In this document: one piece after another, positions 1-64,000 of the stretch
How positions within the stretch are numbered: the first letter of the stretch is position 1
Layout of the letters: each line of letters begins with the position of its first letter
Assembly: GCF_003033885.1 (NCBI RefSeq)
Contig: NZ_CP024081.1
Coordinates: 4,354,507 to 4,418,506, forward strand
Direction: 5' to 3'
Origin: Pseudomonas rhizophila
GTDB lineage: Bacteria > Pseudomonadota > Gammaproteobacteria > Pseudomonadales > Pseudomonadaceae
DNA length: 64,000 nucleotides
The notes under the pieces: model-generated
The model's input: only the letters and a program-made list of their open reading frames with translations
Database searches by the model: none
What the model was told of the DNA's origin: nothing
Translations under genes and position numbers: made by a program

Positions 1-272
1 TCGACCGTTCGCAAAACTTCGCCAAGCGTGCCGATGCGCTGACCAATGGGCCGACGGCTGGCAACGTTGTGGCTCCTCCCGGCACGCAATCGCTCGCCTC
101 ACTTCCTGAGGGGGCGGCGGGCGAGTCGGGGAAAAAGGTCGGCGATCAGCAGGTCGACCAGATCGTCCAATCGTTGGGCCGCATGTTCGATTACTCCATT
201 GAAACTCAGATGGTCGTTCGTGGCGCGACGCAGATTTCCGGCGCAGCCAACACGCTCTTGAAAGGTCAATAA
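1..272 (+). CDS. sctI: Type III secretion inner rod protein SctI, 3' part
   Basis: The 5' end lies outside the window; the open frame enters with its first full codon at position 3 and stops at 270-272. The visible 89 residues are polar and Pro/Gly/Ser-rich and then end in a helical tail containing MFDYSIETQMVVRGATQ and a final LLKGQ. A helical C-terminus of this type (a tyrosine-rich 'YSIET' stretch, then a Gly/Ala hinge) is characteristic of the inner rod family (PscI, HrpB, NolB). The rod polymerises inside the secretion channel above the export gate. The assignment rests on this tail and on position: the SctJ lipoprotein gene starts 4 bases downstream, as in other clusters. Confidence is high for the role and moderate for any closer subfamily. 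Confidence 0.8.
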   Translation, partial: DRSQNFAKRADALTNGPTAGNVVAPPGTQSLASLPEGAAGESGKKVGDQQVDQIVQSLGRMFDYSIETQMVVRGATQISGAANTLLKGQ

Positions 273-276
273 AGCC

Positions 277-1059
277 ATGTTCCGCCGTTGCCATGCCGTG
301 CGCCTGATGATTGTCCTCGCCTTTGCCTGCATGCTGCAGGGCTGCGATATCGACCTGTACACCAACCTCAGCGAGCGTGAGGCCAATGCCATGGTTGCAG
401 TGCTGCTGCGTGAGGGTGTGCCGGCCTCGCGCAAGGTCCAGGAAAACGGCCAACTCACCGTGGTGGTGGACGAAAAACGCTTTGCCGAGGCCATGAGCCT
501 GCTCGACGAAGCTGGCTTGCCGGGCCAAACCTTTTCCAACATGGGCGCCGTGTTCAAGAGTGGTGGCCTGGTGTCTTCTCCCGTGCAGGAAAGGGCCCAG
601 ATGGTCTACGCGCTCAGTGAAGAACTCTCGCACAGCGTCTCGCTGATCGACGGTGTGGTTTCTGCCCGGGTACATGTGGTGCTGCCCGACAATGACCTGC
701 TCAAACGGGTGATTTCCCCGTCGTCGGCTTCAGTGCTGGTGCGCTACGACCCCAATACCGACATCAACCCCCTGATCCCGCAGATCAAAACCCTGGTGGC
801 CAACGGCATCTCCGGCTTGAGCTACGAAGGGGTGTCGGTCACGGTAATCAAGGCCGCCACCGGCAGCGGCCGGGCCAACGCACAGCCGCGCCTGGCCAGC
901 TTCCTGGGCATATGGATGCTCGAAGACAACCTGCCCCGTGCCCGGATGCTGTTCGGCGTCCTGCTGCTGGCCGCGCTGTCGATGGTCGGTGTGTTGGGCT
1001 GGCAGTACTGGCAACGACGCGCCTCCCGCGCCTTGTATGAGCTGGAGGACGTGAAATGA
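277..1059 (+). CDS. sctJ: Type III secretion inner-membrane ring lipoprotein SctJ
   Basis: This 260-residue protein has a lipoprotein signal peptide: a hydrophobic core at about residues 8-21 and the lipobox LQGC, with the acylated Cys at about residue 23. The mature part starts DIDLYTNLSEREANAM, the hallmark of the YscJ/HrcJ/PrgK family. It has two ring-building domains (about 24-75 and 110-190, the latter containing SARVHVVLP and SASVLVRYD). A C-terminal membrane helix lies near 225-243 and is followed by basic residues (WQRRASR). It forms the inner-membrane ring of the injectisome. The stop overlaps the start of sctK by 4 bases (ATGA), so translation is probably coupled. Length is normal for the family (250-290). 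Confidence 0.95.
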   Translation: MFRRCHAVRLMIVLAFACMLQGCDIDLYTNLSEREANAMVAVLLREGVPASRKVQENGQLTVVVDEKRFAEAMSLLDEAGLPGQTFSNMGAVFKSGGLVSSPVQERAQMVYALSEELSHSVSLIDGVVSARVHVVLPDNDLLKRVISPSSASVLVRYDPNTDINPLIPQIKTLVANGISGLSYEGVSVTVIKAATGSGRANAQPRLASFLGIWMLEDNLPRARMLFGVLLLAALSMVGVLGWQYWQRRASRALYELEDVK

Positions 1060-1694
1060 GTGCCGCCGCTTTGCCGCAGTGGCAAAACCTGCTCGAGCAG
1101 CCGCTGGATTTCGTCGGCACGCAGCCTCTTGCGGCGTGCTTCCCCGAGACCTCCGGCAGTGCGCTGAGCGCATTGCGCAAACAGCCGCGCTTCCAGGCGC
1201 GATTGATACGCTTGTTGCTCAGCCGTCATGAGCTGCAGGCTCCCAGTAGCCTGCCACTGCCCGATGTCGACGATCTACCGGTTCTGATGCTGCCTCCCGA
1301 GGACTTCAAGCGCCTGCCGCGTCTGTGTGGCGCGATTTTGCATAGCACCACCCTGAGTCGCGAGATCCGTGGCGATGTGGTCAACCAGTTGCGCGATTTG
1401 CTGGGCAGTGATGTGTTTGCCCTGGCCCTGGCAAACCGTGCCCTGGGCAGCGGTGCCGACTTGCTGCGTCAGCCGGCCGAACTGCTTGAAGTCATCGACC
1501 ATGATGGCGCCCGCTGCATCACCGCTTGGCTGAGCGCCCAGCCAGCGCCACTTCGGCCCTGGCTGCGCCTGCGTTTTGCCGAGCTGCCAGTTGAGAGCGG
1601 ACCGGTAAGTGCCACACCTGTGGCCAATGCTTTGGCCATCGTGCGCAGCGCCGCCTCGAACCTTCCACAGCTTGAGGAGCAGGGGACCCGATGA
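1056..1694 (+). CDS. sctK: Type III secretion sorting-platform protein SctK (HrpD/NolU family)
   Basis: This is a 212-residue soluble protein without signal peptide or membrane helix. SctK proteins diverge quickly, so the call rests mainly on position between sctJ and sctL, length, and a Leu/Arg-rich pattern (for example RLIRLLLSRHEL near 48-59 and TTLSREIRGDVV near 90-101). In rhizobia the protein at this place is NolU, and in P. syringae it is HrpD. It is expected to connect the cytoplasmic sorting platform pods to the membrane ring. It overlaps sctJ upstream and sctL downstream by 4 bases each, so all three are likely translated together. Confidence 0.75.
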   Translation: MSAAALPQWQNLLEQPLDFVGTQPLAACFPETSGSALSALRKQPRFQARLIRLLLSRHELQAPSSLPLPDVDDLPVLMLPPEDFKRLPRLCGAILHSTTLSREIRGDVVNQLRDLLGSDVFALALANRALGSGADLLRQPAELLEVIDHDGARCITAWLSAQPAPLRPWLRLRFAELPVESGPVSATPVANALAIVRSAASNLPQLEEQGTR

Positions 1695-2284
1695 GCGAGC
1701 TCCCGACCCGTCCTGCCGCCCGTATTCTGCGTGCCGAACAGGCAGACCTGTGGATAGACGGCTACGCCTTCCTGCAGGCTGCCCGTGACGAGGCTGAGGC
1801 CATCAGGCAAGACAGTGAGCAGTGGCTGCAACAAGCCCATGCCGAAGGCTTTGAAAGCGGGCGCCGGGAGGGTGCCGAACAGGTCAGCGCACTGCTGGGC
1901 GAAACGTCGTTGAGGATCGATGCCTGGCTGGCCGGGCTGGAAACGTCCCTGGCCGATCTGGCGCTGGGCATTGTGCGCGAAATACTCGATGACATGGACG
2001 ATGCCGAGCGCGTGATGCGTTGCGCCCGCAAGGCATTGGGGGCGTTCCGCCAGGATCAGGCCCTGACCCTGTTCGTCTCCCGTCAGGACGCCGAAGCGGT
2101 GCGTCAGCAATTCAAACTGCAAGAGGACGGCTTGCCGACGATTGCCGTGGAACCGGACGATCGGTTGCAAGGTGGTCAGGCACGGCTGAGCAGTCCGGTG
2201 GGTTCAGTGGAGCTGGGGCTTGAAGCCCAGTTGCTCAACCTGCGCCGCAACCTGCTGCCGTTTGCCGACGAGGCACAGCCATGA
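1691..2284 (+). CDS. sctL: Type III secretion ATPase stator SctL (HrpE/NolV family)
   Basis: This 197-residue protein has an N-terminal acidic and helical half (ARDEAEAIRQDSEQWLQQA, about 32-50) and a compact C-terminal half, the layout of the FliH/YscL/HrpE family. These proteins form the spokes that hold and restrain the SctN ATPase under the export gate. The C-terminal half contains LALGIVREILDDMD (about 92-105), which resembles the conserved FliH/V-ATPase-E-like region. It overlaps sctK by 4 bases and sctN by 4 bases (ATGA). Placement directly before the ATPase gene supports the assignment. Confidence 0.85.
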   Translation: MSELPTRPAARILRAEQADLWIDGYAFLQAARDEAEAIRQDSEQWLQQAHAEGFESGRREGAEQVSALLGETSLRIDAWLAGLETSLADLALGIVREILDDMDDAERVMRCARKALGAFRQDQALTLFVSRQDAEAVRQQFKLQEDGLPTIAVEPDDRLQGGQARLSSPVGSVELGLEAQLLNLRRNLLPFADEAQP

Positions 2285-3603
2285 TCACGATCCCCCACGA
2301 CCTGCTGCCGCGCCTGACCGAACGTCTGGCCAATGCCCGACCGCGCCCCATGAAGGGCACCATCCGCAGTATCCGCGGAGTGCTGCTGCGCGCTAGCGTC
2401 GCCGGTGTGCACATCGGTGAACTGTGCCAGTTGCGCGAACCCGGCAGCGGCCGCAGCCTGGCTGCCGAAGTCATTGGTTTTGAAGATGACGAAGCGATCC
2501 TTTCGCCCATCGGTTCGATGGACGGCCTGTCGACCCGCACCGAAATCATCGCCACCGGCGAGACCCTGGGGGTAAGCGTCGGCGATGCGCAGCTGGGCCG
2601 GGTGATCAGCCCCATGGGCGAATTTCTCGATGGCAGCCCGCCGCTGGGCGTGTTGCAGCGTTACCCCTTGCATGCCGAGCCTCCAGCGCCGTTCAGCCGC
2701 CAACTGATTGCCCACCCGATGTCCTTGGGGATGCGCAGCATCGACGGCCTGCTGACCTTGGCCCAGGGCCAGCGCATGGGCATCTTCGGTGAACCGGGGG
2801 TGGGTAAGTCTTCGCTGCTGGCGAGCATCGTGCGCAATACCAGTGCCGATGTCATCGTGATCGCCCTGATCGGTGAGCGCGGCCGTGAAGTGCGCGAGCT
2901 GCTCGATGTGCAGTTGGGCGCCGAGGCCCGGGCGCGTACCGTGGCCGTGGTCGCCACCTCCGACCGTCCGGCTGCCGAGCGGGTACGCGCCGCCTTTGTT
3001 GCCACTGCGCTGGCCGAATATCACCGCGACCAGGGCCGCAACGTGCTGCTGTTGATGGATAGCCTGACCCGCTTTGCCCGGGCCCAGCGTGAAATCGGCC
3101 TGGCGGTGGGCGAGCCGCCAACCCGTCGCGGTTACCCACCCTCCTTTTTCTCCGCCTTGCCGCGCCTGCTTGAACGCGCCGGCCCCGGCGAGACCGGCAG
3201 CATCACCGGGTTGTATACCGTGCTCACAGAAGGCGATGCCTCGATGGACCCGGTGGCTGAAGAAACCCGCTCAATCCTCGACGGGCACATCGTGCTCAGC
3301 GCCGAACTTGCGCAACGCAACTTTTTCCCGGCGGTGGATGTGCTGCAAAGCCGTAGCCGGTTGATGGACCAGGTGTGTGGCGACGAGCAACGCCACCTGG
3401 CCATGCGCATGCGCGAGCTGATGGCGCGGCGCAACGAGATCGAAATGCTCATCCGGGTCGGCGAATACGCCGCCGGGAGCGACCCACTGGCCGACGAGGC
3501 GATTGAGCGGCATGACGCCATTGAAGCGTTCTTGCGCCAAGGGGCCAACGAGCCAAGCAATCCCAACGAAACCCTGCAACACATGCGCAGGGTGATGGCA
3601 TGA
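2281..3603 (+). CDS. sctN: Type III secretion ATPase SctN
   Basis: This 440-residue protein is an F1-beta/FliI-type ATPase. The Walker A loop reads GEPGVGKSS at about residues 170-178, and the Walker B strand is NVLLLMDSLTRFA at about 254-266. The conserved segments GERGREVRE (about 200) and PTRRGYPPSFFSALPRLLERAG (about 281-302) match the catalytic core of HrcN/RhcN/YscN. The enzyme strips chaperones from effectors and energises substrate entry at the cytoplasmic face. Length is typical (430-455), and no key residue appears to be missing. It overlaps sctL by 4 bases and is followed after 16 bases by sctO, which has its own GGAGG ribosome site. Confidence 0.97.
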   Translation: MITIPHDLLPRLTERLANARPRPMKGTIRSIRGVLLRASVAGVHIGELCQLREPGSGRSLAAEVIGFEDDEAILSPIGSMDGLSTRTEIIATGETLGVSVGDAQLGRVISPMGEFLDGSPPLGVLQRYPLHAEPPAPFSRQLIAHPMSLGMRSIDGLLTLAQGQRMGIFGEPGVGKSSLLASIVRNTSADVIVIALIGERGREVRELLDVQLGAEARARTVAVVATSDRPAAERVRAAFVATALAEYHRDQGRNVLLLMDSLTRFARAQREIGLAVGEPPTRRGYPPSFFSALPRLLERAGPGETGSITGLYTVLTEGDASMDPVAEETRSILDGHIVLSAELAQRNFFPAVDVLQSRSRLMDQVCGDEQRHLAMRMRELMARRNEIEMLIRVGEYAAGSDPLADEAIERHDAIEAFLRQGANEPSNPNETLQHMRRVMA

Positions 3604-3619
3604 CAACCATGGAGGTCTT

Positions 3620-4096
3620 ATGAAAACCAGTGACATGCGTAGCCTTCAAGCGTTGCGCAAGTTGCGTGAGCAACGTGCGTCCAGCCAACTGGTCGCTCAG
3701 CAGCGACGCTGCCGGCAGACCAACGTGGCGCTGGATGACGCCAAGGAAAACCTGCGCCTGCATCGTGAGGCCCTGGCCCGTGAAGCCGAGCGCATCTACG
3801 GCTCGATCAGCGAAGGCATGTCGATCAGCGACTGGCGTATGGCCCAGGAGCATCTGGAGGAGCTGTACGAGGGCGGACAGCGAAAGCTGGAAGTGAGCGT
3901 CAGTGAAGTGGCGCGCACCCTGGAAATCCACGAGCACGAGCGCGAAGTGTTTCGGGTTGCCCATGTGGCTCGACAGCGCCAGGCGCAAGCCTGCGACACC
4001 TTGCTCGAAGGCCGCGAGCGCGTCGAGCGCCTTGTCGACGAACACCGTTTGGAGGCCGACGAAATTCCTCGCGCTGCTATCGGAGGCCGTGCGTGA
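3620..4096 (+). CDS. sctO: Type III secretion central stalk SctO
   Basis: This 158-residue protein is almost entirely charged and alpha-helical. Heptad-like runs of Arg, Glu, Leu and Gln run from about residue 8 to 145, as expected for the two-helix coiled coil of FliJ/YscO/HrpO proteins. These act as the gamma-like stalk between the ATPase ring and SctV. The start at 3620 has a good ribosome site (GGAGG at 3611-3615). The GTG start of sctQ overlaps its TGA stop (GTGA at 4093-4096). Sequence in this family is poorly conserved, so the call depends on coiled-coil character, size and position directly after the ATPase. Confidence 0.85.
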   Translation: MKTSDMRSLQALRKLREQRASSQLVAQQRRCRQTNVALDDAKENLRLHREALAREAERIYGSISEGMSISDWRMAQEHLEELYEGGQRKLEVSVSEVARTLEIHEHEREVFRVAHVARQRQAQACDTLLEGRERVERLVDEHRLEADEIPRAAIGGRA

Positions 4097-5151
4097 GCTG
4101 TCACCAGGACCCACTCTGGACACCCTTTGCCGAACAATTGACGCCTGTCGACCCCCAATGGGTGGACCTGCACAATCGCCTGCATCGTAGCCGCGAAACC
4201 TGGAAGGGAGAATGCGCAGGCCAGGTGATTGGCGTGCGCTGGGGCTCCGTTGCCGAACCTGACGTCACGGCAGTTGAGCTGTTGCTGGGGCTGGGCGAGG
4301 AGGGCGACGCGTCGGCCATCAGGCTGCACCTGCCAGCGCAGGCGCTGCACGCCCTGGGTGTGCCCGTTGCCCTGGACTTTCAAACCTTGCCTGGCGCGAT
4401 GCTGCTGGAGCTGTCCCTGCTGAGCCTGATCGAACCGTTGGAGCGCCTGACCGGGCAATCGATGCGTTTCATTGACCACGCCGACCCGGTTCACGCCGCC
4501 CTGGCCGCGCAACCTTGCCCGTTGAGCCTGGTCACCCAAGTCCAGCTCGACGGCTCGTCCATGCTCGTTGTGCTGCACTTGAGTGCCAATGCTGGCGAGC
4601 AGGTCGCGCAGTGGCTCGATCGGTATGCACCGCCGGCTCCCCATGCGCTAACAGACCTGCTCCTGTGGCTGGCGGTCGAGGCCGGCGAAGCCGAGCTGAG
4701 TGTCGGCGAGCTGCGCAGCCTCAATCCGGGCGATGTGGTGATGCTCGATCCTTGGCCCATGGGCCAGGTGCGGCTGGTGGTGAACCATCGTTTGCACGCC
4801 AGGGCCGGCCAGGACGGCACCAGGCTGACACTGCTTGAAACACCGATGAGCATCAATCTTTCCAAGGAATTTTCTGTGAACGAAGCACCCACCATGAGTG
4901 AAACCGCTGACGGGCGAAACCTGGATTCGCGCTTGGACGAACTGCCACTGAAAATGGTTTGCCAGGCCGGCAGTGTCGAGTTGACCCTGGCGCAGCTGCG
5001 CGAACTGGGGGAGGGCAGCCTGCTGTCGTTCACCGAGCAACGCCAGGACAGCGTCGACCTGATGATAAACGGGCGTCGCGTCGGCCAGGGGCAATTGGTC
5101 AGGATCGGTCCAGGCCTGGGCGTGCGCGTGTTGAGCATCGCCGCGTCATGA
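4093..5151 (+). CDS. sctQ: Type III secretion C-ring protein SctQ, unsplit form
   Basis: This 352-residue protein ends in a clear SpoA (FliN-like) domain at about 283-350, with LPLKMVCQAGSVELTLAQLR, GEGSLLSF and GRRVGQGQLVRIG. It has a preceding second SpoA-like region around 185-265 and an N-terminal SctQ-specific part. It builds the pods of the cytoplasmic sorting platform. In P. syringae Hrp1 clusters this protein is split into HrcQa and HrcQb; here it is one continuous chain, as in rhizobial RhcQ. The start is GTG at 4093, coupled to the sctO stop, and the end overlaps sctR by ATGA. No sctP (needle-length ruler) gene lies between sctO and sctQ. Confidence 0.9.
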   Translation: MSCHQDPLWTPFAEQLTPVDPQWVDLHNRLHRSRETWKGECAGQVIGVRWGSVAEPDVTAVELLLGLGEEGDASAIRLHLPAQALHALGVPVALDFQTLPGAMLLELSLLSLIEPLERLTGQSMRFIDHADPVHAALAAQPCPLSLVTQVQLDGSSMLVVLHLSANAGEQVAQWLDRYAPPAPHALTDLLLWLAVEAGEAELSVGELRSLNPGDVVMLDPWPMGQVRLVVNHRLHARAGQDGTRLTLLETPMSINLSKEFSVNEAPTMSETADGRNLDSRLDELPLKMVCQAGSVELTLAQLRELGEGSLLSFTEQRQDSVDLMINGRRVGQGQLVRIGPGLGVRVLSIAAS

Positions 5152-5807
5152 ATGGCTACCAGCCCAACCTGATTGAAATCATTGTGGTCGTCGCCACCAT
5201 CGGTCTTATTCCGCTGGCAGTGGTGACCCTGACCGGTTTCATGAAAATCTCCGTGGTGCTGTTCCTGATTCGCAACGCCCTGGGCGTGCAACAGACACCG
5301 CCTAACATGGTGCTGTACGGCATCGCCCTGATCCTGTCGGTCTACGTCACCACGCCGTTGCTGGGCGACATGTACCGGCAGGTGCAGGGCCGTGATCTCA
5401 ACATCGAGAGCATCGAGCAACTTACTGCCTTCGGGGACGCACTGAGGCCGCCATTGCAGGCGCACCTTTCGCGTTTCGCCAACGAAAGCGAGCGTGGTTT
5501 TTTCATCCAGGCCACGGAGACCATCTGGTCTCCTGAAGCCCGGGCCGATCTGCGCGACGATGACTTGGTGGTGCTGGTGCCGGCGTTCGTCAGCTCCGAA
5601 CTGACCCGGGCGTTCGAAATCGGTTTTCTGCTGTACGTTCCCTTTCTGGTGGTGGATTTGCTGGTGGCGAACGTATTGATGGCCATGGGCATGTCCATGG
5701 TTTCACCTACGCTGATTTCCATACCGCTGAAGCTCTTTCTGTTCGTCGCCTTGAGCGGCTGGTCGCGCTTGATGCATGGCCTGATTCTTAGCTATGGGGG
5801 CACCTGA
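5148..5807 (+). CDS. sctR: Type III secretion export gate protein SctR
   Basis: This is a 219-residue polytopic membrane protein of the FliP/YscR/HrcR family. The start at 5148 is chosen because it gives the family N-terminus (MNGYQPNLIEII) and an ATGA overlap with sctQ; the open frame extends further upstream but only inside sctQ. Characteristic segments are FMKISVVLFLIRNALG (about residues 31-46), FVSSELTRAFEIGFLLYVPF (about 146-165), DLLVANVLMAMGM and SPTLISIPLKLFLFVALSGW. SctR forms the core of the helical export gate together with SctS and SctT. Confidence 0.97.
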   Translation: MNGYQPNLIEIIVVVATIGLIPLAVVTLTGFMKISVVLFLIRNALGVQQTPPNMVLYGIALILSVYVTTPLLGDMYRQVQGRDLNIESIEQLTAFGDALRPPLQAHLSRFANESERGFFIQATETIWSPEARADLRDDDLVVLVPAFVSSELTRAFEIGFLLYVPFLVVDLLVANVLMAMGMSMVSPTLISIPLKLFLFVALSGWSRLMHGLILSYGGT

Positions 5808-6076
5808 TGGGCCAGGATGTATTTCTTTCGTTGATGAATCAGGCGCTGATGACGGTGCTGCTGTTGTCCGCCCCGGCACTGGCTGTTGCGATCATCGTCG
5901 GCCTGGGAGTGGGGTTGCTGCAGGCACTCACCCAGATCCAGGACCAGACCCTGCCGCAGGCGGTCAAGCTGGTGGCGGTGCTGCTGACGATCGTGTTCGT
6001 GGGGCCGTTGCTGGCGAGCCAGGTGGTGGAACTGGGTAACCAGGTGCTGGACAACTTCCCGTTGTGGACGCGCTGA
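5807..6076 (+). CDS. sctS: Type III secretion export gate protein SctS
   Basis: This 89-residue protein has two long hydrophobic helices (about 12-38 and 50-75), the pattern of FliQ/YscS/HrcS. The family segment TQIQDQTLPQAVKLVAVLL (about 43-61) is well conserved. It completes the SctRST export gate. Its ATG overlaps the sctR stop (TGATG), and its 3' end overlaps the likely sctT start by 13 bases. Size is exactly that of the family. Confidence 0.95.
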   Translation: MGQDVFLSLMNQALMTVLLLSAPALAVAIIVGLGVGLLQALTQIQDQTLPQAVKLVAVLLTIVFVGPLLASQVVELGNQVLDNFPLWTR

Positions 6077-6894
6077 ATGGCATGAATATCGAGCTTGCCA
6101 ACCAGTTCATCGAAGTCGCCTATCCGGTCATCAGCTCGGCGGCACTGTCCGCCAGCCGCGCCATGGGCGTGGTGGTGATTACCCCAGCCTTCAACCGCCT
6201 GGGCCTGACCGGCATGATCCGCAGTTGCGTCGCGGTGTCCATTGCCATCCCCATGTTTGTTCCGGTGTATGGCGCTTTCACTGCACTGCCAGAACATGGT
6301 GGGTTCTTCCTGGCCGGCCTACTGATCAAGGAATTCCTGATCGGTATCCTCATCGGACTGCTGTTCGGCATCCCGTTCTGGGCGGCGGAAGTGGCCGGCG
6401 AGTTGGTCGATCTGCAACGCGGTTCGACCATGGCCCAGTTGGTGGATCCCTTGTCATCGGGCGAGTCCAGTGTCATGGCCACCTTGCTGACGGTGATGTT
6501 GATCGCCCTGTTCTTCATGTCCAGCGGCTTCATCATGATGGTCGACGGCTATTACCACAGCTACCTGTTATGGCCGGTGACCGAGTTCACACCGTTGTTT
6601 GCCAGTTCGGCGTTGATGGCGGTGTTGCGGATTCTCGACCAGGTGACCCGCATCGGCGTGATCATGGTCGGGCCGCTGATCATCTGCATGCTGGTCACTG
6701 ACCTGATGCTCGCTTACCTGTCGCGCATGGCGCCCAACCTGCACATTTTCGATCTGTCGCTGCCGGTGAAAAATATGTTCTTCACTGTATTGATGGTGGT
6801 CTACATCAGCTTCCTGATTCCGGTGATGATCGAGCAACTCGGCGAATTCCGCGGTACGGTGGAGCTCCTGAAGACGCTGGCCGATTCGGTATGA
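6064..6894 (+). CDS. sctT: Type III secretion export gate protein SctT
   Basis: This 276-residue protein of the FliR/YscT/HrcT family has about six to eight membrane segments. Family segments include RAMGVVVITPAFNRLGLTG (about 35-53), LIKEFLIGILIGLLFGIPFW (about 87-106) and DLQRGSTMAQLVDP (about 116-129). The start used is GTG at 6064, overlapping sctS by 13 bases. An in-frame ATG at 6082 is an alternative that would shorten the protein by six residues, and nothing in the sequence decides between them. It is part of the SctRST export gate; sctU follows after 25 bases. Confidence 0.95.
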   Translation: MDALNGMNIELANQFIEVAYPVISSAALSASRAMGVVVITPAFNRLGLTGMIRSCVAVSIAIPMFVPVYGAFTALPEHGGFFLAGLLIKEFLIGILIGLLFGIPFWAAEVAGELVDLQRGSTMAQLVDPLSSGESSVMATLLTVMLIALFFMSSGFIMMVDGYYHSYLLWPVTEFTPLFASSALMAVLRILDQVTRIGVIMVGPLIICMLVTDLMLAYLSRMAPNLHIFDLSLPVKNMFFTVLMVVYISFLIPVMIEQLGEFRGTVELLKTLADSV

Positions 6895-6919
6895 CTTCCC
6901 TGTTTCGGGCGAAGCGTCC

Positions 6920-7966
6920 ATGAGCGATAGCAGCGAAGAGAAATCACAGCCGGCCACCAGCAAGAAGCTCAGCGAGGCGCGCAAGAAAGGCCAGGTGTCC
7001 AAGAGTCAGGACCTAGTCTCCGGCATGGTCATCCTGTTTTGCACGCTCTGTATCTCGATCATGGTGCCCAAGGCCCAGGCACAGATCACCGCGTTGCTGG
7101 ACCTGATCGCGCTGATCTACATCGAACCTTTTCACACCGTCTGGCCACGGGTGCTGGACATCGCCGGGCAGTTGCTCATCAACCTCACCCTGCCGGTGGT
7201 GGCCGTGACGGTGGGGGCGGTGATCCTGACCAACATCATCAGCATGCGCGGCGTGGTGTTCTCGGTCGAACCCCTCAAACCGGACATCAAACGTATCAAT
7301 CCGATCGATGGCTTCAAGCGCATTTTTTCGATGCGCAGTTTCGTTGAATTCCTCAAGGGCGTGATCAAGGTCGTACTGCTGGGGCTGGCGTTCTACGTGA
7401 TCGGGCGTGGGGCGTTGCAGGCGCTGATGGAGTCGTCGCGCTGCGGCGCCGGCTGCATCGAATCAACTTTCTACCTGGTACTCAAGCCTCTGGTGTTCAC
7501 CGTGCTGGCTGCCTTTCTGCTGGTCGGGGCGGCAGACGTGATGATGCAGCGCTGGCTGTTTGGCCGTGACATGAAAATGACCCGCAGCGAACAGAAGCGT
7601 GAGCGCAAGGACAGTGACGGCGATCCGGTGATCAAACAGGAACGCCAGCGTCAACGTCGGGAAATGCAAGCCCTGGCCACCAAGCTGGGCGTGGGGCGTG
7701 CATCGTTGATGGTCGGCTCCGACCCTGGTTGGGTGGTGGGTATACGTTATGTACGCGGCGAAACTCCGGTACCGGTGGTGGTGTGCAAGGCCGAGCGCGA
7801 GGACGCGGCGCAGTTGCTTGCGCAGGCCCGGGGCCTGGGGATTGCCCATAGCCTCGATACCGTCCTGGCCAAGGACATCGCCCGACGGGCAGTGCCGGGG
7901 GACCCTGTGCCGGATAACACCTTCCAGGCAGTGGCGGATATCCTGGTGGCCGCTCGGTTGATTTGA
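6920..7966 (+). CDS. sctU: Type III secretion switch protein SctU with degenerate cleavage motif
   Basis: This 348-residue protein has the N-terminal signature of FlhB/YscU/HrcU (EEKSQPATSKKLSEARKKGQ) and four membrane segments between about 30 and 210. The family motif RINPIDGFKRIFSM is at about 124-137, and a cytoplasmic tail starts near 215. In this family the tail normally carries Asn-Pro-Thr-His, where the chain cleaves itself to allow the substrate switch. Aligning from the conserved IRY.RGETPVPVV that follows, the four positions here read SDPG (codons near 7696-7707). The frame is open and the flanks are conserved, so a sequencing frameshift is unlikely. Either this system switches without the classical cut or the gene is impaired. 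It is the last gene of the sct run. Confidence 0.93.
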   Translation: MSDSSEEKSQPATSKKLSEARKKGQVSKSQDLVSGMVILFCTLCISIMVPKAQAQITALLDLIALIYIEPFHTVWPRVLDIAGQLLINLTLPVVAVTVGAVILTNIISMRGVVFSVEPLKPDIKRINPIDGFKRIFSMRSFVEFLKGVIKVVLLGLAFYVIGRGALQALMESSRCGAGCIESTFYLVLKPLVFTVLAAFLLVGAADVMMQRWLFGRDMKMTRSEQKRERKDSDGDPVIKQERQRQRREMQALATKLGVGRASLMVGSDPGWVVGIRYVRGETPVPVVVCKAEREDAAQLLAQARGLGIAHSLDTVLAKDIARRAVPGDPVPDNTFQAVADILVAARLI

Positions 7967-8181
7967 GCGTACCTGCTGGTGAGTGCCTCACAAATGGACG
8001 GAGCGAGTTTGAAAGTCCCTGTAAACCGGCATGACGTTTGGTCGTCCAGCCGCTCTCCCGATCCATCGGGTCTTTTGCGCGTTTAAGGTTGCGATTCGAG
8101 CCGAGTCATTCCCCTGCAATGTTCAATGGTCAAAGTTGATTCCTCTAGCGCTATCGGCGCCATTGTCAGGAGGACGTCCCC

Positions 8182-11136
8182 TTGCGAATCGACAGCAATG
8201 CCCGCCCCACAGATAGCCAATCCCCTGATTTTGAAGCGGGTCAGCGCTTTGAGAAAATGCTTGGCGCGGCCCGCATGCAAATCAGCGATAAAAAGCCTGA
8301 CCCACGCGGTGCGGCAGACAAAGAAGTTTTGCCGTCCCTGCCTGAGAGCGTGCTCTTGGCGTTGCGAGAAGCGGGCGGCGCCATCGCAGAAACGCTGAAG
8401 CAGTCAGATGGACGTACGTTACGCAACGACGAAACCGTACCGCTCCAGGATCTCGAGATTTTCATGGGGTGGTGGGTGGATGGCGAGGTGACGGCGTACT
8501 CCGCGCGAGACAAAGAGGGCAATGAATTCACCATCAGCAAAGAGGCGACGCCTGATTACTTCGCCAAGGTTGATGCGTTGCAAAAAGGTAACGACGAAGG
8601 CTTTTTGTTGCGCGCAGATGGCGCACTTCTATCAGCAGAAGCACTGGCGAGCGCAGAAATTTTGCCCCCGGATGAACACACAGGCTTTATCCGCCTGACG
8701 ATCAATGGCGAAAAGATCCATGTCTCGAAGGACGTGACGCCCGACCTCTACAACCAGGTGGTCTGGAAACAGGAAGGCTACCAGAGCAAGTTTTACGAGC
8801 AGAACAGCGAGATCATCGACACGATCCGTGATCGATGGGACGACTGGAACGCCTCCGACAGCATTGTCAGTGACAAGGATTTGAGGAAGTACGCTGCCGA
8901 TGAAAATCGAAGCGCAGAAGATCGCGAGGCGGCGCAGTTCCTGCTCGATAACAAAGGATTTTTTGACCTGCTTGATACCAAGGCACACAACAACAAGGCT
9001 GACGGCAAAATCAGCAGCAACGACCTGAATGCATGGCTACGACCTGTTGCTGTCAAAGCCGAAGACATCGGCGCCTATAACGACTTTCTGAAAGCCTCCC
9101 CGAATGCTGACGCGACCTCCCTGGAACTTGCGAAGCATTCGGCGCTGCTGCTGGAGAACTTCGACGAGATCAGCGATCGGACGGAGAGCGGTAAATACCT
9201 GACGCGTGAGGCCTTGCAGAAGTACCTGGATGAAAACCCGAACATCAGCGATGACTTGAAGCAAGCCCTGACTTTTTGGTCGCAGACGGGGGCGTTCGAA
9301 ACGCTTGAAACCAGTGGGAAACCATTGGAGAGCAAACCCGATGGCGCGCTCGACAAGCGCGACATCCAGAATTGGTTGAAGGCCTCCAGCCCCAAAACCG
9401 CTGGAGACGCTCTGCTGTTCATCAACCAGGTAGCGAATGCCAGTGGGGTCTCCGGCATTGATACCGGTGACCTGGGCAAGGACGTCTTTGAAAACCCTGG
9501 CAACTATTCCGCCGAACAGCGGGCTGCGGTGTTACAGGATCTGCTCAAGGCGCGACAGTTGATCATCGACGGTGCGGCTGCCGGTCTGTGGAGTGATGAC
9601 TACGGTAAGGTGTCCATCGCCAACGCTGTGCGCAGCCATCCAAATCCCAACAAGCTGCTTGCCGATGTCAACAGCCACATTGAGCAGTTACAAAGTGATC
9701 CCGAGGTGGTCAAGTTTCTTAATGAAACCACCTCGACGCAGATGGCCAATCTATTTGAGGCAGTTCCTGGGTTAAAGGATTCGGTGCAAAAAAACTACGA
9801 TGACATCAAGTCCGGTGCAGCTCTTGATGCGCTATGGGAAAAGCATACGAAAGACGGCAGCACCGACCAACAGGCGGTGCTGGCCGAATACTTCTCGACG
9901 GCAACGCTTTATCAGGAAGCGCTCGGCATCAATGATCGGGCAGAAATTCAGAAGGGGCTCGCTGCCTCTCAGCATGCCCAGGCGTTCCAGGATTATTACG
10001 AGCAGTCGCTTGTTTCCGGGACGCGACTGGAAGAACTGATGAAAACGGGCACCTTCGAAGAAGCGGTCGGCACCTTCTCCGCGGAGGTCGCGCTCTACAA
10101 CGCGGCGCTGGATCCCAACGTCACCGCAGGTTTAGACCCGCAGTTGAACGACAATTTCAGCCGGATCGGGCGCGACAACGCCATGAAAGACGGCACTTTC
10201 GAGGATGTCAAGCAAGCCCTGGGTATCAATGGCGGTGACGAGCTTGACGAGGCAAAAGTCAGGACGATGGCCGAGACGCTTATCCAGTCCAATCCAGAAC
10301 TCGTGACCAATCCGGATGGCACCGTTGCAACGGCCGATCAGATCGTCGCGGGTGTCCGTTCGAATTGGGACATCCTGCGCCAAGGCACAAAGTCGCTTGC
10401 GGAATTGAAGTCGTCCTGGCTCAACCCCGACCTCAAGAACTTGTCTGACAAAGGGGGACTGCATGGCGTTAGCGGCATCTTCATGGCTGGCGTGACGATC
10501 GCCAAAGGCGCTCAGAATGGCGCAAACCTGACCGAACGAAACATCATAGACATCACCACCGGATCGGTCATGACGACGACCCTGCTCACCGAGGGTGGTG
10601 CCAAGAACCTGAAAAGCTACCTGAAAAACAAAGGAAACATTGATCTTGATCCGAAAATCAGAGCCTTTTTCGACGACCCCATAAAATCTCTCACTGGCAC
10701 TGCCGACAAGTTTGAAAGCGGTGCCAAGGGTATCGGCGGTTTGGCCGGCATGGTTGCGGGTGCGTACGGAATCTTTGATGGCGTTCAGTCGATTCGCAAG
10801 GGCGACCCCGTCAGTGGTGGTATCAGCATCACTTCAGGCGCACTGGCGTCATTGTCAGGCCTGGCATCAGCGATTGAGGGCGGCGCAGGCCTTTTTGGCC
10901 ATCTGGCAGTCAGGGCGGCGATGGCCCCGCTGGCTGGAGTCCTAGGCACCGTGGCGGCGGGCGTCGGCGCGGTTGCCCTGTTGCTTCCGGGCCTTATTGC
11001 GGAGGGCAAACGGCAGACTCAGCAAGACCACTTCGGCGACCTGCTTGGCGACTATCTGACACAGTACGAAATCGATGGCGTGGAGGGCGGTGATTTCAGT
11101 GACGTTCCCGACGAGGACTGGCCGCAAACCGATTGA
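8182..11136 (+). CDS. HrpK/HrpF/NolX-like candidate type III translocator
   Basis: This is a 984-residue protein read from a TTG start preceded by a perfect AGGAGG at 8168-8173 (8-base spacing). There is no Sec signal. Several EF-hand-like repeats have the pattern DG-x-hydrophobic-S/D-x-x-D/E-hydrophobic followed by a helix. They lie near residues 225-235 (SDKDLRKYA), 265-287 (KADGKISSNDLNAWL), 336-350 (SGKYLTREALQKYL) and 384-399 (KPDGALDKRDIQNWL). The C-terminal 130 residues hold two or three hydrophobic, Gly/Ala-rich stretches (about 854-868, 881-906, 913-942). Acidic repeats plus C-terminal membrane segments are the plan of HrpF/NolX/PopF translocators and the related HrpK proteins. The gene lies 215 bases after sctU on the same strand. 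The specific family is inferred from layout, so treat it as translocator or effector. Confidence 0.7.
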   Translation: MRIDSNARPTDSQSPDFEAGQRFEKMLGAARMQISDKKPDPRGAADKEVLPSLPESVLLALREAGGAIAETLKQSDGRTLRNDETVPLQDLEIFMGWWVDGEVTAYSARDKEGNEFTISKEATPDYFAKVDALQKGNDEGFLLRADGALLSAEALASAEILPPDEHTGFIRLTINGEKIHVSKDVTPDLYNQVVWKQEGYQSKFYEQNSEIIDTIRDRWDDWNASDSIVSDKDLRKYAADENRSAEDREAAQFLLDNKGFFDLLDTKAHNNKADGKISSNDLNAWLRPVAVKAEDIGAYNDFLKASPNADATSLELAKHSALLLENFDEISDRTESGKYLTREALQKYLDENPNISDDLKQALTFWSQTGAFETLETSGKPLESKPDGALDKRDIQNWLKASSPKTAGDALLFINQVANASGVSGIDTGDLGKDVFENPGNYSAEQRAAVLQDLLKARQLIIDGAAAGLWSDDYGKVSIANAVRSHPNPNKLLADVNSHIEQLQSDPEVVKFLNETTSTQMANLFEAVPGLKDSVQKNYDDIKSGAALDALWEKHTKDGSTDQQAVLAEYFSTATLYQEALGINDRAEIQKGLAASQHAQAFQDYYEQSLVSGTRLEELMKTGTFEEAVGTFSAEVALYNAALDPNVTAGLDPQLNDNFSRIGRDNAMKDGTFEDVKQALGINGGDELDEAKVRTMAETLIQSNPELVTNPDGTVATADQIVAGVRSNWDILRQGTKSLAELKSSWLNPDLKNLSDKGGLHGVSGIFMAGVTIAKGAQNGANLTERNIIDITTGSVMTTTLLTEGGAKNLKSYLKNKGNIDLDPKIRAFFDDPIKSLTGTADKFESGAKGIGGLAGMVAGAYGIFDGVQSIRKGDPVSGGISITSGALASLSGLASAIEGGAGLFGHLAVRAAMAPLAGVLGTVAAGVGAVALLLPGLIAEGKRQTQQDHFGDLLGDYLTQYEIDGVEGGDFSDVPDEDWPQTD

Positions 11137-11149
11137 GGGCTGTGCTGGC

Positions 11150-11255
11150 TTGCGGTAATTCGCGGCATGATCGAGGCATCAGCGATGCGCAGTTTATCGA
11201 TGCCATATACGCGCAGTTGATGGTCGACCACCGATATCGTGTCTCGGCCCATTTT
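11150..11255 (-). pseudogene. Remnant of a GMC oxidoreductase C-terminus
   Basis: Read on the minus strand, about 34 codons give MGRDTISVVDHQLRVYGID then KLRIADASIMPRITA. This is the conserved C-terminal segment of glucose-methanol-choline oxidoreductases (pattern MG.D..SVVD..LRVYGI..LRIAD.SIMPR). In intact proteins the next residues are usually a GNT.AP motif; here the homology is lost after ITA, a few codons before the end of the HrpK-like gene. Upstream, the frame runs into hydrolase sequence. Only this fragment remains and it cannot be functional. Confidence 0.75.
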
Positions 11256-11259
11256 CGCG

Positions 11260-11685
11260 GAGCAGGACTGGTGCCAGGGGGCGTGGGCGCGCCTTTACCT
11301 TGTTCGCCGCTGGTTTGCCCGGTCTCTGGCGCGAAGGCGGCGACATACACCAGCGCGCTGACCTTCGGATCGCTACCGGCCTCGGTAATCACGGTGCCAC
11401 CCCAAGAGTGCCCGACTAGAACCACCTTCCTGCTGGTTGTTCAAGGCGCGGCGCGTCGCGGCAACATCGTCGACAAGCGAGGTGAGCGGGTTTTGCACAA
11501 CCGTAACGGCCACTCCCTTGGGCTTGGAGCAGTGGCACCACTTTGGCCCAATCGGAGCCGTCGGCGAACGTGCCGTGTACGATCACCACGGAGGGCGTTG
11601 TATCCTGCGCGTGACTGGCGCTTGCGGTGAAGGTACCGGCCAGGGCAAAAGCGACGGTAGCGATTTTCGATTTGATTGTTTTCAT
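11260..11685 (-). pseudogene. Frameshifted, truncated alpha/beta hydrolase with signal peptide
   Basis: The minus strand starts with MKTIKSKIATVAFALAG and a Sec signal ending near ASHA, then the hydrolase strand VVIVHGTFADGSDWAKVVPL. Near 11514-11520 the reading frame shifts; the next frame continues sensibly (VAVTVVQNPLTSL, then DDVAATRRAL). Near 11417-11432 it shifts again and resumes with VVLVGHSWGGTVITEAG, the nucleophile elbow GHSWGG. Homology ends near 11265 after GKGAPTPPGTS, where GMC-oxidoreductase sequence begins. Two frameshifts plus loss of the C-terminal half (including the catalytic His region) make this a clear pseudogene. Confidence 0.85.
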
Positions 11686-11773
11686 TGGATGAGCTCCTGT
11701 TCGGGAGTTCAAATTCCGCTGACCGGCCTGCGATGTGGGCCTCGGTCAATTAGCCGACCCCGGGACATTTTTC

Positions 11774-13213
11774 ATGGATAGTGAGTTGCAACTGGACATC
11801 TCCCTGGGTGGGGCACTGGCGACGATCGCCCAGGTCGGTGACCTCAGCATGGGACAACCTCTCGGTCATTCCCGGCGCGTTGCCGCACTGGCGCGGATGC
11901 TTGCGCAGGCCCAGCACGGCGACGGTGACCACCTGAGGGTAGCGGAACAGGTTGCCTTGCTGCGCTGGTCCGGTTGCACCGCCAATGCCGAAGGCTTTGC
12001 GGATCTGCTGGGCGACGACGTCGATGGCCGCCGCGCGATGCTCGATTTGACGCTGGGCAATGAGCAAATGAACGCGGTGCATCAGGCAACCCCGCTTGCC
12101 GTTGTGCACTGTGAGGTGTCTGGAGCCATTGCCAAAACCCTCCAGCTCGGTGCCACCGTCGAGGCGGGGTTGTGTCGCGTGTTCGAAACCTACGACGGCA
12201 CTGGCCGGCCGCTGGGTCTGACCCATGAGCACATTCCGGAGGTCGCCTATCAGGTAGTACTTGCAGGCGATCTGGATATTCTCAGTCGTGCACACGGCCT
12301 GGATGCGGCGCTACGCTGGATCAGAGAACAGTCGGATCGGCGCTATCCAGCGTCGCTGGTATCGTTGCTTCTGGAGAACGCAAAGGACTGGCTGGCGGAT
12401 CTGGAAACGCTGTGGAAAACCGTTGACCACGGGCATGAGCAGCGTTGCGTCTCACTGACGTTGGTGGGAGACATAATCGACTTGAAGCTGCCGTGGTTGG
12501 CAGGGCATTCGCGGCAGGTCGCGCATGTCGCCGTGGAAGCTGCACGCCTGTGGGGGCTGCGTGAACCGACTTTGACAGACATTGGCAAGTCCGCGCTCAT
12601 CTACGGTCTCGGCCGGGCAGCTGTTTCGAACCACCTGTGGAATACCGCAGGAGCGCTGCCATACAGCGCTGCGGAGCGGGTCCGCCTTGTCCCTTACTGG
12701 ACGCAACAGGCGCTTAGACCTATCACTGAACTGGCTGTGCCCGCAGAGATTGCAGCCCATGCCTATGAACGGCTCAACGGCAGTGGCTATTTTCGGGGCG
12801 TGGCGGGTGATGCGCTGTGTGCCGAGCATCGCCTGTTCGCCACATCGGTAGCCTGGGTCGCGCTAAGGGAAGCCAGGCCATGGCGATCGGCTTACGGCGA
12901 AGCGGATGCAGCCAGGCTGCTCAAACAGGATGCTGGCAATGGCTTGTTCGACAACGATGTTTGCGAAGCAGTCATTGCCGCCGCAGGTGGCGAGCGGCGG
13001 ATGCGGCAACCGAAGGCTTCGTTACTCACGTCTCGCGAGTGCCGCATCCTGCTGGAGATCAGCCGTGGCGCCAGCAACAAGGAGGTGGCGCGGCTGCTGG
13101 ACATCAGTCCGAGCACGGTTCGCACGCACATGGAAAGCATCTTTCGCAAACTGGAATGCTCGACCCGGGCAGCCGCTACCTTGAAGGGGCTGACACTGGG
13201 GTTGATTGCCTGA
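11774..13213 (+). CDS. HD-domain (HD-GYP-like) regulator with C-terminal LuxR HTH
   Basis: This is a 479-residue cytoplasmic protein. The start at 11774 (MDSELQLDISLGGAL) is preferred over an in-frame ATG at 11735 because it begins at the conserved-looking part. An N-terminal region carries HSRRVAALARMLA and CRVFETYDGTGRPLG. A second HD-like block carries LAGHSRQVAHVAVEAARLWG, a HAYERLNGSGYFRG segment (the GYP-like part) and AEHRLFATSVAW. The last 65 residues are a LuxR helix-turn-helix (LTSRECRILLEISRGASNKE, then VARLLDISPSTVRTHM). HD-GYP domains often hydrolyse cyclic di-GMP, but several canonical positions are altered here, so a sensor role without catalysis is possible. The regulated genes are not evident; neighbours are the hydrolase scar and a LysR gene. 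Confidence 0.75.
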   Translation: MDSELQLDISLGGALATIAQVGDLSMGQPLGHSRRVAALARMLAQAQHGDGDHLRVAEQVALLRWSGCTANAEGFADLLGDDVDGRRAMLDLTLGNEQMNAVHQATPLAVVHCEVSGAIAKTLQLGATVEAGLCRVFETYDGTGRPLGLTHEHIPEVAYQVVLAGDLDILSRAHGLDAALRWIREQSDRRYPASLVSLLLENAKDWLADLETLWKTVDHGHEQRCVSLTLVGDIIDLKLPWLAGHSRQVAHVAVEAARLWGLREPTLTDIGKSALIYGLGRAAVSNHLWNTAGALPYSAAERVRLVPYWTQQALRPITELAVPAEIAAHAYERLNGSGYFRGVAGDALCAEHRLFATSVAWVALREARPWRSAYGEADAARLLKQDAGNGLFDNDVCEAVIAAAGGERRMRQPKASLLTSRECRILLEISRGASNKEVARLLDISPSTVRTHMESIFRKLECSTRAAATLKGLTLGLIA

Positions 13214-13234
13214 GCCAGGTCGGGTTGGCTTGAA

Positions 13235-14152
13235 TCAGGCGAGCCCGTCCTGACCGGCTTGACTGGCGCGTGCCAGGTCGATGAATGCCTTGGCTGCCGC
13301 GCTGGGGTTGCGGCGGTTCGGGTAGTACAGGCACAGCTTGTCTCTGGGCGGTGTCCAGTCTTCGAGAGTCCGCACGAACTGTCCGGTGCGGATTTCGTTG
13401 TGAACGTCCTGCTCCATGAAAAAACCGAGCCCCATGCCTTCCTGCACCGCCACCTTGACCACGCTGGATTCATCCAGCGTAAGTGGCCCGTTCACATCGA
13501 GGCGAGTCACTTCCCCGTCCCGCTCGAAATGCCACGGGAAAATCGCTCCATTCGGTAGTCGAACGCGGATGCAGCGATGCTGGAGCAGCTCGGATGGCGT
13601 TCGCGGTTTACCGTGTTTTTCGAAGTACGCCGGCGAACCGACCACCGCGTACCGTTGCGGCTGGCCGAGCGGGACCACAATCACGTCGTTCGGAACGAGG
13701 CTTGCTGAGCGCACGCCGAAATCGAAGCCGTCAGCCACGATATCCACCAGACGGCCTTCGGTGACGAGGTCGATGTGTACTTGCGGATGATGCTGCAAGA
13801 ACTCCATCACCAGTGGCAGGAGCGCCGATCGGGCAGCGCTGGCGAACGCATTGATACGCAGCGTGCCTGAGGGCCCGGCGTTATGCGATCGCACTGCATC
13901 GAGTGCAGCACGCAGATCCTGCAAGGCTGGCCCCACCTGCTCCAGAAATATCCTGCCGGCTTCGGTGATGGCCACGCTACGGGTCGTGCGATTGAACAGC
14001 CGCGATTCGAGGCGGGTTTCCAGTTGCGCGATGGTGTTGCTCAGCGCGGTGGTGGAGACGTCGAGATCGATAGCGGCTTGCCGAAACGAGCCCCTGCGTG
14101 CGACCGCTATAACAGCGTCCAGCTCACTGAGGCCTAAACGATCTTGTGGCAT
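13235..14152 (-). CDS. LysR-family transcriptional regulator
   Basis: This is a 305-residue protein. The N-terminal winged HTH ([52 protein letters not shown]) is typical of LysR proteins. The effector-binding domain follows from about residue 90, with the LRINAF strand and an [11 protein letters not shown] segment that marks the 'TTRP/CrgA-like' group. It lies divergently from the NTF2/SDR pair starting at 14259, with about 100 bases between the genes, so it most likely controls those two genes and itself. No clear T-N11-A box was picked by eye. Confidence 0.9.
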
Positions 14153-14258
14153 GGATTGTCCTGAATTTCGGGATTGGTCATAAATGTTTGTCCCAGTTGA
14201 ACAAACTATCCGTCAGGCAGCAAGATTGCTCCAGGACATTCATCCAGGAGATCGGCAA

Positions 14259-14591
14259 ATGACCCTTCAGCTTCCCGACGTCGTGCAGACGTACTTTGCA
14301 ATCAGCAATGGTGGCGATACAGCGCAACTTGCGAGCTGCTTCCGCTCTGACGCCACGGTTTGCGATGAAAGAAAAACGTACGAAGGAACGGCTGCCATCG
14401 AAGCCTGGCAACAGGAGGCACGCAGAGCCTTCATCTATCAGGTCCAGCCACTGCAAGCCCTGCAAGGGCAGGGCGAGCTGACGGTCATTGCGCGCCTTGT
14501 TGGGAATTTCCCCGGTAGCCCGGTTCAACTGAGTTACCTCTTCACACTGGAAGGCGGTCTAATCCGTTCCCTGGAGATCACGCCATGCTGA
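14259..14591 (+). CDS. NTF2/SnoaL-like domain protein
   Basis: This is a 110-residue protein starting at 14259, chosen because an AGGAG ribosome site lies 8 bases upstream (14246-14250); an in-frame ATG at 14184 lacks one. The sequence [20 protein letters not shown], then [14 protein letters not shown], is the cone-shaped NTF2-like fold commonly annotated as nuclear transport factor 2 family. Members are small-molecule isomerases, lyases or accessory domains; no catalytic pair can be assigned. It overlaps the next gene (SDR) by 7 bases, and the two are commonly paired in oxidoreductase operons under LysR control. Confidence 0.8.
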
Positions 14592-15361
14592 ATCTAGGTT
14601 TGACTGGCAAGCGGGTCCTCGTCACCGGTGGCACCAAAGGCATCGGCAAGGCTGTCGTCGAGTTGTTACTGGCCGAGGGTGCGAAGGTCATTACCTCGGC
14701 CAGGCAGGTGGACGTGGAAATGCCGGGCGCTCTTCTGATTGCGGCTGATCTGTCGACCCGGGAAGGTTGTGATGTACTGATCGCCGCGATCCAACAGCGG
14801 CTGGGTGGCGTGGACATCATGATCCACGTCCTGGGTGGTTCGTCGGCACCCGGCGGCGGTTTTGCTGCGCTGGACGAGGAACAGTGGCAACGAGAGCTCA
14901 GCTTGAACCTGTTGCCGGCGGTGCGCCTCGATCGCGCTTTGCTCCCGGGGATGCTGGAGCGCAGGGAAGGGGTCGTCATCCACGTCACCTCCATCCAGAG
15001 TCGGCTGCCACTGCCGGAGGCTACAACAGCTTACGCGGCGGCCAAGGCCGCGCTTTCGACGTACAGCAAAAGTTTATCGAAAGAGGTTTCGCCCAGAGGC
15101 GTCCGCGTGGTTCGGGTTTCGCCGGGCTGGGTTGAAACCGAAGCGTCGGTCGCATTGGCCGAGCGACTCGCGCAGGAGGCAGGTACTGACTACCAAGGCG
15201 GCAAAGAGATCATCATGAACGCACTTGGGGGTATCCCGCTCGGCCGCCCATCGACGCCTCGCGAAGTTGCTGACCTGATCGGTTTCCTGGCTTCGCCGCG
15301 AGCGGCATCTATCACGGGAAGTGAGTTTGTGATCGACGGCGGAACAGTACCAACGGTTTAG
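14585..15361 (+). CDS. SDR-family oxidoreductase
   Basis: This 258-residue short-chain dehydrogenase has the cofactor loop [11 protein letters not shown] (about 16-26) and an Asp (AADLS) after the second strand, which usually goes with NAD. The catalytic Tyr-Lys pair is YAAAK (about 150-154), with a Ser in VTSIQ. The common NNAG motif is replaced by VLGGS, a change seen in one SDR subgroup. It has the C-terminal [12 protein letters not shown]. It is translationally coupled to the NTF2-like gene. The substrate is unknown; a small carbonyl or hydroxyl compound is likely. Confidence 0.88.
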
Positions 15362-15436
15362 CCGTGAGGTAGATCCGACAGGCATAAGCAGGAAGGCCGT
15401 GCCATCAAAGACCGAGCAGGTTGTACCGCCAGCCCA

Positions 15437-16486
15437 TCAGCTTTGGGTATTTTCCGATGTCACAATCTGCAGCGGAATATGCACCCGGTGACGCACAGGA
15501 TCGAACTGCTGCGCAGTCTGCAATTCCACCATCAGATTCACCAGCGCCGTTGCGGTCTGGCGCGGCTGAGAGTCGATCACCACGTCGACCAAACCTTGGG
15601 CCAGGGCTTGACGTGACAGCTCGGTGGACTCCTGCAAAATGCAGCACAGCGTCGGGCGCTTGGGCAGTTGCGCCAACGCGTTGATGATCCCGTCGCCACC
15701 GCCGCCTACCACGCATAACCCGCGCAAATCGCTATGCCGAACCAGCAGGTCGAGGGTTGCTTCCTCGGTGATGTCGCAGTTATCCAGATTGATCAGCGGC
15801 TCCAGCGGGCGCAACCCAGGTGCGTGTTCGGCCAAGTAACTGTGCAAGCCTTCGACCCGCTCCTGGTGGCCAAGAAAGCGATGGCCACCGAGCAGGATGC
15901 CGATGCTGCCTTTGCGCGCGCCACAGGTGCGGGCCAGCAGCCACCCCATCGTGCGCCCGACTACTTGATTGTCCTGGCCGACATAGGGCTCGGCCGCCGC
16001 CTCATGAATGCCCGACAGCAGTGCCACCACGGGCACTCCGGCCCCGCGAATCTGGGCAAGGGCGGCGTTGATCAGCGGGTGGGCGAAGCTGACCACCGCC
16101 AGGCCGTCGCATTGCACTGCCAACTGTTCGATCTGGGCAATGATGGCGCTGGGGGCGCGATCAAAAACGTATTCGAATTGGCAGGTCAGGTTGGCTCCGG
16201 CCTGGCGCTGCGCGGCATCGGTGATGGCTTGGGCCAGGTTGGCGTAGAACGCCTGGGCGGTGCCCAGCAGCAGGATGCCGAAACGGTACGTGGGGCGACG
16301 TTCGAGAATGCGTTGGCCGATCAGCCGCGCGGCAAAATAACCCACGGCTTCGGCGGCCTGAAGCACCTGTTCGGCAGTGGCTGGATTAACCGGGGCGCGA
16401 GCGTTGAGCACGCGGTCGACGGTGGCGACACTTAAGCCTGCGTGTTCGGCGACCGTGGCGATGGTGGGGCGTTTATTGTTATTCAT
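15437..16486 (-). CDS. LacI-family transcriptional regulator
   Basis: This 349-residue protein has the N-terminal LacI helix-turn-helix and hinge (TIATVAEHAGLSVATVDRVL, then NARAPVNPATAEQV) and a periplasmic-binding-protein-like effector domain (about 65-345; RFGILLLG, LAVVSFAHP, GSIGILLGG). The GLSVATVDRVLN recognition helix and FAARLIGQR hinge variant resemble regulators of inositol/sugar-type catabolism. It is divergent from the mocD-like operon. Two CTTGATAG-containing inverted repeats lie in the intergenic region, so autoregulation and repression of the operon with release by the sugar substrate are likely. Confidence 0.9.
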   Translation of the reverse strand: MNNNKRPTIATVAEHAGLSVATVDRVLNARAPVNPATAEQVLQAAEAVGYFAARLIGQRILERRPTYRFGILLLGTAQAFYANLAQAITDAAQRQAGANLTCQFEYVFDRAPSAIIAQIEQLAVQCDGLAVVSFAHPLINAALAQIRGAGVPVVALLSGIHEAAAEPYVGQDNQVVGRTMGWLLARTCGARKGSIGILLGGHRFLGHQERVEGLHSYLAEHAPGLRPLEPLINLDNCDITEEATLDLLVRHSDLRGLCVVGGGGDGIINALAQLPKRPTLCCILQESTELSRQALAQGLVDVVIDSQPRQTATALVNLMVELQTAQQFDPVRHRVHIPLQIVTSENTQS

Positions 16487-16504
16487 GATGAACCTTCAAA
16501 GCGT

Positions 16505-16524
16505 CTTGATAGAAAACTATCAAG
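16505..16524. promoter_or_regulatory. Probable LacI-type operator, perfect inverted repeat
   Basis: CTTGATAG and CTATCAAG flank AAAA, a perfect 8-bp inverted repeat. It lies 19 bases upstream of the LacI gene start and 125 bases upstream of the mocD-like start. A perfect palindrome in a divergent LacI-controlled intergenic region is the expected operator. Confidence 0.75.
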
Positions 16525-16546
16525 CCCCGCAGGAGCTGGATGATAG

Positions 16547-16568
16547 CTTGATAGGGAATGTATTCAAG
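16547..16568. promoter_or_regulatory. Second, imperfect copy of the LacI-type operator
   Basis: CTTGATAG at 16547-16554 is followed after six bases by TATTCAAG, a degenerate match to the CTATCAAG half of the upstream site. It precedes a plausible -10-like TATATT near 16597-16602 and so is placed to block transcription of the mocD-like operon. Two sites 42 bases apart would suit cooperative LacI-family binding. Confidence 0.55.
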
Positions 16569-16648
16569 CCCTTGAGGGGGTCTTCCACGCTCTCTATATT
16601 TTCTTACGCAAAGCACCTGACATCTCACGCTTGCGGAGAACAATAACA

Positions 16649-17737
16649 ATGTCTCAAGACAACACCGCCTCTACTCGGGACTATCGCCTGACCGGCCCTG
16701 AAGCCGCACGCGCGGCTGAAAAAGGCCTTGTATCGGCCAGTTGGTACCAGTCGCCCATCTCCCGTCAACGCATGAAGCAACTGATGCAGCGCCGCGACGG
16801 TCCGGCCTTGCTCGACACCGCCATCTGGCTGCTGGCCCTGCTGATCACCGGCTTCGGCGGCTACTGGTTCTGGGGCACTTGGGCTTGTGTGCCGTTTTTT
16901 CTTGCGTATGGCGTTCTGTACGCCACCGCCTCCAACCCGCGCTGGCATGAAACCGGCCACGGCACAGCTTTCAAGACTCGCTGGATGAATGATGCGCTCT
17001 ACCAGGTGGCGAGCTTCATGTGCATGTTCGAGCCCCATGTGTGGCGCTGGAGCCATGCCCGGCACCATACCGACACCATCGTCGTCGGCCGCGATCCGGA
17101 AATCGTCGAACCGCGTCCACCGAGCTTGTTCATGATGCTGCTGAGCCTGTTCCAGATCCCGTTGCTGCTGAAGACGATGGGGGGCGTGTGCCGGCACGCG
17201 GTTGGCAAAATGGATGCCCAGGAACAGACGTTCATCCCTGAGTCCGAATGGCCCAAGGTGTTCCTGGCGGCCCGTATCTGGCTCGTGATTTACGCGGTTA
17301 TCTTTGGCGCGGCGCTTTACCTGCACAGCTGGTTGCCGCTGATGTATATCGGCCTGCCCATCCTGTATGGCGGCTGGTTGTCCTACCTGTTTGGCCTCAC
17401 CCAACATGTAGGCCTGGCGGAAGACGTGCTGGACCACCGCAGCAACTGCCGCACCATCTATATGAACCGGGTACTGCGCTTTCTGTACATGAACATGAAT
17501 TATCACCTTGAGCACCACATGTACCCGATGGTGCCGTACCACGCCCTGGCGCAACTCCATGAAGAGATCCGCCACGACTGCCCGCCGCCTTACGCCAACA
17601 TAGGTGAGGCCTTCAAGGAAATCATTCCGACCCTCTTGAAGCAGCGCAAGGACCCGACGTATTTCGTGCGACGCCCCGTCGGTAGCTCAAGGCCTGCCAC
17701 CGACGCTCATCCACAGGCTGAAGCCACCCTGGGCTGA
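16649..17737 (+). CDS. MocD-like membrane di-iron desaturase/hydroxylase
   Basis: This 362-residue membrane protein starts at 16649 (MSQDNTASTRDYRL). It has the three histidine boxes of membrane di-iron desaturases and hydroxylases: HETGHG (about 100), HARHH (about 137) and HLEHH (about 289). Four or so hydrophobic segments lie around 57-95 and 205-265. Database entries call such proteins fatty acid desaturases. Next to a Rieske ferredoxin and a ferredoxin reductase, it matches the rhizobial mocDEF set, where MocD is the oxygenase component that removes the methyl group from 3-O-methyl-scyllo-inosamine. The substrate here is unknown; an O-methylated or hydroxylated sugar or inositol is a fair guess given the LacI regulator and the isomerase. 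Confidence 0.85.
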   Translation: MSQDNTASTRDYRLTGPEAARAAEKGLVSASWYQSPISRQRMKQLMQRRDGPALLDTAIWLLALLITGFGGYWFWGTWACVPFFLAYGVLYATASNPRWHETGHGTAFKTRWMNDALYQVASFMCMFEPHVWRWSHARHHTDTIVVGRDPEIVEPRPPSLFMMLLSLFQIPLLLKTMGGVCRHAVGKMDAQEQTFIPESEWPKVFLAARIWLVIYAVIFGAALYLHSWLPLMYIGLPILYGGWLSYLFGLTQHVGLAEDVLDHRSNCRTIYMNRVLRFLYMNMNYHLEHHMYPMVPYHALAQLHEEIRHDCPPPYANIGEAFKEIIPTLLKQRKDPTYFVRRPVGSSRPATDAHPQAEATLG

Positions 17738-17773
17738 CACCCTCCGGCTGTATCCCGAACAAGAGAAAACGCC

Positions 17774-18094
17774 ATGAACGATCAATGGATCGATGTATGC
17801 GCCGTGGGCGAAATCAATGAAGAAGATGTCATTCGCTTCGACCACGGTCCGCATACCTATGCCATCTACCGCTCTGCTGACAACGAGTTTTTTGCCACCG
17901 CTGGCCTGTGTACTCATGAGTCGATCCGCCTGGCTGACGGCCTGGTGATGGACCACGTCATCGAGTGCCCCAAGCACAACGGGCGCTTTGACTATCGCAC
18001 CGGCAAAGCCTTGGGGGCGCCAGTGTGCGTCAACCTCAAGACCTTTCCGGTACGGGTCGACGCGGGGCGGGTTCTGCTCGCCATTTCAGCTTGA
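17774..18094 (+). CDS. MocE-like Rieske [2Fe-2S] ferredoxin
   Basis: This 106-residue protein has the Rieske cluster ligands CTH (about residue 55) and CPKH (about residue 74), a Cys-x-His and Cys-x2-His pattern separated by 16 residues. It is the small soluble ferredoxin type that feeds electrons to oxygenases, not a membrane Rieske. It sits 36 bases after the desaturase gene and 18 bases before the reductase gene, so the three form an electron chain NAD(P)H to reductase to ferredoxin to oxygenase. Confidence 0.92.
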   Translation: MNDQWIDVCAVGEINEEDVIRFDHGPHTYAIYRSADNEFFATAGLCTHESIRLADGLVMDHVIECPKHNGRFDYRTGKALGAPVCVNLKTFPVRVDAGRVLLAISA

Positions 18095-18112
18095 CCGCCA
18101 GGAGTGCACGCC

Positions 18113-19345
18113 ATGAATGCTCCACTGATTATCGTCGGCGCCGGCCATGCCGGTGGCCGCGCGGCGCTGACCTTGCGCGAGCAGGGTTATACCGGTCGGC
18201 TGATCCTGATCGGCGATGAACTCCATTTGCCGTACGAGCGTCCTCCGCTGTCCAAGGGCTTGCTGCAGGGCACGATGGACCTGGACGATTGCCGCCTGTG
18301 GAGGGATAGCCGGCTCACTGAACTGAACATCGAACACCTGGCGGGCAACCCGGTAAAAAGCCTGGATCCGCAGCACCACCGCCTGCAATTGACCGACGGA
18401 CGTTGGTTGCCCTACAGCCGATTACTGTTGGCGACCGGGGGCAGAGCGCGTCGCTTGTCCCTGGTGCCTGAACCTCTGGCCAACGTGCTTTACCTGCGCA
18501 CCCATGACGAAGCCCTGGCCCTGCGCAGCGCATTGATCCCCGGCACGCGCCTGGTGATCATCGGCGGGGGCTTTATCGGCCTTGAGGTCGCGGCAACGGC
18601 CCGAACCTTAGGCTGTCAGGTGACGTTGCTGGAAGCCGGGCCACGACTGGCCGGGCGAGTCTTGCCTGAAGCTGTGTCCCAGGCCTTGTTGGAATTGCAT
18701 CGGCAACAGGGCGTAGACGTGCGGCTGAACGTAGCGCTTGAAAGGGTACAAGGCATCGAACGCGCTGAGGCGGTGCAACTGGTGGACGGCCAGGTGCTGC
18801 CCTGTGACTGGGTGGTAGTCGGTATCGGCATGCAACCCAACGTCGAATTGGCCGCGGCGGCGGGGCTTGAGGTGGGCCAGGGTATTCGAGTCGATGCCCA
18901 GTTGCGCACCAGCGCGCCAGACATCTTTGCTGCCGGCGATGTGTGTGAGTTTCGCCTGCACGCCGACGCGTTATTCCAGCGCCAGGAAACCTGGCGCAAT
19001 GCCGAGACCCAGGGCCGTCACGCGGCATTGAATCTGTTGGGTGGCGAGCTGCCGTTCGAGGGGGTTCCCGGCTTCTGGTCTGATCAGTACGACTGGGGCT
19101 TACAGACGGTGGGCGTGATCCCACCGACGCCACCTTCGGCCGTTCGCACCTTGGCAGGCGGTGGTCTGCTGCTGTTCTACCTGGACACCGAGCAACGTTT
19201 GCAAGGCGCCTGCGGCTGGGGGCAGGGCAACAGCGTTGCCAAGGACATCAAGTTGTGTGAACGGCTGATTGCCAACCTGACTCCACTCTCTGTGGACGCA
19301 TTGGCCGACGCCGATGTCTCGCTCAAACATCTGCTAAGGCCCTGA
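18113..19345 (+). CDS. FAD-dependent ferredoxin reductase (MocF-like)
   Basis: This 410-residue protein starts at 18113 behind AGGAG (18099-18104 region). The FAD-binding motif is VGAGHAGGRAA (about 7-17), the NAD-binding motif GGGFIGLEVA (about 151-160), and the second FAD motif IFAAGDVCEF (about 276-285). This is the rubredoxin/putidaredoxin reductase family. It would reduce the Rieske ferredoxin encoded just upstream. All nucleotide motifs look intact. It is followed after one base by the isomerase gene, so it is part of the same operon. Confidence 0.93.
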   Translation: MNAPLIIVGAGHAGGRAALTLREQGYTGRLILIGDELHLPYERPPLSKGLLQGTMDLDDCRLWRDSRLTELNIEHLAGNPVKSLDPQHHRLQLTDGRWLPYSRLLLATGGRARRLSLVPEPLANVLYLRTHDEALALRSALIPGTRLVIIGGGFIGLEVAATARTLGCQVTLLEAGPRLAGRVLPEAVSQALLELHRQQGVDVRLNVALERVQGIERAEAVQLVDGQVLPCDWVVVGIGMQPNVELAAAAGLEVGQGIRVDAQLRTSAPDIFAAGDVCEFRLHADALFQRQETWRNAETQGRHAALNLLGGELPFEGVPGFWSDQYDWGLQTVGVIPPTPPSAVRTLAGGGLLLFYLDTEQRLQGACGWGQGNSVAKDIKLCERLIANLTPLSVDALADADVSLKHLLRP

Positions 19346-19346
19346 C

Positions 19347-20213
19347 ATGCGTGAATTCCTGGTATTTCAGTCCCTGTGGGCCATGCAAGATCACCGTGGT
19401 CAATGCGATCTTTGCCTGGAGGCGCAGGTGGAGAAGATTGCCGCTGCTGGCTTCGATGGGGTCACCGACCATTTCTGGGTCGCGCCACAGGCCGAACGTC
19501 TGCATGCCGCTGCCAAGGCGCAAGGCCTGAAAATCGAAGGTCAGCTGTTTCCCCGCACCGTGAGTGACTTGGCGCAAGCGCTTGAGGTGGCCTCCCGCTA
19601 CGGCTGCCACCACCTCACGCTGCAAGCCGACGTCCGGCCGCGCACGCTGGCACAGGCGATCACCCTGATCGAAGGCTGGCAGCGTCTGGCCGAGCAGGTG
19701 GACTTTCCGATCCTGCTGGAAACCCACCGCTATCGTCTCACCAGTGACCTGTTGTTCACCCTCGACTTGCTCGCGCAGATGCCCGACCTCAAGTTGTTGG
19801 CTGACTTGTCCCATTACGTTGTGGGCCGCGAATTGCCTGAGCCGGCCGCGGTCGAAGACGACGAACAGATTCACACCATCCTACGACACAGTTGGGGCTT
19901 TCACGGGCGAGTCGCTAATAGTGAGCAGGTCCAGGTGCCCTTGACCTTTGCCCAGCATCGCCCCTGGTTGGACCGGTTTCTGGGCTGGTGGCGCTACGGA
20001 ATCAAGGATTGGCTGGCGCGACCGAACACACCCACGAGCCTGTCCTTCACCTGTGAACTTGGCCCGCCACCCTATGCGATCACAGGGAATGATGGGCGCG
20101 ACATAACGGATCGCTGGGACGAGGCGCTGCTGCTGAAGGGCCTGATGCGGGGTGTTTGGGATGAGTGTCAGCAGGGACAAGGTGCGCCCATTCCTTCAGG
20201 GCATGATCGGTAG
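19347..20213 (+). CDS. Sugar phosphate isomerase/epimerase family protein (TIM barrel)
   Basis: This is a 288-residue soluble protein with the xylose-isomerase-like TIM-barrel layout: Glu/Asp/His metal ligands appear as LLETHRYR (about 112-119), LLADLSHYV (about 149-157) and a later His/Glu pair (about 194 and 233, FTCELGPPPYA). In rhizopine catabolism MocC is of this family, so it may process the product of the oxygenase. It starts one base after the reductase stop and ends tail-to-tail with the ThDP enzyme, overlapping it by 18 bases. Confidence 0.85.
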   Translation: MREFLVFQSLWAMQDHRGQCDLCLEAQVEKIAAAGFDGVTDHFWVAPQAERLHAAAKAQGLKIEGQLFPRTVSDLAQALEVASRYGCHHLTLQADVRPRTLAQAITLIEGWQRLAEQVDFPILLETHRYRLTSDLLFTLDLLAQMPDLKLLADLSHYVVGRELPEPAAVEDDEQIHTILRHSWGFHGRVANSEQVQVPLTFAQHRPWLDRFLGWWRYGIKDWLARPNTPTSLSFTCELGPPPYAITGNDGRDITDRWDEALLLKGLMRGVWDECQQGQGAPIPSGHDR

Positions 20214-21887
20214 TTCAATGAGATTCGGGCAGCCTGAGCGAATACCTTCTTCGACAGCTCCTGCAATATCGCCGGCGCGCTCGATCCTGCGGGAAGGGAT
20301 CCCCATGGAAGAGGCGAGGGCCAGGAAATCGATCGCCGGGTCGCAGAGGTCCATGCCGATGAACCGGTGAGTGCTTGCACTCAGATAGTGCGCCTGGCTA
20401 CGAGCGTAACTCTTCAAAATATTGTATTCGCCGTTGTTCATGACAACGAACGTGATCGGCAGCCGTTCATGCGCCGCCGTCCAGAGTGCTTGCGGTGAGT
20501 ACATTGCCGAGCCATCACCGACCAGACAGACTAGCGGGCTGCGGTCCAGGCCAAGCGACGTACCGACGGCCGCCGGCATGCCCCAGCCCAGGATGGCGCT
20601 GCGGGTAAAAAGATACTGGCGGGCCGAATGGGAATCCAGGCAGGCACGGACATGAGGAATCGTGGCAGGTGCTTCGTCGACGATCCAGACGTCCGGCCCG
20701 ATTGCCCGGATAGCCTCGTGGGCAGCCACGAAAGGCGTTGTCACCGGCGTGTTGAATTCGCGACTGACGCGAGCGACGACGTCGGCACGACGTGTATCGC
20801 GTTCTTGGCCTGCGACGTTTCGCAGCGTTGCGATTGCCTCGCTGTGTGGGACCAATTTCTTGTCCAGTATCGGCAACAGCGTTTGCAAGGAGAGTCTTAA
20901 ATCTCCGATCAGCCCTAGCGCTGTCTCGTGGACTCTGCCTAATTGGTGTCCATCGCCGGTCAATTGGATAAGGCGACAGTGAGAGGGAATAGCGGGGCCC
21001 TGGGAATATTGATAGCTGATCAACGAATGGCCGCCGAGCAGGAAGACTGCGTCGAAGTCAGAGAACGTCTCTCTGATATCGGAAGCCTTCGCAGGCAGCG
21101 TTCCCCGCCACTGCGGATGAGCCGTCGGAAACGGAATATGCCCGGGCCAGGATGGCCCGTAGACCGGCGCGCCGAGTGCTTCGGCGAGCTTCACGGCTTC
21201 AACTTCCGCGCTCGACTGGAACACTTCCTCTCCAACGATAATCGCCAGACAACCGGGGGTAATTGCCGCTAAGGCAGCGGCCAATTCCTCAATCGCCCCG
21301 GGCACGGCACCGCGCTCGATTCGCGATGGCGGGCCGGCCGTTACATCCGTGTGTTGCTCCATCACGTTTATCGGCAGGGAAAGGAAAACCGGGCCGGCCG
21401 GCCCCGTGCGACAGTCCTGAAACGCACGACGCAGCAGCATCGGGATGTGTTCGGGATGATGAATTTCTTCCGCCCATTTGACGCTCGGTCGGGCGAGAGC
21501 GACGAGGTCTCCGTGGAGCAGCGGGTCGGTCACGCCATGTCGCGTGTCTTGTTGGCCCGCCGTGACGACAAGCGGCGTATTCGCCATCTTCGCGTTGAGA
21601 ATTGCGCCCATTGCATTGCCGAGTCCACCGGCCGTATGGAGGTTGACGAAGCCGGGGCGACCGGATGCCTGCGCATAACCGTCGGCCATCGCTACGACTG
21701 AGGCCTCTTGGAGGCCGAGGATGTATTGGATGTCTGAGGCGCCTGAGAGGGCGTCGAGCAAAGGCAGTTCGGTTGTTCCCGGATTGCCGAAGACGTAACG
21801 TACCCCCTCGCTGCGAAGCACTTCTACGAACAGGTCCGCGCCGCGTTGCCCGCGGCTGTTGAAAAAAACATTGGATCCTGAAGGCAT
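20196..21887 (-). CDS. ThDP-dependent enzyme, benzoylformate decarboxylase-like
   Basis: This 563-residue protein has the three-domain fold of the acetolactate synthase/benzoylformate decarboxylase family. The PYR domain begins VRYVFGNPGTTELPLLDAL, with LGLQEASVVAMADGYAQASG (activating Glu) and FVNLHTAGGLGNAMG (an active-site His). The C-terminal PP domain has the ThDP/Mg motif GDGSAMYSPQALWT ending in VVMNNGEYN. The overall pattern is closest to benzoylformate decarboxylase. The second catalytic His of that enzyme, expected in a segment RYHQY, falls at ISYQY here and is not conserved. The NPGS Ser is replaced by Thr (NPGT). Decarboxylation of another 2-oxo acid, or carboligation, is therefore possible. 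The start at 21887 (MPSGSNVFF) is preferred over 21902. Confidence 0.8.
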   Translation of the reverse strand: MPSGSNVFFNSRGQRGADLFVEVLRSEGVRYVFGNPGTTELPLLDALSGASDIQYILGLQEASVVAMADGYAQASGRPGFVNLHTAGGLGNAMGAILNAKMANTPLVVTAGQQDTRHGVTDPLLHGDLVALARPSVKWAEEIHHPEHIPMLLRRAFQDCRTGPAGPVFLSLPINVMEQHTDVTAGPPSRIERGAVPGAIEELAAALAAITPGCLAIIVGEEVFQSSAEVEAVKLAEALGAPVYGPSWPGHIPFPTAHPQWRGTLPAKASDIRETFSDFDAVFLLGGHSLISYQYSQGPAIPSHCRLIQLTGDGHQLGRVHETALGLIGDLRLSLQTLLPILDKKLVPHSEAIATLRNVAGQERDTRRADVVARVSREFNTPVTTPFVAAHEAIRAIGPDVWIVDEAPATIPHVRACLDSHSARQYLFTRSAILGWGMPAAVGTSLGLDRSPLVCLVGDGSAMYSPQALWTAAHERLPITFVVMNNGEYNILKSYARSQAHYLSASTHRFIGMDLCDPAIDFLALASSMGIPSRRIERAGDIAGAVEEGIRSGCPNLIELPIMP

Positions 21888-21916
21888 GGCGCAGAACCTC
21901 ATCTGATCTGGAAGCT

Positions 21917-22669
21917 TTAATTTAGCTGGCTTGCTGTGGCGACGGTTAGCTGGCTCCGGACCGAACCGTTACCCGTGGCCTTCAAAATCGCATTGCACAA
22001 GGCCCGGGCGACAGGTGCGTAACTGGTCTGGCTGGGCTGGCCGACTTCGGGAGCCCCGGTGGGATTGATCAGGTGCACCGCGATCTGTCCTGGCAGCCAT
22101 GAGACGAGTGGCCAACGGGTGCGATAGGCAGGTTTAGCCCGGGTATCTCCGAGGGTCGGCTCAAAATCGCAGGATGTCACGAACGCTATCCCTATCAGGC
22201 AAGCGCCTTCGAGCTGCGAGCGCACGCGACCAGGATTTTTCAAGAAACCCAAGTCCGCGACAACGACCGCGTCATGAATGATCAAGCGGCCTTCGTCGCT
22301 CACTTCGATATCGAGAACGACCGCCATGCAGGTCTGCGCGTCATAGTGGGCAGCGATGCCTTGCGCCCGACCCTGTCTTGGGGGCTTGCCCCAATGAGCT
22401 TTCTTTGCCGCTTCGGTTATAACGCTCCGCATTCGATGGCCGTCGACGCTTGATGAGTGCCGAGTGCCATCGTTCACCGTCGATGCCGGATCAATCAGCG
22501 AAAGCAGATAGTCCCTGTGATCCAGCTTGCAGGTTCGCACCTGCGCGGCCATGAATCGCTGTTCGGCGAACAGGCGGAGCAACAGGCCTTTTCTGTCCAG
22601 ATTGCTGTCGAGCGTCGATTGCCAAGTAAATGGATCAAGAGCACTAGCGTGCGCATCAGGATGGCTCAT
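21917..22669 (-). pseudogene. C-terminal fragment of a molybdenum hydroxylase large subunit (IorB-like)
   Basis: This 250-residue open frame corresponds only to the last third of isoquinoline 1-oxidoreductase beta-subunit-type proteins (about 740 residues). Recognisable parts are GRAQGIAAHYDAQTCMAVVL, DIEVSDEGRLIIHDAVVVAD, KNPGRVRSQLEGACLIG and APVARALCNAILKATG. The N-terminal molybdopterin-binding regions are absent. The catalytic Glu normally found in GVGE-P is Gln here (EVGQPS), so even the remaining active site is damaged. It has its own apparent start with GGAG 8 bases upstream (22669), so a short product could still be made. It is the first of several remnants in a row. Confidence 0.75.
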
Positions 22670-22817
22670 TGCGTTTCTCCTTCCGGCGGATGGCAAGAGG
22701 TCCAGCTAAAGCGATGTGTCCTTGGTGCCTGTAACGCTGGCACCGTAGGGCAGTCATTGGGGGTACTTTAGGGGCAAGGATCTGACGTCAGAGTGACCGG
22801 AGGCTGACAGGAACATG

Positions 22818-22916
22818 TCAGGCGTTGGGCTGGTCGGCTTTGGTCCAGGCGTCGTTAGGAAACGCACGATAGACGTGCACCGGCGTCCCAGGTTCACGCA
22901 CCAGGTCGATGTTAGT
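22818..22916 (-). pseudogene. Possible C-terminal fragment of an unidentified gene
   Basis: On the minus strand about 30 codons read NIDLVREPGTPVHVYRAFP then NDAWTKADQPNA and a TGA. The composition looks like real protein, but a stop lies directly upstream and there is no plausible start with a ribosome site. I do not recognise the family. It lies between two other truncated genes and next to a palindrome, so I read it as debris. Confidence 0.3.
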
Positions 22917-22936
22917 TCATGGATTTCTGAACTAAC
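22911..22936. promoter_or_regulatory. Perfect inverted repeat, TetR-type operator candidate
   Basis: GTTAGTTCA and TGAACTAAC flank an 8-base centre, a perfect 9-bp inverted repeat. Repeats of this shape are typical operators of TetR-family repressors. It now stands between two gene fragments and may be an orphan site, or it may bind the TetR half of the fusion regulator encoded at 23498-24613. Confidence 0.6.
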
Positions 22937-22975
22937 TATTTGCTACAGCCTATTCAATCATTTGTCACGATGGCC

Positions 22976-23335
22976 TTAGGATCCTCCACATGGGCGTCCT
23001 GCAATCAGCGTATCGAGGGTGTTGGCAAGGCCTGCGATGACGGTGCCCACCACGAAGATCGCGAGTCCGCCCAACACCAGCTTCTGGCGCCCATAGCGGT
23101 CAGCCAGTGGCCCGACCACCAACTGGCCCAGTGCGAAGGTGATGAAGAAGCTGGATAGCGTCAGGCCAAGCGCGCGGGCGTCCACTCCCAGGTCTTCACC
23201 GATGACGGGGAATGCCGGGAGGATGATGTTGGTGGAGAGCATACCGATAGCAGCCAGGCCAGCGAGCAGTGCCACGATTTTTCCGGTCAATGGCTGGATG
23301 GCCTGGACGGGGGCATTCACAAAAGTTGTCGTCAT
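22976..23335 (-). pseudogene. Truncated MFS drug transporter (N-terminal fragment)
   Basis: The start at 23335 gives MTTTFVNAPVQAIQPLTGK and three to four membrane segments. These include the MFS signature between helices 2 and 3 (GPLADRYGRQKLVLGG) and DLGVDARALGLTLSSFF. Homology of the Bcr/CflA-like type stops at LIAGR, after about 115 of the usual 390-400 residues, and the frame ends four codons later. Most of the transporter is missing, so it cannot work. Such transporters are often divergent from a TetR regulator, and here a TetR-containing gene starts 163 bases away on the other strand. Confidence 0.85.
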
Positions 23336-23448
23336 GGATTTACATCCCTTGGCGCTTATGGAAGCGGTAGTCGTGGAATTGGCCGTCAGGCGGAAGTCGG
23401 CCCGCACTCTGGCTACGGCGTATGATGGTTGTCATATTTTCAGCCAAG

Positions 23449-23464
23449 CATGATGATCATCATG
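23449..23464. promoter_or_regulatory. Perfect 16-bp palindrome upstream of the TetR-MarR gene
   Basis: CATGATGATCATCATG is a perfect palindrome 34 bases upstream of the regulator start. A looser ATGA-N6-TCAT repeat lies just before it (23422-23435). The placement in the divergent region between the MFS remnant and the regulator suits an autoregulatory operator for the TetR domain. Confidence 0.5.
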
Positions 23465-23497
23465 TTATTCGTCAAGCATAAATATCGAGGTCCACCG

Positions 23498-24613
23498 ATG
23501 AGATATCCTGCAAGCCAGACTGCAGAACGGCGCGAGAAAATCCTTGAGGAGGCCTCCCGGTTGTTTCGCGGCAAGGGCATCGCAGGGGCGAGCATTGCGC
23601 AGGTCATGAAGGCATCGGGCCTGACTCATGGCGCGTTCTATGCGCACTTCGATTCGAAGGATGCGCTGGCTTGTGCCAGCCTTGAGCATGCGATGGACCA
23701 GCTGGCGCTACGTCTGCGCGACACTGTCTCCAGCAGCGATACGCCCAAGCAAGCCTTTCTGGACAGGTACCTGAGTCAGGGTCACCGCGACCACCCGGAA
23801 GCAGGCTGCGCAATGCCTGCGTTGGCCATTGATGTCGCACGGGAACCGGGGATGCGGCGTTCGTTCACGGGCCGGGTCGCCGGAATGATCGAGTCGTTCA
23901 GCGCCAGTCTTCCCTGGCGGCGTGACCGATCCAGGGAAGACCAGGCGATCGGTTTCATGTCGGCGATAGTCGGCGCCATGGTGCTCGCCCGAGCGGTCGA
24001 CGATCAACCGCTGTCCGACCGCATTCTTCAAGCGACACGTGACGAACTGCTTGCGGGTGAGCAGGCTGGGGCAGCAGCAGTACAGGCCTTGGACAATATC
24101 CCCGACATCAGCCGACCAGTAGCTCCGAAAATATCTAGTGAGCTAGATAATATTGGGCTAAAAAAGCGAGTTCCTGCCAAAAAGGCTGCAGTGCAGCGGG
24201 AAGTCGGAACCCAACTGTCCTTTGCTCTGTACGGTGCCGCCAATCGGATGATTCGCCTGCACAAACCCTTGCTGGAGCCCCTTGGGCTGACGTTCCCCCA
24301 GTACCTGGTCATGCTGGAACTGTTCACGGACGCGCCCAGGACCGTGGGCGATCTGGGCGCTGCACTTGGGATGGATACCGGGACGATCACGCCCTTGCTC
24401 AAGCGTCTTGAAGTGTCGGGCATGGTGACTCGAGCCCGCGACAAAAGCGACGAACGCCGCGTGCTGATTGCGCTTACCGACGCTGGGGAAGGTCTGCGCG
24501 AAGAGCTTTGGGCCGTCACGGACAAGATCAAGACCGCCTGTCAACTGACTGAGGATGGGTTGGAAGCTCTTCGCGGCACGCTTAAGGCTTTTGCGCGTCC
24601 CGCTGGCGAATGA
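23498..24613 (+). CDS. TetR-MarR fusion regulator
   Basis: This is one open frame of 371 residues. Residues 1-195 are a TetR protein: HTH region REKILEEASRLFRGKG, then SIAQVMKASGLTHGAFYAHF, and a ligand domain containing GCAMPALAIDVARE. Residues about 235-370 are a MarR/OhrR-like protein: FALYGAANRMIRLHKPLLEP, LGLTFPQYLVMLELF, TGTITPLLKRLEVSGMVTRA and a DERRVLIALTDAG wing. OhrR proteins carry a redox Cys in LCFALY; here it is Ser (LSFALY), so classical peroxide sensing by that residue is lost. The linker (about 195-235) is AT-rich and contains a perfect operator-like palindrome, as if the MarR gene's promoter were now read as coding. The start is set by GAGG at 23487-23490. Confidence 0.85.
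   Translation: MRYPASQTAERREKILEEASRLFRGKGIAGASIAQVMKASGLTHGAFYAHFDSKDALACASLEHAMDQLALRLRDTVSSSDTPKQAFLDRYLSQGHRDHPEAGCAMPALAIDVAREPGMRRSFTGRVAGMIESFSASLPWRRDRSREDQAIGFMSAIVGAMVLARAVDDQPLSDRILQATRDELLAGEQAGAAAVQALDNIPDISRPVAPKISSELDNIGLKKRVPAKKAAVQREVGTQLSFALYGAANRMIRLHKPLLEPLGLTFPQYLVMLELFTDAPRTVGDLGAALGMDTGTITPLLKRLEVSGMVTRARDKSDERRVLIALTDAGEGLREELWAVTDKIKTACQLTEDGLEALRGTLKAFARPAGE
24132..24149. promoter_or_regulatory. Operator-like palindrome inside the fusion linker
   Basis: TATCTAG and CTAGATA flank TGAG, a perfect 7-bp inverted repeat, embedded in an AT-rich stretch that encodes the TetR-MarR linker. It lies about 65 bases before the recognisable start of MarR homology, where the operator of an autoregulated marR/ohrR gene would be. 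I infer a fossil or still active binding site for the MarR domain. Confidence 0.5.
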
Positions 24614-24644
24614 GGGCAGCCCTCCGAAGATAGGCGTCGATGCG

Positions 24645-24905
24645 GCAAGTGCATTCTTCACGTCCAACCGTTTAGGCAACAGCTTGTTGGCATAAAACAG
24701 ATCTGCTGTGGCCTGCTGCGCTTCGATGAGTTTTTCATCCATGGGCAGTACCGGTGACGGCTGCCGATTATCCACGTAACGAGCGATCACGGCTTCGGGC
24801 AGCCCCATGGATTGAGTCAGCACCCGAAGGCTTGCTTCTCGTTGGCTGCGAGTCAGGGCTTCGGCTGCGGTAAGCTCATCGTTTCGCGGGTAACGCGATA
24901 CCTAA
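24645..24905 (-). pseudogene. C-terminal fragment of an ABC substrate-binding protein (sulfonate/nitrate type)
   Basis: The minus strand reads REASLRVLTQSMGLPEAVIA, RYVDNRQPSPVLPMDEKL, EAQQATADLFYANKLLPKRL and DVKNAL. This is the C-terminal 70-80 residues of SsuA/TauA-like binding proteins (pattern ..PS.V.P......QQ..AD.F...KLIP...), which end at about this point with a short DV..A. The N-terminal three quarters are missing and the frame continues as nonsense into the fusion regulator. It is a remnant without function. Confidence 0.7.
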
Positions 24906-24951
24906 TTCAATGTGTCAAGATTCGGCCACCAAGGATGAGTACCCATCGAAT

Positions 24952-25299
24952 ATGCCTACTCTGACCTCCAATGCCGATTTCATGCAGCTTGCCCTTGCCC
25001 AAGGGCGCTTGGCCTTACCTGACTGCCTTCCAAACCCGCCAGTAGGTTGCGTGCTGGTAAACAGCGGGGTCGATAAAGTTTTTGTTGGATTGCTTGATCC
25101 CGATCCAAGAAACTCGGGAGCGGGCATAAGAATGCTACGAGATGCAGGCATTACAGTCGTTGTCGGCTTACTGGCGGAGGAAGCTGCTGAGGACTTAGCT
25201 GATTTTTTGGTAAGTAATTGCGGTGGATCTTTGGATCGCAATGATCAGCAAATCGTTAGTCCCTCAGCGCAAGGTGGGATGCTCGGACGGTTACATTGA
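24952..25299 (+). pseudogene. RibD-like deaminase with internal deletion
   Basis: The frame reads NADFMQLALAQGRLALPDCL then PNPPVGCVLVNSG, the N-terminus of the RibD-type deaminase domain. It then jumps to VFVGLLDPDPRNSGAGIRML and RDAGITVVVGLLAEEA, the segment that normally follows the second zinc motif. Between them the His-Ala-Glu and Pro-Cys-x2-Cys zinc-binding and catalytic motifs (about 40-45 residues) are gone, yet the frame stays open. A protein of 115 residues could be made but cannot be a deaminase. An alternative ATG lies at 24910. Base composition is lower in GC than around it. It overlaps the next gene by 4 bases. Confidence 0.75.
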
Positions 25300-25646
25300 A
25301 AAGTATGTGGCTGGCGACGATCGTTGCTTGCGTCATCAGTGTGAGCTTTTGGCTGGCGGCGTCATGGTTCGCCGGAGTGAATGAGCCTTGGGACGCGCAA
25401 TGTTATTGGGCTGTTCTATATCCTGCGTCCCTGGCGCTGACATTGACGCTTGGTCTGCTGTTTCAAAAACGCGGATGGCTGGCAGGCCCTATCGTAATGT
25501 TCGGGCAGATTCCGTGTGTGATGATGACATCTGGAGCGGGGCCGCTACTGGCAGTTGGCATTTTGTATTGCATTTTGCTTTCGATCCCAGCAGTGATGCT
25601 GTCTTGGGGCACGTGCGCGATCTATCGGCGGCTCGCCGCTAGCTGA
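25296..25646 (+). CDS. Small hypothetical membrane protein
   Basis: This is a 116-residue protein with three or four hydrophobic helices (about 4-26, 40-58, 65-82, 88-108). It has no recognised motif. The ATG overlaps the stop of the RibD-like remnant (ATGA-type overlap), which suggests they were once co-transcribed. I do not recognise the family. Confidence 0.55.
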   Translation: MKSMWLATIVACVISVSFWLAASWFAGVNEPWDAQCYWAVLYPASLALTLTLGLLFQKRGWLAGPIVMFGQIPCVMMTSGAGPLLAVGILYCILLSIPAVMLSWGTCAIYRRLAAS

Positions 25647-25785
25647 TGCAGATCGAACCGTGGTGAGCGCGCGGGGCGCAATTGTCCAGACGAACCAGCG
25701 CATCCCCTTGTCTCGATTCTGCTGGGGAACGACCCCCTGTGCTTGTAAGTCTACCTGTATCTACTCATTGGTAAGGTACAGCGCA

Positions 25786-26085
25786 ATGGATAAGGCAATC
25801 ACCGTGGATCAACTGGCTACCACTGACCTTGGATCATTCAATGAGATATGGCTCGGCGGGACTCATACCCAGCTATGCCTGTGGCGTGGCGCCCAAGTCT
25901 TCACTCACGAAATGCTCAGCGAAGGCACTCACGATCAGAATGTCCGACGCCTGTGCTTGCAGTTGGTCAACCCTGACGATCAGGCCGCAGTGGCCAGCGT
26001 TGAGCTGATTGCGCGCGAACGGCTGAAAAAGATGGGGAAGGAAGGCGAGTTTTATCCGGCTGAGGAGGCGGACACCCATCAATAG
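25786..26085 (+). CDS. Hypothetical protein, 99 residues
   Basis: The frame is open from 25660, but the ATG at 25786 (MDKAITVDQLATTDL) gives a compact, acidic, soluble protein without signal or membrane helix. It has a Trp/Leu-rich centre (GGTHTQLCLWRG) and a charged helical C-terminus (IARERLKKMGKEGEF). I know no family for it. It stands alone between the small membrane protein and the Fur-box region. Confidence 0.45.
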   Translation: MDKAITVDQLATTDLGSFNEIWLGGTHTQLCLWRGAQVFTHEMLSEGTHDQNVRRLCLQLVNPDDQAAVASVELIARERLKKMGKEGEFYPAEEADTHQ

Positions 26086-26298
26086 TCGCTCTGCAGTTCT
26101 GATAAAAAAAAGGAATACCGGCTAGTCATGAGGGTCTCAGTACGTCACATGATTTAGTGGCTACTGCCCCAGCGACCATCGCTTCTGGCCTAGAGTGTGG
26201 TCTCTCAATAACGATCCCTATCGTAGTCTCCCGATTGGTTGCCCCTGATTGTTCCACTGTTGGTCATAACCAACGAAATGTCGCAAACGCCTCATTAA

Positions 26299-26322
26299 TT
26301 GAAAGTCATTATCATTTGAGAT
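26299..26322. promoter_or_regulatory. Fur box upstream of the FecI-like sigma gene
   Basis: On the minus strand the site reads AAATGATAATGACTTTCAA, with the GATAATGA core of the Pseudomonas Fur consensus. It lies 35-58 bases before the GTG start of the ECF sigma gene, where Fur-iron would block its promoter. This fits the usual iron control of FecI-type regulators. The rest of the 26086-26356 gap shows nothing else I can name. Confidence 0.7.
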
Positions 26323-26356
26323 AATCTCGCGGTTCTTCCTCGCTTGAGTCGCTTGC

Positions 26357-26863
26357 GTGTCCTGGCCACCTGATCCTCATTCCGCTGACGGCGAGTTCGA
26401 GAGCCATTCGAGCGAGCTGCTGCGCTTCCTCACGCGGCAGGTGAAGTGCGCAGAACTGGCAGCCGACCTGCGCCAGGAGACTTGGTTGCGCTTTCGCCGG
26501 CGCGAGTCCGGGAAGGAGATCGGCAATCTTCGTGCTTTCCTCTATCGCATCGCGCGCAACCTGATCATTGACTACCGCCGTCAGCAAAAATCGCGCCCTG
26601 TCGAAGAGGAGATATCCGTCGAATTGGTCAGTGCCCAGCCTGGTCCGGAGCGAGCGGCAAGCGACGCCCAGCGCCTGGAGCTATTGCAGCGCGTAGTCCA
26701 GGATTTGCCACCGCATCTGCGTCAGGCGTTGTTGTGGAATCGCCTGGACGGGCTGACCCAGCGTGAGATCGGCGAGCGCCTGGGTGTCTCGGAAAGCATG
26801 GCCGGACGTTATATTTTGAAGGCCCTCGAACACTGCCAGCAGCAGATGGACCCGCAGCCGTGA
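26357..26863 (+). CDS. FecI-family ECF sigma factor
   Basis: This 168-residue protein starts with GTG. Sigma region 2 is LRQETWLRFRRRESGKEIG and NLRAFLYRIARNLIIDYRRQ (about 35-75). Sigma region 4 is LPPHLRQALLWNRLDGLTQR and GERLGVSESMAGRYI (about 116-155). These fit the iron-starvation sigma group (FecI, FpvI). The next gene is its anti-sigma partner, overlapping by 4 bases, and the gene after that is the TonB receptor. This is a complete cell-surface signalling unit under a Fur box. Confidence 0.95.
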   Translation: MSWPPDPHSADGEFESHSSELLRFLTRQVKCAELAADLRQETWLRFRRRESGKEIGNLRAFLYRIARNLIIDYRRQQKSRPVEEEISVELVSAQPGPERAASDAQRLELLQRVVQDLPPHLRQALLWNRLDGLTQREIGERLGVSESMAGRYILKALEHCQQQMDPQP

Positions 26864-27786
26864 CTCATCCTTCGCTTCTCGATCAGGCCCGGCAATGGCA
26901 GGTGTTGCTGCATTCTGGTCGCGCCACCGCTGCCGATCGCGAGGCCGCGCAGGCCTGGCGCCAGGCGGCGCCCGAGCACGAGCAAGCATTTCGTGAGGTG
27001 GAAGGGCTGTGGTCTTTGCTCGGCCAGATAGAACGTCCGGCCGAGCAGCCTCAGGTGCGCGTGGTGCGTCGCCATCGACGTTGGGCAACTCCACTGGTCT
27101 GCGCCGCGATGCTGTTGCTCGCTTTGTGGCTACCGCGTGGCACCTGGATTGGCCTGTATGCCGATATCAGCACCCAGCCGGGCGAGGTGCGCGAGTTGCG
27201 TCTGGCAGATGGTTCGCTGTTGACCCTCAACGGTGATTCGGCGCTGGACTGGCAGTTTGTCGACGGTCGCCGCGAGGTCAGGCTGTACCGCGGCGAGGCG
27301 GATTTCCAGGTAGCCCATGACCCGGCTCGGCCGTTCACTGTCACTGCCGGCGAGGCGCGTATACGCGTCACCGGCACGCGCTTTGATGTGCGTCTGGAGG
27401 AGGGCGGTGTCGACCTCGCGGTCAGCGAGGGCCGAGTGTTGGCCTCCAGCGAGGGGCGCGACCCGCTGCCGGTGCTCGGCGGGCAACAGGTGCTGTGGCG
27501 CGGCGGCGAACTGCAGGTGCCGCAGGCATTGGATGCGCGCCAGCGCTTGGGCTGGCAGCGCGGCAAGCTGATATTCCGTGACAGGCCACTGGAGCAAGTG
27601 TTCGCCGAACTTGAGCGCAGCCAGTCTGCGCGCGTGCTGTTTGTTGACGAAGCCGCTCGCAGGGTACAGGTGACCGGTGTGTTCGCCCTCGACGATCCAC
27701 AGGCGGTGTTAAGTGCTGTTGAAACCACCTTGCCTGTGCGTCTGGTGCGCTTGCCGGGGTTGATTCTGGTCACGTCACGCCGCTGA
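26860..27786 (+). CDS. FecR-family anti-sigma sensor
   Basis: This 308-residue protein starts with GTG, overlapping the sigma gene. The N-terminal cytoplasmic anti-sigma domain (LLDQARQWQVLLHSGRATAA, WRQAAPEHEQAFREVEGLW) is at about 4-52. A membrane helix is at about 72-92 (PLVCAAMLLLALWLP). A periplasmic FecR domain (QPGEVRELRLADGSLLTLNG) starts near 107, and a C-terminal STN-like part follows. It receives the signal from the N-terminal extension of the TonB receptor and activates the sigma factor. All expected parts are present. Confidence 0.95.
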   Translation: MTHPSLLDQARQWQVLLHSGRATAADREAAQAWRQAAPEHEQAFREVEGLWSLLGQIERPAEQPQVRVVRRHRRWATPLVCAAMLLLALWLPRGTWIGLYADISTQPGEVRELRLADGSLLTLNGDSALDWQFVDGRREVRLYRGEADFQVAHDPARPFTVTAGEARIRVTGTRFDVRLEEGGVDLAVSEGRVLASSEGRDPLPVLGGQQVLWRGGELQVPQALDARQRLGWQRGKLIFRDRPLEQVFAELERSQSARVLFVDEAARRVQVTGVFALDDPQAVLSAVETTLPVRLVRLPGLILVTSRR

Positions 27787-27917
27787 GACTCGCGCCGCGC
27801 CTGGGCCTTCAAGAAAACAGAAAATATTTAGGCGGCGATGGTTCAGAAATCATCGGCCCCTTCGTCTTCTGTTCCTGCAAATGCGACTTCTTCGCATTGA
27901 TAGCCAAGGACATCAGC

Positions 27918-30317
27918 ATGCGGTCGACCCCCTTCCTCGCGGCGCTAGCCGTACTCCCCCTGGCCATGGCTGCCGCACAGGCGCAAGCCGTACAGCTCGA
28001 CGTGCCCGCCCAGCGACTCGACGCGGCGCTCATCGACTTCGCCGAGCAGGCCGACGTGCGTCTGCTCTATGAGGCCGGCCTGACCCGTGGCAGTGGTGTG
28101 GCGCAGGCGCTCAAGGGCGACTATTCGGTGGTCGACGGCCTGCAGCGGTTGTTGGAGGGCAGTGGCCTGAGCTTCCAGACTGGCGACGACGGCACCATCA
28201 CTCTGGTGCCGCTGCCCGAGCAAGGTGTGTTGGAGCTGGGCTCCACCACCATCAGCGGGATCGCCGACGGCCGTGTCGATCTGCCGGCCGAGTACGCCGG
28301 TGGGCAGACGGCGCGGGGTGCCCGCATCGGCGTGCTGGGCAACCAGGACATGCAAGATGTGCCCTTCGCCTTCTCCAGTTACACCTCCGAGCTGATTGAG
28401 ACGCGCCAGGCGCAGACTCTGGCCGAGGTGCTGGCCAGCGATCCGGGCGTGCGTCAGTCATTCGGCTTCGGCAACTTCTCCCAGGTGTTCGTTGTGCGCG
28501 GGTTCCAGCTGTTCAGCGACGATATTGCCTTCAACGGGCTGTACGGTGTTCTGCCGCGACAGATCATCTCCACCGAGTCGGTCGAGCGGGTTGAGGTGTT
28601 CAAGGGGGCTAACGCCTTTGTGAATGGCGTGTCGCCGTCGGGCAGCGGTGTCGGCGGGGCGATCAATGTGGTCTCCAAGCGTGCCGAGGACAGCCCCACG
28701 CGCCGCGCCACCTTGGACTATGCCAGCGACAGCCGAGTGGGTGGGCACCTCGATCTGGGCCAGCGCTTCGGCGAGGAAAACCGCTTCGGCGTGCGGGTGA
28801 ACCTGGCCCAGCGCGAGGGCGAGACAGCGGTGGACGAGGAGCACTCGCGCTTCAGTCTCGCCACCCTCGGCCTGGACTACCGCGGCGACCGTCTGCGACT
28901 GTCTGCGGATCTCGGTTACCAGAAGCAACGGGTCAACGAAGGGCGCTCGGTGGTCTATCTGACCACGACGGGGCCTACCAGCACTCTCAACGGCAAGACG
29001 CCGTCGGCACCCGACTCCGACCACAACTACGCGCAACCCTGGAGCTGGTCGCAACTCGAAGACACCTATGGCATGTTCAGCGCCGAGTACGACCTGTCGC
29101 CCACTTGGACGGCATACCTAAGTGCAGGCGGCAAATACACGCGGGAGAACGGTATCTACGCCTCCAACTACGTCTACGGCGCGAACGGCGACGCACGTAT
29201 CGGTCGCCTCTATTCGCCGCTGGACCAGGAGACCCTGAGTGCCGTTACGGGGCTGCGCGGCGAACACACCACCGGGCCGGTCAGCCACCGCATCAACCTG
29301 GCCGCCAACGGCATCTGGCAGGAGAAGCGCAACGCGTTCGAGTCCACCGCGGCGGGCAGTCGCGGCTTCGGCAATCTGTATGAGGGCCAGCCCATCGTCG
29401 AGCCGCCGGCCACCAGCATCTCCGGCGATATTCACGACCCGGACACCACCGCCAAGGTGCAGAACCGCAGCCTGGCGGTGTCCGACACCCTGGGCTTGCT
29501 CGACGACCGCGTGCTGCTGACCCTGGGCGTACGTCGCCAATCCATCAGCTCCGATGCCTGGAGCACGGCCAGCGGTGCCCGCACCTCAAACTATCAGGAA
29601 AGCATCACCACGCCGGCCTATGGCCTTGTGATCAAGCCCACCGAGTTCCTGTCGCTCTATGCCAACCGCGTCGAGTCCCTGCAGCAGGGGCCGACCGCGC
29701 CGGGCGCCGCGCTCAACAGCGGCGAGATGTTCGCGCCCTATCGCTCCAAGCAGATCGAGATGGGCGCCAAGCTCGACTGGGGCACCTTCGGCGGCAGTCT
29801 CAGCCTGTTCCGCATCGAACAGCCGCAGGGCGTGCTCGGCGGCGACGGCTATTACCGGGTGGATGCCGAGCAGCGTAATCGCGGCGTGGAGCTGAGTCTG
29901 TTCGGCGAGCCGCTGGACGGCCTGCGCCTGCTGAGCGGCGCCACCTGGACCAAAGCCGAGCTGCGCGGCACAGCTGGCGGCCGCGACGATAGCAACCAGG
30001 CGGTGGGTGTGCCGCAGTTCCAGTTCAATCTGGGCGCCGACTGGGATGTGCCCGGCTTGCCCGGGTTGAGCCTGAACGGCCTGCTGCTGCGCACCGGCGG
30101 TCAGTTCGTCGACAGCGCCAACGAATACAGCATCCCCGCCTGGACCCGTGTCGACCTGGGCGCGCGCTATCGGACGCAACTGGAGGGCCGCGCGCTGACC
30201 TTCAACGCGATGCTAGAGAACGTCGCCGACGAGAACTACTGGGCTTCTGCCAACGGAGGATATCTGACCCAAGGTGCGCCGCGCACGCTCAAAGTGTCGG
30301 CCACCGTTGATTTCTGA
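27918..30317 (+). CDS. TonB-dependent siderophore receptor with signalling domain
   Basis: The 799-residue outer-membrane receptor starts at 27918 (MRSTPFLAALAVLPLAMAA), chosen for the AAGGA site 7 bases upstream; an in-frame TTG at 27897 is less likely. The order is signal peptide (1-24), then the STN signalling domain (about 28-100; DVPAQRLDAALIDFAEQADV, GLQRLLEGSGLSF), which contacts FecR. The plug domain follows (about 145-270; TLAEVLASDPGVRQ, VFVVRGFQ, ESVERVEVFKGANAF, GGAINVVSKR), then a 22-strand barrel ending in the terminal Phe (SATVDF). The siderophore is unknown. A hydroxamate or ferrioxamine-like xenosiderophore would be usual for stand-alone FecIRA units, and the nearby NRPS product is also possible. 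Confidence 0.95.
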   Translation: MRSTPFLAALAVLPLAMAAAQAQAVQLDVPAQRLDAALIDFAEQADVRLLYEAGLTRGSGVAQALKGDYSVVDGLQRLLEGSGLSFQTGDDGTITLVPLPEQGVLELGSTTISGIADGRVDLPAEYAGGQTARGARIGVLGNQDMQDVPFAFSSYTSELIETRQAQTLAEVLASDPGVRQSFGFGNFSQVFVVRGFQLFSDDIAFNGLYGVLPRQIISTESVERVEVFKGANAFVNGVSPSGSGVGGAINVVSKRAEDSPTRRATLDYASDSRVGGHLDLGQRFGEENRFGVRVNLAQREGETAVDEEHSRFSLATLGLDYRGDRLRLSADLGYQKQRVNEGRSVVYLTTTGPTSTLNGKTPSAPDSDHNYAQPWSWSQLEDTYGMFSAEYDLSPTWTAYLSAGGKYTRENGIYASNYVYGANGDARIGRLYSPLDQETLSAVTGLRGEHTTGPVSHRINLAANGIWQEKRNAFESTAAGSRGFGNLYEGQPIVEPPATSISGDIHDPDTTAKVQNRSLAVSDTLGLLDDRVLLTLGVRRQSISSDAWSTASGARTSNYQESITTPAYGLVIKPTEFLSLYANRVESLQQGPTAPGAALNSGEMFAPYRSKQIEMGAKLDWGTFGGSLSLFRIEQPQGVLGGDGYYRVDAEQRNRGVELSLFGEPLDGLRLLSGATWTKAELRGTAGGRDDSNQAVGVPQFQFNLGADWDVPGLPGLSLNGLLLRTGGQFVDSANEYSIPAWTRVDLGARYRTQLEGRALTFNAMLENVADENYWASANGGYLTQGAPRTLKVSATVDF

Positions 30318-30668
30318 AGTTACCCTCGATAAGGAGGGCGCCGTTTGCAAGCTGTGTGAATACGCTAAAGGCGATTTCACCTGACGCTCCGAGAGGCTGC
30401 ATTCGCGGCCTCTGTCGTCGTTGCTGCGATCGCACCAGAACCAGTCATGGGTAGCGTCAAAGAGGGCGGTGAATTCGCCCTTGACGCTTTTGACCTGCTT
30501 GGCCTGTTATCGTGGTTTTTTTTAAAAAAGCCTTCACTCATGGCCACAGGCTGCTTTCGGCTAGAAGCAGGCACTCGCTCCAGCCTGTGAAACCGCTGGC
30601 AATTCGAACTCCAAAATTATTCTAATCCCTCGTATTGACATATCGGTAAATCTCGATATCCTGAGCGC
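30318..30668. other. Intergenic region with weak hairpin and ArsR operator
   Basis: This 351-base gap follows the TonB receptor. A small inverted repeat AGAGGC/GCCTCT (30392-30413) could form a hairpin but lacks a run of T, so I do not call it a terminator. The second half is AT-rich with T and A runs near 30515-30530. The ArsR operator at 30640-30659 ends nine bases before the arsR start. No gene is supported here. Confidence 0.5.
30640..30659. promoter_or_regulatory. ArsR-family operator, site 1 (autoregulatory)
   Basis: ATATCG and CGATAT flank eight bases, a perfect inverted repeat. It ends nine bases before the ArsR regulator start. The same half-sites with the same 8-base spacing recur at 30986-31007 before the next gene, which strongly suggests both are bound by this regulator. 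Confidence 0.8.
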
Positions 30669-30971
30669 ATGGAACTGATCGAAATATTCAAAGCCCTCTC
30701 GAACCCTACGCGTCTTCAAATCCTGAAAGGTTTGAAGGATCCCGTAAAGAACTTCCCTCCGCAGGATGAGGGTGACGTTCTCACGGTCGGCGTCTGCGTC
30801 AGTAGTATTCAAGAGGGTATCGGGCTGTCGCAGTCAACGGTGTCTGGCTATCTTGCCACGTTGCAACGAGTGGGCCTGGTCGAAGTCAGGCGTATCGGTC
30901 AGTGGACCTACTACAAGCGCAATGAAGCAACCATCAGCGCGCTTGCCGAGATCATAGGGAAAGATTTGTAA
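30669..30971 (+). CDS. ArsR-family repressor
   Basis: This is a 100-residue winged-helix protein: MELIEIFKALSNPTRLQILK at the N-terminus, recognition region IGLSQSTVSGYLATLQRVGL (about 56-75), and wing VEVRRIGQWTYYKRNE (about 76-91). It lacks the CxC metal motif of ArsR/SmtB sensors; the only Cys is in VGVCVSSI, so metal sensing by the classical site is unlikely and a redox or other signal is possible. It is flanked by two identical operators and precedes an oxidoreductase gene, so it most likely represses itself and that gene. Confidence 0.9.
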   Translation: MELIEIFKALSNPTRLQILKGLKDPVKNFPPQDEGDVLTVGVCVSSIQEGIGLSQSTVSGYLATLQRVGLVEVRRIGQWTYYKRNEATISALAEIIGKDL

Positions 30972-30985
30972 TTTTTTTACCGCAA

Positions 30986-31007
30986 CATATCGATATATCT
31001 CGATATG
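30986..31007. promoter_or_regulatory. ArsR-family operator, site 2
   Basis: CATATCG and CGATATG flank eight bases, a perfect 7-bp inverted repeat. It lies in the 62-base gap between the ArsR gene and the oxidoreductase gene, 27 bases before the latter's start. It matches site 1 in half-site and spacing, so the oxidoreductase gene has its own repressed promoter. Confidence 0.8.
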
Positions 31008-31033
31008 CCATTTTATAGATATGAGGATTTACC

Positions 31034-32008
31034 ATGAAAGCGATGATACTGAAGTCATTTGGCGGTCCTGAGTCGTTCGAACTCCGCGACGTGCCCAAGC
31101 CCGTGCCGGGCGCGGGACAGGTCCTGGTCCGGGTACACGCAACCTCGATCAACCCGTTGGATTATCAGGTTCGACGTGGCGACTATGTCGACCTGGTGCC
31201 ACTGCCGGCCATTACCGGACACGACGTATCGGGCGTTGTCGAAGAAGTCGGGCCGGGTGTAACGAGCTTCGCTCCGGGAGACGAAGTCTGGTACACCCCG
31301 CAAATTTTCGACGGCCCAGGCAGTTATGCCGAGTACCACGTTGCGGCCGAAGGCATCATCGGGCGTAAGCCGCAATCACTGAGCCACCTTGAGGCAGCAA
31401 GTCTGACCCTGGTTGGCGGGACGGTGTGGGAAGCACTGACCGTGCGAGCGGCGCTCAGAGTGGGGGAGAGCATTCTGATACACGGCGGCGCGGGAGGCGT
31501 AGGGCATGTCGCGATCCAGGTGGCAAAAGCCATTGGAGCGCGGGTCTTCACGACCGTGCGCGAAGCAAACTTTGAGTTCGCACGCAGCCTGGGTGCCGAT
31601 GTGCTCATCGACTACGAAAAGGAGGATTACGTCGACGCCATCATGCGCGAAACCGGTGGTCACGGCGTGGATGTGGTGTTCGACACCATCGGCGGCAACA
31701 CACTGACGCGTAGCCCCGACGTGCTCGCCCAACTCGGCCGCCTAGTCTCGATTGTGGATATTGCCCAGCCGCAAAACCTTGTTCAGGCGTGGGGTAAGAA
31801 CGCGAGTTATCACTTCGTTTTTACCCGACAAAACCGCGGCAAACTTGATGAGCTGAGCGCATTGGTCGAGCGCGGCCAACTGCGCCCGCACGTTGGCGCG
31901 GTCTATTCGCTCGCCGACATTGGGCTTGCCCACGCTCGACTGGAGAGCCCCAACAACGGCCTTCAGGGAAAAATCGCGATTGCAGTCGAGCCATCGCTCA
32001 TCTCGTGA
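31034..32008 (+). CDS. Quinone oxidoreductase-like NADPH-dependent reductase (zinc-less MDR family)
   Basis: This 324-residue protein of the medium-chain dehydrogenase family is of the quinone oxidoreductase type. The N-terminal GroES-like domain reads [19 protein letters not shown], then [15 protein letters not shown]. The nucleotide loop is [18 protein letters not shown] (about 151-168). The structural zinc Cys residues are absent, as in QOR proteins. The following [17 protein letters not shown] and [10 protein letters not shown] match the same family. It probably reduces quinones or electrophilic enones. It is under the ArsR operator and followed after 40 bases by a monooxygenase-fold gene, likely in one operon. 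Confidence 0.9.
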
Positions 32009-32048
32009 GTGCGTACTTTTAGTCAACTGAGCTTGTTGGAGGAATGCC

Positions 32049-32342
32049 ATGATTTATGAAATCGCTCTGCTCCCCGTTCACAAAGAACGCATTGAAGCGT
32101 TCAGACACGCATTTGCCGAGGTCGCCCCTTTGCTCACCCGCGCAAAGGGTTACGGCGGCCACTTGCTAGCGCAAGGGATTGAAACCCCCCAGCAATTCAA
32201 CCTGATCGTGCGCTGGGATTCACTCGAAGACCACACGCCGGGCTTCGAAGCGAGTGAAGACCATCGGCTATTCATGATGGGATTGGAGGAATATTTTTCA
32301 GAAGAACCGAAGGTCTACCATATTGAGGGGGGGAGCTTTTAG
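32049..32342 (+). CDS. ABM-domain (antibiotic biosynthesis monooxygenase-like) protein
   Basis: This 97-residue protein has the ferredoxin-like ABM fold: an initial strand IYEIALLPVHKERIEAFRHA, then KGYGGHLLAQGIETPQQFNL, and VRWDSLEDHTPGFEASEDH. Family members include small cofactor-free oxygenases that act on quinols and heme-degrading enzymes; the exact role cannot be read. It has an AGGA site before the start and probably shares the transcript with the quinone oxidoreductase, which suggests a quinone or electrophile defence pair. Confidence 0.8.
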   Translation: MIYEIALLPVHKERIEAFRHAFAEVAPLLTRAKGYGGHLLAQGIETPQQFNLIVRWDSLEDHTPGFEASEDHRLFMMGLEEYFSEEPKVYHIEGGSF

Positions 32343-32621
32343 GACTGACGAACATGATGCTTCCAACAATGCCGTCGGCATGGATGCTGCCGGCGCCTTG
32401 AGGGGCTTGAACTGGGACTAGGTGCCGGGTTTGAAGTCTTCTATGAAAGGCCCTAGATGTTTAGATCTAGACGTTTGAGCTGACTATCGTCCGCTTCTAG
32501 CCGAAAGTTGCCTCTCGCCAATCGCCACCGGCCAATCTCGGCTATAGCTCCCGATTGTTCCAGTCAGGTAAAACTCCCACAGCATTACGAGCATCCGGAA
32601 GGGGCAAGTGACGTTACCCGT

Positions 32622-33515
32622 TTACATCCGGTGATGTTCCAGCAAGAAGTCCACGAATAACCGCACCCGCGCCGGCATTGCCGAACCACCTACGAACACC
32701 GCATGAATCGGCTCCCGGTCTCCGGGGTTCCAGGCTTCCAGCAGCGGTACCAGATCGCCGCGCCGCAGGTCCTCGGCTACGGTGAAATCGCCGATACGCG
32801 CGATGCCAGCGCCTACCCGTGCGAGTTGTGCCAGCGCTTCACCACTGCTGCATTCGATGTTGCCGCTAACCTTCAGGGAAAACTCATTTCCCTCGCGGAT
32901 GAACGGCCAGTTGGGTTCGGCACGCCGGAAGTTGAAGCGCAGGCAGTTGTGCCGTAGCAGGTCTTCCGGTTCCCGGGGGATGCCGTGGCGCTGCAGATAC
33001 TCGGGCGATGCCACCACGACCTGGCCGGTGTCGCCGATCCTTCGTGCGGTCAGCGGGCTGTCGGGCAGATGGCCAAAGCGTACCGCCACGTCGGCCTGAC
33101 CGCCGAGAATGTCGACCACTTCGTCGCCGAGGGTGAGGTCGACGACGATGTTCGGGTAGCGGGCGCTGAACGCTGCCACCAAGGGAACGATGGTCTGGCG
33201 CCCATGGCCGAGGGCGGCGCTGACCCGCAAACGGCCCCGGGGCACGCCCTGGTCGGCGATGGCTTCTTCGACCTCGGCCATGTCGGCCAGGATACGGCGG
33301 GCGCCGCGCAGGTAAGCCTCGCCCTCGGCGGTGAAGGTGATCGCTCGGGTGGTGCGCAACAACAGGCGAGTGCCAAGACGTTGTTCAGTACGCGCGATGA
33401 TCCGACTGACCGCCGAGGGGGTCAGCCCCAATGCACGCGCGGCGGCTGACAGGCTGCCTTCCTGCGCCACGGTGGCGAACACGCTCATTTCACCTGATCT
33501 GCCGTTGAAGTCCAT
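32622..33515 (-). CDS. LysR-family transcriptional regulator
   Basis: This 297-residue protein has the N-terminal HTH (SVFATVAQEGSLSAAARALG, LTPSAVSRIIARTEQRLG, LLRTTRAITFTAEGEAYL) and a substrate-binding domain with the CrgA-like features RLRVSAALGHGRQTIVP and HNCLRFNFRRAEPNWPF. It is divergent from an MFS transporter gene starting 95 bases away and is the likely regulator of it. Confidence 0.92.
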   Translation of the reverse strand: MDFNGRSGEMSVFATVAQEGSLSAAARALGLTPSAVSRIIARTEQRLGTRLLLRTTRAITFTAEGEAYLRGARRILADMAEVEEAIADQGVPRGRLRVSAALGHGRQTIVPLVAAFSARYPNIVVDLTLGDEVVDILGGQADVAVRFGHLPDSPLTARRIGDTGQVVVASPEYLQRHGIPREPEDLLRHNCLRFNFRRAEPNWPFIREGNEFSLKVSGNIECSSGEALAQLARVGAGIARIGDFTVAEDLRRGDLVPLLEAWNPGDREPIHAVFVGGSAMPARVRLFVDFLLEHHRM

Positions 33516-33609
33516 TTGTGCTCCGTACGCAAAGGTGATTGCCAGAAATGCTATCTACCGCCTGAAAAAGTTGGATCGTAGCATTGACGGCATAGATAAG
33601 GAGCCTTCC

Positions 33610-34776
33610 ATGCGTATCAATCCACCGCTTGTCGCACTCGCCATTGGTGCCTTTGGCATCGGCGTTACCGAGTTCGCCCCCATGGGCATGTTGCCGGGCA
33701 TCGCTGCGGATCTCGGCGTATCCATTCCCGCCGCAGGTTTGTTGGTCAGTGCCTACGCCTTGGGCGTATTGCTCGGCGCGCCGCTGATGACCCTGACCAC
33801 CGGCAGGATTCCCCGGCGCTATCTGCTGATCGGACTCATGGCGATTTTTACCCTGGGTAATCTGATGTCAGCCCTGGCTACCGATTACTACAGCCTCATG
33901 GTTGCCAGAGTGGTGACCTCACTGAACCACGGTGCGTTCTTTGGCGTCGGCTCCATCGTCGCCGCTAGCGTGGTCGCCCCGGAGAAACGCGCCGGGGCGG
34001 TTGCGGCCATGTTCTTGGGCCTGACCCTGGCCACCATCGGCGGTGTGCCGCTGGCCGCCTGGTTTGGCGAACTGTTCGGCTGGCGCACCGCATTCTGGGG
34101 TATTACCGGACTCGGCGTGGTAACCATGGCCGCGTTGTGGTACGCGCTACCGAACCTGCAGGCGCCACAAAGCGTCGGTGTACTGGCCGAAATTCGGGTG
34201 CTGGGTCGTGGACCGGTGCTGGGGGCGTTGGCCCTGACCGTAGTCGGCTCGGGTGCAATGTTTACCGTCTTCACCTACATCGCGCCGATCCTCAGCAGCG
34301 AAACCCATGCATCAACCGCCTACATCACCGCCATGCTGATGCTGTTCGGTGTGGGGTTGACGCTGGGCAACATGTGGGGCGGCAAGGCCGCCGACCGCTC
34401 GATAGATCGCACCCTGATTGTTTCGCTGAGCGTGCTGATTCTGGTCTTGTTGGCATTCACCGTATTGATGCGTTGGCCGCTGGCTGCCGCTGTTGCCATC
34501 CTGATATGGGGTGTCGCCAGCTTCGCCCTGGTGCCGCCGCTACAGATGCGCGTCATGGAAGCCGCCAAGGACGCACCCAATCTGGCCTCGGCGGTGAACA
34601 TCGGCGCCTTCAACTTGGGTAACGCGATGGGTGCAGCGCTGGGCGGAGCGGTGATCAATACCGGGCTGGGTTATCCGGCGATTTCCCTGGCTGGAGCGGC
34701 AATGGCGGGTCTGGGGCTGTTGATGGTGTTGGCTTTTGCCTGGCGTTCCAGAACGGCTGCAACTGCGGTGGTGTGA
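33610..34776 (+). CDS. MFS efflux transporter (DHA1 type)
   Basis: This is a 388-residue protein with about 12 membrane segments. The start at 33610 has AAGGAG 8 bases upstream; a longer open frame upstream overlaps the LysR gene and is discarded. Features are FAPMGMLPGIAADLGVSIPA, the loop 2-3 signature (LTTGRIPRRYLLIGLM), and the helix 5 motif C-like region LGLTLATIGGVPLAAWFGEL, which marks antiporters. It resembles AraJ/YdhP/NepI-type exporters. The substrate is unknown; the divergent LysR regulator suggests induction by it. Confidence 0.92.
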   Translation: MRINPPLVALAIGAFGIGVTEFAPMGMLPGIAADLGVSIPAAGLLVSAYALGVLLGAPLMTLTTGRIPRRYLLIGLMAIFTLGNLMSALATDYYSLMVARVVTSLNHGAFFGVGSIVAASVVAPEKRAGAVAAMFLGLTLATIGGVPLAAWFGELFGWRTAFWGITGLGVVTMAALWYALPNLQAPQSVGVLAEIRVLGRGPVLGALALTVVGSGAMFTVFTYIAPILSSETHASTAYITAMLMLFGVGLTLGNMWGGKAADRSIDRTLIVSLSVLILVLLAFTVLMRWPLAAAVAILIWGVASFALVPPLQMRVMEAAKDAPNLASAVNIGAFNLGNAMGAALGGAVINTGLGYPAISLAGAAMAGLGLLMVLAFAWRSRTAATAVV

Positions 34777-34926
34777 CGATGATGTGAGGGTGGCTCCCTT
34801 TAGCTGCGGGCCCTTTTAGCTGAAAGCAACTGGCGCTTGACTTAGAGCGCGCTCTAACCAATAGCCTCCTTGTTGCACCGCCAAAACGGCCAGGTCCGTT
34901 GCGCGGCTTAAACAAGGAGACAGGTC

Positions 34927-35400
34927 ATGACATTAAAAAAACTGAGCGCTGTAACCGGGCTCGTGCTTTCAGCAATCGCAATTCCGGCGTCGGCAACTGA
35001 ACCGGATAGTCGACGAGTGAAAGGGGTCGAGACCCTGGAAAGAATCACCGGGACCGCCGGCAACAACGTGGTCAAGTCGCTTAGCGATATCTCGCCCGAG
35101 CTGGGTGAATGGATAGTCGATTTCGCCTATGGTGATGTGTTTTCCAGGCCCGGTGTCGCCCTGTGTACGCGCGAGTTGGCAACCATCGCGGCCCTCACCG
35201 CATTGGGGAACGCGCAACCTCAACTCAAGGTGCATATAGAGGGGGCGCTGAATGTGGGTTGCAAACCTGAGGAGATCGTTGAAATCATCATCCAGATGGC
35301 GGTGTATGCTGGTTTTCCCAGCGCGTTGAATGGCATCAGCGCAGCGCGGGAAGTGTTTGCCAAACGAGGCATCAAAATCGTTGCCGCACCTTCCGAGTGA
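34927..35400 (+). CDS. Exported carboxymuconolactone decarboxylase-family protein
   Basis: This 157-residue protein has a Sec signal peptide (TGLVLSAIAIPASATE, cut near residue 23). The domain carries the AhpD-like helical pattern SPELGEWIVDFAYGDVFSRP, CTRELATIAALTALGNAQPQ and EIVEIIIQMAVYAGFPSALN. The AhpD Cys-x2-Cys pair is absent, and only single Cys residues remain, so peroxidase activity of that type is not expected. An AGGAGA site lies 9 bases before the start. A MerR-family gene follows 46 bases downstream and probably regulates it. Confidence 0.85.
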   Translation: MTLKKLSAVTGLVLSAIAIPASATEPDSRRVKGVETLERITGTAGNNVVKSLSDISPELGEWIVDFAYGDVFSRPGVALCTRELATIAALTALGNAQPQLKVHIEGALNVGCKPEEIVEIIIQMAVYAGFPSALNGISAAREVFAKRGIKIVAAPSE

Positions 35401-35446
35401 GCGGAACGGGTGCATTACCGAACACCGATGGCCAAGGATTGTGCTT

Positions 35447-35824
35447 ATGAACGCCTACCAGACGATTGACCAGGTCGCCAAGCGCACCGGCCTTACGGCC
35501 TATACCCTGCGCTACTACGAACGCATCGGCCTGTTGGCACCGGTCGCCCGTGCGGCCGGAGGGCAACGGCTTTATGCGCCGACTGATATGGCGTGGCTGG
35601 AGTTTCTGCTGCGTTTACGCACCACTCACATGACCATCGGCAAAATGCAAACATTCGCCAAGCTGCGCAGCGCTGGGGACTCAACGATTGCCGAACGCCG
35701 CCAGATGCTGGAGAGCCATTTACAGGATGTACAGGCCGAAGTTGCTGCCATGCAAAAGGCCGTTGCTGCACTGCAAGTCAAGATTGACCACTACCGTGCG
35801 CTTGAGGCCAAGGAGGAAGGTTAG
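35447..35824 (+). CDS. MerR-family transcriptional regulator
   Basis: This 125-residue protein starts at 35447 (MNAYQTIDQVAKRTGL) with an N-terminal MerR HTH (TAYTLRYYERIGLLAPVARA, then GGQRLYAPTDMAWLEFLLRL). A dimerising coiled coil runs from about 78 to 122 (MLESHLQDVQAEVAAMQKAV). No metal-binding Cys is present, so it belongs to the small-molecule or aldehyde-type MerR group. Such proteins often control neighbouring aldo-keto reductase or carboxymuconolactone decarboxylase-like genes, here the gene just upstream. Confidence 0.88.
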   Translation: MNAYQTIDQVAKRTGLTAYTLRYYERIGLLAPVARAAGGQRLYAPTDMAWLEFLLRLRTTHMTIGKMQTFAKLRSAGDSTIAERRQMLESHLQDVQAEVAAMQKAVAALQVKIDHYRALEAKEEG

Positions 35825-36236
35825 GATCTGCTCTGTTGGTCGACTCCCGCCCATCACGACAAGCAGAGTCTCGCTGAAATCCTTCATGGCCGCGAGCGAA
35901 GTGGGCACCTTGAGACTATGCTCAGTGTCACTGCAGGCAATGTACTGATTTCGGTTTTCAGCCGCCAAGGAAAGGAGTCTGTATGTCTCTGGTTCTTCGT
36001 GCCCGGTTCTATGATTGGAATGACCGAATGAGCAATCCGGTAACCGGTGCCCAGGGGCGCAGCTTGATCAATGGGCAATATCTCCTCAGTTCGTGAGCGT
36101 TTGGGCGCTTCATTCACAGGGTCGACGATCTCCAATCTGAAGGCCGACTTCTCCAACCAGGTCGAGCAGTCGATCCAGACTGTCGGCAAATGCAGGTGGA
36201 TTACTTTTGGTAAATCCCAAGGACATGGAGAGCCGC
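35825..36236. other. Gap with possible unidentified debris
   Basis: This is about 410 bases without a convincing gene. On the minus strand, two overlapping frames (35884-36189 and 36110-36236) have protein-like stretches such as SNPPAFADSLDRLLDLVGEV and RTEEILPIDQAAPLGTGYRI. They could be one frameshifted remnant, joined near 36130, but I cannot name a family and there is no start with a ribosome site. No tRNA or terminator is visible. Confidence 0.35.
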
Positions 36237-37337
36237 ATGAACACTAAACCACTCCACAAAATCTTATGGCGCCTCGCCGGCTGCGTGACCGGGCTGGCGA
36301 TGGTTGTCGCCAATCCAGCCCAAGCTGCCGATGGCGGCATCGCCGGCGGCCCTACCTCAAGCTATAGCATTGCCTTCAGCAACTCCTACGCGGGCAGTGA
36401 TTTCCGCAAAGTGATGGTGCGCAACTGGCAGGAGGTGGCGGCCCAAGCCCAAAAGGATGGCTTGATCCGCGAGGCTCCGGTGGTCAGCGCCAATAACTCC
36501 GCAGCGGAACAGGCGGCCCATATCCAGGACATGATCGTCAAAGGCGTGAACGCCATCGTCATCCTGGCCGCGTCCGACACGGCCCTCAACGGGGTGATTC
36601 GCGATGCATGCAACGCTGGCATCGTGGTGGTCGTCATGGCCAGTCTGGTCACCGAAAGTTGCGTCTATACCGTGGACTACAACTGGTCCGCCATGGGCCG
36701 CGTGGAAATGGATTATATCGCCGAGCGTCTCAAGGGGAACGGAACACTGCTGGAGATCCGCGGCATTGCCGGCGATGCCACCGATAAAAACATCAGCGAC
36801 GGCATTCGCAAGGCCGCCAGCGACTACCCGGGCCTGAAGTTCGCCAAGACCGTGTACGGGAACTGGACGGCGTCCGTCGCACGCAAGGAGGTGGCGCTGG
36901 CACTGCCGTCGCTTCCCAGCATTGATGCCGTCGCGACTCAGGGGGGCGACGGCTACGGCGCGGCCATGGCGTTCAAGGCGGCGGGGCGCCCTTTGCCGAT
37001 TATTGTGATGGGGAACCGTCAGGACGAACTTGCCCTGTGGAAGCAGGAGCGCGATGCCAATGGCTACGAGACCGTCTCGGTCTCCGCCTCCCCAAGCGTT
37101 TCCCAGGTGGGGTTCTGGGTGGCCCAGCAGATTCTGGCGGGCAAGCAAGTGCCGAAGTTCGTCGAGGTGCCGCTGGTACGCATCGATGCGAAGGACCTGG
37201 ACGCGTGGCTCGCCACTATGCCGGTGGGCGGCGCCGCCAATCCTTTCTACAGCCAGGCTTCCGTTGCGGCGATGATCGACGCGGCCGTCAACCATACGGC
37301 GCCGCCGACGCCTTTGCCGGAGGTGACGAAGCAGTAG
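36237..37337 (+). CDS. Periplasmic binding protein (RbsB/TorT type), probable sensor partner
   Basis: This 366-residue protein starts at 36237 (MNTKPLHKILWRLAGCVTGL) with a signal peptide cut near NPAQAAD. The body is a sugar-type type I binding protein: YSIAFSNSYAGSDFRKVMV, NNSAAEQAAHIQDMIVKGVN, AIVILAASDTALNGVIRDAC and VATQGGDGYGAAMAF. The start follows a shadow frame from 36207. No permease or ATPase gene is near. The next gene, 31 bases on, is a membrane hybrid kinase. As in the TorT/TorS pair, the binding protein probably presents a ligand to the kinase's periplasmic domain instead of serving transport. Confidence 0.85.
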   Translation: MNTKPLHKILWRLAGCVTGLAMVVANPAQAADGGIAGGPTSSYSIAFSNSYAGSDFRKVMVRNWQEVAAQAQKDGLIREAPVVSANNSAAEQAAHIQDMIVKGVNAIVILAASDTALNGVIRDACNAGIVVVVMASLVTESCVYTVDYNWSAMGRVEMDYIAERLKGNGTLLEIRGIAGDATDKNISDGIRKAASDYPGLKFAKTVYGNWTASVARKEVALALPSLPSIDAVATQGGDGYGAAMAFKAAGRPLPIIVMGNRQDELALWKQERDANGYETVSVSASPSVSQVGFWVAQQILAGKQVPKFVEVPLVRIDAKDLDAWLATMPVGGAANPFYSQASVAAMIDAAVNHTAPPTPLPEVTKQ

Positions 37338-37368
37338 TGGTGGGCGGGGAGCGAGGAGGCGAGGCGCG

Positions 37369-40300
37369 GTGCTGACATTCAGGCCCACCACAGACAGGCC
37401 CATTGCCGTCAGGATCGGGCTGGCAGTCGCCGCACTGGTGTTTCTGATGCTGGCGGTATCGCTAGTGAACCTCTATGGCCTGCGAGGCATGGTTCGTTCG
37501 GTGGATTCGGCCAGCCATTCCGCAGAAATTCTGGCCTCGGTCAACGGGGCCACCGAGCGGGTGGAAAACTTCATCGCCACCCGCGACCAGGAAAGCCTCT
37601 CCCAAGCCGAGGGCATGGTGGCGACCGCTATTGCCGGCCTTACCGCCATTGCGGTGGCAGAGGCGCAATCGCTCAAGGGCGGTCTGGACAGGCTCGCCGC
37701 GGCGATCGCCGCTTTGCGGGCGGCGACCCTGACCATGGATGGCGAAACGGAGAACATGACAGCCCACTACGGTCGGATGCGAGAGGCGACGATCCTGGTC
37801 GAACAGGGCATCGCCGATGGGCTGAAGGGGCTTGACGCCCGCACCGCTGAGCACCAGGCACAGGTGAGCAACATTGAAGGCGCCCATCGCATCCTGGATA
37901 TCCTGCGCAACGGCGAACGGATCATCATCGCCAATGTGGCCAAGATGCTGGTGACCGGTGATGGGGCGGCCGCAGCGCGCAACGCCTGCGCGGCACTCCC
38001 GCCGGTGGTCGAGCAATTGCGCGAGGTGATGGGGGAGCCGCAGGAGAGAGAGCCCCTCGACCAGTTGGCAACAGCGGTCGTTGCTACCTGCGTGACGGTA
38101 GAGCACCTTGGCGAGGCGCCCAAGTTGCGGGGAGGCGAGGCGTTGCGGCAGCTCGCCGTCGTCGGGGATGTGGTCGAGCACCTCGAGGCAATGTTGAGTG
38201 AGGTGGATGGGCGCGTTGCTCATGATGCAAGCGACATTCAGGCAGCCACCGGCTTGCTGCACAATGCCGCCGCGTTGTCCAAGCGTTTCGCCGAGCGTGT
38301 TGCCACCCTGGAGGCGCAGACCCTGTCGTTTCGCCTGTCACCGTCAGCGGAGGTCGCCAGCTCTGTCGGCCACATCCTTGATGAACTTTCCCGTCTCGCG
38401 CGCGTTCTGCCTTCGTCCGTGGGGCCGCAAGCCAAGGCTACGCCTCTGACGGTCAGCGATCAGATTGCCGGCTACCGGGCGGCATTCGCCAGGTTCCATC
38501 AGGCAAGCAACGCTTTGAGCGATGCACGCGATCAGGTTCGCGACGAGGCTCGCAGCGCCGGCCAGTTGGTTGCGCGCTTCGCTGGAGAGGCGCGCTCCGA
38601 CGCCTTGGTCCACAATGATCGCGGCATGCTTGCGACGATAATTGCAGGTACCGTCGCCATCCTGCTAGCCGGCGCCATCGCCTGGAGCACGTCGCGATTT
38701 ATCGCACAGCCCATCGTGGCCCTGGCCTCGGTCATGCGCAGGCTTGCGGCCGGCGACCTGAACGCCGAGATCGCCAGCGCCGGACGCGGCGACGAGATTG
38801 GAATCATGACCCGCGCCGTACGGGTGTTCCAGGAGAATGCCCTGCGCATCCGGGTGCTGGAGGCTGAGGCTGAAGCCGAACGACAGCAAGTCCAGGCCTC
38901 CTTGGAGAGAATGGTCGCCGAACGGACCGACACGCTGCATCAACAGACCGAGGTGCTGGAGGCGCAGGCCGTCGAGCTCATTCAGGCGCGCAACCAGGCC
39001 GAGACGGCCAACCAGGCAAAGAGCGATTTCGTCGCCACGGTCAGCCACGAACTGCGCACCCCCCTGACCCTCATTCTCGCCCCCCTGGAGCAGCTCTCGG
39101 CGGCGACCATCCCGCCGGCGGACTGGCATGTGCAAATCGACCGCGCCCAACGCAACGCACTGCGCTTGATGAACCGGGTGAATGACATTCTCGATTTCTC
39201 CAAAGCCGAAGCGGGCAAGTTTGAGGTGTGTCCGGCGCCAATTGACTTGAACAAGATGGTGGGTGTGCTGGCCGAGGATGCCGCCATGGTGGCCGAGGGC
39301 AAAGGCTGCACTCTGACCAGCAGCATCGATCCTGCGCTCGGCACGGTGTTCCTGGACCCCCGACACTTCGAGAAGATTCTTCTCAACCTGGTGAGCAATG
39401 CTATCAAGTTCACGTCCGCTGGCGGCACCGTGCACCTGGCAGTGACGCTGATTGATGGCGAGCGTTTTGAACTCGCGGTGCAAGACTCGGGGATCGGCAT
39501 TGCGCCTGACAAACTGCCGTTGCTGTTCCAGCGTTTTTCCCAGATCGACAACTCCGCCACGCGCCACTACAGCGGCACAGGCATCGGTCTGGCCCTGGTC
39601 AAGGATCTGGCCGAACTGATGGGGGGCGAAGTGGGCGTGAACAGCGAGCCTGGACGGGGTTCGTGCTTCTTTGTTCGACTTCCGCTGGGGGCCGAGCAAA
39701 ACACCGTGCCGAGCGAAGCCAGCAATATGCAGGAGCGATCGTCATCGAGCACAACAAGCACTATTGAGCAGCGCCACTTGCGTTTCGACGACGGCCACCA
39801 AGGCAGTCGCAACGACCAAGTCGTGACGCAAGGCGCAGGTGACGAGCAGCACCCGGAACACGCCTTGCGATCCAGAGTGCTGGTGGTCGACGACAGCCCG
39901 GAAATGCTCAGCTATCTCAGAGAACTTTTGCAAAACGATTACATCGTCGCCACCGCAGTTGATGGCGAGCAGGCCTGGGCACTCCTGCAGCGTCGACCCA
40001 TCGATGTGGTCGTTTCGGATGTGATGATGCCGAAACTCGATGGCTTTGGCCTGACAGCCAGAATCAAAGCCAGCGCCGGTTTTGCCCATTTACCGGTGAT
40101 CCTGGTGACCGCCCGTGGCGGTAGCGAGGCCTGCGTCTCCGGGCTGGAGAGTGGCGCCGATGACTATATCGCCAAACCCTTCTCGCCGCTGGAGCTCATG
40201 GCTCGCGTGCGCGCGGCGCTCCGCATGAGTCACGTGCAAACCGAACTGCATGCAAAATCCCGTCAGGCGGGCATGGCCGAAATCGCTACGACTGTGCTGC

Positions 40301-41082
40301 ACAACGTCGGCAACGTCCTTAACAGTGTGAACGTATCGGCAGAACTGGTCAGCAGCCTGATGCGCACCTCCAAAGCCCAGGGGCTGGGCAAGGTGGCTCA
40401 GATGATGAACGAACACGTCCATGACTTGAGCGATTTTCTCACCACAGACCACAAAGGAAAGATGCTGCCCGGCTACCTGCTCAAGCTGGCGGAGGTGGTG
40501 GCGATAGAGCAACAGGGCATTATCGAAGAGCTCGGGCAACTCACCAAGGGCATTGACCACATCAAAACCATTGTCGCTGCCCAGCAGTCCTATGCCGTTG
40601 CTGTCAGTATCGTCGAGACAGTACCGGTCCCGGAGTTGATCGATGATGCCTTGCGCATGAGTGCTGGATCACTGGCGCGCCAGGAGGTGACGGTGGTCAA
40701 GGACATTGCCGACTTGCCCTTGCTGCCGCTGGACCGGCACCGGATGCTGCTGATTCTGGTGAACCTGATCCGCAATGCCAAACAAGCAATGAACGGCGTG
40801 ATCGATCGCAGCCCGTGCATCACGTTCAGCGCCTTGCTGGCTGACGGGCCAGCATTGCGTATCACGGTGACCGACAACGGCAATGGGATTGCACCAGAGC
40901 ATCTGGCGCGGCTCTTTTCCCATGGCTTCACTACTCGCAAAGACGGTCACGGTTTCGGCCTGCACAGCTGCGCGCTGGCCGCACAGGAAATGGGGGGCAG
41001 CTTGACCGTGCACAGCGACGGGGCTGGACAGGGTGCAACCTTCATCCTTGATGTTCCGCTCGATGGTCCGCAGACGCAGTGA
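37369..41082 (+). CDS. Hybrid histidine kinase with internal REC and a second kinase core
   Basis: This 1237-residue protein starts with GTG behind AGGAGG (37354-37359). Order: membrane helix (about 10-30); large helical, Ala-rich periplasmic domain (about 35-420); second membrane helix (about 422-442); HAMP (about 443-495); coiled coil; HisKA with phospho-acceptor H560 (SHELRTPL). HATPase 1 follows (LLNLVSNAIKFT, DSGIGI, GTGIGL, about 665-780). The receiver domain (about 834-955) has acidic pocket VVDDSPEM and phospho-acceptor about D884 (VVVSDVMMPKLDGFG). A second dimerisation-type helix has TVLHNVGNVLNSVNVSAELV (His about 978). HATPase 2 reads LILVNLIRNAKQAMN, TDNGNGI and DGHGFGLHSCALAAQEMGG (about 1125-1230). 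No HPt domain or output regulator is encoded next door. Confidence 0.93.
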   Translation: MLTFRPTTDRPIAVRIGLAVAALVFLMLAVSLVNLYGLRGMVRSVDSASHSAEILASVNGATERVENFIATRDQESLSQAEGMVATAIAGLTAIAVAEAQSLKGGLDRLAAAIAALRAATLTMDGETENMTAHYGRMREATILVEQGIADGLKGLDARTAEHQAQVSNIEGAHRILDILRNGERIIIANVAKMLVTGDGAAAARNACAALPPVVEQLREVMGEPQEREPLDQLATAVVATCVTVEHLGEAPKLRGGEALRQLAVVGDVVEHLEAMLSEVDGRVAHDASDIQAATGLLHNAAALSKRFAERVATLEAQTLSFRLSPSAEVASSVGHILDELSRLARVLPSSVGPQAKATPLTVSDQIAGYRAAFARFHQASNALSDARDQVRDEARSAGQLVARFAGEARSDALVHNDRGMLATIIAGTVAILLAGAIAWSTSRFIAQPIVALASVMRRLAAGDLNAEIASAGRGDEIGIMTRAVRVFQENALRIRVLEAEAEAERQQVQASLERMVAERTDTLHQQTEVLEAQAVELIQARNQAETANQAKSDFVATVSHELRTPLTLILAPLEQLSAATIPPADWHVQIDRAQRNALRLMNRVNDILDFSKAEAGKFEVCPAPIDLNKMVGVLAEDAAMVAEGKGCTLTSSIDPALGTVFLDPRHFEKILLNLVSNAIKFTSAGGTVHLAVTLIDGERFELAVQDSGIGIAPDKLPLLFQRFSQIDNSATRHYSGTGIGLALVKDLAELMGGEVGVNSEPGRGSCFFVRLPLGAEQNTVPSEASNMQERSSSSTTSTIEQRHLRFDDGHQGSRNDQVVTQGAGDEQHPEHALRSRVLVVDDSPEMLSYLRELLQNDYIVATAVDGEQAWALLQRRPIDVVVSDVMMPKLDGFGLTARIKASAGFAHLPVILVTARGGSEACVSGLESGADDYIAKPFSPLELMARVRAALRMSHVQTELHAKSRQAGMAEIATTVLHNVGNVLNSVNVSAELVSSLMRTSKAQGLGKVAQMMNEHVHDLSDFLTTDHKGKMLPGYLLKLAEVVAIEQQGIIEELGQLTKGIDHIKTIVAAQQSYAVAVSIVETVPVPELIDDALRMSAGSLARQEVTVVKDIADLPLLPLDRHRMLLILVNLIRNAKQAMNGVIDRSPCITFSALLADGPALRITVTDNGNGIAPEHLARLFSHGFTTRKDGHGFGLHSCALAAQEMGGSLTVHSDGAGQGATFILDVPLDGPQTQ

Positions 41083-41103
41083 TGAGCACCAGATGTCAGG
41101 AAA

Positions 41104-41238
41104 TCATTTGGAAGCGAGTCCCAGATAGACCCAGTACAGCAGGGCAGTTGCGCCGATGGCAGCTCCTGACATGCAAACGGCTATCCAGCCAAATCGCCAG
41201 ATATGTGACTTAATTACAATGTGGTCACAAGTTGTCAA
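41104..41238 (-). CDS. Possible 44-residue small membrane protein
   Basis: The minus-strand frame from a TTG at 41238 would encode a short polar start, then WRFGWIAVCMSGAAIGATAL and LYWVYLGLASK, one strong membrane helix with an aromatic belt. No ATG exists in frame, the ribosome site is poor, and the start overlaps the TetR operator at 41204-41229. The helix looks too well formed for chance, but I give it low confidence. Confidence 0.3.
   Translation of the reverse strand: MTTCDHIVIKSHIWRFGWIAVCMSGAAIGATALLYWVYLGLASK
41204..41229. promoter_or_regulatory. TetR operator, site 1 of 4 (before the TetR gene)
   Basis: TGTGAC-N14-GTCACA, 26 bp in total. It ends 37 bases before the TetR start, which suits autoregulation. 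Half-sites and total length are identical or nearly so to three other sites in the island. Confidence 0.8.
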
Positions 41239-41266
41239 CCGCCTTTGAGGTGAGTAAGCTGACCGC

Positions 41267-41881
41267 ATGAACCAGCCAATATCCCCCAGCGTCCGTGGCC
41301 CAGTCGACCATGACATCCGAGACCAGATTGTCGCGGCGGCCAATGAGCATTTCAGTCAATACGGTTACGGCAAGACCACGGTGTCCGACCTGGCCAAGGC
41401 CATCGGGTTTTCCAAGGCTTACATCTACAAGTTCTTTGATTCCAAGCAGGCAATCGGCGAAGCCATTTGCAAAAATTGTCTGGCGCAAATCGTTGCCGCC
41501 GTGGAGCAGGCCATCAACGTGGAAGGCCTCTCACCTACGGAGCGCTTTAGACGCATGGTCAAAACACTGATGGTCACGGGCGCGGACCTGTTCTTCAACG
41601 ACCGCAAGCTTTATGACATCGCCGCGTTCTCGGCCTCGGAGCGTTGGCCAAGCTCGCAGGTTTATAATGCCCGGATCAAAGACTTTGTTCTGCAGATCGT
41701 ACGAGAGGGGCGAGAACTCGGTGAGTTCGAGCGCAGGACGCCACTGGACGAGACGGTAGACGCGATACATCTGGCGCTCCAGCCTTTCGTCAATCCTTTG
41801 CTGTTGCAGTACAACCTCGATCGCATCGAGGATGCCCCAACGCTCACCTCCAATCTCATCCTGCGTAGCCTCATGCCCTGA
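41267..41881 (+). CDS. TetR-family repressor of the lipid/efflux island
   Basis: This 204-residue protein has the N-terminal HTH (IRDQIVAAANEHFSQYGYGK, TTVSDLAKAIGFSKAYIYKF) and a C-terminal ligand domain of about 140 residues (TERFRRMVKTLMVTGADLFF, DETVDAIHLALQPFVNPLLL). It is placed at the left edge of an island whose promoters share a 26-bp palindrome with its own promoter. The ligand is unknown. Given the thioesterase, FadL and KAS-II genes it may be a fatty acyl compound or the pump substrate. Confidence 0.92.
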   Translation: MNQPISPSVRGPVDHDIRDQIVAAANEHFSQYGYGKTTVSDLAKAIGFSKAYIYKFFDSKQAIGEAICKNCLAQIVAAVEQAINVEGLSPTERFRRMVKTLMVTGADLFFNDRKLYDIAAFSASERWPSSQVYNARIKDFVLQIVREGRELGEFERRTPLDETVDAIHLALQPFVNPLLLQYNLDRIEDAPTLTSNLILRSLMP

Positions 41882-41973
41882 GTTTCGGCTGAGGGCTGCA
41901 TTGCCATTGCAACCTATTCCCGCGTGGTCCCTGCGATTTTACCTTCTGAATGAAGGTATCTATTTGTCTGGAT

Positions 41974-41999
41974 TGTGACTGTTGACACAAATGGTCACA
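41974..41999. promoter_or_regulatory. TetR operator, site 2 of 4 (before the thioesterase gene)
   Basis: TGTGAC-N14-GTCACA, 26 bp, in the 280-base gap between the TetR gene and the thioesterase gene at 42162. The gap holds nothing else I can support. The site would place the thioesterase and FadL genes under the same repressor. Confidence 0.78.
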
Positions 42000-42161
42000 T
42001 GAATAAGTATGGCGCATCTGTTCTCAAGAGATCGCCATGATCCAGCGCCGCCTTCAGCTTAGGTCTTCACCGATTCCATCCACCCGTTTCGATTGGGAGA
42101 GGGCGACGCCTGCGTGCTGCTTGGTGGGGATCACGACGGGTCAGTTCAGGGGAGCGTTGAT

Positions 42162-42941
42162 ATGACCAGCTTTGCCCAGATGCTGCAGCAATTCGATCCA
42201 GACTCACCTTTTATTGCACCACCCAACTGGCTACAGGGGCGCACTGTCTTTGGGGGCCTGTCTGCGGCGCTGTCGCTGCAAGCGGTTTTGCGTGAGTGTC
42301 CGACAGATTTCCCGCCGTTCAGGTCAGCCCAGGTGTCGTTCATTGGCCCTGTCACACAGGCCCAGACATTCGAAACCAGCGTGTTGCGTCAAGGGCGGTC
42401 AGTCACCTCGGTAGCGGTCGACTGTATGTCGGGCGATGACCTGGCGCTGCGCACCACGCTGTTATTCGCTCAGCCGCGCGAAAGCAAAATCAGCCACAAC
42501 TCCTGGGGAAGACCGCTTGTAGAGGGGCCATCCAAATACTCCACGCTGGTTCTGGATAGCAACGTCGCACCGGCTTGCGCCCATAACTTCGAGATGCGCG
42601 CGGCGGGCGGTTCATTGCCAGTATCTGGCGCAGAAAATCCCGAACTGTTGATGTGGGTGCGCCACCTGGATGCACAGGGCGTGGACCCGGCCGTCGCCTT
42701 GGTTGCGCTCGCTGACAGTTTGCCGCCGGCCGCCATGACCTGCTTCACCGAGCCCGCCGCCATCAGCTCTGCGTCCTGGATGATTGATCTACCGCAGCCG
42801 GCCGTTGCTGGTGAATGGTTTCTCATCAGTTCTTTCAGCCAGCAGGCTCTGGAAGGTTACTCATTGCAAGATATGGAAATCTGGGACGAAAGCGGTCGAC
42901 GAGTGCTTTGGGCGCGTCAGACCGTGGCAATTTTCACATAA
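42162..42941 (+). CDS. Acyl-CoA thioesterase-family protein (double hot-dog)
   Basis: This 259-residue protein starts at 42162 (MTSFAQMLQQFDPDSPF), with AGGGGAG 7-13 bases upstream; the frame is open to 42093 but no better start exists. The N-terminal half has WLQGRTVFGGLSAALSLQAV and SAQVSFIGPVTQAQTFETSV, the pattern of TesB/YbaW-like double hot-dog thioesterases. The C-terminal half (WMIDLPQPAVAGEWFLISSF, then LQDMEIWDESGRRVLWARQT) repeats the fold. It would release a fatty acid from an acyl carrier. FadL follows after 50 bases in probable co-transcription. Confidence 0.82.
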   Translation: MTSFAQMLQQFDPDSPFIAPPNWLQGRTVFGGLSAALSLQAVLRECPTDFPPFRSAQVSFIGPVTQAQTFETSVLRQGRSVTSVAVDCMSGDDLALRTTLLFAQPRESKISHNSWGRPLVEGPSKYSTLVLDSNVAPACAHNFEMRAAGGSLPVSGAENPELLMWVRHLDAQGVDPAVALVALADSLPPAAMTCFTEPAAISSASWMIDLPQPAVAGEWFLISSFSQQALEGYSLQDMEIWDESGRRVLWARQTVAIFT

Positions 42942-42991
42942 CACAACCACCCGCTTCATTCACCTCAGCTACTGCTGTAAGAGTTCTAATA

Positions 42992-44263
42992 ATGAAAAAA
43001 ATATGGCTCAAGACCCCGCTAGGTCTCGCTGTTGCGCTCGCCACTTCTCATGTGCTGGCGAGCGGTTTCGCGCTCAATGAGCAAAGCATCAGTGGGATGG
43101 GATCCGGGTTTGCCGGTCGCTCGTCTTCTGCTGAAGATGCGAGCACCGTTTTTGGCAATCCGGCGGGCATGTCTCGCTTGAAGAGGGAGCAGGTCAGTCT
43201 GGGGGCGGCGACGCTTTTCGCCAAGTCCGACATCAGCCAGACTCGCAGCACCTTCGGTGGCCAGCAGGACGGCGATATGGTGCCAGCGACCACGGTGCCG
43301 ATGGGTTACTACGTCAAACCCATTGATGAGCACTGGGCGTTCGGTGTTGGTTTTTATGTTCCTTTCGGCCTGATTACCGACTATGGCAGCGGTTTCGCCG
43401 GGCGTTATTACGCCAACAAAAGCGAGGTCACGACCCTTACGTTCCAGCCCACTGTAAGCTATGCCTTTAACGACAAAGTGTCGATCGGGTTCGGTCCTAC
43501 CATCAACCGTATCAGCGGTGAGTTGTCCGGGATGGTGCCCAACCCTCTCAGCCCTGGGCGCAATGATGGAAAACTCAAAAGCACCGGCGACGACACGGCC
43601 CTGGGTTTCAACGCGGGGATCCTGGTGCAGGCTACTGACCGAACCCGTTTAGGTCTGACGTACCACTCCAAAGTCAGTTACCACTTGGACGCCAAGACTA
43701 AGGTTACTGGTGGAGTCTTCAGCTTGCTGGGCGTCAGCGGCCAGAGCTATGACGCTTCGCTGGATGTGGATACACCGGAGTCGGTGGACTTCTCGGTGAC
43801 TCATCAGCTCAACGATGACTGGACGCTTTATGCAGGGACCACCTGGACACGCTGGAGTCGCTTCAAGGAACTGGTCATCCAGAACTCGGGTTTGCCTCCT
43901 TTGCTCAGTGGCTCGCTGGGCACCGTTGCCGAAGAGCAGAACTGGCATGACACGTGGGCCCACGCCATCGGTACGGCGTACCGGTTGAACAACCAGTGGG
44001 TGCTTCGCGCAGGCTTGTCGGTCGACCAGTCGCCCGCCAACAACACCGACCGCGGGCCACGTATTCCTACGGGCGACCGGACGGTGATCAGCTTCGGTGC
44101 AGGCTGGACGCCGGTGGACGATGTCACGATCGACGTTGCCTATTCTTATCTGTGGGAAGAGAGCGTGCAGGTCAATCACACCTCAGCGACCCGGGGCGCC
44201 TACAGCTCCACGTATAAGAACAGTGCCAGCGGCCTCGGTGCTTCTGTCAGCTATCGCTTCTGA
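42992..44263 (+). CDS. OmpP1/FadL-family outer-membrane transporter
   Basis: This 423-residue protein starts at 42992 (MKKIWLKTPLGLAVALATSH) with a signal peptide ending near VLASG. The mature part opens FALNEQSISGMGSGFAGRSS and has the FadL NPA motif in VFGNPAGMSRL (about 50). Beta-strand repeats end in VSYRF with the terminal Phe. FadL proteins take long-chain fatty acids or other hydrophobic molecules across the outer membrane by lateral diffusion. A rho-independent terminator follows at 44287. Confidence 0.92.
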   Translation: MKKIWLKTPLGLAVALATSHVLASGFALNEQSISGMGSGFAGRSSSAEDASTVFGNPAGMSRLKREQVSLGAATLFAKSDISQTRSTFGGQQDGDMVPATTVPMGYYVKPIDEHWAFGVGFYVPFGLITDYGSGFAGRYYANKSEVTTLTFQPTVSYAFNDKVSIGFGPTINRISGELSGMVPNPLSPGRNDGKLKSTGDDTALGFNAGILVQATDRTRLGLTYHSKVSYHLDAKTKVTGGVFSLLGVSGQSYDASLDVDTPESVDFSVTHQLNDDWTLYAGTTWTRWSRFKELVIQNSGLPPLLSGSLGTVAEEQNWHDTWAHAIGTAYRLNNQWVLRAGLSVDQSPANNTDRGPRIPTGDRTVISFGAGWTPVDDVTIDVAYSYLWEESVQVNHTSATRGAYSSTYKNSASGLGASVSYRF

Positions 44264-44286
44264 TTGATTGCCGCTTTACGATAACG

Positions 44287-44321
44287 AAAAGGCCGGGGCA
44301 CAGGTTGCCTCCGGCCTTTTT
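44287..44321 (+). terminator. Rho-independent terminator after FadL, bidirectional
   Basis: AAAAGGCCGG and CCGGCCTTTT form a 10-bp stem around a 14-base loop, with T runs on the plus strand and on the complement. It sits between the convergent FadL and SDR genes and can stop both transcripts. Confidence 0.85.
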
Positions 44322-44364
44322 GTAGGCATTCCTTTCCCTTCGGGAAGGCCTTCACCTCGCCCAC

Positions 44365-45150
44365 TCAGACGCCCATGACGTGCGCCATGATGCCTTGGTG
44401 AAACCGGCGAGGCGTGGCCCAGGTCAAGACCGTAATCGCTTTGTTGCCAAAGCCTGGCACGACACTCATGCGTCCGGCTTGCAGCGCACGGATTCCCGCA
44501 GCGACAACGGGCTGGGGCTGCATCATCACCATTTTCAGGGCCGGTGTGAGCTTTTGCCTGGCGCTTTGTGCAAATCCGGTGTCCGACATCCCGGGGCAAA
44601 GTGCGGTCACGACGACGCCGTCGGTTTTGAGTTCACGATGAAGCGCGTCAGAGAAACGAAGCACATAGGCCTTTGCGGCAGAGTAAACGGCGAAATTCTT
44701 CACGCCCTGGAAGGCCAGCAGGCTGGCAACCATCAGGATATGTCCGCGTTTTCGGGCCCGCATGTCAGTCGCGAAGAGGCGCGTCAGGGCTGTCAGGCTG
44801 GCGATGTCCAAATCGATCATGGCCAGGGATTGTTCCACGGATTGATCCAGAAAGGGCCCTTGCAAGCCATGACCGGCATTGTTGATGAGCACATCGATCA
44901 CGACACCGCGCTCGCTCAGTCGCTGATACAGTTCGATGATCGCCGGAATCGAGGACAGGTCGACTTGCTCGACGAGCACCTCAACGCCGAAGCGTTCGCG
45001 CAACTGCGCCGACAGCGCCTGAAGTTTATCCAATCGGCGTGCTACCAGGACCAGCGATTTCCCTTGTGCTGCGTACTGCCGGGCAAACTCCTCGCCAAAT
45101 CCGCTCGACGCGCCCGTGATGAGCACCCAAGAGTTATCGTTCGTTTTCAT
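44365..45150 (-). CDS. SDR-family short-chain dehydrogenase
   Basis: This 261-residue protein starts at 45150 (MKTNDNSWVLITGASSGFGE); the frame is open to 45210 but without a better start. It has the cofactor motif TGASSGFG, the NNAG motif (DVLINNAGHG, about 85), the catalytic YSAAK (about 155) and CPGMSDTGF. It belongs to the DltE/YohF-like group of acyl or ketone reductases. It lies 69 bases after the outer-membrane factor gene on the same strand, so the pair is one transcript driven from the operator at 46707-46732. Confidence 0.9.
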   Translation of the reverse strand: MKTNDNSWVLITGASSGFGEEFARQYAAQGKSLVLVARRLDKLQALSAQLRERFGVEVLVEQVDLSSIPAIIELYQRLSERGVVIDVLINNAGHGLQGPFLDQSVEQSLAMIDLDIASLTALTRLFATDMRARKRGHILMVASLLAFQGVKNFAVYSAAKAYVLRFSDALHRELKTDGVVVTALCPGMSDTGFAQSARQKLTPALKMVMMQPQPVVAAGIRALQAGRMSVVPGFGNKAITVLTWATPRRFHQGIMAHVMGV

Positions 45151-45219
45151 ATTGCTGTTCTCTGCTGGTTTTAGCTGAAGGAGGAGGGCGCGCAGGTGGT
45201 GCCACGTCACCTGGTTACG

Positions 45220-46680
45220 TCATCGACTTGCCACAGGCTCGGCGTGAGCAGGCTGCCAGCCACCACCCAGTGCCCTGAACGCGGCGACCGCCGCTCGTGC
45301 CGATTCGGTTCGCGCTTGCGCTCGGGCATCGGAAGCTCGCAGCAGTGTTTCGTCGGCTTGCAGGACGTCGATGAGGCTGGCAGTGCCTTTCTCATAGGCA
45401 ATGAACGAGGATTGACGAGCCTGAGTCAGAGCTGTCTCTGCTGCGGTGAGGGTGGTTGCCTGGGCTTCGCGATTGACCAACGAGGAGAACGCGTTCTCGA
45501 CATCCTCGCTGGCGCGCAGCGCGGACTGGCGATAAGCGGCCAGGGCCTCGGCTTCCTGCCCCTTGGCTTGATCGATCTGTGCGTTGATACGGCCAAAGTC
45601 GAAGAGCCTCCAGCGCAGTCCCAATACACCCGCCGACTGGCTGGCGCCGCCGGTAAAAAGGTTGCCGGCGGATACGGCGGTGGCGCTACCGAGCAGCGCG
45701 CTGAGGGAGAATTTTGGATAGTACTCAGCAACGGCCTCTGCGATGCGTGCATTGGAGGCCGCTAGACGGCGCTCGGCCACGATGAGATCGGGCCGGCGGC
45801 GCAGCAGATCGGCAGGCGTTCCCATGGCGGTTATCTGGGGTGCCAGAGGAATGCTTCGCGCATTGGCCAGTTGTGTGCGATGCGTGCCGGGCGGCGTGCC
45901 GAGCATGATGTCCAGTGCGTTCATCGCAGCATCCAGGCCAATTTGCAGGACCGGCACTGTCGCTTGGACCTGTGCCAAGGCGCCCTCGGTCTGGCGAACC
46001 TGATAGCTGGCGGCGAGGCCCTTGCTGTAGAGCAGTTGGACCTTCTCCAGCAGTTCCTGTTGCGTTTTGACCTGTTGGTTCGCAATGCCCAAACGGGTCT
46101 GCAATCCGCGGACAGTGATGTAGATGTCGGCGGTCTGCGCAGCGACGGCCAGGCGGGTGGCCGTGGCGCCCGCTGCGGACGCCTGGTATTCGGCCAGGGC
46201 GGCCTCGCGTGACCGGCGCAGGCTGCCAAACAAATCGACCTCCCAGCTGGCCCCGAGGTTGAGTTCGTAAGCGCTTCCATACCGATCATAGCCAGGCGTT
46301 GAATTCAGCACCTGGCCGAGTGGGATTTCGACTGACTGATAGGCGCGCGCGGCCTGGCCGCTGATATTGCCCGAGGGCAGCAAAGCAGCATCGGCCGCAC
46401 CCAGGCCGGCCCGCGCCTGCGCGACGCGCGCCGAGGCCTGCGCCAGGTCCAGGTTCTGCTCAAGTGCCTTGGCGACGAATTCGGTCAGCGCTGGGTCATC
46501 AAAGCCTTCCCACCAAGCTACGAGACTGGCCGGCATCGTCGCGGGCCGCTGTTCGACAGAGGGCTGACCGAGGAAACGGTCCGATAGCGCAGTGTCCGGA
46601 CGGTGATAGTCCGGACCAACGGCGCAGCCTGCCATCAAGCTGGCACTCAGTATCAGAGCAGCGGGGTGGAGTGGCGACAT
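45220..46680 (-). CDS. NodT/OprM-family outer-membrane efflux factor
   Basis: This 486-residue lipoprotein has the signal IALSASLMAGCAVGPDY-type N-terminus with lipobox MAGC (acyl Cys about residue 19). It has the family start VGPDYHRPDTALS and two long helical repeats (ALEQNLDLAQASARVAQARA; ARSIPLAPQITAMGTPADLL followed by RRPDLIVAERRLAASNARIA). The second RRPD motif is diagnostic. It forms the outer-membrane channel of a tripartite pump. It is divergent from the adaptor and pump genes, with 222 bases and two TetR operators between them, so all parts are co-regulated. Confidence 0.95.
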   Translation of the reverse strand: MSPLHPAALILSASLMAGCAVGPDYHRPDTALSDRFLGQPSVEQRPATMPASLVAWWEGFDDPALTEFVAKALEQNLDLAQASARVAQARAGLGAADAALLPSGNISGQAARAYQSVEIPLGQVLNSTPGYDRYGSAYELNLGASWEVDLFGSLRRSREAALAEYQASAAGATATRLAVAAQTADIYITVRGLQTRLGIANQQVKTQQELLEKVQLLYSKGLAASYQVRQTEGALAQVQATVPVLQIGLDAAMNALDIMLGTPPGTHRTQLANARSIPLAPQITAMGTPADLLRRRPDLIVAERRLAASNARIAEAVAEYYPKFSLSALLGSATAVSAGNLFTGGASQSAGVLGLRWRLFDFGRINAQIDQAKGQEAEALAAYRQSALRASEDVENAFSSLVNREAQATTLTAAETALTQARQSSFIAYEKGTASLIDVLQADETLLRASDARAQARTESARAAVAAFRALGGGWQPAHAEPVASR

Positions 46681-46706
46681 GGAGATTCCTGAAGTGGAGA
46701 TTGATG

Positions 46707-46732
46707 TGTGACCATATTATATATTGGTCACT
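46707..46732. promoter_or_regulatory. TetR operator, site 3 of 4 (before the outer-membrane factor)
   Basis: TGTGAC-N14-GTCACT, 26 bp, with inner symmetry extending to TGTGACCA/TGGTCACT. It ends 27 bases before the outer-membrane factor start on the minus strand, overlapping the expected promoter. Confidence 0.8.
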
Positions 46733-46830
46733 TTCTGTCAATGAACTCCTCATGGGTGGGTGCTCTCGCTGGGGGCTATGGTCGCAATAAGTGTTGAGAA
46801 AATTGTAATTTAGTCTCTGGTCGCAATAGT

Positions 46831-46856
46831 TGTGACCATTGACAGTAATGGTCACA
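46831..46856. promoter_or_regulatory. TetR operator, site 4 of 4 (before the RND adaptor)
   Basis: TGTGACCATT and AATGGTCACA flank six bases, a perfect 10-bp inverted repeat and the strongest of the four 26-bp sites. It lies 46 bases before the adaptor start. The 10-mer GGTCGCAATA occurs twice nearby (46780 and 46819) and may be a further element. Confidence 0.85.
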
Positions 46857-46902
46857 AGCCAGAGAATGTGACACCTGTTTCTATTCTTCAAGTAGGGAAT
46901 CT

Positions 46903-48012
46903 ATGCGCCGGCTTCGACCTGTCACCCTTGCCGCTTGCTTGTTGCCTCTCGTCCTGACGGCGTGTGGCGACTCTTCCACCGTCCAAGATCCGCGCACGCT
47001 CGCTCCTTTGGTGAGGGTCTCTGAAGTTCAGGATTCGTCCGGCCTCTGGCGTTCATTCACCGGAGTCGTGGCGGCTCGCGTCCAGAGTGACTTGGGTTTC
47101 CGAGTGTCGGGCAAAGTGCTTGAGCGTCTGGTCGATACCGGGCAGACCGTCAAGCGTGGTCAGCCGCTCATGCGTCTGGATCCCATCGACTTAGGCTTGC
47201 AAGCACGAGCGCAGCAAGAAGCGGTCACTGCCGCCAAAGCCCGTGCCAAACAGACCGCAGATGACGAGGCTCGTTATCGTGAGCTGGTGGCCGCAGGCGC
47301 CATTTCCGCATCGGGCTACGATCAGATCAAAGCCGCAGCCGATACCACGAAGGCACAACTCAGCGCCGCGCAAGCTCAGGCTGACGTGGCCCGGAATGCG
47401 TCGGGCTATGCCGTACTGCTGGCAGACGCCGATGGCGTTGTCATGGAGACGCTCGCCGAACCCGGGCAGGTGGTCAGCCCTGGGCAGCCGGTGGTTCGAC
47501 TGGCACGGGCCGGTCAGCGCGAAGCCATCGTGCAATTGCCAGAAACCTTGCGTCCGGCCGCAGGGTCCACCGCTCAGGCGACGCTTTACGGCAACACCTC
47601 GGCTGCTGTCACTGCCAAGCTGAGGCTGCTGTCGGATTCGGCTGACCCTGTGACACGCACCTTTGAGGCGCGGTATGTATTGGCGGGCGGGCTGGCCAAT
47701 GCGCCGCTGGGTTCGACCGTCACCCTTCGGATCGCCGAAGACGCCGCGCAAGGGCCGGTCCTGCAAGTTCCGATCGCTGCCCTCTATGACCCGGGCAAGG
47801 GAACCGGTGTGTGGGTCATTGCCGGCGAACCGGCGAAAGTCAGCTGGCGGCCTGTTCAGGTCCTGGGCTTGAGTGACGACGCTGCCCGAGTTGCAGGTGA
47901 GCTCAAGGTTGGCGAGCGCATTGTCGCGCTGGGCGCGCATCTACTGCGCGATGGCGAGGAAGTGCGACTGAGCCCACAGGGTGACGTGAAGGTTGCCGGG
48001 GGCCGTCAATGA
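46903..48012 (+). CDS. RND efflux adaptor (membrane fusion protein)
   Basis: This 369-residue lipoprotein starts MRRLRPVTLAACLLPLVLTA then CG (lipobox LTAC, acyl Cys about residue 21). It shows the adaptor plan: beta-barrel and lipoyl halves (VSGKVLERLVDTGQTVKRGQ, PLMRLDPIDLGLQARAQQE; ADGVVMETLAEPGQVVSPGQ) around a helical hairpin (about 95-165), then a C-terminal barrel. It bridges the RND pump to the outer-membrane factor. The stop overlaps the pump start by ATGA. A complete set for one tripartite pump is present in the island. Confidence 0.95.
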   Translation: MRRLRPVTLAACLLPLVLTACGDSSTVQDPRTLAPLVRVSEVQDSSGLWRSFTGVVAARVQSDLGFRVSGKVLERLVDTGQTVKRGQPLMRLDPIDLGLQARAQQEAVTAAKARAKQTADDEARYRELVAAGAISASGYDQIKAAADTTKAQLSAAQAQADVARNASGYAVLLADADGVVMETLAEPGQVVSPGQPVVRLARAGQREAIVQLPETLRPAAGSTAQATLYGNTSAAVTAKLRLLSDSADPVTRTFEARYVLAGGLANAPLGSTVTLRIAEDAAQGPVLQVPIAALYDPGKGTGVWVIAGEPAKVSWRPVQVLGLSDDAARVAGELKVGERIVALGAHLLRDGEEVRLSPQGDVKVAGGRQ

Positions 48013-51000
48013 GTCTCAATTTATCGGCACTCGCCGTTCGCGAGCGCTCCATTACCGTGTTCCTGATCTTTCTGATTGCCGTCGCGGGTACCTTGGCGTT
48101 CTTCCAGTTGGGGCGTGCCGAGGACCCGCCGTTTACGGTCAAGCAGTTGACCGTCATCACTGCATGGCCGGGCGCGACTGCCCAGGAGATGCAGGACCAA
48201 GTCGCCGAGCCGCTGGAAAAGCGCCTGCAAGAACTGAAGTGGTACGACCGCACGGAAACCTACACCCGTCCAGGTCTGGCTTTCACCATGGTCTCGCTGG
48301 TCGATCGCACGCCACCCTCGCAAGTGCAGGAGGAGTTCTATCAGGCGCGCAAGAAACTCGACGATGAGGCCACTCGGCTGCCGGCGGGCGTCATTGGGCC
48401 GATGGTCAATGACGAGTATTCGGACGTTACCTTCGCGCTGTTCGCCCTGAAGGCCAAAGGCGAACCGCAGCGCCTGCTGGTGCGAGATGCCGAAGCGTTG
48501 CGCCAGCGCCTGTTGCATGTGGCGGGCGTGAAGAAGGTCAACATCATCGGTGAGCAGCCCGAGCGAATCTTTGTGTCGTTCTCCCATGATCGACTGGCGA
48601 CCTTGGGCGTCTCGCCCCAGGATATCTTCGCCGCGCTGAACAGCCAGAATCTGCTCACGCCTGCTGGCTCGATCGAAACCAAAGGGCCGCAAGTCGTCCT
48701 GCGGGTGGACGGTGCCTTCGATAAATTGGCGAAAATTCGCGACACACCGCTTGCGATCCAGGGGCGCACGCTGAAGCTCTCGGACGTCGCGACAGTCGAG
48801 CGCGGATATGAAGATCCGGCCACTTTCCTGGTTCGCAATAACGGCGAAGAGGCGCTGCTGCTGGGGATCATAATGCGCGAGGGCTGGAACGGCCTGGACC
48901 TGGGCAAGGCACTGGACGCCGAGACGACCAAGATCAATGAAGGCATGCCACTGGGCATGACGCTGACCAAGGTCACCGATCAAGCCGTGAACATCGACTC
49001 GGCCGTCGGTGAGTTCATGGTCAAGTTTTTTGTCGCGCTGCTGGTTGTCATGCTCGTTTGCTTTCTCAGCATGGGCTGGCGTGTAGGCGTTGTGGTCGCA
49101 GCCGCCGTACCGTTGACGCTGGCGATAGTGTTTGTGGTGATGGCGGCCACCGGAAAGAACTTCGACCGGATTACCCTGGGTTCGCTGATCCTGGCGCTTG
49201 GGCTGTTGGTGGACGACGCGATCATCGCGATCGAAATGATGGTGGTAAAGATGGAGGAGGGCTACGACCGGATCAAAGCGTCCGCGTATGCCTGGAGCCA
49301 CACCGCCGCGCCGATGCTGTCCGGTACGCTGGTGACGGCGATTGGCTTCATGCCCAACGGCTTTGCGCAATCGACCGCCGGCGAATACACCAGCAACATG
49401 TTCTGGATCGTCGGCATTGCCCTGATCGCCTCCTGGGTCGTCGCGGTGGCTTTTACCCCTTATCTTGGGGTGAAGCTATTGCCGGATATCAAGCCGGTCG
49501 AGGGCGGTCACGCGGCTATCTACAACACGCGTCATTACAATCGCTTTCGCCAGCTCCTGACCCGCGTCATCGCGCGCAAATGGTGGGTGGCCGGCACCGT
49601 GGTCGCGACATTTGTCGTGGCGATTCTCGGCATGAGCCTGGTCAAGAAGCAATTCTTCCCGACCTCAGACCGTCCCGAGGTATTGGTCGAGGTGCAGATG
49701 CCCTATGGAACCTCCATCGAGCAGACCAGTGCCGCCACGGCCAAGGTCGAGGCCTGGTTGCAAAAGCAGGATGAGGCGAAAATCGTCACCGCCTATATCG
49801 GTCAAGGTGCGCCACGCTTCTACCTGGCGATGGCGCCGGAACTCCCTGACCCGTCCTTCGCCAAGATTGTGGTGCTGACGACCAGCCAGGAGGCCCGTGA
49901 AACCCTCAAGTTCCGTCTTCGCGAAGCGGTCGCCGAAGGGCTTGCCCCGCAGGCGCGGGTGCGGGTGACTCAACTGGTGTTTGGTCCGTATTCGCCATTC
50001 CCCGTGGCTTACCGGGTGATGGGCCCCGATCCGTCAACGTTGCGCGAGATCGCCGGTCGGGTACAGGACGTCATGCAAGCGAGCCCGATGATGCGGACCG
50101 TCAATACCGACTGGGGGCCACTGACGCCGACGCTGCATTTCAGTCTTGATCAAGATCGTTTGCAGGCGGTGGGCCTGACCTCGAATGCCGTCGCCCAGCA
50201 GTTGCAGTTCCTGCTCACGGGGGTGCCGATTACGGCGGTTCGCGAGGACATCCGTTCGGTGCAAGTGGTTGGTCGCGCCGCAGGTGATATTCGACTCGAT
50301 CCCGCCAAGATCGAAGGTTTTACCCTGGTGGGCACGGCGGGACAGCGTATTCCGCTGTCCCAGGTCGGCGAGGTGGATGTGCGCATGGAGGACCCAATCC
50401 TGCGGCGGCGTGATCGCACGCCGACCATTACCGTGCGCGGCGACATTGCCGAAGGCTTGCAGCCACCGGACGTATCGAGCGCAATCCTCAAACAACTGCA
50501 GCCGATCATGGACACCCTTCCTGACGGGTACCGGATCGAGCAGGCGGGGGCCATCGAGGAGTCGGGCAAGGCCGGCCAGGCGATCGTGCCGCTGCTGCCG
50601 ATCATGGTTGCCCTGACGCTGCTGATCATCATCCTCCAGGTACGCTCGATCTCGGCGATGGTCATGGTGTTCTTCACCGCGCCGCTGGGATTGATTGGCG
50701 TGGTGCCGACCTTGCTGATCTTCCAGCAGCCGTTTGGAATCAACGCCCTGGTCGGCCTGATCGCGCTCTCGGGTATTTTGATGCGCAATACGCTGATTTT
50801 GATTGGGCAAATCCACCACAACGCGCAAGAAGGGCTGGACCCGTTCCACGCGGTGATCGAGGCCACCGTGCAACGGGCCCGGCCGGTGCTGCTGACGGCG
50901 CTGGCGGCCATCCTGGCATTCATCCCCCTGACACACTCCGTCTTCTGGGGGACGCTGGCCTACACGCTGATCGGAGGGACCTTCGTCGGCACCATCATGA

Positions 51001-51089
51001 CGCTGGTATTTCTGCCGGCGATGTATTCCATCTGGTTCAAGATCCATCCTGACAAACAGGTCCAAACTGAAACGGCGAGGCTGGCGTAA
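48009..51089 (+). CDS. RND-family inner-membrane efflux pump
   Basis: This is a 1026-residue protein. An N-terminal membrane helix (about 13-33) is followed by a large periplasmic part starting RAEDPPFTVKQLTVITAWPG and ATAQEMQDQVAEPLEKRLQE. The first TM bundle (about 335-500) carries the proton-relay region LILALGLLVDDAIIAIEMM, with two Asp. A second periplasmic part and TM bundle follow (about 860-1010; GLIALSGILMRNTLILIGQI). It resembles the TriC/VexH-like group that uses one pump protein. The export substrate is unknown; the neighbours suggest a lipid-like or hydrophobic compound. Confidence 0.95.
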   Translation: MSLNLSALAVRERSITVFLIFLIAVAGTLAFFQLGRAEDPPFTVKQLTVITAWPGATAQEMQDQVAEPLEKRLQELKWYDRTETYTRPGLAFTMVSLVDRTPPSQVQEEFYQARKKLDDEATRLPAGVIGPMVNDEYSDVTFALFALKAKGEPQRLLVRDAEALRQRLLHVAGVKKVNIIGEQPERIFVSFSHDRLATLGVSPQDIFAALNSQNLLTPAGSIETKGPQVVLRVDGAFDKLAKIRDTPLAIQGRTLKLSDVATVERGYEDPATFLVRNNGEEALLLGIIMREGWNGLDLGKALDAETTKINEGMPLGMTLTKVTDQAVNIDSAVGEFMVKFFVALLVVMLVCFLSMGWRVGVVVAAAVPLTLAIVFVVMAATGKNFDRITLGSLILALGLLVDDAIIAIEMMVVKMEEGYDRIKASAYAWSHTAAPMLSGTLVTAIGFMPNGFAQSTAGEYTSNMFWIVGIALIASWVVAVAFTPYLGVKLLPDIKPVEGGHAAIYNTRHYNRFRQLLTRVIARKWWVAGTVVATFVVAILGMSLVKKQFFPTSDRPEVLVEVQMPYGTSIEQTSAATAKVEAWLQKQDEAKIVTAYIGQGAPRFYLAMAPELPDPSFAKIVVLTTSQEARETLKFRLREAVAEGLAPQARVRVTQLVFGPYSPFPVAYRVMGPDPSTLREIAGRVQDVMQASPMMRTVNTDWGPLTPTLHFSLDQDRLQAVGLTSNAVAQQLQFLLTGVPITAVREDIRSVQVVGRAAGDIRLDPAKIEGFTLVGTAGQRIPLSQVGEVDVRMEDPILRRRDRTPTITVRGDIAEGLQPPDVSSAILKQLQPIMDTLPDGYRIEQAGAIEESGKAGQAIVPLLPIMVALTLLIIILQVRSISAMVMVFFTAPLGLIGVVPTLLIFQQPFGINALVGLIALSGILMRNTLILIGQIHHNAQEGLDPFHAVIEATVQRARPVLLTALAAILAFIPLTHSVFWGTLAYTLIGGTFVGTIMTLVFLPAMYSIWFKIHPDKQVQTETARLA

Positions 51090-51145
51090 GTCAGCAAACG
51101 CATGCTGCTGTCAGTGGATGTCGACTGAAAAATGAAGAGGTTTTT

Positions 51146-52435
51146 ATGATGACTGCCGAAGGTCAAAAGCGAATCGTCGTCACAGGCATGGGCATTGTCA
51201 GCCCCCTGGGTTGTGCAGTGGAAGAAGTCTGGCTGAGGTTGCTGGCAGGACGTTCCGGTATCCGTAACCTGTCTGGCGATATCACCGAGGGTACCGGCGT
51301 TGCGGTGGGCGGTCAGGTGCCGTCTCTGCAAGAGGATGCCGTTGCGGGGTATGACCCCGAGCGCTTCATCTCGGTCAAGGATCGCAAGAAGATGGACCGT
51401 TTCATCGAGTTCGCCCTCGTTGCTGCCGATGAAGCCCTGGCGCAGGCAGGCTGGCATCCGACGCAAGCCTCAGACCAGGAACGCACCGCGACAATCATTT
51501 CATCGGGCGTCGGTGGCTTTGGCGCAATTGCCGACGCTGTACGCACCACCGATGCGCGTGGCCCGCGCCGCTTGTCGCCATTCACCGCGCCGGCCTTTCT
51601 CGCCAACATGGCGGCCGGGCACGTTTCCATCCGGCATGCGCTCAAGGGGCCTCTCGGTGCGCCTGTAACGGCTTGTGCCGCCGGGGTGCAAGCCATTGGA
51701 GATGCGGCCAGGCTCATCAGAAGCGGTGAGGCGGATATCGCCATATGTGGCGGTACTGAAGCGGCGATAGACCGTGTGACCCTGGGCTGTTTTGCCGCCG
51801 CCCGCGCACTGTCCACGGGCTTTGCCGAGCACCCTCAGGAGGCCTCGCGTCCCTTTGATCGCGACCGTGACGGTTTCGTCATGGCCGAAGGGGCCGGGCT
51901 GCTGGTGATCGAGTCGCTGGAGCATGCCCTGGCCCGTGGTGCCAAGCCCCTGGCCGAACTGGTCGGCTATGGCACCAGCGCCGATGCCTATCACCTGACC
52001 GCAGGCCCGGAAGACGGCAGCGGCGCACGGCGCGCCATGCAGCAGGCTCTGCGCCAGGCGGGGGTCAGCCCTGCGGACGTGCAGCATATCAATGCCCACG
52101 CGACCTCCACACAGGTGGGCGATAACGGGGAGTTGGCAGCGATTCGCTCGGTGTTCGGGGCTGACTCTGGCGTGGCTATCACCTCGACCAAGTCCGCCAC
52201 CGGGCACCTTCTGGGGGCGGCGGGGGGCATTGAAGCGATCTTCACCGTGCTCGCGCTGCGTGATCAGGTCGTACCGCCGACGCTGAACCTGCTTCATCCC
52301 GATGAAGCCGCAGAAGGGCTCGATCTGGTCGCCCTGAATGCCCGGAAGATGTCGATCACCCATGCGCTCTCAAATGGATTCGGGTTCGGCGGCGTTAACG
52401 CCAGCGTCCTGTTTCGTCGTTGGGATGCTAAATAG
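51146..52435 (+). CDS. Beta-ketoacyl-ACP synthase II (FabF-like paralogue)
   Basis: This 429-residue thiolase-fold enzyme has the catalytic Cys177 in VTACAAGVQAIGDA, and His residues in INAHATSTQVGDN (about 320) and KSATGHLLGAAGG (about 355). The N-terminal RIVVTGMGIVSPLG and the closing LSNGFGFGGVNASV complete the family. KAS-II normally extends acyl chains with malonyl-ACP. A paralogue placed behind an RND pump and downstream of TetR, thioesterase and FadL genes suggests replacement of a drug-inhibited KAS or remodelling of membrane acyl chains, rather than the housekeeping fabF. It is 56 bases after the pump gene on the same strand. Confidence 0.9.
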   Translation: MMTAEGQKRIVVTGMGIVSPLGCAVEEVWLRLLAGRSGIRNLSGDITEGTGVAVGGQVPSLQEDAVAGYDPERFISVKDRKKMDRFIEFALVAADEALAQAGWHPTQASDQERTATIISSGVGGFGAIADAVRTTDARGPRRLSPFTAPAFLANMAAGHVSIRHALKGPLGAPVTACAAGVQAIGDAARLIRSGEADIAICGGTEAAIDRVTLGCFAAARALSTGFAEHPQEASRPFDRDRDGFVMAEGAGLLVIESLEHALARGAKPLAELVGYGTSADAYHLTAGPEDGSGARRAMQQALRQAGVSPADVQHINAHATSTQVGDNGELAAIRSVFGADSGVAITSTKSATGHLLGAAGGIEAIFTVLALRDQVVPPTLNLLHPDEAAEGLDLVALNARKMSITHALSNGFGFGGVNASVLFRRWDAK

Positions 52436-52446
52436 AGACGGCGAAC

Positions 52447-54150
52447 TCACACCGGTTGCTTCACCTTCCGATGCACCCATCGTGCTTCGCTTTGCAGCTC
52501 CAGGACCTGCCAATGGAAGCGCTCAAGCGAAGCATTGTGGCCGACGCTGATCAGGATCGTTTCTGGCAGCGTCTCTTTGAGCAGTTGATAGCAGCGCGCC
52601 TCGTTGGTTGAATCCAGTGCCGAACTGCTCTCGTCGAGGAACAGCACCGTCGGGCGGGCCAGCAGGGCCCTGACGAACGCACAGCGTTGCTGTTCGCCGA
52701 CGCTGAGGGTCTGCGCCCAGTCCCGCTCTTGCTCCAACAGATCGCTCAGGTGCTGCAGGCCAACTTGCTCCATGGCCTGGCGCAGCGCGGCATCTTCTTC
52801 GCGACGGGGTGGGTTGGGGTACCACAGCGCTTCACGCAGACTGCCCAACGGCAGGTAGGGTTTCTGCGCAAGCGTCAGGGCACGCTCACGGTCATAACAG
52901 CTTGAGCCGCGAGCGTGATGCCAAAGCCCGGTAATCGTGCGGATCAGCGTTGATTTGCCGTAGCCGGACGGCGCGCGGATCATCAGGCTGTCACCGGGCT
53001 TGAGCGACAGATTGAAGTCTTTGAACAACGGCCGGCCGTTCGGCAGCCAGATGTCCAGGTCCTTGATATCGAGACCGTGGGCCTGTTGTTCGAGCCTGAC
53101 CTGGGACTTGACCTCAACGTTATCCAGGCGCTCCTGGAAGCCGATCAAGCGGTCAATCACCGACTTCCATTCCGACAGCTCCGGGAACACGCTCACCAGG
53201 TAGGCGATGGCGGCGTGCACTTCGCCGAAGGCCGCGCTTATCTGTGTCAGGCGGCCGAGGGGAAAGGCGCCGGCAAAGAACTGTGGCGCCATGATGAACA
53301 TCGGGATGACCGTCGCGCTGCGCAAGTAGAAGGTCGAGTAGCCCATGATCAGCTTCTGTTTTTTCACCAGCGCCCAGAAGTTTTCCAGCGCCGCCTCCAG
53401 GCGGTGGTTGAAGCGTTCGTTCTCTACGACTTCGCCGCGGTATTGCGCTACCGAGTCAGCGTTCTCCCGCAGGCGGATGAGCGAGAAACGAAAATCCGCT
53501 TCACGTCGCTGCTGCATGAAATTCAGGCTGGGCAGCGCGCGTCCCAGCCAGAAGGCCAGGCCGGTGCCCAGGAGCGCATACACCAGGGCGATCCACACCA
53601 GCAGTCCCGGAATGATGATGGACTGGTCGTTGAACGGCACGCTGACCAGGCTTGAGGCCTGCCAGAGGATATGCAGGAAGGAAAACAGCGACACCACCGA
53701 AGTCAACAGGCCCAGGCTCAATTTGAGCGACTTGACGATGAACAGGTCGATGTCTTCGGCGATCCGCTGATCGGGGTTGTCGACCTCGGTTTCTGTCAGC
53801 TTCAGCTTCTGGTAGCGCTGGCTGTCCAGCCATTGATCAAGCATGTTGCGGGTCGCCCAGCGCCGCCAGCGGATGGTCAGCTTCTGCTGGAAGTGGAACG
53901 CGCCCACGGTGAAGGCGGCCGTGCCGATCTGCAGCAGGATGAACTGCAGGCTGCCGATCAGGAAACCGTGGTAGTCCAGGGCCTGCAAGGCATTATAGAA
54001 ATGCAGGTTCCAGAAGTTGGTGAGGATGTTGACCCCGACCAGGCACAGGGTCATCAGCACGGTGGCCAACAGCAGCAACAGGGCCGGGTACTTTTCCTCG
54101 GATGCCCAGAAAGGCCGCGCGAGACGCCAGAAATTGCGGAGTGTGTGCAT
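52447..54150 (-). CDS. SbmA/BacA-type ABC transporter, permease fused to ATPase
   Basis: This is a 567-residue protein. The N-terminal membrane domain (about 20-345) has six helices and the SbmA/BacA features NLHFYNALQALDYHGFL, RWATRNMLDQWLDSQRYQKL and NPDQRIAEDIDLF. The C-terminal ATPase (about 365-560) has the P-loop GYGKST (APSGYGKSTLIRTITGLW), signature LSVGEQQRCAFVRALLARP and Walker B VLFLDESSSALD. It resembles YddA. Next to the siderophore genes it may move siderophore or peptide, but such genes also occur without them. It is divergent from fhuF across a Fur-like site. Confidence 0.9.
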   Translation of the reverse strand: MHTLRNFWRLARPFWASEEKYPALLLLLATVLMTLCLVGVNILTNFWNLHFYNALQALDYHGFLIGSLQFILLQIGTAAFTVGAFHFQQKLTIRWRRWATRNMLDQWLDSQRYQKLKLTETEVDNPDQRIAEDIDLFIVKSLKLSLGLLTSVVSLFSFLHILWQASSLVSVPFNDQSIIIPGLLVWIALVYALLGTGLAFWLGRALPSLNFMQQRREADFRFSLIRLRENADSVAQYRGEVVENERFNHRLEAALENFWALVKKQKLIMGYSTFYLRSATVIPMFIMAPQFFAGAFPLGRLTQISAAFGEVHAAIAYLVSVFPELSEWKSVIDRLIGFQERLDNVEVKSQVRLEQQAHGLDIKDLDIWLPNGRPLFKDFNLSLKPGDSLMIRAPSGYGKSTLIRTITGLWHHARGSSCYDRERALTLAQKPYLPLGSLREALWYPNPPRREEDAALRQAMEQVGLQHLSDLLEQERDWAQTLSVGEQQRCAFVRALLARPTVLFLDESSSALDSTNEARCYQLLKETLPETILISVGHNASLERFHWQVLELQSEARWVHRKVKQPV

Positions 54151-54215
54151 GTGGTCTTGGTGAGCCTGGTCGCTAACGACGTTGAGTTTGCAGGGGAGGG
54201 AGGATAGGATCAGCC

Positions 54216-54234
54216 AATGCTAATCGTTTGCATT
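54216..54234. promoter_or_regulatory. Possible Fur box between the ABC and fhuF genes
   Basis: The 19-base site has AATGC..GCATT arms around a TAATCGTTT centre and matches the Pseudomonas Fur pattern moderately well. It sits in the divergent promoter gap between the SbmA-type ABC gene and fhuF, where iron control is expected. The match is weaker than that at 26299. Confidence 0.5.
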
Positions 54235-54349
54235 AATTAGGGAAAGCCACGGGAGCCCCGTTATCGAATTTCCAGAATGGCTTAACCAGGCCTGGCCGCC
54301 GATACAGCGGGTCATTCGGCAGGAACCTGGTGATCAGCCTGCCATCGCG

Positions 54350-55033
54350 TTGAGCCAGCTTGCCGACCCTGGCGTACTGCAACCCTTGCTGACCCGGTTT
54401 GCCTTGCGTTACCCAGGGGTGAACCGCGCCGCCGTGGTTTCGCAGTGGTCGATGAACTACATGAGTATCGTCCTGCCGGCCACCCTGGCCTGTGTGCTGA
54501 CGCGTCGCTGCGCGATCGAGTTCTGGGGCGAGGACGCATTGCTGTTGCACGACGACGGCCAACCTGCGGCGCTGGGCCTGGCCGCCGGACTGTCAGCCTT
54601 GGACGCGGATGGCCGTGCGGTGTACTGGTCGCGGTTGATCCACGAGCACCTGGCGCCGCTGTTCAGCACATTGGCCACCGCCGGTGGCCTGGCCCCGAAA
54701 ATATTGTGGGGCAACTTCGTTGCTATCTGGGACGGTGCCTTTGCCAGAATGGACCCTGACCTGTCCAAAGACGGTTTTGCCGAGGCGCACCAGTGGCTGG
54801 AGCAGGTCACGGTGAACAACGGACGCTTGAAGCTGCGAGGCCTGCAACGCATGGTCGAATCACCGGCGCCGCAGATTTGCCCGTGCTTGCCATTGCGCCG
54901 GCATTGTTGCCTGCATTACCAACTGCACGAGCCGGTCGAAGGCCAACCGCCGGTGCTCTGCGAATCCTGCCCCAAGCTGCACCGTCTGCCGCTGGCGGAG
55001 CAGGTGAGCTATTTGCATTACATCTATGAGTAG
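54350..55033 (+). CDS. fhuF: FhuF-family siderophore-iron reductase
   Basis: The FhuF [2Fe-2S] reductase has the signature C-terminal Cys cluster: HCCLHYQL (Cys-Cys), then CESC ten residues on (Cys-x2-Cys), preceded by another CPC. The earlier region (VVSQWSMNYMSIVLPATLA, RCAIEFWGEDALLL) is also typical. It reduces ferric siderophore in the cytoplasm to release iron. The TTG at 54350 gives 227 residues, but homologous-looking sequence (EFPEWLNQAWPPIQRVI) continues upstream to about 54224 with no ATG, GTG or TTG. The true start may be a rare codon near 54236 or the N-terminus may have changed. Confidence 0.85.
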   Translation: MSQLADPGVLQPLLTRFALRYPGVNRAAVVSQWSMNYMSIVLPATLACVLTRRCAIEFWGEDALLLHDDGQPAALGLAAGLSALDADGRAVYWSRLIHEHLAPLFSTLATAGGLAPKILWGNFVAIWDGAFARMDPDLSKDGFAEAHQWLEQVTVNNGRLKLRGLQRMVESPAPQICPCLPLRRHCCLHYQLHEPVEGQPPVLCESCPKLHRLPLAEQVSYLHYIYE

Positions 55034-55086
55034 GGTTGGGCGCGCGTTCAATCCTTACCCCACTGGTTTCTGGCACAGCAAGTCCT

Positions 55087-55172
55087 TGTGGGAGCGAGCC
55101 TGCTCGCGATAGCGGCGGGTCAGCTTGCATCAATGCTGAATAGTCGACTTCATCGCGAGCAAGCTCACACAC
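55087..55172. repeat. REP doublet in inverted orientation
   Basis: TGTGGGAGCGAGCCTGCTCG at 55087 begins a 24-base REP that folds on itself. A second copy in reverse orientation (ATCGCGAGCAAGCTC) lies at about 55152-55172, 41 bases on. The pair sits between convergent genes fhuF and the exporter gene, the usual place for Pseudomonas REP doublets, which are moved by RAYT transposases and can end transcription. Confidence 0.85.
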
Positions 55173-55211
55173 ATTTGGGTTGGGGGTTGCCCTGGAGTTG
55201 TGGGCGCATTC

Positions 55212-56861
55212 TCAAGTGGACAGCATTTGCGCCAGGGGCACGGCGTCAGCCTGGGGAGCGACTTCACTGAGCTTGCCATGTTCGATGCGGATCAGCCGGT
55301 CGGCCAGGCCGAAGTAGGCGTCGTCGTGGGAGATGACGATCAGTAGTTTGCCGCGTTCGCGCAGGTCCGGCAGGATCCGGGTGTAGAAGAAGTGCTTGAA
55401 CACCGGGTCCTGGTCGGCCGCCCATTCGTCGAACAGGTAGCAGGGGCGATCATCCAGGTACGCACTGAGCAGCGCCAGGCGCTTGCGTTGCCCGGTGGAC
55501 AACGCCAGCGTCGTCAGTTTGCCGTCCTCGATTTGCACCTTGTGGTCCAGCTGCAGGTGCACCAGGTAGTCCTGTGCCTGTTTCACCAGGTGCGGATCGT
55601 CGCCATCGAACAGGTTTTCGAACAGGCAGAAGTCGGTGAAGATCGCTGAGAAGTGCTGTCGGTAATGGTGATTGTCATTGCTCGAGGACACTTGTTCGTC
55701 GAGCATGACGTCGCCGCTTTCCGGCCGGTACAGCCCTGTCAGCAACAGCGCCAGGGTGGTCTTGCCGCTGCCGTTGCCGCCGGTGATGAACACCACTTCG
55801 CCGGCATTGAGGGTGAGGTTGATGGGGCCCAGGGTGAAGTGACCGTCCTCGCGCTCGCGGTAGTAAGTGTGGGTGACCTGGCGGCACACCAGGCTGCGAA
55901 CCTGGGTCGGCGAGATCGTCTCGACGGTTTCGTCGGCGGTTTGCATCTCGCCTTCCAGGGCGCGGATCTTGTTCAGGGCCACGCTGGCCCGACCGAGGGT
56001 CGGCAAGGCGTGCATCAGCTCCGACAACGGCGTGATCATGTAGAGGATCGCCAGGATATAGCCGGTGACCAGGCTCGCGCTCAGGTCGATGAAATGCGGC
56101 GCGGCGAACAGCACCACACCGATCAGCATGTAGAACACCGCATTGCCCCAGTTCAGGACCAGGGCGTAGATGCTCATGCCCCGTACAAAATCGCGGCGGT
56201 ATTGCTGGCTCACCGGTATCAGCAGGCGGGTGAAGAAGTGCTGCCGGCGCGGATGGTTGAGTTGCAGTTCCTTGCTGCCATCGGTGAGCAGGCGGTACTG
56301 ATTGAACAACTGGTCCTTGAGCTCGCGAGCACGGGAGATCGAGGTCAGCGCCCGACGTTGCGGCCAGTGAAAGCTCAGGCTGCCCAGGACGATCAGCAGC
56401 AGCGTCAGGCCGAGCAATGGCATGCTGAGCCAACCCAGGTAGCCGAGGCACGCGGCGATGATCCCGACGTTGACCAGCAGGATCGGCACCAACTCCACCG
56501 CCTGGCTGATGGTCTGCGTATCGTCGGTGAGCATCGCCAGCAGGCGATGCTTGCCCAGGCGCTGCAATTGCGCGTAGGGCGTGTCGATCAGCTTGGCGCT
56601 CAGGTGCAGGCGCATGTCGTTGACCGCAGCCTGGCCCAGGCGCAACAGGCTGATGTCGGAGATGATCCGCGACACCGCGACCAACACCACCAGGCCAGCG
56701 AAGAGCAGGCCATCCACCGGGCGCAGCTTGTCGAACACCTCCAGGCTGTGGTTGATGTTGGCGATCAGGCCGGCAGCCGCGAGGCCGCAGATCAACCCCG
56801 TCAGGGTCGCCACCAGCAGTGCGCGCCAGGAGCGTTTAGCCATGAGTAACAACAGATCCAT
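55212..56861 (-). CDS. Cyclic-peptide/siderophore exporter, ABC type (PvdE/SyrD-like)
   Basis: This 549-residue protein starts at 56861 (MDLLLLMAKRSWRALLVATL), one base after the NRPS stop and behind GGAG. The membrane domain (about 1-330) has six helices and DIDTQ-like elements (MLTDDTQTISQAVELVPILL). The ATPase domain has P-loop TGGNGSGKTTLALLLTGLY, signature LSTGQRKRLALLSAYL and Walker B CYLFDEWAADQDP. This is the cyclic peptide exporter family of PvdE, which carries siderophore precursors to the periplasm. Co-transcription with the NRPS genes suggests it exports their product. Confidence 0.93.
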   Translation of the reverse strand: MDLLLLMAKRSWRALLVATLTGLICGLAAAGLIANINHSLEVFDKLRPVDGLLFAGLVVLVAVSRIISDISLLRLGQAAVNDMRLHLSAKLIDTPYAQLQRLGKHRLLAMLTDDTQTISQAVELVPILLVNVGIIAACLGYLGWLSMPLLGLTLLLIVLGSLSFHWPQRRALTSISRARELKDQLFNQYRLLTDGSKELQLNHPRRQHFFTRLLIPVSQQYRRDFVRGMSIYALVLNWGNAVFYMLIGVVLFAAPHFIDLSASLVTGYILAILYMITPLSELMHALPTLGRASVALNKIRALEGEMQTADETVETISPTQVRSLVCRQVTHTYYREREDGHFTLGPINLTLNAGEVVFITGGNGSGKTTLALLLTGLYRPESGDVMLDEQVSSSNDNHHYRQHFSAIFTDFCLFENLFDGDDPHLVKQAQDYLVHLQLDHKVQIEDGKLTTLALSTGQRKRLALLSAYLDDRPCYLFDEWAADQDPVFKHFFYTRILPDLRERGKLLIVISHDDAYFGLADRLIRIEHGKLSEVAPQADAVPLAQMLST

Positions 56862-56862
56862 T

Positions 56863-59800
56863 TCAAACCGCTCCGTGTGTAGCAATGGCCGTGAGACGCG
56901 CCGCCAATTGTTCGTGCAAGGCGCGTTGCTCAAGGATGGTCAGGTGTTGCGCCGTGATGACCTCGCGGGTCAACGGCCCGCTGCTCAGGTCTTCCCAATG
57001 CGGGTCGGCGAAGTCGGCCTGGGCCAGGGTGTCGCTGGCCCACCAGACTTGCACCGGGCAGCTTAGCCGGGCAGGCTTGAAGGTCGCCAGCAGATGCTGC
57101 GTGTGCTGCTGGTAGCGCAGCCGCGTTTGCAAATGCTCCCAACTGTCGCCATCGAGTTGCAGGCCTTGCTGGCGTGCCCACTGCACCAGCTCCGGCAGGC
57201 GTGCCGCTGGGGGCAGGGCGTCCAGTTGCTCCAGCAATGCGGCCATGATCGGTGGCGGCAACCGGCGCATCACGCTCTGGCTGTCCGGTGTCAGCGCTTG
57301 GGAGGCTGACTCCAGCAGCGCCTCGACACTGTCTTCTGGCGCTTGATGCTGGTACTGCGAGTCGATGATACCGAGAAACGCCACTGCTTGGCCCTGGCTT
57401 TCCAGGCGCGCGGCCGCAGCAATCGCCAGCAGACCACCAAGGGAGAAGCCCAGCAGGTGGTACGGCCCCTGGGGTTGCTGTTGGCGCAGGTGCTCGACAT
57501 AGAGCGCGGCGAGGCTCTCGATATCGCCGCCCAGCGTTGTGCTGTCGTCGCTCAGGTACGCCGCCTGCAAGCCCCACAGATGCCAGGCCGACAGCGGCGC
57601 CAGCAGCGTGCGGTAATCCTGCACGTGGCCGGTGGAGGGGTGGAAGCAGAACAGGTTGGCGGCTTCGACAGCGCTTGGCGCCGACAACCGCACCAGCGGC
57701 GAGAGTTTGAGTTCGGCCTGCACCAATGCTGCAAATGCCGAGACGCTCGGGGCGTTGAACACCGCATTGACCGTCACTGGTGCCGACAGCGCGGTCTGCA
57801 GGCGACTGGCAAGCGTCACCGCCGCCAGGGAATGGCCGCCCAGCTCGAAGAAATCATCGTCGATGCCCACTCGCTCCAGGCCCAGCACCTGTGCCCAGAC
57901 CTCGGCGAGCAAGGCTTCCAGCGGCGTGCGTGGCAAGGCACTGCCGACCGTGTCGAGGACTTTGTCAGCCCATTGCTGCAGGGTCTTGCGGTCGAGCTTG
58001 CCGTTGCCCATCAGGGGCAAGGCTTCGACGATCCGCAGGGTGGGCAGCATGTAGTCCGGCAAGCAATCCTGGGCCTGGCCATGCAGCCTGGCGACTGTGG
58101 TCGAATGCCCGGGCGCCAGGGTCATGAAGGCGAACAGTTGGTGGCCGAGCTCGCCGCGAGGGATGCATTCCACCGCGGCCTGGGCCACACCGGGAAGGCT
58201 GGTCAACTGCGCCTGGATCTCGTCGAGTTCCACGCGGAACCCACGGATTTTCACCTGACGGTCGGCCCGCCCGGTGATCTCCAGGCTGCCGTCATGGCGA
58301 TAGCGGGCCATGTCGCCGGTGCGATAGAGGCGTTCGCCCGGCCGATGTGCCAGCTCGATAAAACGTCCGGCGCTTTGTTGCGTGTCCAGATACCCGCGGG
58401 CCAGTTGCGGGCCGGCGATATACAGCTCGGCGCTTTGCCCTGGGGCGGCCAACGCTTGCTGCTCGTCGAGCAGGTACAGGCGCATGCCGTCGAGGCGGTC
58501 GCTGAGGGGCAGGCGACGATAATCTACGCTCGGATCGGCTTTGTGCATCACCACCCCAACGGTGGTTTCGGTCGGGCCGTAATGGTTGAAGACCGTTAGC
58601 GCCGGAGCAAGGCTGCGAATGCTTTGCAGCAGGCGCCGCGAGCAGCTTTCGCCACCGAGAACCAATTGCTTGCGCGGCAACACGGCAGCGCTTTGGGCAT
58701 GAATCAACCAGGCGTCGAGCAACGACGGCACGATCTTCAGGTGATCGATCGGGTACTGCGCCTGCCAGGCTGCCCAGGCCTGGGCGTCCATGGCCGTTTC
58801 CTTGTCCAGCAGGTGCAATTCGCCGCCGCTGAGCAGGGCCGGGAACAGCAACGTGTAGCCCAGGTCGGCCGCCAGTGAGGTGACCACTGCACTGTGTTCG
58901 CCTGCGGCCAGTTGCAAGCGCCGGGATACGCTGGCGACATAACTGGCCAGCTGTTGGTGCTCGACGATGACGCCTTTGGGTGTACCGGTGCTGCCGGAAG
59001 TGAACAGCACGTAGGCCGCGTCCTGTCCTTGGATCTCGACGTTGGTTGCAGTCGTTGGCGCTTGCTGCCAGGCCGCTTCCTCGCGCAGGTCGAGGCTGCC
59101 GATGCCCGGCAACGCAGGGGCGCTGCCGGCCGAGCCGCTGAGTATGAAGGTCGGCTGGGCTTGTTGCAGGATCGCCAGCGAGCGTTGTGCCGGCTGATGC
59201 ACATCCAGGGGAACGAACGCCGCGCCGCTCTTGAGCACGGCGAGCATGGCCAGGACCATCTGTGCCGAGCGATCCAGGTACAGCGCCACGCGATCTTCGC
59301 GACCCACGCCCTGGGCGCGCAGGAAATGCGCCAGTTGGTTACTGCGGGCCTGCAGTTGGGCATAGCTCAACTGCCCATTGGGGTCGCGCAGGGCCAAATA
59401 TTCGGGAAACTGCGCGGCACATTCATCGAAACTCGCCGGCACGCTGGTAAACGGCAGTGCCGCAGCGTCGGATGGCGCCTGCAGGGCGGTCAGCGTTGCG
59501 GTAAAACTCGGCGCCTGCACTGACAGTTCGGCCAGGGGCTTGCCTGGGTTGGCCAGGGCATCGAGCAGCAGCGATTGGAGTTGCTCCAGCAGGACCAGGG
59601 CGGCCTGTTCGCTATAGCGGCCCGGCAGGTGGCAGAGGTTCAGGCGATAGCCGCCAGCGGTCGTTTCGGCCACCAACAGCAGCTCCATACCGGCGGGGAT
59701 GGCCTGTGCGTCCAGCACCGTGAGCGTCGACGCCATGCTGCCCAAGGTGTCGAGTCGATCGGGCAACTGCCCACCCCACTGGAAGCCGTACTGCAAAGTG

Positions 59801-60699
59801 TCGGCCGGCAGTGCAGCGCTGACGCCGCAGTATTCCTGCCATTCGGTGGCTTGCTCGCAGAGCACCTGCAGGTTCGCCAGCGCCTGGGCAAACTGGCTGT
59901 CCGCCGCCGCTTGCCAGCGCAGGGGCAAGGGCTTGGCGAACAATCCCCAGCAATCGGCGAGTTCTTCATAGTCGTCGCGGCAATCGTGGACCCAGTTCAA
60001 GGTCAGTGCCGGGCTGTCGCCGCTGCTCAGGCGCTGCAACAGCACGCCCCAGGCCGTCATCAGCACTTGTTCGGGCGATGCGTCGTGACGTTGGCAAAAG
60101 CTGTCCAGGGCCATGCTCAACTGTGGGTTGGCGCTCAAGCGAGTGGTCACCGGGGCGTCGGAGCGGTCGCTGCGAACCTCACGGTAGAGCAACTCGCTGG
60201 CGGCCGCTTCGTCCAAGGCTTGGCTGGCCCAGAAACGCCGGCCAGGCTCGGCGTCTTCATCGGCCTGCAATTCGTAGAGCCAGGCGCTGTACTGGGTATA
60301 GGTCATCGCCTCGTCATCCACCGATGGCGCCTCTATCGAGCCCAATGCCTGCGCCAGGCGCAGCAAGGTCCCGCGATCCGCGCTCAGCGCCGGCAGTTGC
60401 AGCGTGACCCGCTGCCGATCGCCGTCGAGCGCTTGCACCTCGACGCTGATGGCGTCCGTGGCCGTGACCGTGGATTCAACCACTTGCAAGGGCATCAGCA
60501 AACCTGGCTCTGGCCGTACCCGCAGGCGCAGGGCCTCGTGACACACGCTCAGGGCGGCGAGTCGTTGGTGAAGACGCTCCAGGGCCAACGGGCCTTTTAT
60601 TTCCAGTTCCAGGCGCGCCGCTGGCAATCCCGCCAACCACTGGCTGCGTTGTTGGGGCGAGAGGGCGAAGGCTTCTTCGCGAGTTTCAAAGGCGCTCAT
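56863..60699 (-). CDS. Terminal NRPS module: degenerate C/interface-A(Asp)-T-TE
   Basis: This is a 1278-residue protein whose ATG overlaps the upstream stop (ATGA). An N-terminal condensation-like domain (about 10-400) keeps LSPQQRSQWLAG and HEALRLRV, but the HHxxxDG place reads ALSADRGT, so it cannot condense. The A domain (about 440-900) includes LFTSGSTGTPKGVIVEHQQL, FNHYGPTETTVGVV and YRTGDMARYRHDGSLEITGR. Its specificity residues, aligned to GrsA, read D-L-T-K-V-G-H-V-G-K, the Asp code. The carrier domain is DDDFFELGGHSLAAVTLASR (about 970). The TE (about 1030-1275) has GFSLGG as nucleophile elbow. The exporter gene follows by one base. Confidence 0.92.
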   Translation of the reverse strand: MSAFETREEAFALSPQQRSQWLAGLPAARLELEIKGPLALERLHQRLAALSVCHEALRLRVRPEPGLLMPLQVVESTVTATDAISVEVQALDGDRQRVTLQLPALSADRGTLLRLAQALGSIEAPSVDDEAMTYTQYSAWLYELQADEDAEPGRRFWASQALDEAAASELLYREVRSDRSDAPVTTRLSANPQLSMALDSFCQRHDASPEQVLMTAWGVLLQRLSSGDSPALTLNWVHDCRDDYEELADCWGLFAKPLPLRWQAAADSQFAQALANLQVLCEQATEWQEYCGVSAALPADTLQYGFQWGGQLPDRLDTLGSMASTLTVLDAQAIPAGMELLLVAETTAGGYRLNLCHLPGRYSEQAALVLLEQLQSLLLDALANPGKPLAELSVQAPSFTATLTALQAPSDAAALPFTSVPASFDECAAQFPEYLALRDPNGQLSYAQLQARSNQLAHFLRAQGVGREDRVALYLDRSAQMVLAMLAVLKSGAAFVPLDVHQPAQRSLAILQQAQPTFILSGSAGSAPALPGIGSLDLREEAAWQQAPTTATNVEIQGQDAAYVLFTSGSTGTPKGVIVEHQQLASYVASVSRRLQLAAGEHSAVVTSLAADLGYTLLFPALLSGGELHLLDKETAMDAQAWAAWQAQYPIDHLKIVPSLLDAWLIHAQSAAVLPRKQLVLGGESCSRRLLQSIRSLAPALTVFNHYGPTETTVGVVMHKADPSVDYRRLPLSDRLDGMRLYLLDEQQALAAPGQSAELYIAGPQLARGYLDTQQSAGRFIELAHRPGERLYRTGDMARYRHDGSLEITGRADRQVKIRGFRVELDEIQAQLTSLPGVAQAAVECIPRGELGHQLFAFMTLAPGHSTTVARLHGQAQDCLPDYMLPTLRIVEALPLMGNGKLDRKTLQQWADKVLDTVGSALPRTPLEALLAEVWAQVLGLERVGIDDDFFELGGHSLAAVTLASRLQTALSAPVTVNAVFNAPSVSAFAALVQAELKLSPLVRLSAPSAVEAANLFCFHPSTGHVQDYRTLLAPLSAWHLWGLQAAYLSDDSTTLGGDIESLAALYVEHLRQQQPQGPYHLLGFSLGGLLAIAAAARLESQGQAVAFLGIIDSQYQHQAPEDSVEALLESASQALTPDSQSVMRRLPPPIMAALLEQLDALPPAARLPELVQWARQQGLQLDGDSWEHLQTRLRYQQHTQHLLATFKPARLSCPVQVWWASDTLAQADFADPHWEDLSSGPLTREVITAQHLTILEQRALHEQLAARLTAIATHGAV

Positions 60700-63600
60700 G
60701 CCTGCACCTCCGCAGCCAGCGGCGGCTGTGCTTCGGGCAGGCAACCGGTCAATTGTTCGCGACGCATCATCTGGCCCATGGCGACACAGATCTTGCGCTC
60801 ACCCTCGAAGGGATCCCGAGCGTGGGCCACCAACATATTGTCCAGCATCACCATGTCACCCTTTTGCCAACTGAAACGTACCGCGCAGTCTTCATAAGCC
60901 TCGCCGATCACTTGCATCACTGCGTCTTCAATCACGCTGCCATCGCCGTAGTACACGTTGCGTGGCAAATGTCCGGGGCCGAACAGGCTGATCAGGTTGC
61001 TGCGCACTTCCGGCTCCAGGCAGGCGGTGTGGTGCAGTTGCACCTGGTTGAAGAACGACAGTTCCAAGGTCTCGGGATGCTCGACGATGGCCGGGCAGTG
61101 CTGGGCGATCCGCAGGTTGTCGGCCCCCAGCCATTCCCAGCGCATGCCCGACGCCAGGCATTGGCGCTCGACTTCCTCACGCTGTTCGGTCTTGAAGAAG
61201 TCCTGCCAGCGCACATCCAGCTTGTCGGTGAAGTGCCGCACGTACAGCAGCCCCAGGGCCTTGAAGCGAGCGACGATGTCCTCGGGCAAGCGCGCCAGCA
61301 CCTGCCGGCAATCGACGATGGGCGTGCAACCGCCCCGCGGCGCCGGCGTTTCGCAATAGAACCACTGCTTGCGTGGCCACTGCGGCAGATGGGAGCTCTC
61401 GTTGTGGAAGAGAATCATGTGCTGTTCCGGGTACGGCGTGGAGTGGTAGATGTTCTTGCCGGACTTGTTTTTCGGCAGGTCACCGTAGGTCCCGTAGAGG
61501 TCGGGTTCGATGGCCTGGGCGAACTGTTCGAAAGCGCTGGCATCCGGCAGGTTGAAACCCCGGAACAGCAGGCCACCGTGGGTCAGCAGCTGTGCATTGA
61601 TCCATTCCCGCGCTTGCAGCGCCCAGTGCACCGGGTCCAGGTCGCCGAGCAACGGCTCGATCACCAACGGCAAGGCTTGCCCGGCGCTGAGGGTGCGGGT
61701 CCGGACCTGCTCATGGGCCACCTGGCTCACAGCGGTTGCACGGGTCTGCTTGAGCTTGCTCAATTTGGACTGCTTGCGCGCGCTGCGGGCCGTGGCTTCG
61801 TCGAGCGACGAATTCGCCAGGGACGTTGCGCTGGCGTTGCCACCCTCAAGGCGCCACGACCAATTGTCCAGCGCTTGTCCCGGGGGCGAGACGATCTGCT
61901 CCAACAGGCTCTCGAAGCCTTGTTCGAGGCGCTGGATGGTCGGCTCGTGCAACACGCTGGTGCGATACACCCAGCGCACATTCAGGCCTTGATCTTCGTC
62001 CTCTTCGACAAACACGGCGAGGTCGAACTTGCTGCTTTCCTGGCGTGATACCAGGTGTTCCACCTCAAGGTCCGGCAGGCTGGCATTGCCGCTGGGGGTG
62101 TTCTGCATGACGAACAGCACCTGGACCAGGGGATTGACCCCTGGTGTACGCGGCGGTTGCAGTTCCTCGACCAGTTTGTCAAACGGCACCTGCTGGTGCT
62201 GGAACGCCGACAGGCAATCCTCGCGCAAGCGTTGCAGACGGGCGTCAAAGCTTTCGCCCTCGCTCAGGCGGGCACGGATCGGCAGCACGTTGACGAAGAA
62301 GCCAATGAGATGCTCCAGGGCCGGATGTTCGCGGTTGGCCAGGTCGGTGCCGACGATAAAGTCGTTGGTCCCGGTGGCCCGTTGCAACAGGCTGTTGAAG
62401 GCATTGAGCAGGACCATGAACAGCGTCGCCCGCTGCTGTTGAGCATAGGCCTTGAGCACCTGGGCCTGGGCCGGTGTGAAGCGTTGTTCCAGGGCCGCCC
62501 CCTGATAGTCGGGACGCGCCGGGCGTGGCTGGTCAAGCGGTAGCGGGATCAGCGTTGGCGCGCCGTCGAGTTGGCGGCGCCAGTAGTCGATGGCCCGTGC
62601 CAGCAGGCGCTGTTGGGTTTCGCTGCGTTGCCAGTAGGCATAGTCGGCGAACTGGATCGGCAACACCGGCAGCACCGGTGTCGAACCGCTGGTACGAGCC
62701 TGGTACCCGACGATCAGCTCCTGCATGAGGATGCCCATGGACCACGCATCGGTGGCGATATGATGCAGCACCAATTGCAGCACATGATCGACGGCGCCCA
62801 GGCGCAGCAGACTGGCGCGCAACATCGGCGCCTGTTGCAGATCGAACGGGCGTGCCGCCTGTTCATCAATCAAGCGTTGCAGGGTTTGCGCTTGTTCCTC
62901 GTGGTCGAGGTGACTCAGCTCGGTCGGCGTCAGGTCAACCCGCGGTGCCGGGCTGATGACCTGGCAAGGCTGGTCGCCGTGGAGATGGAACGCCGTGCGC
63001 AAGGACTCATGGCGTTCGAACACGGCCTGCAACGCCGCTTGCAGCGCTGCGACGTCCAGCGCACCACGCAGCCTGATGGCGGTGGTCATGTTGTAGGCGG
63101 CGCTGGGGCCTTCGAAGCGATCCAGGAACCACAACCGTTGCTGGCTGTAGGACAGCGGCAATGGCTGGTTGCGTGGCGCCAGGGCAATCTCGCTGTTGCC
63201 GTCGGCCTCGGTCTGGGCGTCGCGTTGCTGATCGACCGCTTCGGCCAATTGTTCCAGGGTGCCACGCTCGAACAGCGTGCGCAGCGGCAGGTTCACGTTC
63301 AACCGTCGGCGAATCCTCGACAACACCTGGGTGGCCAGCAACGAGTGACCGCCGATGGCGAAGAAGTCGTCGTGCACACCGACGGTGTCCAGGCCGAGAA
63401 TTTCCTGCCACAGCTCGGCCAGGACCTGCTCGGTCGGCGTGCGCGGTGCCAAGCACTGCGCCTGCGCCGTTTCGTCCTGGGGCACACCCAGGGCGGCGAG
63501 GGCGCGACGGTCGACCTTGCCATTGGCGTTCAGCGGCAATTGCGCAAGGGCCAGCCAACGGGCTGGAACCATGTAGCTTGCCAGCTGCTGGCCCAGGTAA

Positions 63601-64000
63601 GCGCTCAAGACCTGTTGCGCGGACTCGCCGCCCAGGTTGGCCGTGTCGTCGAGCACATACCAGGCCACCAGTTGCAACGCCCCGCGGGCGTCGGGCAGTG
63701 CCAGCACCGCCGCGCTGTCCACCGCTGGGTGTTGCATCAGGCGGTTTTCGATCTCGCCCAGTTCGATGCGGTGGCCACGAATCTTCACTTGCTGGTCGCG
63801 CCGCCCGAGGTATTCGATCACGCCATCGGCGCGCATCCGGCCGATATCACCGCTGCGATACAGCCGCGCATCGGCCTGGAACGGGTGCGGAACAAAGGCT
63901 TCGCGGGTGCGTTGCGGGTCGCGCAGGTAGCCGCGACCGACGCCGACACCACCGATGCACAATTCGCCGGGTACACCGACAGGGACCAGGCGCAGCGCCG
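60696..64000 (-). CDS. NRPS with C-terminal TauD/SyrP-like hydroxylase (5' end outside window)
   Basis: At least 1100 residues are visible; the gene continues past 64000. The visible order begins with the A-domain end (VGVPGELCIGGVGVGRGYLR, LYRSGDIGRMRADGVIEYLG, NGKVDRRALAAL). A carrier domain follows (DDFFAIGGHSLLATQVLSRI). Next is a condensation domain (LPLSYSQQRLWFLDRFEGP; active motif HHIATDAWS; RHESLRTAFHL-type). The C-terminal 320 residues are a TauD/TfdA Fe(II)/oxoglutarate oxygenase of the SyrP Asp beta-hydroxylase kind, with the HxE metal motif HNESSHL, a distal His (LVAHARDPFEGERKI) and the oxoglutarate Arg. It overlaps the terminal NRPS by 4 bases. Its adenylation specificity residues lie outside the window. 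Confidence 0.93.
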   Translation of the reverse strand, partial: ALRLVPVGVPGELCIGGVGVGRGYLRDPQRTREAFVPHPFQADARLYRSGDIGRMRADGVIEYLGRRDQQVKIRGHRIELGEIENRLMQHPAVDSAAVLALPDARGALQLVAWYVLDDTANLGGESAQQVLSAYLGQQLASYMVPARWLALAQLPLNANGKVDRRALAALGVPQDETAQAQCLAPRTPTEQVLAELWQEILGLDTVGVHDDFFAIGGHSLLATQVLSRIRRRLNVNLPLRTLFERGTLEQLAEAVDQQRDAQTEADGNSEIALAPRNQPLPLSYSQQRLWFLDRFEGPSAAYNMTTAIRLRGALDVAALQAALQAVFERHESLRTAFHLHGDQPCQVISPAPRVDLTPTELSHLDHEEQAQTLQRLIDEQAARPFDLQQAPMLRASLLRLGAVDHVLQLVLHHIATDAWSMGILMQELIVGYQARTSGSTPVLPVLPIQFADYAYWQRSETQQRLLARAIDYWRRQLDGAPTLIPLPLDQPRPARPDYQGAALEQRFTPAQAQVLKAYAQQQRATLFMVLLNAFNSLLQRATGTNDFIVGTDLANREHPALEHLIGFFVNVLPIRARLSEGESFDARLQRLREDCLSAFQHQQVPFDKLVEELQPPRTPGVNPLVQVLFVMQNTPSGNASLPDLEVEHLVSRQESSKFDLAVFVEEDEDQGLNVRWVYRTSVLHEPTIQRLEQGFESLLEQIVSPPGQALDNWSWRLEGGNASATSLANSSLDEATARSARKQSKLSKLKQTRATAVSQVAHEQVRTRTLSAGQALPLVIEPLLGDLDPVHWALQAREWINAQLLTHGGLLFRGFNLPDASAFEQFAQAIEPDLYGTYGDLPKNKSGKNIYHSTPYPEQHMILFHNESSHLPQWPRKQWFYCETPAPRGGCTPIVDCRQVLARLPEDIVARFKALGLLYVRHFTDKLDVRWQDFFKTEQREEVERQCLASGMRWEWLGADNLRIAQHCPAIVEHPETLELSFFNQVQLHHTACLEPEVRSNLISLFGPGHLPRNVYYGDGSVIEDAVMQVIGEAYEDCAVRFSWQKGDMVMLDNMLVAHARDPFEGERKICVAMGQMMRREQLTGCLPEAQPPLAAEVQA

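Follow-up and report, generated by a model that had tools for sequence, protein, structure and literature searches.

Closest described systems and layout of the locus

Interface (I) domains, and the I-beta-H(Asp) pairs that they form with hydroxylases, were reportedly described by Reitz in 2019. In pairs of this type a dead domain of the condensation superfamily is found together with an Asp adenylation (A) domain and a hydroxylase at the C terminus of the preceding NRPS; the locus analyzed here has the same parts. antiSMASH 8 cites interface domains with a profile (PMC12230676). In potashchelin PtcB a TauD domain closes an NRPS and precedes a C-labelled domain and an Asp A domain, as here, and its product was assigned as L-threo hydroxyaspartate (PMC7100376). 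The potashchelin TauD serves the first residue, whereas the fused hydroxylase of the present locus would serve the last. For the ornicorrugatin cluster BGC0003174 of P. brassicacearum DSM 13227 (PMC12971057), likeness was judged from the sequence of strain CCUG 51508. The CCUG 51508 cluster has, as here, eight modules, a fused hydroxylase and an I-A(Asp)-T-TE end, with a single code difference (terminal A domain DLTKIGHVGK); it is contiguous and starts with an acyl-ligase-type starter, while the cluster studied here is broken inside module 5.

The arrangement of interface domain, fused hydroxylase and Asp A domain has thus already been described, and the locus is of a known kind; no departure from the I-beta-H(Asp) scheme was found at the terminal module. 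The domains and codes of the window (a 64,000-nt stretch of the Pseudomonas rhizophila genome, contig NZ_CP024081.1, positions 4,354,507 to 4,418,506; Table 1) make it highly probable that we see the end of a corrugatin-family line, most likely that of ornicorrugatin, where a dead I domain would dock the fused hydroxylase, the terminal Asp would be beta-hydroxylated and the TE domain would release the product.

Table 1. Features at the end of the assembly line and behind it (window coordinates)
Feature	Position	Strand	Evidence
Penultimate NRPS, 3' part: end of Dab-type A, T, C, fused TauD	60696..63998	-	domain profiles
T (carrier) domain, module 7	63234..63425	-	PF00550
C domain, intact HHIATDA at 62745-62765	61863..63161	-	PF00668, 350.5 bits
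Fused Fe(II)/2-oxoglutarate hydroxylase domain, putative aspartyl beta-hydroxylase	60729..61718	-	PF02668, 162.7 bits
ATGA overlap of terminal gene start and upstream gene stop	60696..60699	-	DNA sequence
Terminal NRPS, 1278 aa, interface-A(Asp)-T-TE	56863..60699	-	domain profiles
Interface (I) domain, condensation superfamily	59437..60699	-	PF00668, 68.3 bits (cut-off 30.6)
Terminal A domain, code DLTKVGHVGK (Asp)	57955..59430	-	
Terminal T domain	57721..57912	-	PF00550
TE domain, putative peptide release	56905..57657	-	PF00975
ABC transporter frame following the terminal gene, probable siderophore exporter	55212..56933	-	
FhuF-like ferric reductase	54350..55033	+	PF06276
SbmA/BacA-like ABC transporter, probably cluster member	52447..54150	-	PF06472, PF05992, PF00005

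The first-pass annotation, made from the window alone, had the upstream NRPS ending in A-T-C and a fused TauD domain and joined to the terminal protein by an ATGA overlap. Domain profiles confirmed the former, the last C domain having an intact motif, and the junction is as described: the terminal gene is likelier to start at the ATG at 60699, inside the overlap, than at the TTG at 60744 given in the ORF listing. The fused domain carries the motif of the TauD family (HxE at residue 865 and H at 1059, numbered in the in-window part of the penultimate NRPS). Extension of the locus beyond position 64000, suggested as a check, led to the full frame of the penultimate NRPS (G000:C1:4415202-4425452, 3416 codons) and showed that the locus closes a corrugatin-family line of eight modules.

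An exporter and an FhuF protein had been noted nearby, and both were recovered downstream together with an SbmA-like ABC protein. All three also follow the terminal gene in four of four relatives: the ABC transporter in the same place (85-96% identical), the FhuF-like protein (76-95%) and the SbmA-like protein (81-95%, with one counterpart cut by the edge of the fetched stretch).

The dead first domain and its partners

By its PF00668 score, which exceeds the cut-off (Table 1), the terminal protein opens with a member of the condensation superfamily. The loss of both catalytic His from this first domain, claimed earlier, is borne out by alignment, where PALSADR (P103-A-L-S-A-D108-R109, 60373-60393) stands in place of HHxxxDG. 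The idea of an HHxxxDG motif located elsewhere in this domain was rejected, since neither HH nor HHxxxD[GA] was found in the first 421 residues. In a quick tree of 102 domains, built without the rows of G001 and G003 and with one row labelled E (L099) being a cut-off C domain, a branch with support 100 separated all 14 dead starter domains from the rest; in a tree with five outgroups the I rows again made one group (24/24, support 100/100). Specific NCBIfam models for the I domain or the hydroxylase were absent among the best 25 of 103 and the best 25 of 86 families for the two window proteins, and the families listed for two stand-alone hydroxylases likewise included no specific model.

We examined 11 cases of fused hydroxylases from 10 genomes: seven of the cases came from 398 sampled Pseudomonadota genomes (including the window's own genome, which supplies two) and four from chosen relatives; these cases are mostly orthologs or come from one genus, so that they are not independent events, and further fused frames exist in the sampled genomes. 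The domain following the hydroxylase lacked the second catalytic His in 11/11 cases and both His in 10 of them; the exception, in G334, retained the first (HPLAADG). The C domain directly before the hydroxylase kept both His every time (11/11). Chance loss of the motif was rejected, as both His were present in all 92 other C or E domains of the 126-domain set, from which six short C fragments were excluded. Behind the dead domain the A domain code was DLTK[VI]GHVGK in each of the 11 cases. A twelfth fused case, in G004 (A domain code DLTKIGHVG), was left uncounted, as its motif falls in an alignment gap. Hydroxylase and dead domain were on separate proteins throughout (11/11), with the same 4-base overlap in nine cases; the two-protein split is the usual form of the system and no peculiarity of this locus. 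In G056 the dead domain is itself split between two overlapping reading frames.

In the hydroxylase tree, a branch with support 100/99 set apart all 11 fused hydroxylases, with two stand-alone rows, L083 (SyrP-like) and L104_5671 (on a very long branch), among them. PMC12971057 places syringomycin-type enzymes within the fused-hydroxylase clade.

Without use of the published profile, this survey found fused aspartyl hydroxylases to co-occur with interface domains and Asp A domains. The co-occurrence implies that the position of beta-hydroxyaspartate, and probably its configuration, can be predicted from sequence. With one clade of dead starter domains and its pairing with both partners in 11/11 cases, the initial reading of the module as an interface/hydroxylase system holds at the level of sequence.

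A domain that has lost both catalytic His, with a working C domain at the close of the upstream protein, could be a decayed C domain that this neighbor has made redundant and that has no role today. The dead domain has indeed evolved faster (dN/dS 0.18, 0.20, 0.18 and 0.31) than the catalytic C domains in the upstream NRPS (0.03-0.18), but the TE domain has values close to its own (0.12-0.23), so that rate alone is no marker of decay. The dead domain retains full length and has 41 invariant positions in an alignment of 34 sequences (the query plus 33 out of 120 listed homologs), which together with its dN/dS points to purifying selection. One deep clade, consistent pairing with the hydroxylase and the presence of the dead domain in three genomes without a fused hydroxylase (see below) also argue against decay, which we regard as very improbable.

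With the I domain as docking partner, the last steps can be proposed as follows. The intact upstream C domain would join the heptapeptide to Asp held by the terminal protein, thus making the last peptide bond. The I domain would dock the fused hydroxylase beside the terminal carrier domain, and the carrier-bound Asp would be beta-hydroxylated, with L-threo beta-hydroxyaspartate as the expected product by analogy with PtcB (PMC7100376). The TE domain would then free a linear lipopeptide with a beta-hydroxyaspartate terminus, in which two hydroxyaspartates and one hydroxyhistidine would make up the three iron ligands.

Target residue of the fused hydroxylase

By alignment, the code of the terminal A domain is DLTKVGHVGK, which we take to be an Asp code. 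The code given in the first-pass annotation was the same, and a non-Asp code was rejected. The A domain for Asp-6, which resides in the same protein as the fused hydroxylase, has the identical code, as would suit a hydroxylase that modifies another residue, such as Asp-6, and leaves the terminal Asp unmodified. A stand-alone hydroxylase, TauDa (G000:C1:4726083-4727093 in the window's genome), was however found in all 20 Pseudomonas genomes that carry this synthetase among 298 sampled, and the three genomes with a His-type terminal A domain have Asp-6 and TauDa yet no fused hydroxylase. Moreover, a total of three hydroxylations agrees with the reported mass. The composition read from the codes, with three hydroxylations and minus 2 H2O, gives calculated m/z values of 1012.469, 506.738 and 338.161, while 1012.46, 506.74 and 338.17 were reported for the ornicorrugatin from P. 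brassicacearum strain DSM 13227 (PMC12971057), a match in which the reported value comes from another strain and the two water losses were chosen to fit; with one hydroxyl fewer the calculated value would be 996.47. Action of the fused enzyme on another residue, such as Asp-6, is, in our estimate, very improbable, and the terminal Asp remains its predicted target.

The three His-type genomes (G606, G514 and G136) are presumably of the histicorrugatin type, a name taken from PMC13037486. Module order is the same as here where it could be seen, as are the kinds of TauDa, TauDb and starter proteins; the differences are the terminal A domain, which reads His, the module-6 code (DLTKLGHVG versus DLTKVGHVG here) and the absence of the fused hydroxylase. 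The dead starter domain is kept in all three. These lines look like a natural swap: terminal His for Asp, with the fused hydroxylase gone and the dead domain present.

The epimerase-type (E) domain behind the Asp-6 module was dead in all 26 close homologs. Its dN/dS values (0.20, 0.21, 0.21 and 0.36) are like those of the two interface domains and modestly above those of the E domain in this line that is active (0.14, 0.12, 0.10 and 0.27). Known interface domains of corrugatin-family lines are located before A(His) of module 1 and before A(Asp) of module 8. Tentatively, and with considerable doubt, the dead E domain behind the Asp-6 T domain could have lost its catalytic His long ago and now be the interface for TauDa; each of the three beta-hydroxylated residues would then have its own dead partner from the condensation superfamily, derived from two ancestors, and hydroxylated Asp-6 would stay L and not D. 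If the conserved dead epimerase does dock a hydroxylase, it is an error to predict an active E domain in the corrugatin family.

The broken cluster and its product

In the assembly of the window's genome the acyl-ligase-type starter and eight modules are in two pieces, with the first half of the cluster ∼300 kb away, which makes it uncertain whether this strain makes the siderophore. The acyl group is presumably octanoyl. The cluster of P. fluorescens SBW25 comprises PFLU3220 and PFLU3222-3225 (PMC4528175). In the window's genome, the pieces abut as judged against P. brassicacearum, apart from 82 bases of module 5 that are missing between them. An assembly fault is likelier than a real rearrangement: in P. 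brassicacearum modules 4 and 5 have A domains with 93.5% DNA identity to each other, the halves abut there, three other assemblies (G002, G004 and G514) are broken in or beside the same modules, where the second contig of G136 also starts, and the cluster was divided between two contigs in all strains of PMC4528175. Against a fault, one side of the break has no N at the join.

Close relatives of the terminal protein were found in P. brassicacearum (92% identity), P. corrugata (85%) and P. mediterranea. With these relatives and the mass given above, the early guess of a corrugatin- or ornicorrugatin-type product stands as far as sequence can tell. The module-3 A domain code, DSAELGTVDK, does not by itself name the residue, and ornicorrugatin has Orn at the position of Dab in corrugatin (PMC4528175); the product could be corrugatin or a new member of the family. 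Among the clusters examined, however, the nearest contiguous one is that of P. brassicacearum, ornicorrugatin having been measured in another strain of the species, and the module-3 A domain is present in the window's genome, P. brassicacearum and P. mediterranea but absent from the P. corrugata entries examined (see below). A product other than ornicorrugatin is on this evidence unlikely. As a control, C-A pairs were taken at 30 loci in P. corrugata and P. mediterranea; they yielded no Dab code outside the siderophore cluster, so that the Dab signature is confounded with common ancestry.

In P. corrugata, where modules 2 and 7 have Dab A domains, module 3 was without an A domain in all 12 entries examined. 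This lack may explain why corrugatin differs from ornicorrugatin, and would be a simple account of the difference.

The terminal module of the line

The window spans G000:C1:4354507-4418506 in a genome of 5.95 Mb. Its penultimate NRPS gene comprises 3416 codons on the minus strand, the last 1100 of them inside the window; extending the locus past position 64000, as the first-pass annotation had advised, gave this length. The protein ends A-T-C-TauD, as annotated, and its last C domain has an intact HHIATDA. The terminal NRPS gene, also on the minus strand, overlaps it by the expected ATGA and encodes 1278 aa (counted from the ATG at 60699) with C-like, A, T and TE domains. Both catalytic His were said to be gone from the C-like domain; we found PALSADR at the aligned motif position and, in a check for HHxxxDG elsewhere, no HH in the first 421 residues. 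The A domain code DLTKVGHVGK, obtained here as before, we take to be an Asp code. The terminal protein is 96% identical in P. tehranensis, 92% in P. brassicacearum and 85% in P. mediterranea and P. corrugata, all named close relatives.

The earlier reading of the terminal module is real and correct. The system is already known and departs from what is known in no tested respect: TauD domains adjoining Asp A domains are described in PMC8949500, and antiSMASH 8 (PMC12230676) includes an interface-domain profile. Three side results, from related lines and other modules, add slightly to the interest.

In the most likely mechanism, Asp would be loaded onto the terminal T domain, where the interface domain would bring the upstream protein's hydroxylase up to it; hydroxylation would take place with Asp still on the carrier, the peptide bond would be formed by the intact C domain upstream, and the TE would release a product with C-terminal beta-hydroxyaspartate. 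The sequence shows the A specificity, the loss of catalytic residues and the fused enzyme; we infer how the hydroxylase docks, when it acts, how the product is released and its stereochemistry. For potashchelin, the abstract and results of PMC7100376 assign L-threo to the fused TauD and L-erythro to the stand-alone one; its introduction states the reverse.

An alignment of the query with 33 of the 120 listed homologs (34 sequences; identity 29 to 98%) has 41 invariant positions in the interface domain, including A107 and D108 of the former active site. The dN/dS of the interface domain against four relatives is 0.18, 0.20, 0.18 and 0.31, well below one, higher than that of C domains in the preceding protein (0.03 to 0.18) and similar to the TE value (0.12 to 0.23).

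Coordinates of features in the line and related loci
Feature	Location	Strand
Terminal NRPS	window 56863..60699	minus
Dead E-type domain behind A(Asp-6)-T (outside the window)	G000:C1:4420983-4422230; L009:12984-14231	minus (G000)
Second C-TauD, dead domain and Asp-type A domain, window's genome	G000:C1:3088508-3096591	
First half of cluster	G000:C1:4723807-4746378	opposite
Break inside module-5 A domain	G000:C1:4746374 and 4427819-4427918	
C domains with HHILxDAWC	L009:10005-12875; module 2 in L031	minus (L009)
A-less module-3 frame, P. corrugata DSM 7228	L158:10793-18295	

The fused hydroxylase and its neighbors

A search of 398 Pseudomonadota genomes with the hydroxylase domain gave 36 matches in 24 genomes. 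Eight matches, in six genomes, scored at least 399 bits (next best, 278), and seven of these, two of them in the window's genome, form the C-terminal end of an NRPS, fused directly after a C domain. With four chosen relatives, the fused set grew to 11 cases in 10 genomes. In all 11, the domain after the hydroxylase lacks the second catalytic His (both His in 10, the exception being HPLAADG in G334), the A domain that follows carries DLTK[VI]GHVGK and the C domain directly before the hydroxylase keeps both His. In genome G056 the dead domain is spread across two reading frames. The genes overlap by 4 bases in nine cases; the terminal gene starts 4 bases behind the stop in G334 and about 25 bases behind it in G056.

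In a table of 126 domains, many rows of which are orthologs, both His are kept in all 92 other C or E domains, and the remaining dead domains are seven module-1 starters and five E-like domains. When 102 of the domains were put in a quick tree, the 14 dead starters fell on one side of a branch (support 100) and the nine C domains preceding hydroxylases formed one clade (support 99).

The second fused arrangement in the window's genome looks like part of a pyoverdine cluster. The eighth top match (L083, genome G196) belongs to the fused class but stands alone, adjoining an A-T protein; this hydroxylase and its neighbor look like SyrP and SyrB1 from a cluster of the syringomycin type.

The assembly line and its probable product

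The cluster is unbroken in P. brassicacearum CCUG 51508. Its order is a frame taken for the receptor; stand-alone hydroxylase TauDa; an acyl-ligase-like starter with a C domain; stand-alone hydroxylase TauDb; I-A(DSALIAEVWK, His)-T; C-A(Dab)-T-C-A(DSAELGTVDK)-T-C-A(Ser)-T-C-A(Ser)-T-E; C-A(Asp)-T-E*-C-A(Dab)-T-C-TauD; I-A(Asp)-T-TE; and an ABC exporter (I, interface domain; E*, dead E domain). In the window's assembly about 300 kb separates the two halves, which are oppositely oriented; one of them adjoins a run of 100 Ns, and by comparison with P. brassicacearum 82 bases are missing. The break probably arose in assembly, at the nearly identical Ser modules.

The residues assigned to the A codes, and the octanoyl group, are general background or taken from the compound name. 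For octanoyl-OHHis-Dab-Orn-Ser-Ser-OHAsp-Dab-OHAsp the calculated [M+H]+ is 1048.491; minus two waters it is 1012.469 (2+, 506.738; 3+, 338.161). PMC12971057 reports 1012.46, 506.74 and 338.17 for ornicorrugatin of P. brassicacearum DSM 13227, whose cluster is deposited as BGC0003174. This agreement is support, not proof, the composition having been fitted with the name known and the water losses chosen, and the reported mass coming from another strain. The likeness to the ornicorrugatin cluster was judged from the CCUG 51508 sequence. PMC13037486 describes corrugatin as an octapeptide bearing a C8 chain, the other two members differing in one or two residues.

Related lines and other modules

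Three corrugatin-family lines (L161, L163 and L164, from G606, G514 and G136) end in a His module, in what looks like a natural swap. Module order, where seen, is that of the other corrugatin-family lines, and module 6 has the code DLTKLGHVG. The penultimate NRPS (3052 to 3054 codons) lacks the hydroxylase at its end and has 54 to 55 residues beyond the last C domain. The terminal A code is DSALIAEVW (His), and the protein again begins with a dead domain (PALHLDSTS; in G136 the first position is a gap). These lines fit a histicorrugatin-type product, with the stand-alone His hydroxylase acting at both termini. When 24 interface domains and five outgroups were placed in a tree, the three dead domains joined the module-1 His interfaces at 84/82, which is not significant and was flagged as a long-branch join. 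The AU test rejects a placement with the pyoverdine-type interface (p-AU 0.0003) and does not reject one with the terminal Asp interfaces (p-AU 0.14).

The domain behind A(Asp-6)-T joins E domains with support 99 on a long branch, again flagged as a long-branch join. Its second catalytic His is replaced by Pro and its ERHGRD motif is lost. That His is missing in all 26 homologs at least 40% identical (of 208 matches; among the other 182, those listed are at most 35% identical). A sample of 298 Pseudomonas genomes contains 20 with the domain, and all 20 lack the His (16 Pro, 1 Ser, 3 Ala). TauDa occurs at 84% identity or more in the same 20 genomes only (next best at most 60%); both lie in one cluster, so co-occurrence is expected under several readings. 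The dead E is under purifying selection, with a dN/dS of 0.20 to 0.36; the line's active E has 0.10 to 0.27. Six clusters of the 398-genome sample (L087, L090, L092, L094, L095 and L096) combine A(Asp)-T-E with a hydroxylase that stands alone, and in these the E domain keeps both His. The epimerization passages of part of the corrugatin literature do not mention the dead E; we do not claim that it is unpublished.

The motif HHILxDAWC occurs in C domains preceding Dab-type A domains. A set of 413 C-A pairs, which includes many orthologs, has 59 with a motif ending in WC and 57 with a Dab code in the A domain; 56 pairs have both. Among them are a protein taken for PvdL, in whose product, according to PMC6206403, Dab is condensed with the preceding D-Tyr, and both Dab modules of the line in the window's genome, whose predicted product would lose two waters. 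The motif either marks a ring-forming condensation or reflects common ancestry alone.

Module 3 of P. corrugata is C-T, the A domain being absent in 12 of 12 entries (P0243-P0249 and P0251-P0255; seven full length, 4159 aa). It is also absent in P0267, P0268 and P0282, one named Massilia violaceinigra, and present in four others checked (P0250, P0256, P0257 and P0258) and in the window's genome. According to PMC4528175, the Orn of ornicorrugatin is replaced by Dab in corrugatin; loading of the A-less carrier by a neighboring Dab A domain could explain this difference.
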